40,250 nucleotides of DNA, taken from positions 1 through 40,250 of the forward strand of contig CALVBT010000003.1 in NCBI GenBank assembly GCA_944325885.1, in the 5' to 3' direction. This document shows, in pieces, positions 1 through 40,250 of the stretch (the first letter of the stretch is position 1; each line of letters opens with the position of its first letter). The position numbers were made by a program, and so were the translations under genes. The notes under the pieces are model-generated. The model saw only the letters and a program-made list of their open reading frames with translations. It was not told the DNA's origin and did not search any database. Origin of the DNA: Candidatus Gastranaerophilales bacterium (lineage in GTDB: Bacteria > Cyanobacteriota > Vampirovibrionia > Gastranaerophilales > Gastranaerophilaceae).

Positions 1-500
1 ACGATTATATCGAAAACGGTAACGATAATGACGTTCTCTATGGAGAAGCAGGAAATGATACTATTATCAATAATGGTATAAACAGTACTATGATTGGTGG
101 TACCGGTAATGATTCAATGAGAGGGAACAGTTGGGATGATATGTTTATATTTAACCTTGGTGATGGCAGCGATACGATAGATGCTAAGAGCGGAAATGAT
201 ACAATTGCTTTTGCGTCTTCTGTCGAGAAAGATGATATTGCTATATTTGTTGATAATCAAAACAACTTGTTTATTGATTATGGAGTAGAATCAGGTACTG
301 ATAAAATACATGCTGTTGGAAATTCTGTTGAAAATGTATCAGTTGGCGATTATACTTTGACAAGCAATGCAATAAATCAATTAATTCAAGATATGTCTGC
401 ATACGCAACAGAGCAGGGTATTACCCTCAGTACTGTTGAAGATGTCAAGAATAATGCTGACCTGATGAATATGGTTAACAGTGCCTGGACAAATAGTTAA
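1..500 (+). CDS. RTX calcium-binding secreted protein, C-terminal part (5' end outside window)
   Basis: The reading frame is open from base 3 to the TAA at 498-500 and runs off the left edge, so only about 165 C-terminal residues are present. The first residues contain GEAGNDT- and GGTGNDSM-type nonapeptides of the GGxGxDxLx family, which fold into a calcium-binding beta-roll outside the cell. The last 50 or so residues have no repeats and are almost identical to the end of the RTX protein at 1696-3243. RTX proteins carry their type I export signal at the C-terminus, so this shared tail is probably the signal read by the exporter encoded at 3299-8101. Substrate or target is unknown because the N-terminus is missing. 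An adhesin or surface protein is as likely as an enzyme. Confidence 0.85.
   Translation, partial: DYIENGNDNDVLYGEAGNDTIINNGINSTMIGGTGNDSMRGNSWDDMFIFNLGDGSDTIDAKSGNDTIAFASSVEKDDIAIFVDNQNNLFIDYGVESGTDKIHAVGNSVENVSVGDYTLTSNAINQLIQDMSAYATEQGITLSTVEDVKNNADLMNMVNSAWTNS
345..490 (+). repeat. 146-bp direct repeat, copy 1 (RTX export-signal end)
   Basis: Matches 3085-3230 at every position but one (base 356 T versus 3096 A). The bases just upstream in the two genes encode similar protein but have clearly diverged, so identity begins abruptly. The repeat encodes the C-terminal export-signal region of both RTX proteins. Confidence 0.9.
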
Positions 501-514
501 ATTAGTTCGAAATC

Positions 515-545
515 AAAAAGGGAGAGTTTGTAACTCTCCCTTTTT
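515..545 (+). terminator. Rho-independent terminator of the first RTX gene
   Basis: A 9-bp stem GGGAGAGTT / AACTCTCCC (520-528 and 532-540) with a 3-nt loop is flanked by five A before and five T after, 15 bases past the stop codon. The symmetrical A and T tracts would also let it work for transcripts coming leftward from the gene at 695-1420. Confidence 0.85.
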
Positions 546-674
546 CTATTTTTGATATTTTGCAATCAGTGAAGAATTAAAATTTTGTTGTCCTTTAGAT
601 ATTGTTCCTTTGGGATTTTTATCCAATATATCGTGTATCTTTTTGTATTCTGTAATTATGTATATAATTATTAG
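546..674 (-). pseudogene. possible remnant of a C-terminal coding end
   Basis: The reverse strand is open from a TAA at 677-675 to a TAG at 548-546 with no ATG (only a TTG at 626). It would encode ITEYKKIHDILDKNPKGT and then end in SLIAKYQK. That ending resembles the SLIGKYLR end of the intact neighbour at 695-1420. It may be a decayed duplicate of the 3' end of that gene, or chance in AT-rich DNA. Confidence 0.25.
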
Positions 675-694
675 TTACAGTAAATTTTGTACGA

Positions 695-1420
695 TTATCT
701 TAAATATTTACCGATTAAAGATGCCCTAAATTTATCTTCATTATTAAAGTTTGAATATTTTTGTTGAATACTTTCGTCATCCAAAAGTTTTATGAATAAA
801 TCTTCTGAAAAACTTATTGCACCGTCTTTATCGATTCTTGCCATTTTTTCTGCAAGCTCTTTAAACAAGTCAGAAAGGTTGGACAAATCATCTCTTAACT
901 TCGGCGACAGATTATTGTTTTTAGATAAGTTTCCAAAAATTTCAGAAAAAGCATTTAGTTTTTCTTCTGCTGAATTGCAACTGCTTAACTTTTTGTCTAT
1001 TTCAATTAAATCATTTATATCCAAATCTTTTAAAATACTATCCATATTGGCTGCAACATTTGCGCCTGCTTGATTTAAATCACCAAGCATAGGCAGAAAA
1101 TGAAAGTTTTTTATATAATTCCTATATTCATCTATATTAGTTGCTCCCATACCTCTGCTATTTATATATTGTAATTGTTCAATAGTTTCACAACCGGTAC
1201 CCTCAAGTATATTTGGGTCTGAATAGTCCAACAAAAATTTATTTGATTGCGATTCGGTATTTAATCTGTCAATAGCATCTTGAGAAATACCGACATATAT
1301 TGCATTATCATCTGCAATATACAAACTACTGTTGTTTAAATGAGCATAATTATCAGAACTTTGTGGTTTCGTTAAAATATTTATATAATTACTTACAGTT
1401 GAACCTATTGCCCCGACCAT
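695..1420 (-). CDS. hypothetical protein with one EF-hand-like loop
   Basis: A 241-residue protein of no family I recognise, lying opposite in strand to the RTX genes around it. I use the ATG at 1420-1418 because GGGAGGA lies at good distance before it; an in-frame ATG 22 codons further upstream has no such site. The N-terminus MVGAIGSTVSNYINIL is not a signal peptide. Near residue 210 the segment RIDKDGAISFSE matches an EF-hand loop at positions 3, 5, 6, 8 and 12 but has Arg instead of Asp at position 1, so calcium binding is uncertain. The middle is rich in Asn, Asp, Leu and Lys and predicted helical. It could be a cytoplasmic partner or regulator of the secretion locus, but nothing shows this directly. 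Confidence 0.6.
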   Translation of the reverse strand: MVGAIGSTVSNYINILTKPQSSDNYAHLNNSSLYIADDNAIYVGISQDAIDRLNTESQSNKFLLDYSDPNILEGTGCETIEQLQYINSRGMGATNIDEYRNYIKNFHFLPMLGDLNQAGANVAANMDSILKDLDINDLIEIDKKLSSCNSAEEKLNAFSEIFGNLSKNNNLSPKLRDDLSNLSDLFKELAEKMARIDKDGAISFSEDLFIKLLDDESIQQKYSNFNNEDKFRASLIGKYLR

Positions 1421-1608
1421 TATTAAACATTCCTCCCTGTTGGAACATATCTGTATTTTACGCATGTTTTTTTTGTTTTCAATCATGCAAATAAATTAAA
1501 TTCATATATTACTGTTACATATATGTATTTATAAAATTTTACAAATTAAATTTTATCTAAATACCTAGTATATAAGTTTATCAAAGATATTAAATTATAA
1601 ATATAATA

Positions 1609-1640
1609 TAGACAATTAGGCGAAAAAAGACTATTATAAT
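1609..1640 (+). promoter_or_regulatory. candidate sigma-70-type promoter of the second RTX gene
   Basis: TAGACA at 1609-1614 and overlapping -10 candidates TATTAT (1632-1637, 17-bp spacing) and TATAAT (1635-1640) lie about 55 bases before the RTX start. The 275-bp gap 1421-1695 otherwise holds only AT-rich sequence and must also carry the promoter of the divergent gene at 695-1420. In DNA this AT-rich such matches are common, so the call is weak. Confidence 0.3.
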
Positions 1641-1695
1641 ATGGTTTACTTTTGTTTTCTGTAAACATTTTCAATTTACAAGTTAGGAGAAAAAG

Positions 1696-3243
1696 ATGAA
1701 CAACATTAATGGCTCAACTGGAAATGACACATTATTTGGGACAAATAATGCTGATTACATTGCGGCAATGTCTGGCAATGATTACGTTGACGGTCTTGGT
1801 GGCAATGATTCAATTTGGGGACAAACAGGAAATGATACTATATTTGGAGGCGATGGAAACGACTCATTATATGGTCATGAAGGTTCTGACTATCTTGATG
1901 GAGAAGGTGGTGCGGATTATATGGAAGGAGGTCGCGATAATGATTTATATATAGTAGACAATGTTGGTGATCAAGTTGTTGAATATGCTAATCAAGGAAA
2001 CGATACAGTAATAAGTTCTCTTGGATCTTATTCATTGACTGATAATGTGGAAGCATTAGGCTTTACCGAAGACGCATTAAGGGCATCAGGATATGGTAAT
2101 GATTTAGATAATTTAATGCAAGGGAATAGTTATGATAATTATCTTGATGGTGGTGCCGGAAACGATATTCTGCAAGGTTTTGGAGGCGATGATGCTATAT
2201 ATGGTAGTTCCGGTAACGATTCATTATATGGAAATGAAGGAGACGACGCATTATCTGGAGGAATCGGGAATGATCTTTTAGAAGGCGATGTTGGAAATGA
2301 CACCTTATATGGTGAAGCTGGTGATGATATTTTAAATGGTGGAGTTGGCAATGATTATATGGTCGGTGGTGTAGGTAATGACCAATATTATGTTCAAGAT
2401 ACCGGAGATGTTGTGTTAGAACATGCTAATGAAGGTACTGACCAAATTAATGTTGGATTTTTAAATGGATACACATTAGCTGATAACGTTGAAAATATGC
2501 TACTTGTTGATGGAACAGGTATGGTGTCTGCAAACGGAAATAGTTTAGATAATATTATCCAAGCAAGTAATGAAGCAAATATCGTTAATGCAGCCGCAGG
2601 AAATGATACAGTATTCGGTATGTTAGGTGATGACCTCATTTATGGCGGGGACGGTGATGATATTCTTGTCGGCGGTAATAATACTAACCAATATCTTGAT
2701 GGAAATGACACCATATACGGTGGCAACGGCAATGACCAAATTTCTGGTGAAAACGGCGATGACGTTCTATATGGAGAAGCCGGAAATGATTATTTATATG
2801 GTGGTCTTGGTAACGACTTATTAGTTGGCGGCGCAGGCATTGATACATTACTTGGTGACGCAGGTAATGATACATATCAGTTTGGCTCAGAAACCCAACT
2901 CGGCGTTGTTCAAGATACAGCAGGCAATGATACTATTGCATTTGATTCAACAGTAAATAAAGATGATATTGCTATCTTTATTGATGCCAACAATAATCTG
3001 TTCTTTGATTTTGGAGAAACCGTTGGAACATCTACAGTTGGTGTTTTAGACCAAGTTAATGGAACAATAGAAAATGTAACTGTCGGCGATTATACATTGA
3101 CAAGCAATGCAATAAATCAATTAATTCAAGATATGTCTGCATACGCAACAGAGCAGGGTATTACCCTCAGTACTGTTGAAGATGTCAAGAATAATGCTGA
3201 CCTGATGAATATGGTTAACAGTGCCTGGACTGAGGCTGCATAG
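1696..3243 (+). CDS. RTX repeat protein, putative type I secretion substrate
   Basis: A complete 515-residue protein with TTAGGAG seven bases before its ATG. The calcium-binding repeats begin at residue 5 (GSTGNDTLFG) and come in at least three blocks, roughly residues 5-95, 150-235 and 300-400. Spacers contain the motif D-N-V-E found in haemolysin-type spacers (TDNVEALGF, ADNVENMLLV). There is no N-terminal signal peptide and no enzymatic or pore-forming domain, so the mature protein is essentially beta-roll plus a repeat-free C-terminal region (about 430-515) expected to hold the export signal. The exporter genes start 55 bases after its stop codon, which makes it the obvious cargo. A structural or adhesive surface role is inferred from the lack of any catalytic domain. 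Confidence 0.9.
   Translation: MNNINGSTGNDTLFGTNNADYIAAMSGNDYVDGLGGNDSIWGQTGNDTIFGGDGNDSLYGHEGSDYLDGEGGADYMEGGRDNDLYIVDNVGDQVVEYANQGNDTVISSLGSYSLTDNVEALGFTEDALRASGYGNDLDNLMQGNSYDNYLDGGAGNDILQGFGGDDAIYGSSGNDSLYGNEGDDALSGGIGNDLLEGDVGNDTLYGEAGDDILNGGVGNDYMVGGVGNDQYYVQDTGDVVLEHANEGTDQINVGFLNGYTLADNVENMLLVDGTGMVSANGNSLDNIIQASNEANIVNAAAGNDTVFGMLGDDLIYGGDGDDILVGGNNTNQYLDGNDTIYGGNGNDQISGENGDDVLYGEAGNDYLYGGLGNDLLVGGAGIDTLLGDAGNDTYQFGSETQLGVVQDTAGNDTIAFDSTVNKDDIAIFIDANNNLFFDFGETVGTSTVGVLDQVNGTIENVTVGDYTLTSNAINQLIQDMSAYATEQGITLSTVEDVKNNADLMNMVNSAWTEAA
3085..3230 (+). repeat. 146-bp direct repeat, copy 2 (RTX export-signal end)
   Basis: Second copy of the near-identical block at 345-490, in the same position relative to the stop codon of the other RTX gene. 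The codons after the block differ (ending EAA here, NS in copy 1), so identity stops just before both termini. Confidence 0.9.
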
Positions 3244-3250
3244 TTTGATT

Positions 3251-3280
3251 GAAAAGAGGAGTTTTGAAACTCCTCTTTTC
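3251..3280 (+). terminator. strong intrinsic terminator between RTX gene and exporter operon
   Basis: A perfect 14-bp inverted repeat, GAAAAGAGGAGTTT / AAACTCCTCTTTTC, with only two bases between the arms. It starts seven bases after the RTX stop codon. It should end most RTX messages and let only partial read-through into the exporter genes, a common way to make more cargo than transporter. Confidence 0.85.
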
Positions 3281-3298
3281 TTTATATAATTAGAGGGA

Positions 3299-4648
3299 AT
3301 GAAAAAGTTTTTTGGAATATGGTTAGTTTTTTGTTGTATGAGTATCCTTCAGGCAAATGCCGAGGAACTCAATTTTAACGACTTTTTGGCAACGGCACTG
3401 AATAATTCTTATCAGGTTAGGGTTTCTAGGATAAATACACAAATTGCAAAGAAAGGCATCAAAGAAGCACGTGCCGGATATTTTCCAACTTTGAGCGCTT
3501 TTGCAACAACTGAAAGATACAATGATTTAACACACGGACAATCCCAGATGACTGCCGTTGGAAGTGATATTTTCTTAAACAGAAGCTACTATCAGGATAT
3601 GGCAGCTGTCGGCTTGTCTTACAATGTTTTTGATTTCGGCATAAGGAAAAAACAGCTGCAAATAGCAAAAGCAGAGGATAAGCAAAAAGAAATAGTACTG
3701 CAAAAAGATACAAAGGATTTAAAACTTGATGCTGTAGAAATTTATGCTCAAGCATTAAGTTTGTATAAACAGGCCCAAATTAAGAAAGAAACTCTTGCAC
3801 TCCAAAAAGAGCTTTTGGAAATACAAAAAAGACTCAGAACAGCAGGTGAAGTTTCTGAAATTGATGTTGTAGACACAGAAATTAAAGTTTCAGAGCTTAA
3901 AAGCGAAGTGGATGAGATAAATAATAACCTTGCAAAAAAAATCACAGAGGTTTCATATTATACACAAAAATCTTACGACATGAACAATTTGCAGCTTAAG
4001 GATTTTCCTGAGGATACAAGCACTATTCCTGTAGATGCAGACGGACTCGTAAAACTTTCGGCAGAGTTCAATACATTAATTCCTGAAGAATCTCCTGAAG
4101 TTAAAGCTTATGAATTAGAAATATATAAAAAGCAAAAAGAATACGAAATTCAAAAGAAAGCTAATTTCCCTAAAATAAGATTTGATACAAGATACAACTT
4201 GTATGGGGCAGACCCGAGTAATTTTTTTAGCGGGGTTGGCGATATTGGACAAAGAAGCTTCAGCTTTAGGCTATCGACTTCTTTTGTTTTATTTGATGGC
4301 TTAAAAAATATAAATACAATCGCAAAATCAAAAATGGAAGTCGAAAAATTAAAAATACAAAAAGAAAAAGAAATTGCTGAACAAAAAAAGAAATATGAGC
4401 AGATAGAGCTTGATTCAAAAAATGCTCTTATTCAAACAGAAAATAATACAAAGACACTTGCTTTAGTAAATAAAAATTTAAAGATGCTTGAAAAACTAAA
4501 TACCAACGGTGTTGTTGATAAATCAAAATGTATCAGAAAACGGCTTGATTTATTGGATAAAAAATTAAATCTTGAAGAAAATCAGATAAAAATATTTGTG
4601 GCTCAGTATAAGCTGCAAGTGCTAAAAGATGATGAGGTTAAACTATAA
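3299..4648 (+). CDS. TolC-family outer-membrane channel of type I secretion system
   Basis: A 449-residue outer-membrane efflux protein. Residues 1-22 are a signal peptide (Lys-Lys, hydrophobic core, ANA before the likely cleavage). The body has the two internally repeated halves of the TolC fold: long helical stretches rich in Gln, Lys and Glu (about 130-235 and 340-440) and the strand segment SFRLSTSFVLFDG with the usual F-D-G turn near 330. It would form the outer-membrane exit duct that docks on the HlyD-like adaptor. GAGGGA sits directly against the ATG, an unusually tight spacing, but an in-frame TAA just upstream leaves no other start. Its TAA overlaps the ATG of the ABC transporter by one base. 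Confidence 0.88.
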   Translation: MKKFFGIWLVFCCMSILQANAEELNFNDFLATALNNSYQVRVSRINTQIAKKGIKEARAGYFPTLSAFATTERYNDLTHGQSQMTAVGSDIFLNRSYYQDMAAVGLSYNVFDFGIRKKQLQIAKAEDKQKEIVLQKDTKDLKLDAVEIYAQALSLYKQAQIKKETLALQKELLEIQKRLRTAGEVSEIDVVDTEIKVSELKSEVDEINNNLAKKITEVSYYTQKSYDMNNLQLKDFPEDTSTIPVDADGLVKLSAEFNTLIPEESPEVKAYELEIYKKQKEYEIQKKANFPKIRFDTRYNLYGADPSNFFSGVGDIGQRSFSFRLSTSFVLFDGLKNINTIAKSKMEVEKLKIQKEKEIAEQKKKYEQIELDSKNALIQTENNTKTLALVNKNLKMLEKLNTNGVVDKSKCIRKRLDLLDKKLNLEENQIKIFVAQYKLQVLKDDEVKL

Positions 4649-6765
4649 TGCAGACAGGACTTATTGCTTTCGATGCAATTGCAAAAATTAACGGAATAAA
4701 TATAGATATCCGCTCTGTAATAAGAGAATATAGTCTGAGTGATAAAGAAATCGAACCTGAGGAATTGCTCAGAATAATGAAGCAATTTGAGTTTAAGGCT
4801 AAGGTTAAAGAATTGCCTGTTGATGTTATTGCAGAAAAATATCCGCTGCCGGCAATTTTTTTGAAAAAAGATGGAGCCTATGGCGTGCTTTTAAAAATAG
4901 ACAAGGAAAAGCAGCACGCTTTAATCTATAAAGTAGAAGAAGGCAAGACTGCTGATGTTTCTTATGATGAATTATCAGAACTTACTGATAATAAATTTAT
5001 CATTCTTTCTCATAAACTTATTAATTCCCAAATAGCATTTGGTTTTAAATGGTTTTTTAATGAAATTTTGACATACAAACAGGTCATAGGCGAAGTTATG
5101 CTCGGGTCTTTTATTGTCCAGCTGTTCGGGCTTGTAACACCATTGTTTACACAGGTTATTCTCGATAAAGTTATTGTTCACAGGAGCATAATGACGCTTG
5201 ATGTACTTGCATTTGGCTTTGTTGTTGTAATGGTATTTGAACTATTGTTGAATTTTTCTAGAAAATACATTTTCTTACATACTGCTTGCAAAATAGATGC
5301 AAAACTCGGCGCAAAATTGTTTAAACATCTGTTTTCATTGCCATTTACATATTTTGAAAGCAGAAAAGTTGGTAATATTATTACAAGAGTCCGAGAGTTA
5401 GACCAGATTAGAGAATTTATTACTAACAAATCTGTTTCCGTTATTTTAGATTTGTTCTTCTCTTTTGTATTTATCATAATGATGCTGCTTTACAGTCCTG
5501 TATTAACAATGCTGGTACTAGGCTTTGTAATAGTAATAGCCTTGTTATATCTGATAATAACTCCTGAACTGCGTTCACGCCTTGAAAAGAAATTTCAGAT
5601 GGGCGCCCAATCAAACTCTTACCTTGTTGAATCGGTGACCGGTATTCAGACTGTTAAATCACTGGCAATAGAAGGCGGAATGCAAAGAAAATGGGAGGAT
5701 TATCTGGCAAAATACATAAATTCCTCTTTTAAACTTTCAAATATGGGAAATATCGCAGGAGCGCTGTCCGGTATGCTTCAAAAAGCAATGACAATCAGCA
5801 TTCTTTATTTCGGTGTAAAACTTGTTATAGATAATAAATTGACAATCGGTCAATTGATTGCATTTCAGATGTTTTCTAACCAGTTTTCAGCCCCTGTACT
5901 GAGACTTGTCAATCTTTGGAACGAATTTCAACAGTGCCTGCTCGGTGTTGACAGATTAGGCGATATTTTAAATAATCCGGTTGAAGTCCAATCCTCACAG
6001 GCAATAACTCTGCCTCAAATTCAAGGTTCTGTGAAGTTTGATAATATTTGTTTTAAATACTCTCCCAATGCGCCATATGTAATTAATAATTTTAGTTATT
6101 TCGTAAAACCCGGAATGAGTGTAGGAATAGTAGGCAGAAGCGGTAGCGGCAAGAGTACGATTACTAAACTAATTCAGCGTTTATATCTTTGTAATGAAGG
6201 GACTGCATATATTGACGGAGTCGATGTAAGACAGATGAATCCTACGTGGCTTAGGTATAATATAGGAGTTGTTTTACAAGAGAATTACTTATTTGCAGGA
6301 TCAATAAGAGAAAACATTTCACTGCCTAAACCAGATGCCCCTATTGAATTAATAATGAATGTTGCTAAAATGGCAGGCGCTCACGAGTTTATTTCAGAGT
6401 TTCCGGAAGGTTATGATACACAGGTTGGAGAAAGAGGCTCGACACTTTCAGGCGGACAAAGACAAAGAATAGCAATTGCACGTGCATTGATTACAAATCC
6501 ACGCATATTTATTATGGATGAGGCAACATCAGCCCTTGATTATGAATCAGAGAGAATAATACTTAACAATATGAGTAAAATTACAAAAGGCAGAACAACA
6601 TTTATTATTGCCCACAGACTTTCTGCTGTTAGACACTGTGATGTAATACTTGTTATGGATAAAGGCAGGATTATCGAAGCAGGCAGACATGAAGAATTAA
6701 TGCAGCACGAAAAAGGTTATTACAGATTTTTATACAGCCAACAGGAGGTTGTAAATGCTAACTAA
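4648..6765 (+). CDS. HlyB-like type I secretion ABC transporter/ATPase with C39-like domain
   Basis: A 705-residue fused permease-ATPase of the inner membrane. Residues 1-125 resemble a C39 peptidase domain, but the segment TGLIAFDAIAK has no catalytic Cys, as in HlyB, where this domain binds unfolded RTX cargo instead of cutting it. Residues about 145-440 form the six-helix membrane domain. The ATPase is complete: Walker A GRSGSGKST (496-504), Q-loop LQENYLF, signature LSGGQ (600-604), Walker B IMDEATSALD with Asp624 and Glu625, and switch His656. It starts inside the stop of the TolC-like gene and overlaps the HlyD-like gene by 11 bases, so the three are one transcript. Confidence 0.93.
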   Translation: MQTGLIAFDAIAKINGINIDIRSVIREYSLSDKEIEPEELLRIMKQFEFKAKVKELPVDVIAEKYPLPAIFLKKDGAYGVLLKIDKEKQHALIYKVEEGKTADVSYDELSELTDNKFIILSHKLINSQIAFGFKWFFNEILTYKQVIGEVMLGSFIVQLFGLVTPLFTQVILDKVIVHRSIMTLDVLAFGFVVVMVFELLLNFSRKYIFLHTACKIDAKLGAKLFKHLFSLPFTYFESRKVGNIITRVRELDQIREFITNKSVSVILDLFFSFVFIIMMLLYSPVLTMLVLGFVIVIALLYLIITPELRSRLEKKFQMGAQSNSYLVESVTGIQTVKSLAIEGGMQRKWEDYLAKYINSSFKLSNMGNIAGALSGMLQKAMTISILYFGVKLVIDNKLTIGQLIAFQMFSNQFSAPVLRLVNLWNEFQQCLLGVDRLGDILNNPVEVQSSQAITLPQIQGSVKFDNICFKYSPNAPYVINNFSYFVKPGMSVGIVGRSGSGKSTITKLIQRLYLCNEGTAYIDGVDVRQMNPTWLRYNIGVVLQENYLFAGSIRENISLPKPDAPIELIMNVAKMAGAHEFISEFPEGYDTQVGERGSTLSGGQRQRIAIARALITNPRIFIMDEATSALDYESERIILNNMSKITKGRTTFIIAHRLSAVRHCDVILVMDKGRIIEAGRHEELMQHEKGYYRFLYSQQEVVNAN

Positions 6766-8101
6766 AATTAAAGACAAAATACTTGATTGTATAAAAAACA
6801 TAAACGATTCATACGAATTTAAACCACTATTGAGTGAAATAGAAGATTCTCCAGTCAGTCCATTAGGTAGATTTACGTTTTGGACGGTGACGGCACTTAT
6901 CATTATCACCTTATTGTGGCTGATTATAGGAAAGATCGATATTGTTGTAAATGCAAGAGGAATTGTAATACCTGATGGCGAAGCAAAAATTATTCAACCT
7001 CTTGAGACAGGTGTTGTTAAACAAATACTTGTTAAAGAAGGCGATTTTGTAAAAAAAGGGCAACTACTTATATCAGTAGACACATCAACAACAGATGCAC
7101 AACTGAAAAGTGTAAACAAAAACTTAGAACAGAGTAAATTAGAAGCACAACGTTTGAAATCAAGCGGCAATAACATTGAGTTCTCTGCAAAAACAGATAA
7201 CAAAGAACTGTCAGAAGAACTTGAAACGCAGCAAAGACTTTATCAGGAAAATCTTGCAGCAATGAACAGTCAGGTTATGGCAAAACAGCAGGAAATTGCT
7301 CAATTATCAAATCAAATATCTTCTGCAATTGCACAAAAAAGAGATTACCAATCCCAGTTAAACTCTGCCATAGATAGAGAAAGACGACTCAAAAATGTAA
7401 TAGATGTTATTGCATATAATGATTATCAGGATGCGCAGAATAAAGTTACAAGTTTGAAAGAATCCGTAAACAGAGCAGATGCAGAAATAAGAAGGCTGAA
7501 AGCTCAGCAAAGTCAGGTTCAAAGTGAAATAGCTCAGATAAGAGCTGATTTTAAAGCTCAGAACCTGAATACTTTAGCAAGCACCCAAAAACAAATTAAT
7601 GAACTTGAAGCAAATAAAGAACAGATTGCATTTAGCAATGAAAATCAAAAAATCACAGCTCCTTGTGACGGATATATAGACAAACTGCTTATTCATACAA
7701 TAGGCGGTGTTGTAACCCCTGCCCAGGAACTAATTGCACTGACTCCTGTCGAACAGCCGTTACTTATTAAGGCGCAGGTACTAAATAGAGATATCGGCTT
7801 TATTAAGGTTGGAATGCCTGTTTCTATAAAAATAGATACGTTTGAGTTTCAAAAGTACGGTATTTTGCACGGTACAGTTAAATCAATCTCTCAAAACAGC
7901 ATAAAAGACGAAAAACTCGGAGAAGTTTATGAAGTTTATATAACCCCTAAAGAACATACGTTAATGGTTGAAGGAAAAGAAAAACAATTGTCTACAGGTA
8001 TGACTCTTAATGCAGAAATAGAAATAAATAAAAGACGTATAATAGAATTCTTTATCTATCCGCTTATTAAATATCTTGATGAAGGAATAAGTGTCAGATA
8101 A
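6755..8101 (+). CDS. HlyD-family membrane-fusion adaptor of type I secretion system
   Basis: A 448-residue periplasmic adaptor. After a cytoplasmic N-terminus of about 40 residues comes one membrane segment (about 41-60), a lipoyl half-motif near EGDFVKKGQLLISVD (about 105-120), a long coiled coil (about 125-290), the second lipoyl half ITAPCDGYIDKLLI, and a beta-barrel ending in the family-typical region INKRRIIEFFIYPL. It bridges the ABC transporter and the TolC-like channel and senses cargo. AGGAGG lies before the ATG inside the end of the preceding gene. Its stop codon at 8099-8101 directly touches the stop codon of the convergent phage gene, with no terminator between them. Confidence 0.93.
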   Translation: MLTKIKDKILDCIKNINDSYEFKPLLSEIEDSPVSPLGRFTFWTVTALIIITLLWLIIGKIDIVVNARGIVIPDGEAKIIQPLETGVVKQILVKEGDFVKKGQLLISVDTSTTDAQLKSVNKNLEQSKLEAQRLKSSGNNIEFSAKTDNKELSEELETQQRLYQENLAAMNSQVMAKQQEIAQLSNQISSAIAQKRDYQSQLNSAIDRERRLKNVIDVIAYNDYQDAQNKVTSLKESVNRADAEIRRLKAQQSQVQSEIAQIRADFKAQNLNTLASTQKQINELEANKEQIAFSNENQKITAPCDGYIDKLLIHTIGGVVTPAQELIALTPVEQPLLIKAQVLNRDIGFIKVGMPVSIKIDTFEFQKYGILHGTVKSISQNSIKDEKLGEVYEVYITPKEHTLMVEGKEKQLSTGMTLNAEIEINKRRIIEFFIYPLIKYLDEGISVR

Positions 8102-8548
8102 TTATTTCAAATAATCAGTAATTACATCAATAATATTTTTTTCATCTTCTTGCTGCAAAAGAATATATGGACGAGTAGGAATATCAACAGATTTGTTTTT
8201 GCCTGCTTGTCCACCTAATTGGTGAATTGCGGCATAATCAAGATTTGAACCTATAACCGCTGAATCATTGTCATAATATGTATTAATAGAAGATGCCAGC
8301 TGACCAGTAACCTGTAAAATTTGACCGGGCCAGTGTCCATTTTTCTCTCGTTGTTTTTTAGTTGAGTCTGCAAGATCTTTCCATTTATCAGGTCTTCCTT
8401 CTGATTTAAAGTTTTCTTCTGTCGAATATGCTAAAATCCCTGCAATGTTTTTCATTACAGGGCGTAAGTTTTCTGCTTTTTTTGCTAATTCTAGCAAATA
8501 TTTTTCTATTTCAGTATTATTCAGTTTTATTTCTATCGGTTCAGACAT
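8102..8548 (-). CDS. Mu gpG-like phage virion morphogenesis (tail completion) protein
   Basis: A 148-residue protein of the phage virion morphogenesis family (Mu gpG, P2 gpS). Recognisable are the helical N-terminus, the segment EGRPDKWKDLADST (usually followed by Lys-Arg-rich sequence), the LQVTGQLASSI block, and the AAIHQLGG...IPTRPYI end. Such proteins complete the tail-to-head joining end. It overlaps the Dam-like gene upstream by eight bases and is the last gene of the leftward operon. Its stop codon abuts that of the HlyD gene. Confidence 0.88.
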   Translation of the reverse strand: MSEPIEIKLNNTEIEKYLLELAKKAENLRPVMKNIAGILAYSTEENFKSEGRPDKWKDLADSTKKQREKNGHWPGQILQVTGQLASSINTYYDNDSAVIGSNLDYAAIHQLGGQAGKNKSVDIPTRPYILLQQEDEKNIIDVITDYLK

Positions 8549-9335
8549 TCTTTATCGGATAATTAGCAATTAAAAGTTCTTTATAAATATTATTGGTAAT
8601 ACCTTGTCTGTTGTTAATTCCTTTTTGTCTCTGCACTTCAATCATGTCAAATCCCTTGTATAATTCTCTAATTTTGGGAGAATCATCGTAAGACAAAAGA
8701 AAACGACCTTTGATATTACTTAATATATCTCTTAAACGTTCGTGTTCAAAGTCCTCTGTAGAAGTTACTTCATAGCCGCAGCCTGTTGAATACGGTGGAT
8801 CACAATAGAAAAACGCACCCTCGTGGTCGTATTGTGCAATTAACTTTTCAAAATCTCTGTGTTCAATAAGTACTTTGTCCAAACGTTTATGAATGGCATC
8901 AATTTTAATTAGAGTATTAGAAAGACTTTTGCAAGCACCGCCGGCTGATTTTTTAACACAACCAAAAGTAGAACCTTTACCACCAAAAGAACGGGTAATT
9001 AAGAAAAAGAACTTTGCAGCTTTTTGAACATCAGTAATTGGATTTGAGTTCATAAACTGCATAAACATTTCTCGAGAGCCAAGTAAGTATGAAAGTTCTT
9101 CTTTAAGTGCATTGGGATGGTATTTAACTATTCTGAACAGGTTAACAAGTCTGCCGTCAAGGTCATTGTATATTTCAACATCTGCCCATTTATCTTTGTA
9201 AAACAAAACCCAGCCTGCACCACCAAATGGCTCTATATATGTTTGTATATTTTCAGGAATAAGTGGAGCAATTGTTTTTCTCAACAATCTTTTACCTCCA
9301 ACCCAGTTTATTAAATGTTTCGAATCTACTGTCAT
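8541..9335 (-). CDS. Dam-type DNA adenine-N6 methyltransferase (D12 class)
   Basis: A 264-residue enzyme of normal length for the D12 family. Visible motifs are NWVGGK (10-15) with EPFGGAG (35-41) for S-adenosylmethionine binding and the catalytic DPPY at 179-182. It would methylate adenine in a short site, probably protecting phage DNA from host restriction or marking it for packaging; the site cannot be read from sequence. AAAGGAG lies before the ATG. It sits between gpF and gpG, which are adjacent in Mu, so it appears to be a cargo gene inserted in the head operon. No partner endonuclease is next to it. Confidence 0.92.
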   Translation of the reverse strand: MTVDSKHLINWVGGKRLLRKTIAPLIPENIQTYIEPFGGAGWVLFYKDKWADVEIYNDLDGRLVNLFRIVKYHPNALKEELSYLLGSREMFMQFMNSNPITDVQKAAKFFFLITRSFGGKGSTFGCVKKSAGGACKSLSNTLIKIDAIHKRLDKVLIEHRDFEKLIAQYDHEGAFFYCDPPYSTGCGYEVTSTEDFEHERLRDILSNIKGRFLLSYDDSPKIRELYKGFDMIEVQRQKGINNRQGITNNIYKELLIANYPIKNV

Positions 9336-9379
9336 AGAAACTCCTTTTAAATAGTGTTTAAATATTGTTGCAAATTCTT

Positions 9380-10123
9380 TTAATCATCAGGAGTTGAACT
9401 CCATCCGACATCGGGTGCAATTTTCTTTTCGGTCAATGGGTCGGTATAAACTGTTACGGGCTTGTATTCTCCTGATTTTTTAGAAACTAACCGCATTTCT
9501 GATGATAAACATCCAGTTGAAGAGCTGATTTGAGATTTCTTTTTAATATTGTAATTCGCAAGAGCATTCACCCTGCAACGGCATCGCCAGCCATTCGGAG
9601 GATAAAAGCTTCTCCAGAAAGGGTCATCATATGGGAAAATAAGACCATTTAATTGAGCGTGTTCCGGGCGGGTTTTTGCATCCATAACTGCAATATATTC
9701 CCAGTAAGGTCTGCTGTCTGTATTATCAAGCTGTGTCTTATATCGCCCTGATTGGTAAGCCGTTTGCATATTGACTCTGTAAATTGTTTTTAAACGACTA
9801 ACCGAGCCAAGCTGAACTTGCTCGGTATTTCCTTGAGCGTCAACAATAAACTCTTTACCCCACCAACCTTTCTTTTTAAGAATAGGCTGTATTTCTTTTT
9901 GAAAGGAACTAAAGGTCTGTCCTTCAGAGATTGCTTTTTCAATAGCATCTCTGATGTCTTGCAAAATATCTTCTCTCATCGCCTTAGCAACAGTAAAGGA
10001 TTTATGATGAGCTTCTTGCCAAATATCATACCAATCCCAAGATACTTTGTTATATTTTTTCTTTAAATATTTTATTGCCACTGCCGGAGCAAGTTTAAAT
10101 AAGCCTTTAAGTTCGACAGCCAT
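9380..10123 (-). CDS. Mu gpF-like minor head / head morphogenesis protein
   Basis: A 247-residue protein of the Mu F / SPP1 gp7 family. Typical features are the helical segment with RLKTIYRVNMQTAYQSGR (110-127), the block TRPEHAQLNG (151-160), and the Cys-rich PPNGWRCRCRV (175-185), the family's most conserved stretch. Mu F is considerably longer, so this is a short version lacking the C-terminal extension. It is thought to help connect portal and capsid or to be ejected with DNA. Its ATG overlaps the stop of the PAPS-reductase-like gene (TAATG). Confidence 0.9.
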   Translation of the reverse strand: MAVELKGLFKLAPAVAIKYLKKKYNKVSWDWYDIWQEAHHKSFTVAKAMREDILQDIRDAIEKAISEGQTFSSFQKEIQPILKKKGWWGKEFIVDAQGNTEQVQLGSVSRLKTIYRVNMQTAYQSGRYKTQLDNTDSRPYWEYIAVMDAKTRPEHAQLNGLIFPYDDPFWRSFYPPNGWRCRCRVNALANYNIKKKSQISSSTGCLSSEMRLVSKKSGEYKPVTVYTDPLTEKKIAPDVGWSSTPDD

Positions 10124-11091
10124 TAATACTTCACTCCTATGAAATCAAGAACTTTGTCGCATCCAAGTTGGTTTATGCAATAGTCATATTGTTTTGGATG
10201 AGATTCTTTCATTCTTTCAAAACGATTCGGGAATTTTTCTAAATGGCATCCAAACATACAGAACATACAGCCCGTTCTCTGCTCTCTTGTCGTATAAAGT
10301 TTTCCCTTTTTGTCTTTTTTTATTTCGCCGTAAATAGAGCTATACGGAATATTATAGATTAATATGTACTCTAAAATATCCTGTTCTGTCCAAAAGCCTA
10401 GCGGCATAGAGTATGGATTTTTTGAATTAAAAGAATTACAACCATTCTTCAAATAGACATTTGTCCTTAAACGGCTCTCAGATGCCATTGTTGCAATAAA
10501 TCCTTTTTTACCGGTTTCTTTTTCAAACTTTCTAAAAGGTCGTTTTTTCATTATTTCACAACATTTATTAGAAATTTTAAACGGCGCATCTAGTAAAAAC
10601 TTCCATCGGCTGCAATTATAAATAGAGGGATTGCCATTTTTATCTTTCAATGTTCCGTTTAATTTAGATAATCTTACTGTGATTGTTCCGTCATTTCTTG
10701 CTAATACTTTTCTAGATTGTTCAATAGTATCGGCAACCTCTTTACTAATTACGGGATATCCGTAGTTTTCAATAACCTTATTAAACTGTAGTTCAGGACG
10801 AATAATTGTTTCATTTTTGCATGATTTTACAAATTGTTTTATTTCGGGATACTCTAAACCTGTATCAACAAACACAGCCTCAACATCAGGAAATTCTGAA
10901 CGGACAAGATGCAAAAGAACAGTAGAATCTTTTCCGCCGGAGAAAGAGACAAACACTTTGCCGTCAAAGTGTTCGTAAAATTCTCTTATTCTACGTTTTG
11001 ACATTTCAATTTTTAAATTTAGAGGTAAACTCTGCCGTTGTTTAAGGAAATTCTTTTTCAAAGCGGCTTCATCAGGGGTAATTTTAGACAT
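10123..11091 (-). CDS. PAPS/APS reductase-like PP-loop enzyme with Cys cluster
   Basis: A 322-residue member of the phosphoadenosine-phosphosulfate reductase family. The PP-loop SGGKDST is at 51-57, followed by the usual VDTGLEYPE. A double Cys (177-178, in KCCEIMKK) and a CxxC at 275-278 within GCMFCMFGCH match the CC...CxxC arrangement that binds a [4Fe-4S] cluster in APS reductases and in DndC. Phage homologues are common but their substrate is unsettled: sulfate assimilation, DNA sulfur modification, or nucleobase thiolation are all possible. Here it lies directly between a Dam-type and a Dcm-type methylase gene, on the other side of gpF from the former, which favours DNA modification by association only. 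No DndD/E or other sulfur-modification partner is seen. Confidence 0.85.
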   Translation of the reverse strand: MSKITPDEAALKKNFLKQRQSLPLNLKIEMSKRRIREFYEHFDGKVFVSFSGGKDSTVLLHLVRSEFPDVEAVFVDTGLEYPEIKQFVKSCKNETIIRPELQFNKVIENYGYPVISKEVADTIEQSRKVLARNDGTITVRLSKLNGTLKDKNGNPSIYNCSRWKFLLDAPFKISNKCCEIMKKRPFRKFEKETGKKGFIATMASESRLRTNVYLKNGCNSFNSKNPYSMPLGFWTEQDILEYILIYNIPYSSIYGEIKKDKKGKLYTTREQRTGCMFCMFGCHLEKFPNRFERMKESHPKQYDYCINQLGCDKVLDFIGVKY

Positions 11092-11098
11092 AATATTC

Positions 11099-12220
11099 CT
11101 ATTTATTTAATTCAAATTCAGCAATTTGCCTGGCAACAGCTTCAACAACATTTACGGTTACGGCATTGCCTGCCATTTTGTATAAACGACAGTCTGCCAG
11201 TCCGATTTCACGTGCTTTCTCTATCATTTCATCAGGAAATCCCTGAAGTCTGAAACACTCAAGCGGAGTTAATCTGCGGATTCTGTATCCGTCAATAGTT
11301 CCCATATTGCAGTTTGTATCAAGAGTCTGAGAGCAGCCTTTACCAACTCTTCCACGTCTTGTTTTAGAATGAGGAAAAGAAAGATTTATTCCGTCTCCGG
11401 GACCTGCTTCGTCAAATCCTTTTTTAGTTCCGTTTCTAACTTTCATTAAAGGAGTATCGCCCGCAACTTTTAGAGTTTGAACTGTATCAGAGGCTTTGTA
11501 TTGATTGTGCCGAGGCTTGTTAATAAAATACAACCCTGTTTTAGCACCGAGTCCGCCACCATTTGCAGTAAGACAGGAACTTAAACCGTCCGGTAAATAA
11601 ATTCTGTTGCCTTGAGGTGTCTTGGGACTTAATGGATGTTTATTGAGCGTGCTAATATTTTTGATTCCATCCGGTGTGAGAGGAAATATTTTTCCGGCAC
11701 ATCCTTTTCCATAACATCCAACAATGTACACTCTTTCCCTGTTTTGAGGAACTCCGAAGAACTTAGAATTAAGTAATTGCCATTGCACTTGATACCCAAG
11801 GTCGGTGAGAATTTTAAGTATTGTTTGGAAAGTTTTTCCACTGTCGTGATTAAGTAAGCCTTTAACGTTTTCGAGTATAAAATATCGGGGTCGCTTGTCT
11901 TTGAGAATCCGTGCGACCTCAAAAAACATTGTGCCTCTGGTGTCTTCAAAGCCGCGTCTTTTTCCTGCAATCGAGAAAGACTGGCAAGGAAACCCTCCGC
12001 AGAGAATGTCGAAGTCGGGCAATTCTTCTGTATTGATTGTTCTGATGTCATTAAAAAATAACTCCTCTTCGGTATTAAAATATGCTTTGTATAATTTGTT
12101 GGCATATTCGTCATTATCACAATAGCCGATACTTTTAAAACCGGCTCTTTCAAGTCCGATTCTGAAACCGCCTATACCGGAAAACAAATCTAAGAAAGTT
12201 AATTTTTTATTCAAGACCAT
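11099..12220 (-). CDS. Dcm-type DNA cytosine-5 methyltransferase
   Basis: A 373-residue C5 methylase with all main motifs: I DLFSGIGGFRIGLE (near 11), IV GGFPCQSFS with catalytic Cys79, VI ENV (117-119), VIII QNRERVYIVG, and X GNAVTVNVVEAVA near the C-terminus. The variable target-recognition region lies between about residues 180 and 300. The ATG at 12220 is preferred to a TTG one codon earlier. The gene overlaps the portal gene by 14 bases. As with the Dam-like gene, no restriction endonuclease is beside it, so it is best read as a phage self-protection methylase. Confidence 0.94.
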   Translation of the reverse strand: MVLNKKLTFLDLFSGIGGFRIGLERAGFKSIGYCDNDEYANKLYKAYFNTEEELFFNDIRTINTEELPDFDILCGGFPCQSFSIAGKRRGFEDTRGTMFFEVARILKDKRPRYFILENVKGLLNHDSGKTFQTILKILTDLGYQVQWQLLNSKFFGVPQNRERVYIVGCYGKGCAGKIFPLTPDGIKNISTLNKHPLSPKTPQGNRIYLPDGLSSCLTANGGGLGAKTGLYFINKPRHNQYKASDTVQTLKVAGDTPLMKVRNGTKKGFDEAGPGDGINLSFPHSKTRRGRVGKGCSQTLDTNCNMGTIDGYRIRRLTPLECFRLQGFPDEMIEKAREIGLADCRLYKMAGNAVTVNVVEAVARQIAEFELNK

Positions 12221-13658
12221 CAATCCGCCCTTCTACCTCACAAAGAAATAATGCTTTTTGAAGAACCTTTTCAAAATCTTTTGTGTTCAGGTTTTCATCT
12301 TTTAGGGCTTCTTTGATTTCAGAATAAGAATTCCCATTCATAATCATTTCTATTAGTGGGGATAAGATTTTTTCTGACTGATTTTGTAATTCTTGGTTTG
12401 AAATTAAATCGAATAATTCATCAACCTGTCGTTGCCCCTGAAAATTTTCTTGTTCTTTAAACTGACTAAATACCGGCTGTGCAGTTTGTTGAATCTCTGC
12501 TATATCAAAATCTTCTTCGTCCAATCCGTAATTTTTTATAAAATACTTTTTGGTGAACTTAACGCCGCTTTCCGATAGAGTTTTGTCTCGTTGTGCCAAA
12601 TTAAGATCTATATCTTCCTCTTCATACAATTCAAATTCGGGGATAATTTCAGTGGAAAAATTTAGTTCATAAATCCAGCGTAAAAGTTGATTTATTGTTT
12701 TTTCTACGAGCTTTTTATCTGAATTGACAATGTCCTGTCTGACTTGGAAATGTGTATTTGAAGCAGCATAACTTCCAGTTGAACCGATTTCTGTAGTTAA
12801 GGTTTGACCGATAATTGCCTTCGAGATTTCTGCATTCATTTTGTTTATTAATTTTTCATAAATCTCTGCTGAGGATGATTTATTTGCTTCTTGAAGTTCA
12901 ACGGATGAATCATCAGGAATAACAGCGATTGCATCTTGTACCATTCGCTCTAACATATCAGCCAAATTATTTGTTTCTTCTTGAGATGCACCTCTCGGAT
13001 GTTTGCCTATTATATGAGGCATTCCGTATTTTTCGGTAAATATTGTCCAGAATTTTAAGCCGCCTTTTTTAAAAACTACCTGCCAGAATACTTTTGATAA
13101 TATTCTGTCTCCATATGGATTGTCGTATGAGGCATTGTATTGCGGACAAAGAAATTTTTTAGGCGGTAATAGCTCTCCAAAATAATTCTGTTTTGTTTTA
13201 AAACGAAGATTATTGTCAGCATCATAACAAAACCATTCCGGTGGTTTTGCTTTTAACTCTGACGGAAGTATTAAGCTGCCTTCTTTTTTCCATATAATTT
13301 CTATCGGCTGAAATCCCCAAAGAACCGAATCAAGAATATCATTTATTAATTTATAAAGATCGAGCTTTTTTAAAAGATTTGAGAGTAATTCGATATTTTT
13401 ATCTTTATTTAATCCTCTTGCAATTTCCCATTCAAGAGAAAGCACACCCGCTTTTCTTGATTGAACGCAGGCTATAACATGAGGATCACACAGTAACTCT
13501 CTATATATTTTTATATCTTTGCCTTGCTTACGAAGCACTATATCAGGATCAGGCAGAATGTTGCATAAAGAATAAAAATTCAAAGAACGTTGGCGTGTTG
13601 CGATTTCCTCCGACAATGATTTCTTTGTATTTGCTCTTTTTATTATGCTTTCATCCAT
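12207..13658 (-). CDS. Mu gp29-like portal protein (DUF935)
   Basis: A 483-residue portal protein, close in size to Mu gp29. Landmarks are the N-terminal DPDIVLRKQGKDIKIYREL, DSVLWGFQPIEIIWKK near 110, PYGDRILSKVFWQV..KKGGLKFW near 190, the EKYGMPHIIGKHPRG turn and the C-terminal acidic, helical tail. It forms the ring through which DNA enters and leaves the capsid. In Mu the portal follows the terminase genes; here it lies after the tail tube on the other strand. A Shine-Dalgarno sequence is not obvious. Confidence 0.92.
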   Translation of the reverse strand: MDESIIKRANTKKSLSEEIATRQRSLNFYSLCNILPDPDIVLRKQGKDIKIYRELLCDPHVIACVQSRKAGVLSLEWEIARGLNKDKNIELLSNLLKKLDLYKLINDILDSVLWGFQPIEIIWKKEGSLILPSELKAKPPEWFCYDADNNLRFKTKQNYFGELLPPKKFLCPQYNASYDNPYGDRILSKVFWQVVFKKGGLKFWTIFTEKYGMPHIIGKHPRGASQEETNNLADMLERMVQDAIAVIPDDSSVELQEANKSSSAEIYEKLINKMNAEISKAIIGQTLTTEIGSTGSYAASNTHFQVRQDIVNSDKKLVEKTINQLLRWIYELNFSTEIIPEFELYEEEDIDLNLAQRDKTLSESGVKFTKKYFIKNYGLDEEDFDIAEIQQTAQPVFSQFKEQENFQGQRQVDELFDLISNQELQNQSEKILSPLIEMIMNGNSYSEIKEALKDENLNTKDFEKVLQKALFLCEVEGRIDGLE

Positions 13659-13664
13659 AAGAAA

Positions 13665-14186
13665 TTAAGCACCTATATTCTTTTTGAACAAGGTTAAGAT
13701 ATCGATGAATCCCACTTTGTATATGTTTTGTAATACATCAATCTCGAATACTTCTTCAGAATCAACAACTAGCTTTGCATAAGTAACAGCCATTGTTGTT
13801 TCGTATTCGGCATTATCCTGCGGCTTAATTGTACCGAGAGGAAACTCCTTAAAAGTGCCGATAAGAAAAGCTGTTGCCGGTACTTCTTTTATTTTTCCAA
13901 GCCCGTTATATGTTTCAAGATTTGCTCTAACCTGAAGAATAGTTGCAGTAAAAGGATTAGCACAAGTCCTTAAAACATCCGGATATAGAGCATTCCATTT
14001 AATCTTGCACTCGAGTTTATCAATACCTGCGAAAAATTCAGCAGAACCAACCATTCCAAGTGCTTTATGTTCTGCCATTTTATGTTTTATTTGTGGAAGC
14101 TGTACTTCTTCAGCTCTACCAAGTAAATTGTTTCCATTCATGTAAATATTACAGTTGGTAAGCTTGTTTATTTCTATTTTAGACAC
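13665..14186 (-). CDS. P2 FII-like major tail tube protein
   Basis: A 173-residue protein of the phage major tail tube family. Recognisable are the N-terminal TNCNIYMNGNNLLGRAEEVQ, PQIKHKMAEHKALGMVG and the central segment KCKIKWN-like strands used in hexamer formation. It makes the inner tube inside the contractile sheath. The start is GTG (14186-14184), supported by GGGAG about ten bases upstream. It follows the sheath gene with only a 58-residue gene between them. Confidence 0.9.
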   Translation of the reverse strand: MSKIEINKLTNCNIYMNGNNLLGRAEEVQLPQIKHKMAEHKALGMVGSAEFFAGIDKLECKIKWNALYPDVLRTCANPFTATILQVRANLETYNGLGKIKEVPATAFLIGTFKEFPLGTIKPQDNAEYETTMAVTYAKLVVDSEEVFEIDVLQNIYKVGFIDILTLFKKNIGA

Positions 14187-14225
14187 GGTTATATCTCCCA
14201 GTTTTGCCGTATCTCAACCTCAGTT

Positions 14226-14402
14226 TTATTTTTTGTATAATCCGCAATTAACGATTTCTGTGTCAGAATAATGCAAAATAACCAGTTCTTGGCTAATAGA
14301 GTGAATGAGCGGACATTTATATATGTTTTTACATTTAAAACACAGGTCTTTCTCAGTTGTATGGATTTCTAGTTTACCGATATCATTAACAGTTGCATAC
14401 AT
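14226..14402 (-). CDS. 58-residue Cys-containing small protein between sheath and tube
   Basis: A short gene in the gap between sheath and tube. Its ATG overlaps the sheath stop codon (TAATG on the minus strand), the same junction used by many gene pairs in this phage, which argues that it is translated. It begins MYATVNDIGKLEIHTTEK and carries C21-F-K-C24, C30 and C53, so a small metal-binding knuckle is possible. It is very hydrophilic and has no membrane segment. I recognise no family. It could be a tail assembly factor. Confidence 0.65.
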   Translation of the reverse strand: MYATVNDIGKLEIHTTEKDLCFKCKNIYKCPLIHSISQELVILHYSDTEIVNCGLYKK

Positions 14403-15634
14403 TATGAGCCACCCAGTGATTTTAATAATTCGATATCTATAAAAGATTCAAAAGTAATTCTTTCAGCTGGAACAGGCGGCATAAATTCTATATTAAACGT
14501 TAAATGTCCATTTGCTATTTCTGTTGCAGGGTTTTTATCTTGATTAAAAGTACATTTTCCATCAATCAATGCACCACGTCCTATTAAGGTTCTAATAAAC
14601 TGATTTACTGTCTCACAGATTGAATCTATTAAGCCGTTATCTATCGGATAATCCATAAACTGAAGCATTGAATATTCAACCGATTCATGAAGAATGTCTG
14701 CGGTTCTTCTTACATTGATAAAATTCGTTGGATCTGTTGACGTTGGATAAGCAGAGCTTCTGTTTCCCCAAGTTAAAAATCCAGTTCCGTACGAATTAAA
14801 AACAGTAAGAATTCCCGCTTCATTAAGAGCATTAACTTCACTAGACGGATCGTTTATCATAGAAGTTAGCTGACGTTCAAGCCCCAAAATGTTTTGTATA
14901 GATGTATTTGATGGTGACCAATGATAGCCCTTTTCTATATCTTTTGCGGCGATAACACCAGCTAAACGCTGAGAATATGGTTCAAGGACTATTTTATCGT
15001 TATCACTGTCATATACTTTTAAATGAGGATAGCAAAGGACAATTCTGTCAGATGAAACGTTGAAATTAATAGTACCTTCAGTGCCTCTTCCAGTAATTGC
15101 CTCTTGTACCGTTGCGCCAACTGGTGCATCAACAATCCCTATAGCTCGGATTTTGTTACATATAGTATTTATATTAGAAACAACCGCACTATCCTCACAG
15201 TACACAGGAGCAATAATTGTTTTTGGATAATAGCCAAACAAAGAATAACAATCTTCAAATGCTTTCATCCCCAGCCTTTTACCGGTAAGTGCATCAACAG
15301 AACCGTTAATTTCTCCCATAGTCACATCTTCGGGTGTTTCGTGTTTTTCAGGGTCATAGACATTAATTACTATTACAATTCCTGCCCCCTGGTCGAATAT
15401 AGCTTTTAATGCTTGTGGGATTGTAAAACCTGGTTTGTGTTTACCGAAGTATTTAACTGCTTCAATTTCATTTAAAATTAAAGTTGGTGTATTGATTGTT
15501 TTGTATTCGTCTGAAACATCATCTATCGGTGCAGTTCCGACAAGTCCAATAACAGCTGTTTTTACAGTTTTTATTGTTCTGGAACCTTTTTGAACCTCGA
15601 TTGTTTCAACACCGTGCAGAAAACTTGCAGGCAT
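14402..15634 (-). CDS. P2 FI-like contractile tail sheath protein
   Basis: A 410-residue sheath protein, close to the P2 FI length. The N-terminus HGVETIEVQKGSRTIKTVKT followed by AVIGLVGTAP is diagnostic, as are the QALKAIFDQGAGIVIVINV block, the LTWGNRSS turn, and the C-terminal FNIEFMPPVPAERITFES strand that links neighbouring subunits. It contracts around the tube to drive it into the cell envelope. AAGGAG precedes the ATG. It proves that the phage is a myovirus. Confidence 0.94.
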   Translation of the reverse strand: MPASFLHGVETIEVQKGSRTIKTVKTAVIGLVGTAPIDDVSDEYKTINTPTLILNEIEAVKYFGKHKPGFTIPQALKAIFDQGAGIVIVINVYDPEKHETPEDVTMGEINGSVDALTGKRLGMKAFEDCYSLFGYYPKTIIAPVYCEDSAVVSNINTICNKIRAIGIVDAPVGATVQEAITGRGTEGTINFNVSSDRIVLCYPHLKVYDSDNDKIVLEPYSQRLAGVIAAKDIEKGYHWSPSNTSIQNILGLERQLTSMINDPSSEVNALNEAGILTVFNSYGTGFLTWGNRSSAYPTSTDPTNFINVRRTADILHESVEYSMLQFMDYPIDNGLIDSICETVNQFIRTLIGRGALIDGKCTFNQDKNPATEIANGHLTFNIEFMPPVPAERITFESFIDIELLKSLGGS

Positions 15635-15669
15635 AAAAACTCCTTGTTATTAATGGTTTTGCTAATTGC

Positions 15670-16080
15670 TTAAAAAATTTGAATGCAGGGTAGTGTTAAT
15701 GAGAAATTAATAGCGTATTGCCAAATTCCTTTGTTTTCAGAAATAAAATTTTCCTTAACTGGGGTTAGTTGCGAGCAGCCATCAATTCTATACCCTGTAA
15801 GAATGGCTCTCACACTATCCAAAAGCTCATAAGCACCGGCATTGGAACGCAGATTGCGGGTCACTATAGTTATTGAAAACTCTGCTGTTTTTGTTTGATT
15901 CACGTAGCCAAGACTTTGTGATTTGCTATAATTCCCCCCTTGATAATGAATAAGAATTGCACCTATAGGATGTAAAAGAAGAAACTCAGAAGGCTTATCA
16001 GGAAAGCCTCGTACAAGTAACTCCGGAATTTCTTCCTTTAATTTTTCGATAATTTTGTCTTCAATATCTCTAATATTCAT
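15670..16080 (-). CDS. Mu gp37-like protein (DUF1834/Gp37 family), probable tail terminator
   Basis: A 136-residue protein. The opening NIRDIEDKIIEKLKE, the strand GAILIHYQGGNYSKS and the middle AEFSITIVTRNLRSNAGAYE..LDSVRAILTGYRI fit the Gp37 family of Mu-like phages. Family members sit between head-tail connectors and the sheath and probably cap the tail. It overlaps the gp36-like gene by 11 bases and is followed by a 35-bp gap carrying the sheath gene's ribosome-binding site. Confidence 0.82.
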   Translation of the reverse strand: MNIRDIEDKIIEKLKEEIPELLVRGFPDKPSEFLLLHPIGAILIHYQGGNYSKSQSLGYVNQTKTAEFSITIVTRNLRSNAGAYELLDSVRAILTGYRIDGCSQLTPVKENFISENKGIWQYAINFSLTLPCIQIF

Positions 16081-16504
16081 ACATTACTTTTCGAAAAATA
16101 CGATCCCGGTAACTTTTATTTGTTTTATAGTCTCCTGATGCTAAAGGCAGATTTGTATCTGTATCTGTTTCTAAAGAGATAGTCCCCTTTTGTATATCTT
16201 GAAGAATTTTTATTGCATTTTTATAATTTGCTTCTATTACTTCAGGCATATCATCTCGCATTCTTCTTGAATACAAGCGATAAATACTCAAATCTATTGC
16301 AACAATACGAAGTAAAGGAAAACGGGTATCCAAAGGCAAATTGTATCTGCCACGCAGATACCCGTCTATGAGCGTTGATGAGTATATGATTGCCTCTTCG
16401 GCGACTACACGATCGATTTCATCTTGCTCATAATCAGAGGTCAGCTGAATAAGTGTGGAGGTTGAGACATGTGTTTCTATATCTTCGATCGTGCAGTAAT
16501 CCAT
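16070..16504 (-). CDS. Mu gp36-like head-tail connector (DUF1320)
   Basis: A 144-residue protein of the DUF1320 family. Visible are MDYCTIEDIETHVS, the acidic helix DEIDRVVAEEAI followed by IDGYLRGRYNLPL, and the RIVAIDLSIYRLYSRR helix, the family's best conserved parts. Such proteins bind under the portal and join head and tail. The stop codon of this gene overlaps the gp37-like start, and its ATG follows the stop of the upstream gene without a gap. Confidence 0.9.
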   Translation of the reverse strand: MDYCTIEDIETHVSTSTLIQLTSDYEQDEIDRVVAEEAIIYSSTLIDGYLRGRYNLPLDTRFPLLRIVAIDLSIYRLYSRRMRDDMPEVIEANYKNAIKILQDIQKGTISLETDTDTNLPLASGDYKTNKSYRDRIFRKVMYEY

Positions 16505-16846
16505 TTATATACCTCTAATAATTCTGATAAATTCGCCTGCGGCTGTAGCCTCATCAAGAGCATAGCCATTGCATTCTTCACTGTCAGTAATAGCAACAGC
16601 TCTACCTTCAGCATCAGAAGTAACTTTTGCACCAACTGTGACAGCACCGCCTGCTTCAATCAGTAACACTCCAATTACGGAAACGGGGAGCATTTCTTCT
16701 TTATCAGTTTCGACATCTGAAACCCCATATGCTTTTACACCTGCCGTGCAATAATTCCCGTCAAAGCCTATAAATCTACACTTTTTAATATCCGTTTTGG
16801 CTGTTATAGAAGATATCAGAACTGGTTTATATGTTTTTTCAGACAT
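16505..16846 (-). CDS. DUF2190-like small head protein (probable capsid cement)
   Basis: A 113-residue protein with the small beta-rich pattern of DUF2190 and related capsid decoration proteins: KCRFIGFDGNYCTAGVKAYG, the segment LPVSVIGVLLIEAGGAVTVGAKV, then AVAITDSEECNGYALDEATAAGEFIRI. In related phages this protein follows the capsid gene and stabilises the expanded shell. Its start overlaps the preceding stop codon by one base. Decoration is inferred from family and position. Confidence 0.78.
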   Translation of the reverse strand: MSEKTYKPVLISSITAKTDIKKCRFIGFDGNYCTAGVKAYGVSDVETDKEEMLPVSVIGVLLIEAGGAVTVGAKVTSDAEGRAVAITDSEECNGYALDEATAAGEFIRIIRGI

Positions 16847-17088
16847 TATTTTTTATCTCCATCTTCTTGTACAGTCTCTTTAGCTGTTTTATTGGAGTCA
16901 GCTTTCTGTTCTGACTTTGTTGATTTTTGGGTTGTTTTATTAGAAGAACTCTTTTGTTCTTCGGGAATCAACTCAACAAAATCTGAAATTCGAGCTGCTT
17001 GCTCTTCTGTCAGATCAATTTTACTTCCTTCGCCATACACCTTCTTGTTATGAAGAAGCGTAGTATGTTTGACCAAGTATTTTGGCAT
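16846..17088 (-). CDS. small FluMu N-terminal-like (DUF7210) head-region protein
   Basis: An 80-residue protein. Residues 1-42 (KYLVKHTTLLHNKKVYGEG, then IDLTEEQAARI) match the short domain found near the capsid genes of Mu-like prophages. The second half is low in complexity, rich in Lys, Ser, Thr, Glu and Gln, and probably disordered. It lies between the capsid gene and the DUF2190-like gene in the same operon. Its role is unknown; a head accessory part is the simplest guess. Confidence 0.7.
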   Translation of the reverse strand: MPKYLVKHTTLLHNKKVYGEGSKIDLTEEQAARISDFVELIPEEQKSSSNKTTQKSTKSEQKADSNKTAKETVQEDGDKK

Positions 17089-17104
17089 TATTAGCTCCTC
17101 TATT

Positions 17105-18022
17105 TTATTCGTTTGTATTAGAAATTAAGTATCCTGCCTCTGCTCCGACTAAAAATGGAGTATAAATATCAGTAGCACGTATATATTTAACCTTGTTGCC
17201 TTCTTTTGAATATTCATCAATATTGAGAGCATCTTTCAGTCTAACTGTATATGCAAAAGACGGATCATATTCAGTTCTTGATGAAAGTTGCGGAACATAG
17301 GCAAGCACGATGTTATCTTGCCAAATCCTGACAAATTCTCCTTTTTCATTAGCAAATATAGATTTGCCAATGTAGATATTTTCTACTTCAAAGATTTCTT
17401 TTAAAAGCTCAAGTGTCACAAGCTTATTAAGATTGTCAGAGATTAAACCTTTTAATTGGGGATGTTTTTTCAGTACACGCCAAGCATCTTGACCGATAAC
17501 CATAACATTAGGATCAGCAGCTATCTTTTTAGAAACAGCATCTTTGGCATCATCTACAACGCCCTGCGGGTCAGAATCCTTATTTGTAAAACAAGATGTA
17601 CCGGATAATGCAATCTTGTTGCCATCAGGATAATTTTTAGGATCTTGTGCAAGGTCTGCACATTGTTTTTCGTGTTTTAATAACAACCCCTGTGAAACAA
17701 CATTTGTTGCGTGAAGCTGTAATTTCACTTTTTTAGCTTCATTTTCTTCACGATAATCAATAGGGTATGACAAATCGTGTTCAGACAGCGTTGCCGTATG
17801 TTTTGTAAAGCCCTTAGGTGAAATCACATTAGAATTTGCACGTATTGCTCTTTCTGTATCGTGAAGAGCAAAGGCTTCCTTGTTAAATTGAAATATGTCA
17901 ATTTTCTCAAGCTCTGATTGAATTGTCGGAAATAAATGTTCAGCAATAAATGCATTATTTTTGTAGCCACGAGCTACTTCAGAAAGGTACGCATTAATGC
18001 GTAATTCTTGTAATCTACCCAT
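17105..18022 (-). CDS. major capsid protein
   Basis: A 305-residue protein placed directly after the protease/scaffold gene, the usual place of the major head protein. The opening MGRLQELRINAYLSEVARGYKNN and then FIAEHLFPTI, the DYREENEAKK segment and the later NVMVIGQDAWRVLKKHPQ and RIWQDNIVLAYVP pattern fit a capsid family common in Mu-like phages of Gram-positive and gut bacteria. It is not closely similar in sequence to Mu gpT. The HK97 fold is assumed from the class of phage. The gene has GGAGAG before its ATG and follows the protease gene by eight bases. Confidence 0.87.
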   Translation of the reverse strand: MGRLQELRINAYLSEVARGYKNNAFIAEHLFPTIQSELEKIDIFQFNKEAFALHDTERAIRANSNVISPKGFTKHTATLSEHDLSYPIDYREENEAKKVKLQLHATNVVSQGLLLKHEKQCADLAQDPKNYPDGNKIALSGTSCFTNKDSDPQGVVDDAKDAVSKKIAADPNVMVIGQDAWRVLKKHPQLKGLISDNLNKLVTLELLKEIFEVENIYIGKSIFANEKGEFVRIWQDNIVLAYVPQLSSRTEYDPSFAYTVRLKDALNIDEYSKEGNKVKYIRATDIYTPFLVGAEAGYLISNTNE

Positions 18023-18030
18023 TCTCTCTC

Positions 18031-19008
18031 CTATAATTTTATTTTTAAGAGGGCATCCTTAAAGGGAATTCCTGCTTTTTGTGCGAGTGCTTTTGCTTCT
18101 TTGAAGATTTCAAGACTCTCTTCATCGGCATTTGCAAATTTTTCGGCTTGCTCATCTACCTCAGAAATTTTGTCTTTTTTGACAATTTCCTGAAATTCTA
18201 TCTGTTTTGGCAGAGAATTAAGCAAATCCTTAAATGCATCGACTTGAGAGTCCTGCTCATTAAACTGTTTTACATTTTCGAGGGACATTAAAATCTTCAA
18301 ACTCAAGTCTTTTTGACTCGGAGTTAAATGTCCGTCATTTACTTTTTGATTTAGAAACTGTTCAAACTTATTCTGTGTAATTTCATTACGCAGCTTAAGT
18401 AATTCTGCTTGTGCTTCCTGATAAGCAGATGTATTATTTTCTAACTTAGCAATAGAAACATTCATTTGTGCAATTTGTTCTTGCATTTTAGATATTGTTT
18501 CTTTTGCTTCTGACAATGTTTTAATTGTTTCATCATTATTAGTAGAAACTGCATTATCAGCTGTAGTAATTTTTCCGTTATTGTCGGGTTTAATATCTGT
18601 TTCGTCTGATGCTTCGAATATAAAAGTATCAGCTTCTCCTTCTTTAAATTCAACAGGTGCCATACCTTTTACCTGTGGAATACTTGCACCAAGAAAAGAA
18701 ACAGCTTTTAAATACGGCTTTTTACCTTCAAGATTTCTGTATATTTCTACAGATATTTTTTTGTATTTACCGCTTCTTACAAACTCCTTTAATTCCGGCG
18801 ATAAATCTTTAAAACTTGCTTTTAATTTGCCGTTTTCTGCTTTTAAATCAGAAACCCAACCATATGCAGGTCCTTTTTGTTCGTGATCTAAAGTAACAGG
18901 TGCTTCACAAAATTGTGGGTCATAGTTCTGTGCAAGTGCGTCAACTTCTTCTTGTGAGAATGAGCCTTGCGGATATGTTCCTGCTTTAAAAACCTCAAAA
19001 AATTTCAT
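18031..19008 (-). CDS. Mu gpI-like prohead protease / scaffold
   Basis: A 325-residue protein and the first gene of the leftward operon. The N-terminal half (about 1-120) has the Mu I protease pattern: PVTLDHEQKGPAYGWV, SPELKEFVRSGKYKKISVEI and YLKAVSFLGASIPQVKGM, with the His and Ser expected of this protease class. The second half (about 150-290) is a long charged coiled coil rich in Gln, Glu, Lys and Asn, as expected for the internal scaffold that is cut and removed during head maturation. GGAG precedes the ATG. Confidence 0.9.
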   Translation of the reverse strand: MKFFEVFKAGTYPQGSFSQEEVDALAQNYDPQFCEAPVTLDHEQKGPAYGWVSDLKAENGKLKASFKDLSPELKEFVRSGKYKKISVEIYRNLEGKKPYLKAVSFLGASIPQVKGMAPVEFKEGEADTFIFEASDETDIKPDNNGKITTADNAVSTNNDETIKTLSEAKETISKMQEQIAQMNVSIAKLENNTSAYQEAQAELLKLRNEITQNKFEQFLNQKVNDGHLTPSQKDLSLKILMSLENVKQFNEQDSQVDAFKDLLNSLPKQIEFQEIVKKDKISEVDEQAEKFANADEESLEIFKEAKALAQKAGIPFKDALLKIKL

Positions 19009-19086
19009 TAATATCTCCGTTAAATTTCATAGACGGTAAAAGTCAAAACTTATATTCGCAGTATGAAACCTTGCAGGAGCTATATT

Positions 19087-19128
19087 CAAATGAACATTTC
19101 AATAATTTTTTAAAGAAATATTCATTTG
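19087..19128. repeat. large imperfect inverted repeat in the divergent control region
   Basis: The arms CAAATGAACATTTC (19087-19100) and GAAATATTCATTTG (19115-19128) pair over 13 of 14 positions around a 14-bp AT spacer. They lie roughly midway between the starts of the two divergent structural operons (19008 leftward, 19217 rightward), so a shared operator is a reasonable reading. An RNA hairpin is the alternative. Confidence 0.55.
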
Positions 19129-19170
19129 TTTTGAGTTATTAAAAAGCGGTATCTTGTAAATATTAAAGCG

Positions 19171-19195
19171 AGAGCGAAAGCTCTTCTTTCTTTTT
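19171..19195 (+). terminator. terminator-like GNRA hairpin ahead of the rightward operon
   Basis: AGAGC-GAAA-GCTCT (stem 19171-19175 and 19180-19184 with a stable GAAA tetraloop) is followed by the T-rich run TCTTTCTTTTT. It lies 22 bases before the first rightward gene. It could stop transcripts arriving from upstream or act as an attenuator in the leader; the interrupted T tract makes it a weak terminator. Confidence 0.45.
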
Positions 19196-19216
19196 CCCTG
19201 CTACTAAAGGAGTATT

Positions 19217-19462
19217 ATGGATTTTTTAACTTGCATCTCACCTTTGATTGAGAATATAGGTTTTCCTGCATTAATATTTGCAATCTGGTACTTATACCAT
19301 CAATCTCAAGTTAAGGCTTTTGAGAAAATCATCGAAAATAATTTTGAAATACTAAAAGATTTGTTGGAAAGCAATCAATATCATGCTGCAATTCTTTCAC
19401 GTATAGAAAGCAAAATAGACAGCAATATGTGGTGTCCTGTACTAAAAAAAGAGGTCTCTTAG
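19217..19462 (+). CDS. small membrane protein, possible holin-like
   Basis: An 81-residue protein with one membrane segment near its N-terminus (about 12-28, IENIGFPALIFAIWYLY) followed by an amphipathic coiled-coil region and a short tail containing MWCP. The layout resembles the BhlA/UviB group of small holin-like phage proteins and also the membrane-plus-coil proteins found just before terminase in Mu-like phages. AAAGGAG lies before the ATG. It is the first gene of the rightward operon and abuts the next gene. The endolysin is 15 kb away, so lysis function is only a guess. Confidence 0.6.
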   Translation: MDFLTCISPLIENIGFPALIFAIWYLYHQSQVKAFEKIIENNFEILKDLLESNQYHAAILSRIESKIDSNMWCPVLKKEVS

Positions 19463-19705
19463 ATGAATATCGAAAGATTTCAATTAAAAGGAATGCTTGC
19501 TGATGCAAAAAAACAATTCCGTTTAAAGGACACAGAAGCATCAGGTCTTATTATATTACTTCGCTCATTACTTAATCCTTATATCCCTGTTACAGAAATT
19601 GATACAGAAAAAGTAATGGTACAGGTAGACAGACTGCACAAAATCATTTCAGAAATGAAAGAAAAACAAATTCAAATAAATCAAATGGAGAGTGACCTTG
19701 AATAA
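19463..19705 (+). CDS. hypothetical small helical phage protein
   Basis: An 80-residue protein, charged and helical, with a C-terminal coiled coil (about 45-80, rich in Gln, Lys, Met, Glu). It begins directly after the stop of the preceding gene and its end overlaps the start of the small terminase gene, so it belongs to the same operon. I do not recognise a family. Its place corresponds to the small genes just before terminase in Mu-like genomes. Confidence 0.6.
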   Translation: MNIERFQLKGMLADAKKQFRLKDTEASGLIILLRSLLNPYIPVTEIDTEKVMVQVDRLHKIISEMKEKQIQINQMESDLE

Positions 19706-20123
19706 TAAGGCATATCTGTATAATGAAGCCGAGCGATTCTATGTGTATAACGAATGTACTATTGATGAAACGGCTTCTAAACTTGAGTTAAATCCGAAAA
19801 CAATTTGCCGTTGGAAAGCCAAAGGGAATTGGGATCAAAAAAGAGAAGAGTTTCGTAAATCCAAACAGGCTTTTCATTCGGAATTATATGAATTTGCACG
19901 TAAACTTATGCGGGATATTTCATCAGATATGGACAATGGCAAAAAAATTGATCCTGGCAGGATGTATGCATTTACAAGAATGTTGCCTCTAATTGGTAAA
20001 GTTAAAGAGTATGAAGACGAAGCCATTGTTAATGAAAAACAAGAAAAAAGTAAAGGTCTTACTCCGGATTTAATAAAAACAATTGAAGAAGAAATCTTGG
20101 GAATAAAACATAGTGATGAATAA
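19698..20123 (+). CDS. terminase small subunit (Mu gp27 / DUF1804-like)
   Basis: About 141 residues. The N-terminal part NEAERFYVYNECTIDETASKLELNPKTICRWKAKGNWDQKR is a helix-turn-helix with the W-K-A-K-G-N-W signature of phage terminase small subunits, which recognise packaging DNA. I take TTG at 19698 as start because GGAG (19687-19690) lies seven bases before it; a GTG at 19692 in the same frame is only one base from that site. The gene overlaps the large-subunit gene by eight bases. Confidence 0.85.
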   Translation: MNNKAYLYNEAERFYVYNECTIDETASKLELNPKTICRWKAKGNWDQKREEFRKSKQAFHSELYEFARKLMRDISSDMDNGKKIDPGRMYAFTRMLPLIGKVKEYEDEAIVNEKQEKSKGLTPDLIKTIEEEILGIKHSDE

Positions 20124-21477
20124 AACGATAAAGGCTGAGAAAACACCTTTTTTTCTGCCCTATCAATTACGTTGGTTAAATGATAACTCACGTATAAAAA
20201 TTTGGGAAAAATCACGAAGGATAGGAGCAACTTATGTACAGAGCTATGAAGATGTAAGGGATTGCGTATATAAACGGGTTCCTTCTGTTTGGTTTTCATC
20301 TGCTGATGAATCTGCTGCAAAAGAATACATAGAATATTGCAAAATTTGGGTCAATTTATTTCACGTTGCCTCACAATATTTAGGCGAGGTGGTAATAGAT
20401 TCAGAAAAAGATGTAAAAGCTCTCGTTATTGAATTTGCAAATGGTACAAAAATCCACGCACTTAGTTCAAATCCAAATGCATTTCGTTCGAAAGGCGGAA
20501 AAACTGTTCTTGATGAATTTGCTCATCATAAAAATCCTATGATGATGTGGAGAGCAGCGAAACCTTGTATAACCTGGGGTTATCCTTTAAGAATTCTGTC
20601 GACTCATAATGGGCAGCAAGCCTTGTTTTTCAGGTTTATTTCTCAAATTTTAAAAGGCATTCTCAAATGGTCTCATCACAAAACACCCATCCAACTTGCC
20701 GTTGAAGAAGGATTGGTTGACAAAATTTACGGAAGAAAAACGACAAAAGCAGAAAGAGAAGAATGGTTAGAAGAACAACGCAGAGACTGCTTTGATGAAT
20801 ACACCTGGCTTCAGGAATTTTGTTGTGTTGCTATTGATGAGGCAACAGCATTTTTACCTTATGAACTTATTGTCTCTTGTGAGAAAGATAATATACTAAA
20901 AGATTTAGATGAAATAAAAGGAGATTTGTATGTCGGAATAGATATCGGTAGACGAAAAGATTTAACGGCAATTTGGTGTTTAGATGTTTTTGAAAATATA
21001 AAGTACACACGATTATTAAAAATTTTAGAAAAAACTCCGTTTAAAATTCAATATGAAATAATATCTGAAATCTTAAAACACAAACATCTTCGCAGATGTT
21101 GTATTGACGGAACAGGGTTAGGTATGCAAATTGCAGAAACAGCACAAGATGATTTTGGCAAATATCGAGTCGAAGCTATAACTTTTACTAATAAAGTCAA
21201 AGAAGAAATGGCATATAATTTGCGTACAAATTTTGAAGACAAAACAATCTATATTCCATCAGAACATGAAATTCGGGAAGATTTGCATTCGGTCAGAAGA
21301 ATAATAACCGCCTCTAACAATATCCGCTTTGATGCGGATTCTGATGAAAGCACAGGTCACGCAGACAGATTTTGGGCTTTGGCATTAGCTTTATATGCTT
21401 GCAGTACAAACCTTTCGCCAATACATATTGCTTCCAGAGTAACATACAAAACTCCTAAGCTTACAGAAGGCTTTTAA
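20116..21477 (+). CDS. terminase large subunit (Mu gp28-like)
   Basis: A 453-residue packaging motor. The ATPase half has a Walker-A-like SRRIGATY (33-40) and Walker B VLDEFA (131-136); the nuclease half starts at YVGIDIGRRKDLTAIW with Asp276 as the first acidic metal ligand and continues to the HADRFWALALAL segment. It cuts phage DNA and pumps it into the head. The ATG at 20116 is preferred to an adjoining GTG. In Mu the portal gene follows directly; here it is absent and two reverse-strand genes follow instead. Confidence 0.93.
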   Translation: MNKTIKAEKTPFFLPYQLRWLNDNSRIKIWEKSRRIGATYVQSYEDVRDCVYKRVPSVWFSSADESAAKEYIEYCKIWVNLFHVASQYLGEVVIDSEKDVKALVIEFANGTKIHALSSNPNAFRSKGGKTVLDEFAHHKNPMMMWRAAKPCITWGYPLRILSTHNGQQALFFRFISQILKGILKWSHHKTPIQLAVEEGLVDKIYGRKTTKAEREEWLEEQRRDCFDEYTWLQEFCCVAIDEATAFLPYELIVSCEKDNILKDLDEIKGDLYVGIDIGRRKDLTAIWCLDVFENIKYTRLLKILEKTPFKIQYEIISEILKHKHLRRCCIDGTGLGMQIAETAQDDFGKYRVEAITFTNKVKEEMAYNLRTNFEDKTIYIPSEHEIREDLHSVRRIITASNNIRFDADSDESTGHADRFWALALALYACSTNLSPIHIASRVTYKTPKLTEGF

Positions 21478-21521
21478 ACGAGTTTTTCTAAAATTTAGAT
21501 ATCAATACACCTAAAAATAAT

Positions 21522-21562
21522 TTTAAACAGCTTAAATTAAAATTTAAACAGGTTTTAAACGG
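21522..21562. repeat. three helically phased TTTAAAC repeats
   Basis: TTTAAACAG (21522), TTTAAACAG (21543) and TTTAAACGG (21554) start 21 and 11 bases apart, close to two and one turns of DNA. They lie in the 100-bp gap between the converging ends of the terminase gene and the reverse-strand pair. They could bind a protein, but such AT-rich words also arise by chance. Confidence 0.3.
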
Positions 21563-21577
21563 TGTAAAAATTATAAA

Positions 21578-21928
21578 CTATTTGTCTTTTTCAACAACTT
21601 TAAATCCACCCCATTTGTAGAAAGGTTGAGGTGCATAGTCTTTAGACTCGGAAATAATTTTATACATCCCATAATTAGTTAATAAGCCAATCAAAGATAA
21701 ACCAGCTGCTAATCCCCAAATAATTTTTAAATTATCTTTTCCTCGATGAAATAAAGATAATAAGCTACCAGTAAGCACTGGAAAAACAGCTGTATTAAAC
21801 AGCATTATATTTCTTTTAACGACCTTGTCTGCATAGTCTTTTGAGACAGGAGTCCCGTCTTTTTTTTGAACTTCATAGTTCTTTTTATATTTTAATTGGG
21901 TTCCAAAAGATACAGGAGTTATATTCAT
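21578..21928 (-). CDS. small membrane protein with SFG N-terminus, paralogue B
   Basis: A 116-residue protein starting MNITPVSFGTQLKYKK, with two membrane segments (about 40-58 and 68-92) between a charged N-terminal block and a C-terminal YKWGGFKVVEKD block. Both end blocks are nearly identical to those of the adjacent gene at 21925-22284, while the membrane segments differ. Start and the neighbour's stop overlap (ATGA), so the pair is one transcript. The two genes oppose the surrounding packaging and tail genes, as expected for an independently expressed lysogenic cargo. The N-terminal style is that of host (Gastranaerophilales) proteins. Function unknown; superinfection exclusion is a guess. 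Confidence 0.7.
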   Translation of the reverse strand: MNITPVSFGTQLKYKKNYEVQKKDGTPVSKDYADKVVKRNIMLFNTAVFPVLTGSLLSLFHRGKDNLKIIWGLAAGLSLIGLLTNYGMYKIISESKDYAPQPFYKWGGFKVVEKDK

Positions 21929-22284
21929 TTTGCCTCAACATCTTTTTCAACAACTTTAAATCCACCCCATTTGTAGAAGGGTTGAGGATTGAATTCTTTT
22001 AAATTTTTAGACCGTGTATAAAAGTAGTTACTCAAAAAAGCACCACCTATCATCAATGCAGCACTCATTGTCCAAATATATTTTAACATTTTTTTAGTAG
22101 GAGCAAATATAGAATTTAATATTCCAAAACTTAAAGGAAAACCTAATGTCGTAAAACCAATCATATTTCTTTTAACAATCTTATCAGCATATTCCTTGCT
22201 GACAGGAGTTCCGTCTTTTTTTTGAACTTCATAGTTCTTTTTATATTTTAATTGGGTTCCAAAAGATACAGGTCTAATACTCAT
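21925..22284 (-). CDS. small membrane protein with SFG N-terminus, paralogue A
   Basis: A 119-residue tandem paralogue of the gene at 21578-21928, beginning MSIRPVSFGTQLKYKK and ending in the YKWGGFKVVEKD block plus five residues. Membrane segments lie at about 40-60 and 70-92. It is the promoter-proximal gene of the pair; 77 bases separate it from the divergent chaperone gene. The DNA of the first 35 or so codons is almost the same in both copies, which points to recent duplication or gene conversion. I cannot assign a function. Confidence 0.7.
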   Translation of the reverse strand: MSIRPVSFGTQLKYKKNYEVQKKDGTPVSKEYADKIVKRNMIGFTTLGFPLSFGILNSIFAPTKKMLKYIWTMSAALMIGGAFLSNYFYTRSKNLKEFNPQPFYKWGGFKVVEKDVEAK

Positions 22285-22361
22285 GCTTACCCCCTAAATT
22301 TATATTTATTATAAACCGAAACATAATTTTTTTTGCTAGCCAGTATATTTAAGGAGAAAAA

Positions 22362-22616
22362 ATGACAAAAAACTTAACACTTCCATCCGGCAAAACAGCC
22401 ATTATTAAAGAAGGGAAAGGCAAAGATTTATTACAAGCTCAACTGAAAGCTAAAACTTCAGAAGAAATTCCGTATGCATTGATTGCGGAACTATGTGAAT
22501 TTGAAGGACAAAGCCTTGTTTACGAAGATATTTTAGAAATGGATTTATCGGATGTTCTTGCATTGCAGGCTGAAATATCGGGAAAGTTTCTGCAATCCCA
22601 GACAGCCAAAGCATAA
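22362..22616 (+). CDS. tail assembly chaperone, short form (zero frame)
   Basis: An 84-residue protein starting MTKNLTLPSGKTAIIKEGKG, followed by a helical segment with ELCEFEGQ...VYEDILEMDLSDV, the pattern of Mu gp41 / lambda G-type chaperones, which coat the tape measure during tail building. It sits directly before the tape-measure gene, where such chaperones are always found. AAGGAG lies before the ATG. A slippery heptamer at 22580-22586 allows a longer product (see the extension at 22586-22759). Confidence 0.85.
   Translation: MTKNLTLPSGKTAIIKEGKGKDLLQAQLKAKTSEEIPYALIAELCEFEGQSLVYEDILEMDLSDVLALQAEISGKFLQSQTAKA
22580..22586 (+). promoter_or_regulatory. programmed -1 ribosomal frameshift site GGGAAAG
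   Basis: GGGAAAG is the same heptamer used by the lambda G/GT genes and is in the correct phase here (G GGA AAG, codons 74 and 75 of the chaperone). A slip by -1 enters a frame that stays open for 57 codons up to TGA at 22757-22759, passing the zero-frame stop at 22614. Confidence 0.85.
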
Positions 22617-22759
22617 TTCATTTATGCAAAACCACCGGATGGCAGTATTCGGAAATATCCGAAATGCCAATCACAACTTTAGCCTACTGGTGCAATCAGT
22701 CAATAAAATACACGAATAAACGTAACGAGGACTTTGAGGAACAATGCTCGATACAATGA
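22586..22759 (+). CDS. tail assembly chaperone, frameshift extension (T-domain equivalent)
   Basis: This is the -1-frame continuation of the chaperone. It has no start of its own and would be made only as a fusion after codon 75, giving a 132-residue protein. The extension reads VSAIPDSQS, then LCKTTGWQYSEI, EMPITTLAYW and a charged end. The TGW-x-Y-SEI followed by a short leucine/aromatic helix is the familiar pattern of P2 E' and Mu-like second-frame chaperones, which bind the tape-measure protein. The extension ends 16 bases inside the tape-measure gene, as in lambda-like and P2-like tails. Leaving it unannotated would wrongly make 22617-22743 look non-coding. Confidence 0.85.
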   Translation, partial: VSAIPDSQSIIHLCKTTGWQYSEISEMPITTLAYWCNQSIKYTNKRNEDFEEQCSIQ

Positions 22760-25119
22760 TGAAAGTTTCATTAACTTTAGTCGCTTTCGACAAAATGTCG
22801 AGGGTTATTCGTGATGCTGTAAACAAATCCAATGACGAATTTGATAAACTTCAGCGAGAAATCAAAAACACCTCAGATATGTTAGACAAACTCGGGCAGA
22901 ATATGACAAAAGTCGGGGGTGCATTGACTCTTGCAGGGGGCGGACTTGCGTATAAACTTGGAATTACAGAGGCTATTCCTGAAGCATTCCAAATGGAACA
23001 CAGATTAAGGGAACTCGGCAATGTTGGACAGTTATCCGCAAAACAGCTTGAGGATATGGATAAACGTCTTGCATCTATTTCAAGATATACAAACCAGATG
23101 CGGCCTGAAATCGCAGAAGGTTTGAATGTGCTTGTTGCATCAGGTATTGATCCAACAAAAGCCCTTGATTATATGAATGTTATCGGCAGAACTGCAACAG
23201 GTGAACAAGCTGCTATTGCAGATATTTCAAGAACTGCTTTTGCCGTAAGCGATAACTTAAAAGTTCCTATTGATGATTTGGGAAAATCAATGGATATTCT
23301 TGCGATGTCAGGTAAAGAGGGACGTTTTGAATTAAAGGATATGGCAGCAGCATTCCCGAGTTTAACAGCCGGTGCTGCTATGCTAGGTATGAAAGGGACA
23401 CCTGCCGTTGCATCTTTAGGTGCTGCCCTGCAAGTTGCAATGAAAGGTGCCGGCGAGGCATCTGAGGCAGCAAATAACTTAGAAAACTTTATTCAAAAAG
23501 TTACATCTCCACTTGCAGTAAAGAACTTTGAGGAAGTTTTCGGGGTTAATCTCAAACAGGTTCTTTTAGATGCGGCCGCTCAAGGTCGTGATCCAATCTT
23601 AGAAGTAATCGAAATGATGAAAGAACTATCCGGCGGAGATGTGTTTAAGGTTTCGGAAGTCTTTCAGGATAAACAGGTTTTAAATTTCATAAAACCTATG
23701 ATGCAGAATCTTGATGAATATAAACGAATAAAAGCATCTGCATTAAGTGCCGAGGGTGTTGTTGATTCCGACTTTGAACACATGATGGAAACAACAAACG
23801 AACAATTTAAGCTCTTAAAAATTAATATGAAAGAGCTTGTATTTCCTCATCTTCATAAGCCGATAGAGTTAATAAACAATCTTCTGACAAAAATAAATAA
23901 TAATCCTTTGCTACAAAAAGGTTTATTCGGGGCGATTATAGGAACAATCGGCTTAGGAATTTTGCTTACAACGCTTGGCACTGCAACAATAATTATCGGC
24001 AAATTTGTTGGAATGTACGGAACATTTCTCAAGTACGCCAGAGATTTAACTCCTGTTTTAGTACAAAACTCTCAAAAACTTATGCAATTTTTAGGATTGA
24101 ATTTTACAACAAGCAGCGGTTTTATCGGAAATATTGCACAGCTTGATAAAAATTTGCGTAACGGATTAATTAACGGGATAAAAACTCTGCCTGCAAATAT
24201 TTCTAAGTCTTCTGCCGCTCTAAAAGACTGGACTGTAACATCAGTAAAAGCAATGCCGGCTAATTTTATAAACGGTTTAAAGGCGTTCAAAACAGGTTTT
24301 TTGAGTATTCCAAACCTAATTAAAAATGCGATAATCGCATTCAGAGCATTTTCTGTTACTTTGCTTACATCTCCTCTCGGTTGGATTGCTCTTGCAATCG
24401 GAGTTGTTGCTCTTGTTATTTACAAATACTGGAAACCGATTTCAGGATTCTTTAAAGGTATGTGGCAAGGTCTCAAAGAAGGTTTACAGCCATTAATGCC
24501 GTTATTCCAGAGAATGGGAAAAGCTCTCTCACCTATTCTGGCACCTATCAAAGCCATTGTTGATTGGTTCAAAAAACTAATAAAACCCGTTGAAGATACA
24601 GGCGGAGCCGCTGAAAAAATGGGCGTTCGATTTGGTAAAGCCATTGCTAATATAATCGTGAAGTTGGTTGAATTTGTCACTAAGGTTTTTGAATTTGGCA
24701 GGAAAATCGGTGATATGCTCGCAAACGGAATTTTATCCAAACTTGGAAAAACTAAGGAAGCAATTGCCAAGCACGCACAGATAATACGAGACCACTTGCC
24801 GCATTCCCCTGCTAAAACTGGGCCATTAAAAGATTTGCATAAAGTAAAAATAGCGGAAACAATAGCAGGAACAATTAAACCATTACCAATTGTGTCAGCA
24901 ATGAATAAAGCTTTGAATTTTGCATCAACCCCGTTTAATGCAAAAGTTGGCAATCTTAAAACAGGCGGATCTTCAGTGGTTGTTCATTACTCCCCAACGA
25001 TCACAATTTCCGGTTCTGAATCAAAAGAAGAATTTGCAAAATTACTCAGACAGCATAAAGACGAGGTTGTTTCAATTATGAAAAGAGAGAAAGAACGCCA
25101 AGAAAGAGTTAAATATTAA
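22744..25119 (+). CDS. tail tape measure protein
   Basis: A 791-residue protein of the TP901-type tape-measure family. Residues about 10-70 are coiled coil; about 75-280 is the family core (QMEHRLRELGNVGQLS, ...RTATGEQAAIADISRTAF, MAAAFPSLTAGAAMLGMKG). Two hydrophobic regions (about 390-430 and 535-562) could enter the host membrane when DNA is injected. The C-terminus has the common LPHSPAKTGPLKDL block. By the usual rule of about 0.15 nm per residue the tail would be near 120 nm (inference). GAGG precedes the ATG at 22744; an ATG four codons later overlaps the chaperone stop and is the alternative start. Confidence 0.92.
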   Translation: MLDTMMKVSLTLVAFDKMSRVIRDAVNKSNDEFDKLQREIKNTSDMLDKLGQNMTKVGGALTLAGGGLAYKLGITEAIPEAFQMEHRLRELGNVGQLSAKQLEDMDKRLASISRYTNQMRPEIAEGLNVLVASGIDPTKALDYMNVIGRTATGEQAAIADISRTAFAVSDNLKVPIDDLGKSMDILAMSGKEGRFELKDMAAAFPSLTAGAAMLGMKGTPAVASLGAALQVAMKGAGEASEAANNLENFIQKVTSPLAVKNFEEVFGVNLKQVLLDAAAQGRDPILEVIEMMKELSGGDVFKVSEVFQDKQVLNFIKPMMQNLDEYKRIKASALSAEGVVDSDFEHMMETTNEQFKLLKINMKELVFPHLHKPIELINNLLTKINNNPLLQKGLFGAIIGTIGLGILLTTLGTATIIIGKFVGMYGTFLKYARDLTPVLVQNSQKLMQFLGLNFTTSSGFIGNIAQLDKNLRNGLINGIKTLPANISKSSAALKDWTVTSVKAMPANFINGLKAFKTGFLSIPNLIKNAIIAFRAFSVTLLTSPLGWIALAIGVVALVIYKYWKPISGFFKGMWQGLKEGLQPLMPLFQRMGKALSPILAPIKAIVDWFKKLIKPVEDTGGAAEKMGVRFGKAIANIIVKLVEFVTKVFEFGRKIGDMLANGILSKLGKTKEAIAKHAQIIRDHLPHSPAKTGPLKDLHKVKIAETIAGTIKPLPIVSAMNKALNFASTPFNAKVGNLKTGGSSVVVHYSPTITISGSESKEEFAKLLRQHKDEVVSIMKREKERQERVKY

Positions 25120-25550
25120 TGTTTGCACAACTGGGAGATATAAAATTTGAATTAATAACATATTTTAATGGATTACAAGAAAGACGGTCATATAACTATG
25201 CACAACACGATAGGATAAATAATAAACCGATATTACAATTTCTTGGCAAAAATCTTATTGAACAAGATATTAAACTGAATTTTCACAGAACGTTTTGTAC
25301 CCCTGAAGATGAAATTAAAAAACTAACAACTGTTGCTGATAAAGCGACACCACTAAAGTTTATTAAAGGTAACGGAGAATACATTGGAGTATTTGTTATA
25401 GAGGATATTCAATCATCAATAGAACAATCTTCGTCAGAAGGTGATCTGATTTCAATTCAAGTGGACATACGAATAAAAGAATACACTGGAAAAATCCCGC
25501 AAAAGCCTAAACAGACAAAAGGGTTAAAAAAGAAAAATACTAAGAAGTAA
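25119..25550 (+). CDS. P2 gpU-like tail protein
   Basis: A 143-residue protein with the gpU pattern: FAQLGDIKFELITYFNG, the aromatic and basic RRSYNYAQHDRINNKP, then LQFLGKNLIEQDIKLNFHRTFC and VFVIEDIQSS. gpU homologues complete or cap the P2 tail. The ATG overlaps the tape-measure stop (TAATG). The last 20 residues are Lys-rich and probably flexible. Confidence 0.88.
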   Translation: MFAQLGDIKFELITYFNGLQERRSYNYAQHDRINNKPILQFLGKNLIEQDIKLNFHRTFCTPEDEIKKLTTVADKATPLKFIKGNGEYIGVFVIEDIQSSIEQSSSEGDLISIQVDIRIKEYTGKIPQKPKQTKGLKKKNTKK

Positions 25551-25768
25551 TGACTGAGGAATTTTACACTTATATCACAAAACAAAACGACAGATGGGAT
25601 TTGATTGCATATGAATATTACAACAATGCTCTTTTGTATGAAGAAATAATTAAAGCAAATCCAGAAATAAAGATAACACCTGTGTTGGCAGAAGGAATAC
25701 AAATCAAAGTTCCTGTCTTACAAGAAGAAACAACAATACAATTTGAAATTCCACCATGGAAACAATAA
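25550..25768 (+). CDS. P2 gpX-like tail protein (LysM-like)
   Basis: A 72-residue protein of the tail protein X family, a small LysM-type fold: YTYITKQNDRWDLIAYEYYNN, then EEIIKANPEIK and a proline-containing strand. In P2-like phages gpX is found next to gpU and the hub protein, where it links tube and baseplate. Its ATG overlaps the gpU stop (TAATG). Confidence 0.88.
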   Translation: MTEEFYTYITKQNDRWDLIAYEYYNNALLYEEIIKANPEIKITPVLAEGIQIKVPVLQEETTIQFEIPPWKQ

Positions 25769-26736
25769 TGTTAAAACCTATATTTCAACTTTTCTATGAA
25801 AAAAAGAATATAACTAAGGATGTTTCTGCATACGTAACTTCAATAGAATATACAGATGTAGAAGATGGCGAGTCAGATGAGCTTCAAATCATGTTTGAAG
25901 ATTCTGAATGCTTGTGGCAAGGTGCTTGGATACCAACAAAAGGAGACTGTCTTGAAGCTCACATTGGATATGACCTATCAAAACTATTAAACTGCGGGGT
26001 TTTTGAGATAGATGAACTGGAATATGATACTCCACCTGATGTAGTTATTGTTAAAGGACTTGCGACAGGTATAAAAAAGCCGTTCCGACAAAAAAATTCT
26101 CAAGGCTACGAAAGTACAACTTTAAAACAAATAGCTTTAAAAGTTGCAAAGAAACACAATCTTACTTTAATTGGCGATATTGAAGATATACAGGTTGATA
26201 GAATAACACAGAATAAAGAAAGTGACCTAACTTTTTTATCCCGTCTTGCAGAAGAATACGGATATGTTTTTAAAGTTACGGACAAAAACCTTGTATTTTA
26301 TGATGTTCAACAGCTCAGAGGCGCAAAATCAACACATATTTTCTATAAATCAGACTTGAGCAGAATAAATCTCAGAGAAAAAACGAGTCAAAAGTATAAA
26401 TCTGTACAGGTTTCATATTATGACCCGAAAAAGAAAAAGACTGTCAAAGCCTCTGCAAGAAATGAATCTGTAAAAAAAGGCGATACATTAAAAATCACTG
26501 TTCGATGCTCAAACAGAAAGCAGGCTGTTCAAAAAGCCAAGGCAGCATTATCAACTGCTGATACAACTATTCAAGGTTCAATAGAACTTGTCGGCAATCC
26601 TTATTTAGTCGCTGGATTGAATATTGAGTTAAAAGGAATCGGTCATTTTAGTGGCAAATATCATATAAAACAGGCTAGACACGTTATTGACCGTAACACA
26701 GGTTATAAAACATATTGCGAGGTAGAATCGTGTTAA
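25768..26736 (+). CDS. P2 gpD-like baseplate hub protein
   Basis: About 322 residues of the gpD/VgrG hub family. Typical are the early YVTSIEYTDVEDGESDELQI, the GYDLSKLLNCGVFEIDELEYDTPPDVVIVKG block, the QNKESDLTFLSRLAEEYGYVF helix and strand, and the C-terminal HVIDRNTGYKT. The trimer forms the central hub that closes the tail tube. I use the ATG at 25768, which overlaps the gpX stop (TAATG) like the two preceding junctions; an in-frame ATG at 25756 is possible but has no better ribosome site. Confidence 0.9.
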   Translation: MLKPIFQLFYEKKNITKDVSAYVTSIEYTDVEDGESDELQIMFEDSECLWQGAWIPTKGDCLEAHIGYDLSKLLNCGVFEIDELEYDTPPDVVIVKGLATGIKKPFRQKNSQGYESTTLKQIALKVAKKHNLTLIGDIEDIQVDRITQNKESDLTFLSRLAEEYGYVFKVTDKNLVFYDVQQLRGAKSTHIFYKSDLSRINLREKTSQKYKSVQVSYYDPKKKKTVKASARNESVKKGDTLKITVRCSNRKQAVQKAKAALSTADTTIQGSIELVGNPYLVAGLNIELKGIGHFSGKYHIKQARHVIDRNTGYKTYCEVESC

Positions 26737-27239
26737 GATTTGGTGTTATTTCTCAAATAAATGCTTCAAAGGTCGAAGCACGAGTGCGATTTGAAGATGA
26801 TGACAGCACTTCTTTTTGGTTGCCGATACTGAAAACAAAAACATTAAAAGACAAATTTTATTCAATGTTAGATATAGGTGAACAAGTCGCTTGTCTTATG
26901 GACGAAAACTCAGAAGATGGTGTAATTCTTGGGGCTATTTATTCCGCAGAAGACCTTCCACCAAAACAAACAGAAAAGGAAATGTCCATTAATTTAGAAA
27001 ACGGTTCATTCCTAAACATAAATAAAGAAACAGACACACTTACCATATCATTCAAAAATATAAAACTGGTCGGAGATATTACTAATGAAGGCTATTTTTC
27101 AAATACTAAAGGCATTAGTTCGAATGCTGATATTTCTGATAAAACTTCATCGATGCAAAAAATAAGAGATATTTATAATTCGCATACTCACACTGGTAAT
27201 CAAGGTAAACCCACATCCTCCCCAACTCAGCAAATGTAA
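26730..27239 (+). CDS. P2 gpV-like baseplate spike protein
   Basis: About 169 residues with the gpV beta-barrel pattern: RFGVISQINASKVEARVRFEDDD, FWLPILKTKTL, LDIGEQVACLMDENSEDGVILGAIYS. The C-terminal half would form the trimeric membrane-piercing needle and ends with HTHTGNQGKPTSSP, where a His-x-His motif could bind the iron ion found at spike tips. I take GTG at 26730 because GAGGTAG lies before it; a TTG at 26715 would give five more residues. It overlaps the hub gene. Confidence 0.88.
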   Translation: MLRFGVISQINASKVEARVRFEDDDSTSFWLPILKTKTLKDKFYSMLDIGEQVACLMDENSEDGVILGAIYSAEDLPPKQTEKEMSINLENGSFLNINKETDTLTISFKNIKLVGDITNEGYFSNTKGISSNADISDKTSSMQKIRDIYNSHTHTGNQGKPTSSPTQQM

Positions 27240-27241
27240 TT

Positions 27242-27601
27242 ATGACAAGATTAGAAGACATTACATATGTAGATTGGCAACCTATGCTTAATCAAATTGG
27301 TGAAGCGGCAGAGGGAATTGATGACATTAATCAATGCATTGCCAATATTATTAAAACCCGTAAAGGTTCTGTTCCTCATCGACCAACCTTTGGTTCTGAT
27401 GTATATCAATATGTCGACTATCCGATAAGTGAGGCAATTCCCAATATTATCAGAGAGACAACCGATGCAATTACTGAATGGGAGCCTCGTATTCAAATAA
27501 AGCAAATAACTGCATCATCAGAAAAAGAGAAAATTACATTGAAAGTTGAATGGACATTAATAGATTCAGATGATGGTTCAATAGTTGAGGTAGATTTATG
27601 A
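27242..27601 (+). CDS. P2 gpW-like baseplate wedge protein (gp25 family)
   Basis: A 119-residue protein of the gp25/gpW family. The segments NQIGEAAEGIDDINQCIANIIKTRKGSVPHRPTFGSDV, YVDYP and WEPRIQI are the strongest family features. It forms the inner baseplate ring and connects to the sheath. It starts two bases after the spike gene and overlaps the gpJ-like gene by four bases (ATGA). Confidence 0.92.
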   Translation: MTRLEDITYVDWQPMLNQIGEAAEGIDDINQCIANIIKTRKGSVPHRPTFGSDVYQYVDYPISEAIPNIIRETTDAITEWEPRIQIKQITASSEKEKITLKVEWTLIDSDDGSIVEVDL

Positions 27602-28710
27602 GTGCAAACCTTCCTGAACCCAATTTTATAGAGCGTAATCCTGAGGAAATCACAAATGCTTGGATTCAAAGATATGAAGAATTAACAGGAAAAACTCTTT
27701 ACCCTGCACAAGTCGATAGATTTGCCATTGATTTGGGCGCATATAGAGAAAATATCCTCAGGGTCGAAATTCAAGAAACAGCAAAGAAAAATTTACTGAG
27801 TTATGCACCATTAGATGTTTTAAAACACATTGGGGAACCGCACGGTGTATCTCAACTTTTAGCTGATTATGCAAAAACAACTATAATGTTTTCAATAGAT
27901 GAACCTTTAGATTTTGATTTTACAATACAAGCCAATACTGAAATTGAGAGTAAAGACGGTTTGTTTATATTCGCAACAACAGAACCTGTAACATTAAAAC
28001 AAGGAGAGTTAATTGCAACTGTCGAAGCACAGTGTGAAACAGCAGGAGCAGCGGCAAATAATTATGCTATAGGTGCAATTAGTAATATTTTAACGCCTAT
28101 TGATTACATATCCAAAGCTGAAAATATAACTGTTACCAGCGGAGGTGCAGATGATGAAACAGCCGAACAACTCAGAGAAAGAATTCGGCTGGCACCAGAG
28201 AAATATTCAAATGCAGGAAGTTACGGTGCATATCGATATCACACACTGTCTGTGCATCAATCAATAACGGATGTTGCAATAATTTCACCATCACCGGGCA
28301 TAGTGAATGTTTATCCTTTGACCTTAAATGGCAACCCAACAGAAGAACTGATTAAAAAAATTCAAGACCATTTGAATGAAGAAGATGTTAGACCTCTGAC
28401 TGATTATGTACAGGTTAAGTCTCCAGAAAACATCGATTTTTCAATTAATGCAGGAATAATACTTTATTCCTATGCAGATATAGACAGTGTAAAGAAAACA
28501 ATAGATGAAAGATTCAATGAGTATAAATTGCAACTTTCTGAAAAATTAGGAAAAAATGTTGTTGCAACACAGATTATAGCTATTTTAAACAGTATTTACG
28601 GCGTGTATAAAGTGAACTTAAATTCACCTGAAGATATCGATGTACAAAAGCAACAGTGGGCTAATCTTGTAAAATATGACATTGTAATCGGAGGGTATGC
28701 TGATGAATAA
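27598..28710 (+). CDS. P2 gpJ-like baseplate assembly protein
   Basis: A 370-residue wedge protein. Landmarks are NFIERNPEEI at the start, the ETAKKNLLSYAPLDVLKHIGEPHGV helix, TVEAQCETAGAAANNYAIGAI, and the conserved DETAEQLRERIRLAPEKYSNAGSYGAYRYH. It joins wedge and fibre network in the baseplate. It overlaps the previous gene by four bases and the gpI-like gene by eight. Confidence 0.92.
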   Translation: MSANLPEPNFIERNPEEITNAWIQRYEELTGKTLYPAQVDRFAIDLGAYRENILRVEIQETAKKNLLSYAPLDVLKHIGEPHGVSQLLADYAKTTIMFSIDEPLDFDFTIQANTEIESKDGLFIFATTEPVTLKQGELIATVEAQCETAGAAANNYAIGAISNILTPIDYISKAENITVTSGGADDETAEQLRERIRLAPEKYSNAGSYGAYRYHTLSVHQSITDVAIISPSPGIVNVYPLTLNGNPTEELIKKIQDHLNEEDVRPLTDYVQVKSPENIDFSINAGIILYSYADIDSVKKTIDERFNEYKLQLSEKLGKNVVATQIIAILNSIYGVYKVNLNSPEDIDVQKQQWANLVKYDIVIGGYADE

Positions 28711-29224
28711 TCTTGCTCCGATAAATGATATAAATTTAAAAGTATTTGACCAAATTTGTGAAGAACGTTTTGGCGAATTGGATTTAAAAGTCCTTGATGT
28801 TACCGATATAGATAATTTGCCTGTAGATGCATTACCTCATTTGGCTGAACAATATCATATTACGGGCAATGAAGGTTGGAAATTCTGTCGTAATGAACAG
28901 GAAAAAAGAAGTCTCATAAAAAACGCAATACAGTTACATAAATACAGAGGCACAAAATATGCAATTATAAAAGCCTTGTCATTAATAAATATTACTGCTT
29001 TTGTAACGGAATGGTTTGAATATAATGGATCTCCATTTTTCTTTAAGGTTCTTTTGGATATGGAGACTAGCTATGATTCGGATTTGGAACTACAAGTTAT
29101 AGATTTAATAAATGAAAATAAAAATGTTCGTTCGTGGTTGGAACGTATAATTGTTTATCTTAAACAAGAAGCGTTAATGCCGATTATGAGCTATATATCA
29201 ACAAGTGAGGAGATAATAGTATGA
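28703..29224 (+). CDS. P2 gpI-like tail protein
   Basis: About 173 residues of the tail protein I family: VTDIDNLPVDALPHLAEQYHI, GWKFCRNEQEKRSLIKNAIQLHKYRGTKYAIIKAL and a short aromatic strand EWFEYNG. It attaches fibres to the baseplate. GGAGGG lies eight bases before the ATG at 28703 but only one base before another in-frame ATG at 28697, so the later start is preferred. It overlaps the gpJ-like gene and the collar-fibre gene. Confidence 0.88.
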   Translation: MNNLAPINDINLKVFDQICEERFGELDLKVLDVTDIDNLPVDALPHLAEQYHITGNEGWKFCRNEQEKRSLIKNAIQLHKYRGTKYAIIKALSLINITAFVTEWFEYNGSPFFFKVLLDMETSYDSDLELQVIDLINENKNVRSWLERIIVYLKQEALMPIMSYISTSEEIIV

Positions 29225-29910
29225 CAACGGAATTTTACTCACTAATAACAGATATTGGCTTTAACGAAATTAACAAAGCTCTTAATGACGGTAAGAAACT
29301 GGATTTAAAATATATTGCTGTTGGTGATTCTAACGGTAAGTATTATGAACCCAAAACAACGCAGACTAAACTAAAAAATGAAAAATATAGGGCAGAAATT
29401 ACCGAGGTTACAAATTTAACAGCAAGAGCATTAATCCCTAATAATATAGGTGGCTTTTATATTAGAGAAGTCGGGCTATTTGACGGAAATAATCAACTTT
29501 TGCTTATAGCCAAACAGCCTGAAACATATAAACCAATAGAATCGCAGGGAAGTGTTAAAGAATTATGGATAAAAGTTCTACTAAAAGCAATAAACCCTGA
29601 TGTTATAGAAATTAAGATTGATCCAAGTGTTCAATATGCATCAACACAATTTGTAATAGAACAAATAAAAACGCATAAACATCCTGATTTAATGCCAATT
29701 TGGCTATATGACACAAATGGAAACGGGGTAGTCGATTCTTGCGAGTTTATAGATGGTGGCAGATTCACGGACGGAGGGGATATCAATTTACCACAGCCGC
29801 CTGCAATACCTGAATTAATAATGAGTACAACAATATATGATAAAAACAATAACGGCATAGTTGATAATGCGGAAAATATTGATGCCGGTGAATTTGAAAG
29901 CGAGGAATAA
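29221..29910 (+). CDS. tail-collar fibre protein with two EF-hand-like loops
   Basis: A 229-residue fibre base. Residues 1-140 match the phage tail-collar fibre family (DUF3751, P2 gpH N-terminus): FYSLITDIGFNEINKAL, the KYIAVGDSNG block and GGFYIREVGLFD. The rest is unusual: two segments, DTNGNGVVDSCE (164-175) and DKNNNGIVDNAE (207-218), each fit a canonical 12-residue EF-hand loop and each is followed by an I-D-[GA]-G-[RE]-F motif. Calcium binding here is inferred from the loop residues. The gene overlaps gpI and is followed after two bases by another fibre gene. Confidence 0.87.
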   Translation: MTTEFYSLITDIGFNEINKALNDGKKLDLKYIAVGDSNGKYYEPKTTQTKLKNEKYRAEITEVTNLTARALIPNNIGGFYIREVGLFDGNNQLLLIAKQPETYKPIESQGSVKELWIKVLLKAINPDVIEIKIDPSVQYASTQFVIEQIKTHKHPDLMPIWLYDTNGNGVVDSCEFIDGGRFTDGGDINLPQPPAIPELIMSTTIYDKNNNGIVDNAENIDAGEFESEE

Positions 29911-29912
29911 AA

Positions 29913-30599
29913 ATGGGAACAATTCAAATCAAACGAGGATTAGAAGCTAACCTGCCGACAGAGGCGGCTGATGGTGAACTTTTATATACCAAAGATACGA
30001 AAAAGTTTTACATAGGTAACGGAGAAGGTCACGCTCTTACTGTATTTGAGAATGCAGAACAGCTGAAAACATATCTTGCAGGGAAGTCTGATACAGGACA
30101 CACACATACTGTAATTGAAATCACTGATTTTGATACATCTGTCGATGAAAGAATTACAGCTCAAAAAGGACAACCAAATGGCATTGCGGCTTTAGATGGA
30201 ACAGGGAAAATTCCAAATGCTCAAATCCCAACTTCATTTAAAGAAGCTGCTGTTGTAGAAAATATTGCAGCAAGAGACGAATTAACTCCTTTTCAAGGAA
30301 TGCATGCACTTGTAATTGATGCTAGCGGCGATGCAACAGTTGAATCAGGCGGTGGAGCTGAGTATGTATATAACGGAACAAAATGGGTAAAAATTTCGGA
30401 ATTTAATGAGTTGGATACTCTTATCGACTGGTCAAATGTTCAAAATAAACCTGAATTTGTTACTAAAATTACTGACTTAGAAGACATTCCAGATTCATTG
30501 ACAGGACAGGCTGGAATGATTCTTGTCGTAAATCCTGAAGAAAACGGTTTTGTATTTACTTCACAGTTTTCAGGAAATATCGATGGGGGAGAGTTTTAG
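29913..30599 (+). CDS. tail fibre protein with Mtd-type N-terminal domain (first of three)
   Basis: A 228-residue protein. Residues 1-45 (TIQIKRGLEANLPTEAADGE, then LLYTKDTKKFYIGNG) match the small N-terminal domain of the phage major tropism determinant (Mtd_N), used to trimerise and dock fibres. Next come a HTH dipeptide pattern, the block NGIAALDGTGKIPNAQIP common in fibre shafts, and a strand with YVYNGTKWVKI. It ends in IDGGEF, like the ends of the loops in the preceding gene. Probably a connector or short side fibre. Confidence 0.8.
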   Translation: MGTIQIKRGLEANLPTEAADGELLYTKDTKKFYIGNGEGHALTVFENAEQLKTYLAGKSDTGHTHTVIEITDFDTSVDERITAQKGQPNGIAALDGTGKIPNAQIPTSFKEAAVVENIAARDELTPFQGMHALVIDASGDATVESGGGAEYVYNGTKWVKISEFNELDTLIDWSNVQNKPEFVTKITDLEDIPDSLTGQAGMILVVNPEENGFVFTSQFSGNIDGGEF

Positions 30600-32077
30600 T
30601 GACAACTCACATTCGATTCCGAAGAGGTTTTAAAAATGATCTTCCATCATATGCTCCAAGTGGAATGCCAATGTGGTGTGAAGACACGCAGGAGCTTTAT
30701 TTAGGGACTGGAACTGGTCTTGTTCAAGTTGGCGGAAAAACGATGGTTTCCGCCAACGGGAAACAACCATTTGAGATATTTTACTCTATGTCAACAGAAA
30801 CTCCTGCCGGAGCATATCCGCTTTGGACTGGCGAACTTATTCCTAATTGTAGAGAGTTATTACCAGATTTTTGGAATAAAGCACTGGAGTTATCAAAGGA
30901 TAAAGATGTTACAGTTGCGTTGTTAAAAGCTATGATAGAATCGACAAATGAAGACTATGTTATTGAAGATTTAATGGACATAGAAAGTTCATCGAAAACA
31001 TATCAGGCTATTGCAGATCCCTATTCTTATACATTTTTTAGCAATATTACGGAATATCCTGTTGGCGTCAAAATAACATTTAATACAACACAAACCGCCG
31101 GCGATTATATATTCTCTTTTTCAACAGCAGCCTTAAATGCACCGGCAAAAATAGCACCGCCAAAGTCAGTTGAAATATTTCTTACAAAAGAAACTGGGGA
31201 AGAAGTTTCGGTATGGCAAACCTCTGAAATACCACAGGAAATGTCTGCAAATAAAGTTATATCCAATAAAATCAATATTACTTATTCATTTAAAAGTGTT
31301 TCTTTTAAAATTACTGATGCAAATTCTTACGATAACATTATTCAGGCAACACTTTCAAATTGTCAGATTGAAAAAGTTATAAGCAAATTAGAACCGAGAA
31401 TCCGTGTGGTCAGCCAAGATGTTTACGATAGTGAAGTCAGTACGTATATGGAAACAGGTGCATTTGTAATAGATGAATCAGCTGGAAGCATAAGATTACC
31501 TAAGATAACAAGATTTCTTGCATCAATTGAACAATTATCTCAGATAGGTACAGCACATAATGACCAGATTCTAGAACACACCCATACATATAGAACAGAT
31601 AATAAAAACCGCCCTCGTGGTGATGATAGAACTGCGTGCTTTACATACGATGCCGAATACGAAACATCCGGAGTAAACGGAGCCAGGAAAGGTAATGAAA
31701 ACCTTGTAAAACATATAAAAGTCGGGCTTTTTATTCAAGTCTATAACACAGTTATCAATCAAAGTACATTCGATGCTGCACAATTTAATAACACTTTATT
31801 GAATCACTCACATCCTAGAAAGCCTCAATATTTTATAAATTCTGGAGTTCAAACAGGACAAACAACTTATGTTTATCCTCCTGAAGGTTATACAATGTCG
31901 AATTTAAATGCTTTTATCCCAAGTGTTAATACAATGTCAATTGACACTGAAGAAGAAAAAAACAGCACAATCAGTTGTACTTGGACAAAAGATGATTCAA
32001 AAATTACAGTTACAAACAACGATATAACTGAAAACGGAAGTGTGAATAATAACTGGCTTGCTGTTTGGAGAAAATAG
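30599..32077 (+). CDS. large tail fibre / tailspike with Mtd-type N-terminal domain (second of three)
   Basis: A 492-residue protein and likely main receptor-binding candidate with the spike at 32988. The start is GTG, overlapping the previous stop (TAGTG). Residues 1-45 repeat the Mtd_N pattern (HIRFRRGFKNDLPSYAPSG, then MPMWCEDTQELYLGTG). The middle is beta-rich with no known enzyme motif. From about residue 300 there are collar-like segments (RLPKITRFLASI, HNDQILEHTHTY, VGLFIQVYN) as in other fibre tips, with His-x-His motifs that could hold metal along a trimer axis. Confidence 0.8.
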   Translation: MTTHIRFRRGFKNDLPSYAPSGMPMWCEDTQELYLGTGTGLVQVGGKTMVSANGKQPFEIFYSMSTETPAGAYPLWTGELIPNCRELLPDFWNKALELSKDKDVTVALLKAMIESTNEDYVIEDLMDIESSSKTYQAIADPYSYTFFSNITEYPVGVKITFNTTQTAGDYIFSFSTAALNAPAKIAPPKSVEIFLTKETGEEVSVWQTSEIPQEMSANKVISNKINITYSFKSVSFKITDANSYDNIIQATLSNCQIEKVISKLEPRIRVVSQDVYDSEVSTYMETGAFVIDESAGSIRLPKITRFLASIEQLSQIGTAHNDQILEHTHTYRTDNKNRPRGDDRTACFTYDAEYETSGVNGARKGNENLVKHIKVGLFIQVYNTVINQSTFDAAQFNNTLLNHSHPRKPQYFINSGVQTGQTTYVYPPEGYTMSNLNAFIPSVNTMSIDTEEEKNSTISCTWTKDDSKITVTNNDITENGSVNNNWLAVWRK

Positions 32078-32078
32078 A

Positions 32079-32462
32079 ATGTTTTATGTATTAATTGAAA
32101 ACAATGAACTCAGAGGAATATTGGACTATAAACCCAATACGGGAAAAGATAATATTCAAGTAGTGGAATATGATGGCATAATCCAAAAAGAAAATATTCT
32201 TGTTCTTGATGGAAAAATTGTTGATAAAGAAGCATATACATTTATTAATGGCAAATATATTAAACGTGATTACGATCTGGAAAAACAGCAAACAATAAAT
32301 AAACAGGCTCGTAAATATTTAAAAGACACAGATTGGTTGGTTTTAAGACATCGGGATCAAATCGCTCTTGGTCTTGATACTTCTTTAACTGCTGCTGAAT
32401 ACAAAGAGCTGTTGCAAAAGAGGCAAGAAGCCCGTAGTCAAGTAATAGATTATACAGAATAG
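32079..32462 (+). CDS. probable tail fibre assembly protein
   Basis: About 127 residues from the ATG at 32079 (MFYVLIENNELRG), one base after the fibre stop codon. The C-terminal half, KQARKYLKDTDWLVLRHRDQ followed by LTAAEYKELLQKRQEARSQVI, is the pattern seen at the end of many fibre assembly chaperones (DWxxxRxxxxG...Y..L...RQ..R). It follows the large fibre gene, the usual place for such a chaperone. An in-frame ATG at 32058 inside the fibre gene is less likely. Confidence 0.75.
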   Translation: MFYVLIENNELRGILDYKPNTGKDNIQVVEYDGIIQKENILVLDGKIVDKEAYTFINGKYIKRDYDLEKQQTINKQARKYLKDTDWLVLRHRDQIALGLDTSLTAAEYKELLQKRQEARSQVIDYTE

Positions 32463-32472
32463 GATGTGTTTA

Positions 32473-32991
32473 ATGGGAATAGATATAAAATTCAGAAGAG
32501 GACAAAAAATTAAATTGCCAGATTCTGCTCCTAGTGGAATGCCTTTATGGTGCGAAGATACTTGCGAACTATACATGGGAACAGGAGATAATGTTGAAAA
32601 AGTCGGTTCACAAGCTGATTTTGCAACTCAAGCTTTGCAAGATGCATCCGGTAATGAGATAAGTACAACTTATGCTAAAGTACACAAAGACATTAATATT
32701 TTGCCTTCAAGCGGAACTATAGAATTACAAGATAATTCTATTAACCGAATAGAAAATGCTATGGGGAAAATTACTTTTGTATTGCCGGAAGTTAATGATG
32801 ATAAATTTCATCAAATATTAATTCAATTTCATTCGATGCTAGCTATTGTAGATTTAGGGACAGAGCAATTTTTTAATAATGAAGCTCCAACTTTAACAAT
32901 CGGAACCTATGACATAATTTATGAACACGATGGTACAAACTGGGTTGTTGGAGCAGTAAAAAAAGGGATAGAAAGTACAACAACAGAATGA
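32473..32991 (+). CDS. short tail fibre protein with Mtd-type N-terminal domain (third of three)
   Basis: About 172 residues. The N-terminus IDIKFRRGQKIKLPDSAPSG then MPLWCEDTCELYMGTGDN is the third copy of the Mtd_N pattern and closest to that of the gene at 30599. The remainder is a beta-rich domain ending in YDIIYEHDGTNWVVGAV, a strand pattern seen in several fibre tips. AGGA lies eight bases before the ATG at 32473; an upstream ATG at 32464 lacks such spacing. It overlaps the next gene by four bases (ATGA). Confidence 0.75.
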   Translation: MGIDIKFRRGQKIKLPDSAPSGMPLWCEDTCELYMGTGDNVEKVGSQADFATQALQDASGNEISTTYAKVHKDINILPSSGTIELQDNSINRIENAMGKITFVLPEVNDDKFHQILIQFHSMLAIVDLGTEQFFNNEAPTLTIGTYDIIYEHDGTNWVVGAVKKGIESTTTE

Positions 32992-34148
32992 TAGATATAT
33001 ACTCAAAAAAATTTTTAATGAAACAAAAAGAAACAACGCCTACACCGGAGCCGGAACCCGAACCGAATCTTGTACAAGTATTAGGAGCAGTTCCAAAAGA
33101 TTTTTCAAATGGATTTAAATATAACCTGATAAAACGTAATGACTATTTTTATATGTTATATGAAGATAGTCCCCAAAAGGGAGAGGACGATACAGAAGTT
33201 CAAAAGCTTAATTTTATATCCAGAACAAAGGATTTTAAAAGTTGGGAAGGCTCGGGTATCGGCAGCGGATATATTAGATACGATGAAACAGCAGATGCTT
33301 TCTTTTGCTCACATCTTGGTATGAGATATAAAACAAATCTTTATAACGATGTGAAATATAACATAATAAAAATCAACCCGGATGATTTTTCATATAAAGT
33401 CCAAAATATTTTGACGTCCACAATGGATATTACATCCAGAGGCATTACTCACATAGAAAGAGTTGGCAATTATTTGATGCTGCTTTGCTATATTAACAAA
33501 ACTTCAGTGTATAGCTTTTATTCATCGAATAACGGAGAAACTTGGTCATCTAAACTATTAGTAACAACTCCATCTTTTGGTATTGGCTTAGATGGTATAA
33601 AAAGTTGTTCAAATGGAAATGGAATGAAAGCCAGTATTTATTATGGATCGACAACATCATCTAGCAAGTTTTTTACTTCCCCAACGGCTTGTCAAAATTC
33701 AAGCAGTAAAGCAACAAATACAGATAGAGCCGGATATTCTAAAGGTAATAAATTGATAGGTATATCAACAAACAATGAACTGACGATAAGTACGGATGGT
33801 GTTAATGATACAAAATATCAGCTTTCAGGGAAGCTGGCAACAGAAAATGGCGTTTTCTATGGTGATTACTATATAACAGCAGCCCCAACATCAGGTGGTA
33901 ATTCAACAAAATTTGAGTATTTAGGCAAGATTATTTTACATAATTTAAAGACAAGAGAAATATTTCTTTTTGACCCTGAGCTAGATGCCGTCTCAGCGAG
34001 TTTTGGGTATTATACGTCGCAATTAAAAATATTAAATATATTTGATGATTATTTATATTTTAGTTTTGCAAAAAATGGTTCAAATTGTTCGGTTGGAAAA
34101 GTCGCAATTACAGATATATTAAACAACTTACAAAAATATACAGCATAA
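32988..34148 (+). CDS. putative beta-propeller tailspike / receptor-binding protein
   Basis: A 386-residue protein with a short basic N-terminus, a proline-glutamate linker (about 17-27, TPTPEPEPEPN) and a beta-rich remainder. S-S-N-N-G-E-T-W at 179-186 fits the Asp-box (SxDxGxTW, Asn for Asp) of sialidase-like propellers, and several short Trp/Tyr-containing strand repeats support a propeller. No catalytic residues can be assigned, so it may bind rather than cut host glycans. The linker suggests attachment to another fibre. Start ATGA overlaps the previous stop. Confidence 0.65.
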   Translation: MIDIYSKKFLMKQKETTPTPEPEPEPNLVQVLGAVPKDFSNGFKYNLIKRNDYFYMLYEDSPQKGEDDTEVQKLNFISRTKDFKSWEGSGIGSGYIRYDETADAFFCSHLGMRYKTNLYNDVKYNIIKINPDDFSYKVQNILTSTMDITSRGITHIERVGNYLMLLCYINKTSVYSFYSSNNGETWSSKLLVTTPSFGIGLDGIKSCSNGNGMKASIYYGSTTSSSKFFTSPTACQNSSSKATNTDRAGYSKGNKLIGISTNNELTISTDGVNDTKYQLSGKLATENGVFYGDYYITAAPTSGGNSTKFEYLGKIILHNLKTREIFLFDPELDAVSASFGYYTSQLKILNIFDDYLYFSFAKNGSNCSVGKVAITDILNNLQKYTA

Positions 34149-34171
34149 CTTGGAAGTTAGAAAGGATAATA

Positions 34172-34609
34172 ATGATAGAGTTTGTGAAAATGCTTTCAGA
34201 AACGTTAATTGATCATGCACCTGTAAATAAAGGCTCAATAATAAATTATAACCTTGATGAAGAAGCATTAAAAGCAGATGGGTATAAACCTTTGATAAAG
34301 GCAGAATACCCTAACAATAGTAGACTTTATAGACTTAAATACAGAGAAGACGAATTATTTGTCTATGAAATTATAGACTATTTAGAAACCGAAGACAGCT
34401 TTAACACAAGGATTGCAGAAGAAGATTATGAACTGGAATGCGACAGAATAATTTCTTTAATTAATGATTTCGACCTAAAAAGAATACGAGCTATGTGTGA
34501 ACCTGCAATTAAAAATGCAGAAACAGGTGAGACATGGCTTGATTTCTATAATTCCAAAATCGTTGCATTAAGAAATGAATTGAAAGGGCTAAAAAAAGAT
34601 GTTAAATAG
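34172..34609 (+). CDS. hypothetical protein downstream of tailspike
   Basis: A 145-residue acidic protein from the ATG at 34172 (MIEFVKMLSETL), with AAAGGA before it. It contains a small mixed domain (about 30-80, rich in Tyr and Leu) and a helical C-terminus with DYELECDRIISLINDFDLKR. No family is recognised with confidence; the position after the fibre genes and the helical tail would allow a fibre chaperone. It overlaps the endolysin gene by 11 bases. Confidence 0.6.
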   Translation: MIEFVKMLSETLIDHAPVNKGSIINYNLDEEALKADGYKPLIKAEYPNNSRLYRLKYREDELFVYEIIDYLETEDSFNTRIAEEDYELECDRIISLINDFDLKRIRAMCEPAIKNAETGETWLDFYNSKIVALRNELKGLKKDVK

Positions 34610-35138
34610 AAAACTTTGTGGACACTGGACAGCCGGAACATATAATCCCTGTGCTGATGACATTTCAGCATACCATTATTTAGTTGATGGTACAGGTCGA
34701 ATCTTTAAGGGTAAATATAAAATCGAAGATAATGATAACTGTTATGATGGCAAATATGCAATGCATTGCGGCGGAGGTAATACTGGCTGCATAGGTATTG
34801 CTATGTGTTCAATGGCAGAGTTCGATTTAAAAAATAAAAAAACTAAATATCCAATAACGCCCAAACAATATGAATCCTTTTGTGCATTAGCTGCATATCT
34901 TTCGATTAATTACGGGATACCCAATATAAATACTAGAATCTTTACTCATGCGGAGTTTGATAAAAGAAAAGCAAAACCTGAAGGAAAAATCGATATTTTG
35001 TATCTTCCGTTCGCACCTCAGATTTCTGCAACTAAGATTGGCAATGAGTTCAGAAAAAAAGTGGGTTGGTATAGAGACCAATTTAAAAAAGGTAAGAAAA
35101 AGTTTGTTAAGAAAGGAAGTCACTATGAAATTATCTAA
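34599..35138 (+). CDS. N-acetylmuramoyl-L-alanine amidase (endolysin)
   Basis: A 179-residue amidase of the Amidase_2/PGRP family, which cuts the bond between muramic acid and the peptide of peptidoglycan. Likely zinc ligands are His9 (GHWTAG), His117 (FTHAEF) and Asp132 (GKIDIL). The Y-H-Y-L-V-D-G-T-G-R strand and GGNTGCIGIAMC block are typical. The last 30 residues are strongly basic and may bind the envelope. There is no signal peptide, so release needs a holin, possibly the small membrane protein at 19217. The start lies inside the preceding gene. Confidence 0.88.
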   Translation: MLNRKLCGHWTAGTYNPCADDISAYHYLVDGTGRIFKGKYKIEDNDNCYDGKYAMHCGGGNTGCIGIAMCSMAEFDLKNKKTKYPITPKQYESFCALAAYLSINYGIPNINTRIFTHAEFDKRKAKPEGKIDILYLPFAPQISATKIGNEFRKKVGWYRDQFKKGKKKFVKKGSHYEII

Positions 35139-35412
35139 CTTTAAAGAGTCAAAATTTTACAATTTTATCAGCAAGATAATTGAACCGTTAATTTTTAAAA
35201 TTATTGAAAAGACAGCTCCGGCGGCAATTACCAAATTGAATACAATTTTTGAAAAATTCTCGCAGCCTGTTATTGATTTGCTGTTCAGATGTAAAACAAA
35301 AGCCAAAGAAACAGAAACAACATTAGATGACTTTTTGTTTACTCAAGGAGTAAATGAGATTGAAAAATTTGCAAATTATTTGCAGGAAAAAGTACAACAA
35401 CTTCGTGCATAA
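35125..35412 (+). CDS. hypothetical helical protein after endolysin
   Basis: A 95-residue protein from the ATG at 35125, with AAAGGAAG before it and a 14-base overlap with the amidase gene. It starts MKLSNFKESKFYNFISKIIE and is amphipathic and helical with no clear membrane segment, then has an acidic C-terminus. Many lysis cassettes have a small helical protein here, but I see no holin or spanin feature. Function unknown. Confidence 0.55.
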   Translation: MKLSNFKESKFYNFISKIIEPLIFKIIEKTAPAAITKLNTIFEKFSQPVIDLLFRCKTKAKETETTLDDFLFTQGVNEIEKFANYLQEKVQQLRA

Positions 35413-35422
35413 GGAGAGTTCA

Positions 35423-36046
35423 ATGTCTTGGAGAGATAAAATCAACATAATGAATACAAAATTTGGTTTTTATTATTCTTCAAACAAATACGGCATACCA
35501 GATATTATCCCGGATGAGTTCGATGTAAAAGAACTCATCCCGTATCGGGTAGATTCCAACAGAAACGGAACCGCACACTTTTTCTTAGATGATTACAGAT
35601 TCGAGAGGTGTTGGAATCATCCGTATAGACAACTTGAAGAACTAAAAAAATATGACGGAGTCTTATCTCCTGATTTTTCCTTGTATACAAATTACCCTGA
35701 AGCAATGCAAATTTGGCAAGTTTACAGAAACCGTTGGTGTGCTAGGTATTGGCAGAATGAGGGAATAAAAGTTATTCCGACAATCAGTTGGTCAAATGAA
35801 TCCAGTTATAAGTACGCATTCCTGGGTATTCCTAAAAATTCTGTTGTTGCAATCGGTACGGTTGGAGTTGTTAATGACAAAAACGCTGAAAGACTCTTTA
35901 TGCAGGGCTTTAAAGAAATGTTAAAACAACTTGAACCCATTCGTATTTTGATTTATGGAAACAAACTGGCAGACCTAGAAGGATATAAAAATCTTCAGTG
36001 GTTTGAGCCATATACAAACAAATGGAATAAAAAGAAAGGCAGGTAA
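35423..36046 (+). CDS. DUF4417 family protein
   Basis: A 207-residue protein from the ATG at 35423, preceded by AAGGAGAG. It shows the complete DUF4417 pattern: AHFFLDDYRFERCWNHP, DGVLSPDFSLYTNYP, QIWQVYRNRWCARYWQ, VIPTISWS, GIPKNSVVAIGTVGV and a final ILIYGN. The family is widespread in phages and mobile elements of Firmicutes and gut bacteria and has no established function. The conserved F-L-D-D-Y-R and S-P-D-F-S-L-Y motifs look catalytic or ligand-binding. It is followed after two bases by the first MGGRGSGGS protein, an association seen repeatedly in mobile elements. Confidence 0.85.
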   Translation: MSWRDKINIMNTKFGFYYSSNKYGIPDIIPDEFDVKELIPYRVDSNRNGTAHFFLDDYRFERCWNHPYRQLEELKKYDGVLSPDFSLYTNYPEAMQIWQVYRNRWCARYWQNEGIKVIPTISWSNESSYKYAFLGIPKNSVVAIGTVGVVNDKNAERLFMQGFKEMLKQLEPIRILIYGNKLADLEGYKNLQWFEPYTNKWNKKKGR

Positions 36047-36048
36047 AA

Positions 36049-36393
36049 ATGGGCGGCCGAGGATCCGGAGGAAGTAAAAATGGCGGCGGTACTGTTTCCA
36101 AAACTATAGAAACAGCAAAGCCAGAAGTAAAAATAAAAAAGGGAACACCTTTTTTAAAAAATTTAAATGATTATCAAGAATCTAAAGCATTGAAAGAAAA
36201 AACACTCAGAGATATTGAAAAATTACAAAAACGGACAAATTGGTACGGAGATAAAAAATTAAATGCGATAAAAGAAAGATTACAACGCACATCTCACTTT
36301 GATTTTGAAGATGTATTAATTTTAGCGGATAGATTTTTTAATTATAAACCTCAATATTTAAAAACAGTCCGTTGGATGGTGAGAGGTTACTAA
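36049..36393 (+). CDS. MGGRGSGGS-type phage protein, first copy
   Basis: A 114-residue protein. Residues 1-15 (MGGRGSGGSKNGGGT) form a Gly-Ser-Arg arm that is shared with the next gene; the rest is basic and helical, with a compact C-terminal block (HFDFEDVLILADRFFNYKP). Such Gly-rich starts occur next to DUF4417 genes in other phages. An RNA- or DNA-binding arm is possible given Arg and Gly content. Function unknown. Confidence 0.65.
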   Translation: MGGRGSGGSKNGGGTVSKTIETAKPEVKIKKGTPFLKNLNDYQESKALKEKTLRDIEKLQKRTNWYGDKKLNAIKERLQRTSHFDFEDVLILADRFFNYKPQYLKTVRWMVRGY

Positions 36394-36410
36394 AGAAAGG
36401 AGAACATATT

Positions 36411-36965
36411 ATGGGAGGACGTGGTTCAGGCGGAAGTCGTGGCGGTGGTGGTGCAAGCAAATCTATTGATGCAAAAACCGAAAATAAATTGAACTCATTG
36501 TTAAATCAATCATATAAATATGATGACGAGGCTTATGAATTTTCAAGAAGAGCTGCATCTGAAAGAGCTATGGCAAAAAGGTATAAACAACTCGGCAGAA
36601 AACAATTAGCCCAAAATTATACTCAATATGCAAAAGAAGCTCAAGCACGAGCGGATAAAGCAAAAATTAAAGCTAAGCAATATCTAGATGAGGCATCTAA
36701 ACTTGCTAGTAAAAAGATTCGTGATATTCCAAGGACCTATCAATATAAGGGTGAAAAGGGTGTAAGGACTGTATATAAAAGCCCTCAGAATGCTAGAAAA
36801 GCTTACGAACAATCAAGACAAAATTTAGTCAGCACTGCATACCGAGACCATCCAACCATTGTAGAATCACCAAAAGGCGGATATAGCGTAATGCCTCATG
36901 GTATAGCAAAATTAAACAAATTAAAAGAAATAAGCCCATATAGTATTGATATGGGAAATTCTTAA
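36411..36965 (+). CDS. MGGRGSGGS-type phage protein, second copy
   Basis: A 184-residue protein from the ATG at 36411 with AAAGGAG before it. It repeats the Gly-rich start (MGGRGSGGSRGGGGAS), then has a long Ala/Lys/Arg/Gln helix (about 30-110) that is very likely coiled coil, and a C-terminal part with a proline-containing segment and GGYSVMPHGIAKL. The two MGGRGSGGS proteins share only the arm, not the body. Unknown role; the arm may be a targeting or docking tag. Confidence 0.65.
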   Translation: MGGRGSGGSRGGGGASKSIDAKTENKLNSLLNQSYKYDDEAYEFSRRAASERAMAKRYKQLGRKQLAQNYTQYAKEAQARADKAKIKAKQYLDEASKLASKKIRDIPRTYQYKGEKGVRTVYKSPQNARKAYEQSRQNLVSTAYRDHPTIVESPKGGYSVMPHGIAKLNKLKEISPYSIDMGNS

Positions 36966-37059
36966 TTGTGTCTTAATGATACCGAATTAGGAGCAATGAC
37001 TTCTAATTAATTCTCTTTAGAGCGATGAATGTGGTTGTTAAGAAATAAAGGAGGTCATT
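36966..37059 (+). promoter_or_regulatory. repeated intergenic leader, copy 1 (GTGTC-N5-GATAC)
   Basis: GTGTC (36968-36972) and GATAC (36978-36982) flank five bases and can form a 5-bp stem with one G-U pair. A second hairpin follows (36985-36993 with 37000-37008, nine pairs, one G-U, six-base loop). The pyrimidine-rich TTCTCTTTA just after it can pair with the ribosome site TAAAGGAGG. GATAC ends 77 bases before the start at 37060. Confidence 0.6.
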
Positions 37060-37860
37060 ATGACAGAAACAATCACAGCAACGGAAGTTTTAAAAAGCAG
37101 ACAAAACTTCTCAGATTACATTGAACAAAATGCCGATTCGGTAATCCAAAATTTACTCAAAGATTATCCTTCCCGACCGTTACAAATTATTTATCCACAG
37201 CTTACACAAAGCTCAGATGGTTTAATGGAAATTGTAAAACAATTAGAGGGTAATCAAAAAGCGTATATTTTCTGGTTTATCGTAAACGAGAAACCAGATA
37301 TAAAAAATATTGCAATGACTTTAAATCATTATTTTGATAAAAATTACTGTGGAGTTTTTATCATTAAAGCGGTTATAAACGGAGATAAAATAGAGTTTGA
37401 ACCCATTTTGAAACCAGAAGCACCCACCAAACAAATCCGCAATGAAAATACTCCTGCCAAACTTTTACAAAAAGCATACTGGGAAAAATATTTTGAAATA
37501 TGTGATGGACTTCAAAGTGATATGCAAGTAAATCCGGCTCCGCAGCATTATCAATATATTTCAATAGGTAAAAAGGGCGTTCAGATAATGCAGACAGTGA
37601 ATACAAAAGACAAGTATATTGCAACGGAAATATTTATAGCCAACAACAAAAATATATTCAATAAACTTCTTGAAGATAAAAAAGAAATTGAGGAAAAGTT
37701 AGGCTATCTTGACTGGCAAGCATTAGACGGAAAAAAATCTTCAAGAATTCGTCAAATATTGAATTATGACGTGTCAGATGAAAATCAACTGGAAAAAGCT
37801 GTCAAAGACCATATAAAAATGGCAGAAACATTTAAAGAAACTTTTAAAAAGTATTTATAA
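37060..37860 (+). CDS. DUF4268 domain protein
   Basis: A 266-residue protein. Residues about 145-265 match DUF4268: a helix with YWEKYFEICDGL, then YQYISIGKKGVQIMQTVN, the KDKYIATEIFIANNKNIFNKLLEDKKEIEEKLG block and a final TFKETFKKYL helix. This domain is often found at the C-terminus of nuclease-like proteins and near restriction or defence genes. The N-terminal 130 residues have alternating strands and helices and could be part of a small nuclease-like fold, but I see no complete active-site motif. AAAGGAGG precedes the ATG. A terminator follows, so it is a single-gene unit. Confidence 0.75.
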   Translation: MTETITATEVLKSRQNFSDYIEQNADSVIQNLLKDYPSRPLQIIYPQLTQSSDGLMEIVKQLEGNQKAYIFWFIVNEKPDIKNIAMTLNHYFDKNYCGVFIIKAVINGDKIEFEPILKPEAPTKQIRNENTPAKLLQKAYWEKYFEICDGLQSDMQVNPAPQHYQYISIGKKGVQIMQTVNTKDKYIATEIFIANNKNIFNKLLEDKKEIEEKLGYLDWQALDGKKSSRIRQILNYDVSDENQLEKAVKDHIKMAETFKETFKKYL

Positions 37861-37882
37861 GGGGGATAATGCCCCCTTTTTT
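37861..37882 (+). terminator. intrinsic terminator after DUF4268 gene
   Basis: GGGGG-ATAATG-CCCCC followed by six T begins at the base after the stop codon. Confidence 0.85.
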
Positions 37883-37933
37883 AAGCCCAATCGGGTAATA
37901 GACACGTGAATAATAAAGGAATAGGATTGAACT

Positions 37934-38188
37934 ATGAATCAGAAAATTATTATAAAAAATAAAAGAACACGTGAACAATTGGAATTAAGCCTGCCGGAAT
38001 TTAAAGAAAAATTTAAGGCAGAAATAACCATAGCCCTTGACAACTTCAAAGCTCAAGAAAGCAGAAAAAACTTTTTGCCTCCATTTATCAAGTCAAATAA
38101 TAATTTTGAATCGGATTTCTATTTCAATCTGCGTTGGAATTTTAATAACCTACAAAATTCAAACTGGTATATTGAACGCATCCATTAA
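37934..38188 (+). CDS. hypothetical small protein
   Basis: An 84-residue protein starting MNQKIIIKNKRTREQLEL, with a basic N-terminus, a helix (ELSLPEFKEKFKAEITIAL) and an aromatic C-terminal half (DFYFNLRWNFNN, NWYIERIH). It follows the terminator at 37861 and does not have the GTGTC-N5-GATAC leader of its neighbours, so it needs its own promoter in 37883-37933. AAAGGA lies before the start but at long distance. No family is recognised. Confidence 0.55.
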   Translation: MNQKIIIKNKRTREQLELSLPEFKEKFKAEITIALDNFKAQESRKNFLPPFIKSNNNFESDFYFNLRWNFNNLQNSNWYIERIH

Positions 38189-38286
38189 TTAATGTGTCTG
38201 ATTGATACGAAATGTCTGCAATGATTTCACATTCATCAGGTCTGGAGGAATGAATGTCATTGTAGACATTTAAAGGAGATTAAATT
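38189..38286 (+). promoter_or_regulatory. repeated intergenic leader, copy 2, with 22-pair hairpin
   Basis: GTGTC (38194-38198) and GATAC (38204-38208) again flank five bases. Directly downstream is a long hairpin: 38210-38223 pairs with 38258-38271 (one G-U), then after a five-base bulge 38229-38236 pairs with 38250-38257, leaving a 13-base loop. The ribosome site AAAGGAG (38272-38278) begins at the foot of the stem. GATAC ends 78 bases before the start codon at 38287. Confidence 0.7.
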
Positions 38287-38514
38287 ATGAATGAAGAACA
38301 GAAACTCGAAAAAAATTATTTAAAATTTATTGACGGACTTGAAAAATTATCCCAAAAATATGGATTTGCAATTCAAGCATGCGGCTGTTTTTACTTTGAT
38401 GCAAATGGTTTTCAGAATATTGAATATGTTCGTGATTTATCAAGCGGTGATATAGATATCAGAACATTAATATTTAATGACGGAACAAAACTTGGTGAAC
38501 GTGAAATTTACTAA
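38287..38514 (+). CDS. hypothetical small acidic protein
   Basis: A 75-residue protein starting MNEEQKLEKNYLKFIDGLEK with AAAGGAG before the ATG. A helix is followed by strands GFAIQACGCFYFD and NIEYVRDLSSGDI. The middle resembles the 71-residue protein at 39493 (KL-x-x-x-A/Y-x-x-x-G...EYV-x-D), so the two may be distant relatives. No known family. Confidence 0.55.
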   Translation: MNEEQKLEKNYLKFIDGLEKLSQKYGFAIQACGCFYFDANGFQNIEYVRDLSSGDIDIRTLIFNDGTKLGEREIY

Positions 38515-38532
38515 AGAAAGGGACATACAGTG

Positions 38533-38742
38533 ATGAAGACAAATAAAGAACAATTAATCGAAAATACAAAACAAGCCTCTCCTGAAAGAGTAAAAGAACA
38601 CTTACTAGAAATAATTCAAGATTTAGTTGAAAATGAACAAATTACAGCTGGATATGACAATGGCTACATTGATAATGACGACGGTGTACCAATTTTGGAC
38701 TTTTATATTGATAATTTTATGTTTACAAACTTTTCTCAATAA
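38533..38742 (+). CDS. hypothetical small acidic protein
   Basis: About 69 residues from the ATG at 38533 (a GTG one codon upstream is possible). A helical first half (KEHLLEIIQDLVENEQ) is followed by an acidic end with GYDNGYIDNDDGVPILDFYID. It lies 18 bases after the preceding gene and probably shares its transcript, which ends at the hairpin 38791-38824. Small, acidic and without a family; such proteins in phage accessory regions are sometimes inhibitors of host defences, but nothing here proves it. Confidence 0.5.
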   Translation: MKTNKEQLIENTKQASPERVKEHLLEIIQDLVENEQITAGYDNGYIDNDDGVPILDFYIDNFMFTNFSQ

Positions 38743-38790
38743 TATTTAACAATAAATTAGCAATGACTAATATAGCAAATAACTGACAAG

Positions 38791-38824
38791 AAGCGTTGAT
38801 GAAATTAAATCAACGCTTTTGTTT
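38791..38824 (+). terminator. intrinsic terminator after the two small acidic genes
   Basis: AAGCGTTGAT / ATCAACGCTT (38791-38800 and 38809-38818), a perfect 10-bp stem with an eight-base loop, is followed by TTGTTT. The next leader element starts right after it. Confidence 0.75.
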
Positions 38825-38921
38825 AATGTGTCGCAATGATACGAAAGAGAAAGATTTACTTCTCTTTCTTTGCATTCAGAGTAATTAATATCAATGTAGA
38901 CAAGCAAAGAAAGGTTAAATT
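38825..38921 (+). promoter_or_regulatory. repeated intergenic leader, copy 3, with alternative hairpins
   Basis: GTGTC (38828-38832) and GATAC (38838-38842) flank GCAAT. GAAAGAGAA (38843-38851) pairs perfectly with TTCTCTTTC (38860-38868). Four bases of that second arm also belong to TTTCTTTGC (38865-38873), which pairs over nine bases with GCAAAGAAA (38904-38912) next to the ribosome site AAAGG. The two hairpins compete. GATAC ends 79 bases before the start at 38922. Confidence 0.65.
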
Positions 38922-39389
38922 ATGGCAAAGAAAATTTTAAAAACACAAAACAAAGAATATGGATTTTGGGGAACAACTGAGCTTAATTACACCAATAAAG
39001 AAACACAAGATAGATGGAACGATGCTTTTGAAATTTTAGTTCAATTATCAGGTAAGTCTCCAGAATCAATAAGAGAATATTTGGATAGCCCCTCTGGACG
39101 TCATTTAGCTGATGAGTGTTATGGAAACAATGTCAAAGCTACGATATTAAGTAACTATTATAAATATTACGAAAAAGACTTATTTGGTGACAGAACAAAG
39201 ATAATAAAACAAAAAGATAAAACAATGTTCGGAACATTAGTTCTTAACAAAATAACAGGAAACAAAGACGTTCTTTTGTACACTTATAAAAATCCAAACA
39301 GAATTAATAAAGACTATGCAACCTGTATCGATATTAATGAGCAGATATATGATATCGGATTGGATTTTATAATTCCTATAGAAGAATAA
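38922..39389 (+). CDS. hypothetical protein with GFWGT / GRHLADE motifs
   Basis: A 155-residue protein. The N-terminal domain has YGFWGTTELNY, a W-N-D-A-F helix and SIREYLDSPSGRHLADECYG. I have seen this G-[FY]-[WY]-G-T ... L-D-S-x-x-G-R-H-[LF]-A-D pattern in short uncharacterised proteins of plasmids and phages. The C-terminal half (about 95-155) is beta-rich. It has its own leader with competing hairpins and is followed by another copy of the leader, so it is probably a separate regulated unit. Function unknown. Confidence 0.6.
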   Translation: MAKKILKTQNKEYGFWGTTELNYTNKETQDRWNDAFEILVQLSGKSPESIREYLDSPSGRHLADECYGNNVKATILSNYYKYYEKDLFGDRTKIIKQKDKTMFGTLVLNKITGNKDVLLYTYKNPNRINKDYATCIDINEQIYDIGLDFIIPIEE

Positions 39390-39401
39390 TATCTATAAAA
39401 T

Positions 39402-39492
39402 CAAATATGTCGTAATGATACAAAACATTAGATTTATTAGGTATTTTAACACTTGCAAGGTAACATCTTAAAAAACAAGGAGGTTACACAAG
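39402..39492 (+). promoter_or_regulatory. repeated intergenic leader, copy 4 (ATGTC-N5-GATAC)
   Basis: ATGTC (39407-39411), GTAAT and GATAC (39417-39421) repeat the core with one change. GATAC ends 71 bases before the start at 39493. The downstream hairpins are weaker: GGTAAC (39459-39464) can pair with GTTAC just after the ribosome site AAGGAGG, placing that site in a loop. Confidence 0.5.
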
Positions 39493-39708
39493 ATGAAAAA
39501 TAAAATCATACAAACACAATATGATTTTGAAGAAGTCACTACAAAATTACAGGATATTGCAGAATTCCACGGAATTGTATTAAGAGGACAAATGGAATTT
39601 TATGAACAAGTCGTTTCCGCAGAATATGTTTTTGATATAAAAAATAACTTATTTTATCCTAGGTATATTGCATCCATCGCACAGCCAAAGAGAATACGGG
39701 GATTGTAA
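39493..39708 (+). CDS. hypothetical small protein
   Basis: A 71-residue protein starting MKNKIIQTQYDFEEVTTKLQ with AAGGAGG before the ATG. Helix plus strands (GIVLRGQMEFYEQ, AEYVFDIKNN) with a basic end (QPKRIRGL). The middle resembles the small protein at 38287. It is the last rightward gene and is closed by the terminator at 39750. No known family. Confidence 0.5.
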   Translation: MKNKIIQTQYDFEEVTTKLQDIAEFHGIVLRGQMEFYEQVVSAEYVFDIKNNLFYPRYIASIAQPKRIRGL

Positions 39709-39749
39709 CTAACTTGCTATTTCACAGGCATGCAAGTAGTATCAACATG

Positions 39750-39777
39750 AGAGCGGAACCTCCCACCGCTCTTTTTA
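39750..39777 (+). terminator. intrinsic terminator closing the rightward region
   Basis: AGAGCGG (39750-39756) pairs with CCGCTCT (39766-39772) across a nine-base loop and runs into a T tract (39772-39776). The stop codon of the convergent gene follows at 39778-39780. Confidence 0.85.
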
Positions 39778-40250
39778 TTAAAATTCAATGTTTGAGTCGC
39801 TAAGTTTTGTTTCAATTATCGAAATAATTTCGTTCCACCATTCTGTATTTTGTAAATTTTTATCTTGTATTAAAATCCTTGAAAGAGTATATTCTTGTCC
39901 TCGTTTAATATTTGACCTACTAATTGTTTCGATTAAATCCTTTAATATTGCATCCCTGGCTGCTGCTTCAATATTATTAATAATCGACAATACAGAATTA
40001 ATACATTGACCCTTATATCGAATTTCATTATTTTCATTAACAAAAACTTCAAATATAATACCTTTAAGAAAATTAACGGGCCACGAATAAATATCTTGAG
40101 ATTCAATAAAGTCACGAGCTTTAAGCTCACTACCCTCAGCTGTTTGCAATACATTTCGACCTAATTCAATTTGTTTGTCTATTGATAAATTTTTAATAGT
40201 ACTCTTTTTATTTATCAGTGCCAAAATAGCAGGTGATTGAACAGGCCAGG
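39778..40250 (-). CDS. hypothetical protein, 5' end beyond window
   Basis: The minus-strand frame is open from the TAA at 39780-39778 to the right edge, giving at least 157 residues. Although a TTG at 40224 could start it, the frame continues upstream with WPVQSPAIL, so the gene probably begins outside the window. Visible sequence: NLSIDKQIELGRNVLQTAEG, SWPVNFLKGIIFEVFVNENN, a helix with NNIEAAARDAILKDLIETI, and a C-terminal region with NTEWWNEIISIIETKLSDS. It is mostly helical and soluble. No family recognised. It converges on the accessory island and marks a strand switch, perhaps toward the early region of the prophage. Confidence 0.6.
   Translation of the reverse strand, partial: WPVQSPAILALINKKSTIKNLSIDKQIELGRNVLQTAEGSELKARDFIESQDIYSWPVNFLKGIIFEVFVNENNEIRYKGQCINSVLSIINNIEAAARDAILKDLIETISRSNIKRGQEYTLSRILIQDKNLQNTEWWNEIISIIETKLSDSNIEF

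Follow-up and report, generated by a model that had tools for sequence, protein, structure and literature searches.

The GTGTC-N5-GATAC cores that recur before accessory genes in the window (the whole stretch of 40,250 nucleotides analysed here) form the left block, block A, of a ~70-bp module that also contains TTnAnn and GATKAATGT blocks. We interpret this module as a sigma70-type promoter with an imperfect-dyad activator site near position −61, governing a regulon of mobile-element accessory genes, and we assign this reading a probability of roughly 0.83. The module, its internal spacing, the genes that it precedes and the terminators that abut it can all be read directly from the DNA, whereas the transcription start, the binding of an activator to block A and the direction of its effect are predicted from the sequence pattern. 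In mechanistic terms, block A (TGTGTC-N5-GATACr), centred ~61 bp upstream of the predicted start, would be the site of a dimeric activator, and TTnAnn and GATKAA, 17 bp apart, would act as the −35 and a poor −10 of a sigma70-type promoter. The bound activator would touch RNA polymerase from a class-I-like position and switch on the gene behind. A preceding terminator would often insulate that gene, as happens with phage 'morons'. Placed before many unrelated genes, one such module would then define a regulon of accessory genes, and of some transposase genes, across Mu-like prophages and related elements.

Four copies in the window

The first-pass annotation described four copies of the core. 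Those at 36968, 38194 and 38828 are exact, but the one at 39407 carries a mismatch (ATGTC for GTGTC). The core is indeed a real element, but it had been drawn too small, the conserved unit being the ~70 bp that include it. The distances from GATAC to the next ATG (77, 78, 79 and 71 bases) agree with those given earlier. Pairing between the arms is complete only in RNA, by way of a G-U pair; as DNA, the arms form an imperfect dyad (GTGTC versus GTATC). The window contains five matches to the core at no more than one mismatch, against a mean of 0.92 and a maximum of 4 in shuffled sequence (0 of 100 shuffles reach five). The fifth match, at 23387 on the minus strand, is isolated within a gene region and lacks the other blocks.

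In all four copies the module elements, the genes directly behind them and the associated terminators lie on the plus strand. The −35-like hexamers were placed from the sequence and a 17-bp spacing rule, and the −10-like hexamers of copies 2 and 3 from the sequence and a position weight matrix (PWM) scan. In copy 1, block A is the imperfect dyad TGTGTC-N5-GATACC (36967–36983; PWM score 23.5), followed by a −35-like TTCTAA (37001–37006) that lies 17 bp before a −10-like GATGAA (37024–37029), itself followed by TGT and identified from the logo, the PWM and the spacing rule. Transcription is predicted to start at about 37036. The gene behind this copy (37060–37860) encodes a DUF4268 protein matching the PADLOC candidate defence family PDC-S11 (E 3e-24), and is followed by an intrinsic terminator recognised in the sequence, GGGGGATAATGCCCCC then a T-run (37861–37882).

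Copy 2 comprises block A at 38193–38209 (PWM score 32.0), TTCACA at 38226–38231 and AATGAA at 38249–38254, and precedes a 75-aa accessory gene (38287–38514) with weak CdiI_4 similarity, below the cut-off; the next gene occupies 38530–38742. An intrinsic terminator seen in the sequence and in the terminator scan (38791–38824) ends directly 5′ of copy 3, which has block A at 38827–38843 (PWM score 29.0), TTCTCT at 38860–38865 and AATTAA at 38883–38888, and is followed by a GFWGT-type gene (38922–39389; phrog_8020). Copy 4 (TATGTC..GATACA, 39406–39422; sequence and PWM scan) precedes a 71-aa gene (39493–39708) and keeps the core only. Its downstream blocks are not recognisable, and it scores 31.5 bits versus 68–74 for copies 1–3. 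Elsewhere in the window (21578–22284), identical copies of GGTTCCAAAAGATAC at 21899 and 22255, 356 bp apart, lie across two adjoining small genes, which suggests a tandem duplication.

Architecture of the module

In a weighted logo of 126 distinct copies, information is concentrated in three blocks, with the intervening positions nearly free. The blocks read TGTGTC-NNAAT-GATACrAAA (block A), AATgACTTgAaaTT (block B) and GAGTGATTAATGT..aTGtA (block C). The same logo shows no strong conservation and no conserved promoter 5′ of block A, and no TATAAT-like −10 at a fixed place elsewhere in the module. Sigma70-type promoters have −35 and −10 hexamers 17 ± 1 bp apart and start transcription ~7 nt after the −10. 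The module conforms in its spacing: in 123 of the 126 copies, a hexamer that begins with TT stands exactly 17 bp ahead of GATKAA. Among spacers of 11–25 bp, the match to TTGACA is best at 17 (3.85 of 6 positions; the next best is 2.96). GATKAA itself departs from TATAAT at −12, −9 and −7, with G at −12 and A at −7.

Block A lies 40–41 bp upstream of the TT hexamer, and 10 bp further away in one lineage. Across 272 genomes, the span from TGTC to AATGT is either 62–64 or 74 nt and never shorter, and backwards controls gave 0. The 74-nt form belongs to a single lineage of transposase promoters, in which an insertion of 10 bp separates block A further from the −35, so that any argument from helical turns rests on one event. 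An apparent 21-bp shift of block A in locus L277 was dropped, as the right arm is in place and the left arm has been replaced.

The module begins 1–5 nt past the preceding stop codon in most phage copies. In 14 of 110 copies, copy 3 included, a terminator-like hairpin with a T-run precedes block A and ends no more than 22 nt from it; weighted, hairpins lie against block A in 13.8% of copies versus 0–3% at control positions. Because these terminators abut block A, the genes behind them need a promoter inside the module. Start codons are found as near as ~10 nt past the −10 hexamer (loci L272, L238 and L270), too near in L272 and the transposase copies for a leader to fit. We judged by eye, and set aside, the idea of a conserved leader peptide that begins in the GATKAATG block, because the reading frame is not maintained.

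These features bear on the two alternatives offered by the first-pass annotation, an operator/promoter or a structured 5′ leader RNA, of which the former is supported and the latter is not. A leader acting as a riboswitch or through antitermination or translational control, with GUGUC-N5-GAUAC as its first helix and a variable second hairpin, seems improbable to us. The first helix can pair in most copies, and several copies (L001, L063, L138 and the window copy at 38188) fold far better than shuffles; among the strong folders, the plus strand has a slight edge in stability over its complement. Against this, the block A stem has no compensatory changes among 126 distinct sequences, and variants at its five core pairs keep the pair in ~10 cells and break it in 12. 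RNAalifold gives no consensus second helix, and the pairing register differs from copy to copy. The length is nearly fixed, terminators abut the 5′ edge of block A with no conserved promoter upstream of it, and the region 34000–40250 of the window has no Rfam match. Consensus folding, covariation, a covariance model and shuffles yielded only idiosyncratic hairpins. The promoter reading, for its part, must accommodate the ~20% of copies with strong inverted repeats, which a plain promoter does not need. Between blocks A and C, z falls below −2.5 in 21% of copies (weighted) versus 1–4% in flanks; the repeats fall in at least three registers and are somewhat more stable as plus-strand RNA. One possibility is that they serve as secondary operators overlying the −35 region.

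Two variant arrangements were also observed. In L280 (own genome, C18), blocks B and C occur without block A at 6362 and 7317, in two near-identical repeats by HigBA-like genes, and a different upstream sequence occupies the place of block A. In classes X and Y (e.g. L226, L228 and L242), about four direct GTTTAA-like repeats with ~11-bp spacing lie directly upstream of block A and are likely sites of a second regulator.

Distribution and candidate regulators

Searching related prophages for the core and building a covariance model from the matches, as had been proposed, recovered many further copies upstream of genes, which supports a shared control element. A strict pattern scan (core plus GATKAATGT) picks out 5 viral contigs and 45 from genomes, on many of which two to four exact copies precede different genes. 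Of 286 genomes from the order, 124 carry the module according to the covariance model R1, which was built on 61 copies and has a 5-nt-loop stem as its sole structure; they represent 29 of 50 genera and hold up to nine modules apiece. Across the class, a sample of 240 genomes has 62 positives, all from the window's own family; the order sample adds three positive genomes from two other families. The phage collection yielded no DUF4268 homologue (tblastn) and no real match to the module.

The earlier remark that the copies precede unrelated genes extends to many unrelated families across the order. Genes behind the module include DUF4268 and GFWGT-type genes, at least six small families, Mu-like transposases (assigned by Pfam) and a serine recombinase (named from its sequence). 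In the window's own genome, the four other near-matches to block A lie in coding sequence, making an ordinary host regulon unlikely. We also note that chromosomal Mu-like or defence-rich islands (L276, L277 and L281, the last being C19 of the own genome) carry the module with small genes of families X, Y and Z, and encode a type I restriction subunit, Mrr, AAA ATPases and a probable McrC. Another stretch, L169, has probable serine recombinase and ParB-like genes and, alongside them, the accessory cluster and modules found in the Mu-like phages.

Recognition of block A by a phage factor is plausible. The prophage in the window is Mu-like, with Mor/C-family, GemA, MuB and MuA genes just beyond the window. 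The Mor/C-family gene (contig C3, 41580–41873, equivalent to L285, 11581–11874; minus strand) lies 1.3 kb past the window, last in a Mu-like early operon (MuA, MuB, GemA) oriented towards the accessory cluster; its place after GemA is that found in Mu. Its product matches PF08765 at E 2e-4 and 21.8 bits, below the 24.9 cut-off that several relatives exceed, and the profile of Mor-like proteins has weak similarity to the structures of Mu C (9l0x, E 0.006) and Mor (1rr7, E 0.34). Together with gene order, these matches place the gene adjoining the cluster in the Mor/C family, as judged from sequence.

A narrower form of the promoter reading would have this protein turn on the accessory genes in the middle or late lytic phase by binding block A. 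This is contested; the protein is our leading candidate, yet a tentative one, and we consider the role rather less likely than not. A Mor/C-family gene lies 0.5–2 kb from most phage clusters, last in a Mu-like early operon (GemA, MuB, MuA), although this adjacency may just reflect phage gene order. A close Mor subfamily co-occurs with strong copies (22 of 29 genomes versus 3 of 243). The profile, however, had been seeded close to modules, which favours co-occurrence, and the association may reflect one phage lineage. Genomes with weaker copies have a Mor homologue no more often than copy-free ones (19 of 92 versus 27 of 151; p 0.6), and the stretches examined of L169, a serine-integrase prophage, and L306 contain the cluster and no Mor gene. 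Moreover, the recognition helices of Mor vary and block A is constant, and the 5-bp spacer, the site near −61 and the −35-like hexamer are unlike Mu Mor sites.

An opposite sign of control would follow if block A were the operator of the elements' small XRE repressors, keeping accessory genes silent in the lysogen. Such a family is encoded upstream of or divergent from MuA, and in the transposase class the module lies between the XRE gene and MuA. We nevertheless regard this as unlikely: a site near −61 is a poor place for repression, a PWM scan finds no module at the XRE–MuA promoter of the window's own prophage, and the XRE gene is absent from some loci within the stretches examined. Least probable of all, and by our estimate very improbable, is a recombination or transposition site such as a Mu end or an attC-like cassette junction. 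Copies do sit directly after stop codons and separate unrelated genes, and block A resembles what we take to be MuA end sites. However, scanning twelve loci with the PWM gave no more than one good block A per module and none clustered at element ends, on which grounds a MuA end site was rejected; all copies of one cluster point the same way, with a fixed, promoter-like spacing.

It is also conceivable, although we think it unlikely, that the module is an activator-dependent promoter code common to rival elements, namely Mu-like phages, serine-integrase prophages and chromosomal Mu-like transposons carrying defence islands. If so, elements that lack an activator of their own could respond to the induction of, or infection by, a phage that has one. 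The activator, if found, would show how accessory genes are timed in these Mu-like phages, and whether the same signal serves the transposons that carry defence genes. For an order of gut bacteria that has received little study, the module provides a signature by which accessory genes of mobile elements can be searched, and it brings short proteins whose function is unknown together in one regulon.

Comparison with known systems

An activator-dependent phage promoter is a known kind of element. As far as we searched, neither the motif and its position nor its occurrence across both phages and defence-carrying transposons has a precedent, and the open-access literature holds nothing on such a promoter in these hosts.

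The closest parallel to the promoter reading is the Mu middle promoter Pm with its activator Mor, and the late promoters with C. The Mor element of Mu is 16 bp, centred at −43.5, with two 5-bp inverted repeats and a 6-bp spacer, and replaces the −35 (PMC4390567). In both systems, a Mu-like phage carries a sigma70-type promoter whose dyad consists of two 5-bp inverted repeats; a Mor/C-family gene in the same phage accompanies most of the present phage clusters and is lacking for many other copies. The layout of the present module is different: a 5-5-5 bp dyad centred near −61, a −35-like hexamer, and a location before accessory genes, also in elements without Mor.

At class I activator-dependent promoters, such as those with CRP at −61.5, the activator site shifts only by whole helical turns. 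The module resembles them in the distance of its site, about six turns of the helix upstream, and in the displacement of exactly 10 bp seen in one lineage, but the sequence and odd-length dyad of block A do not match CRP sites. LysR-type regulated promoters have a T-N11-A site near −65 and a second, activation site near −35. The module has a TGT-N11-ACA dyad at about the former place, a likeness of pattern only; no LysR-type gene was noticed by the elements and a second site is not evident. Finally, the accessory genes are like phage morons in that each stands alone, has a promoter of its own and often follows a terminator, but here one conserved promoter family is common to many morons over an order of hosts.
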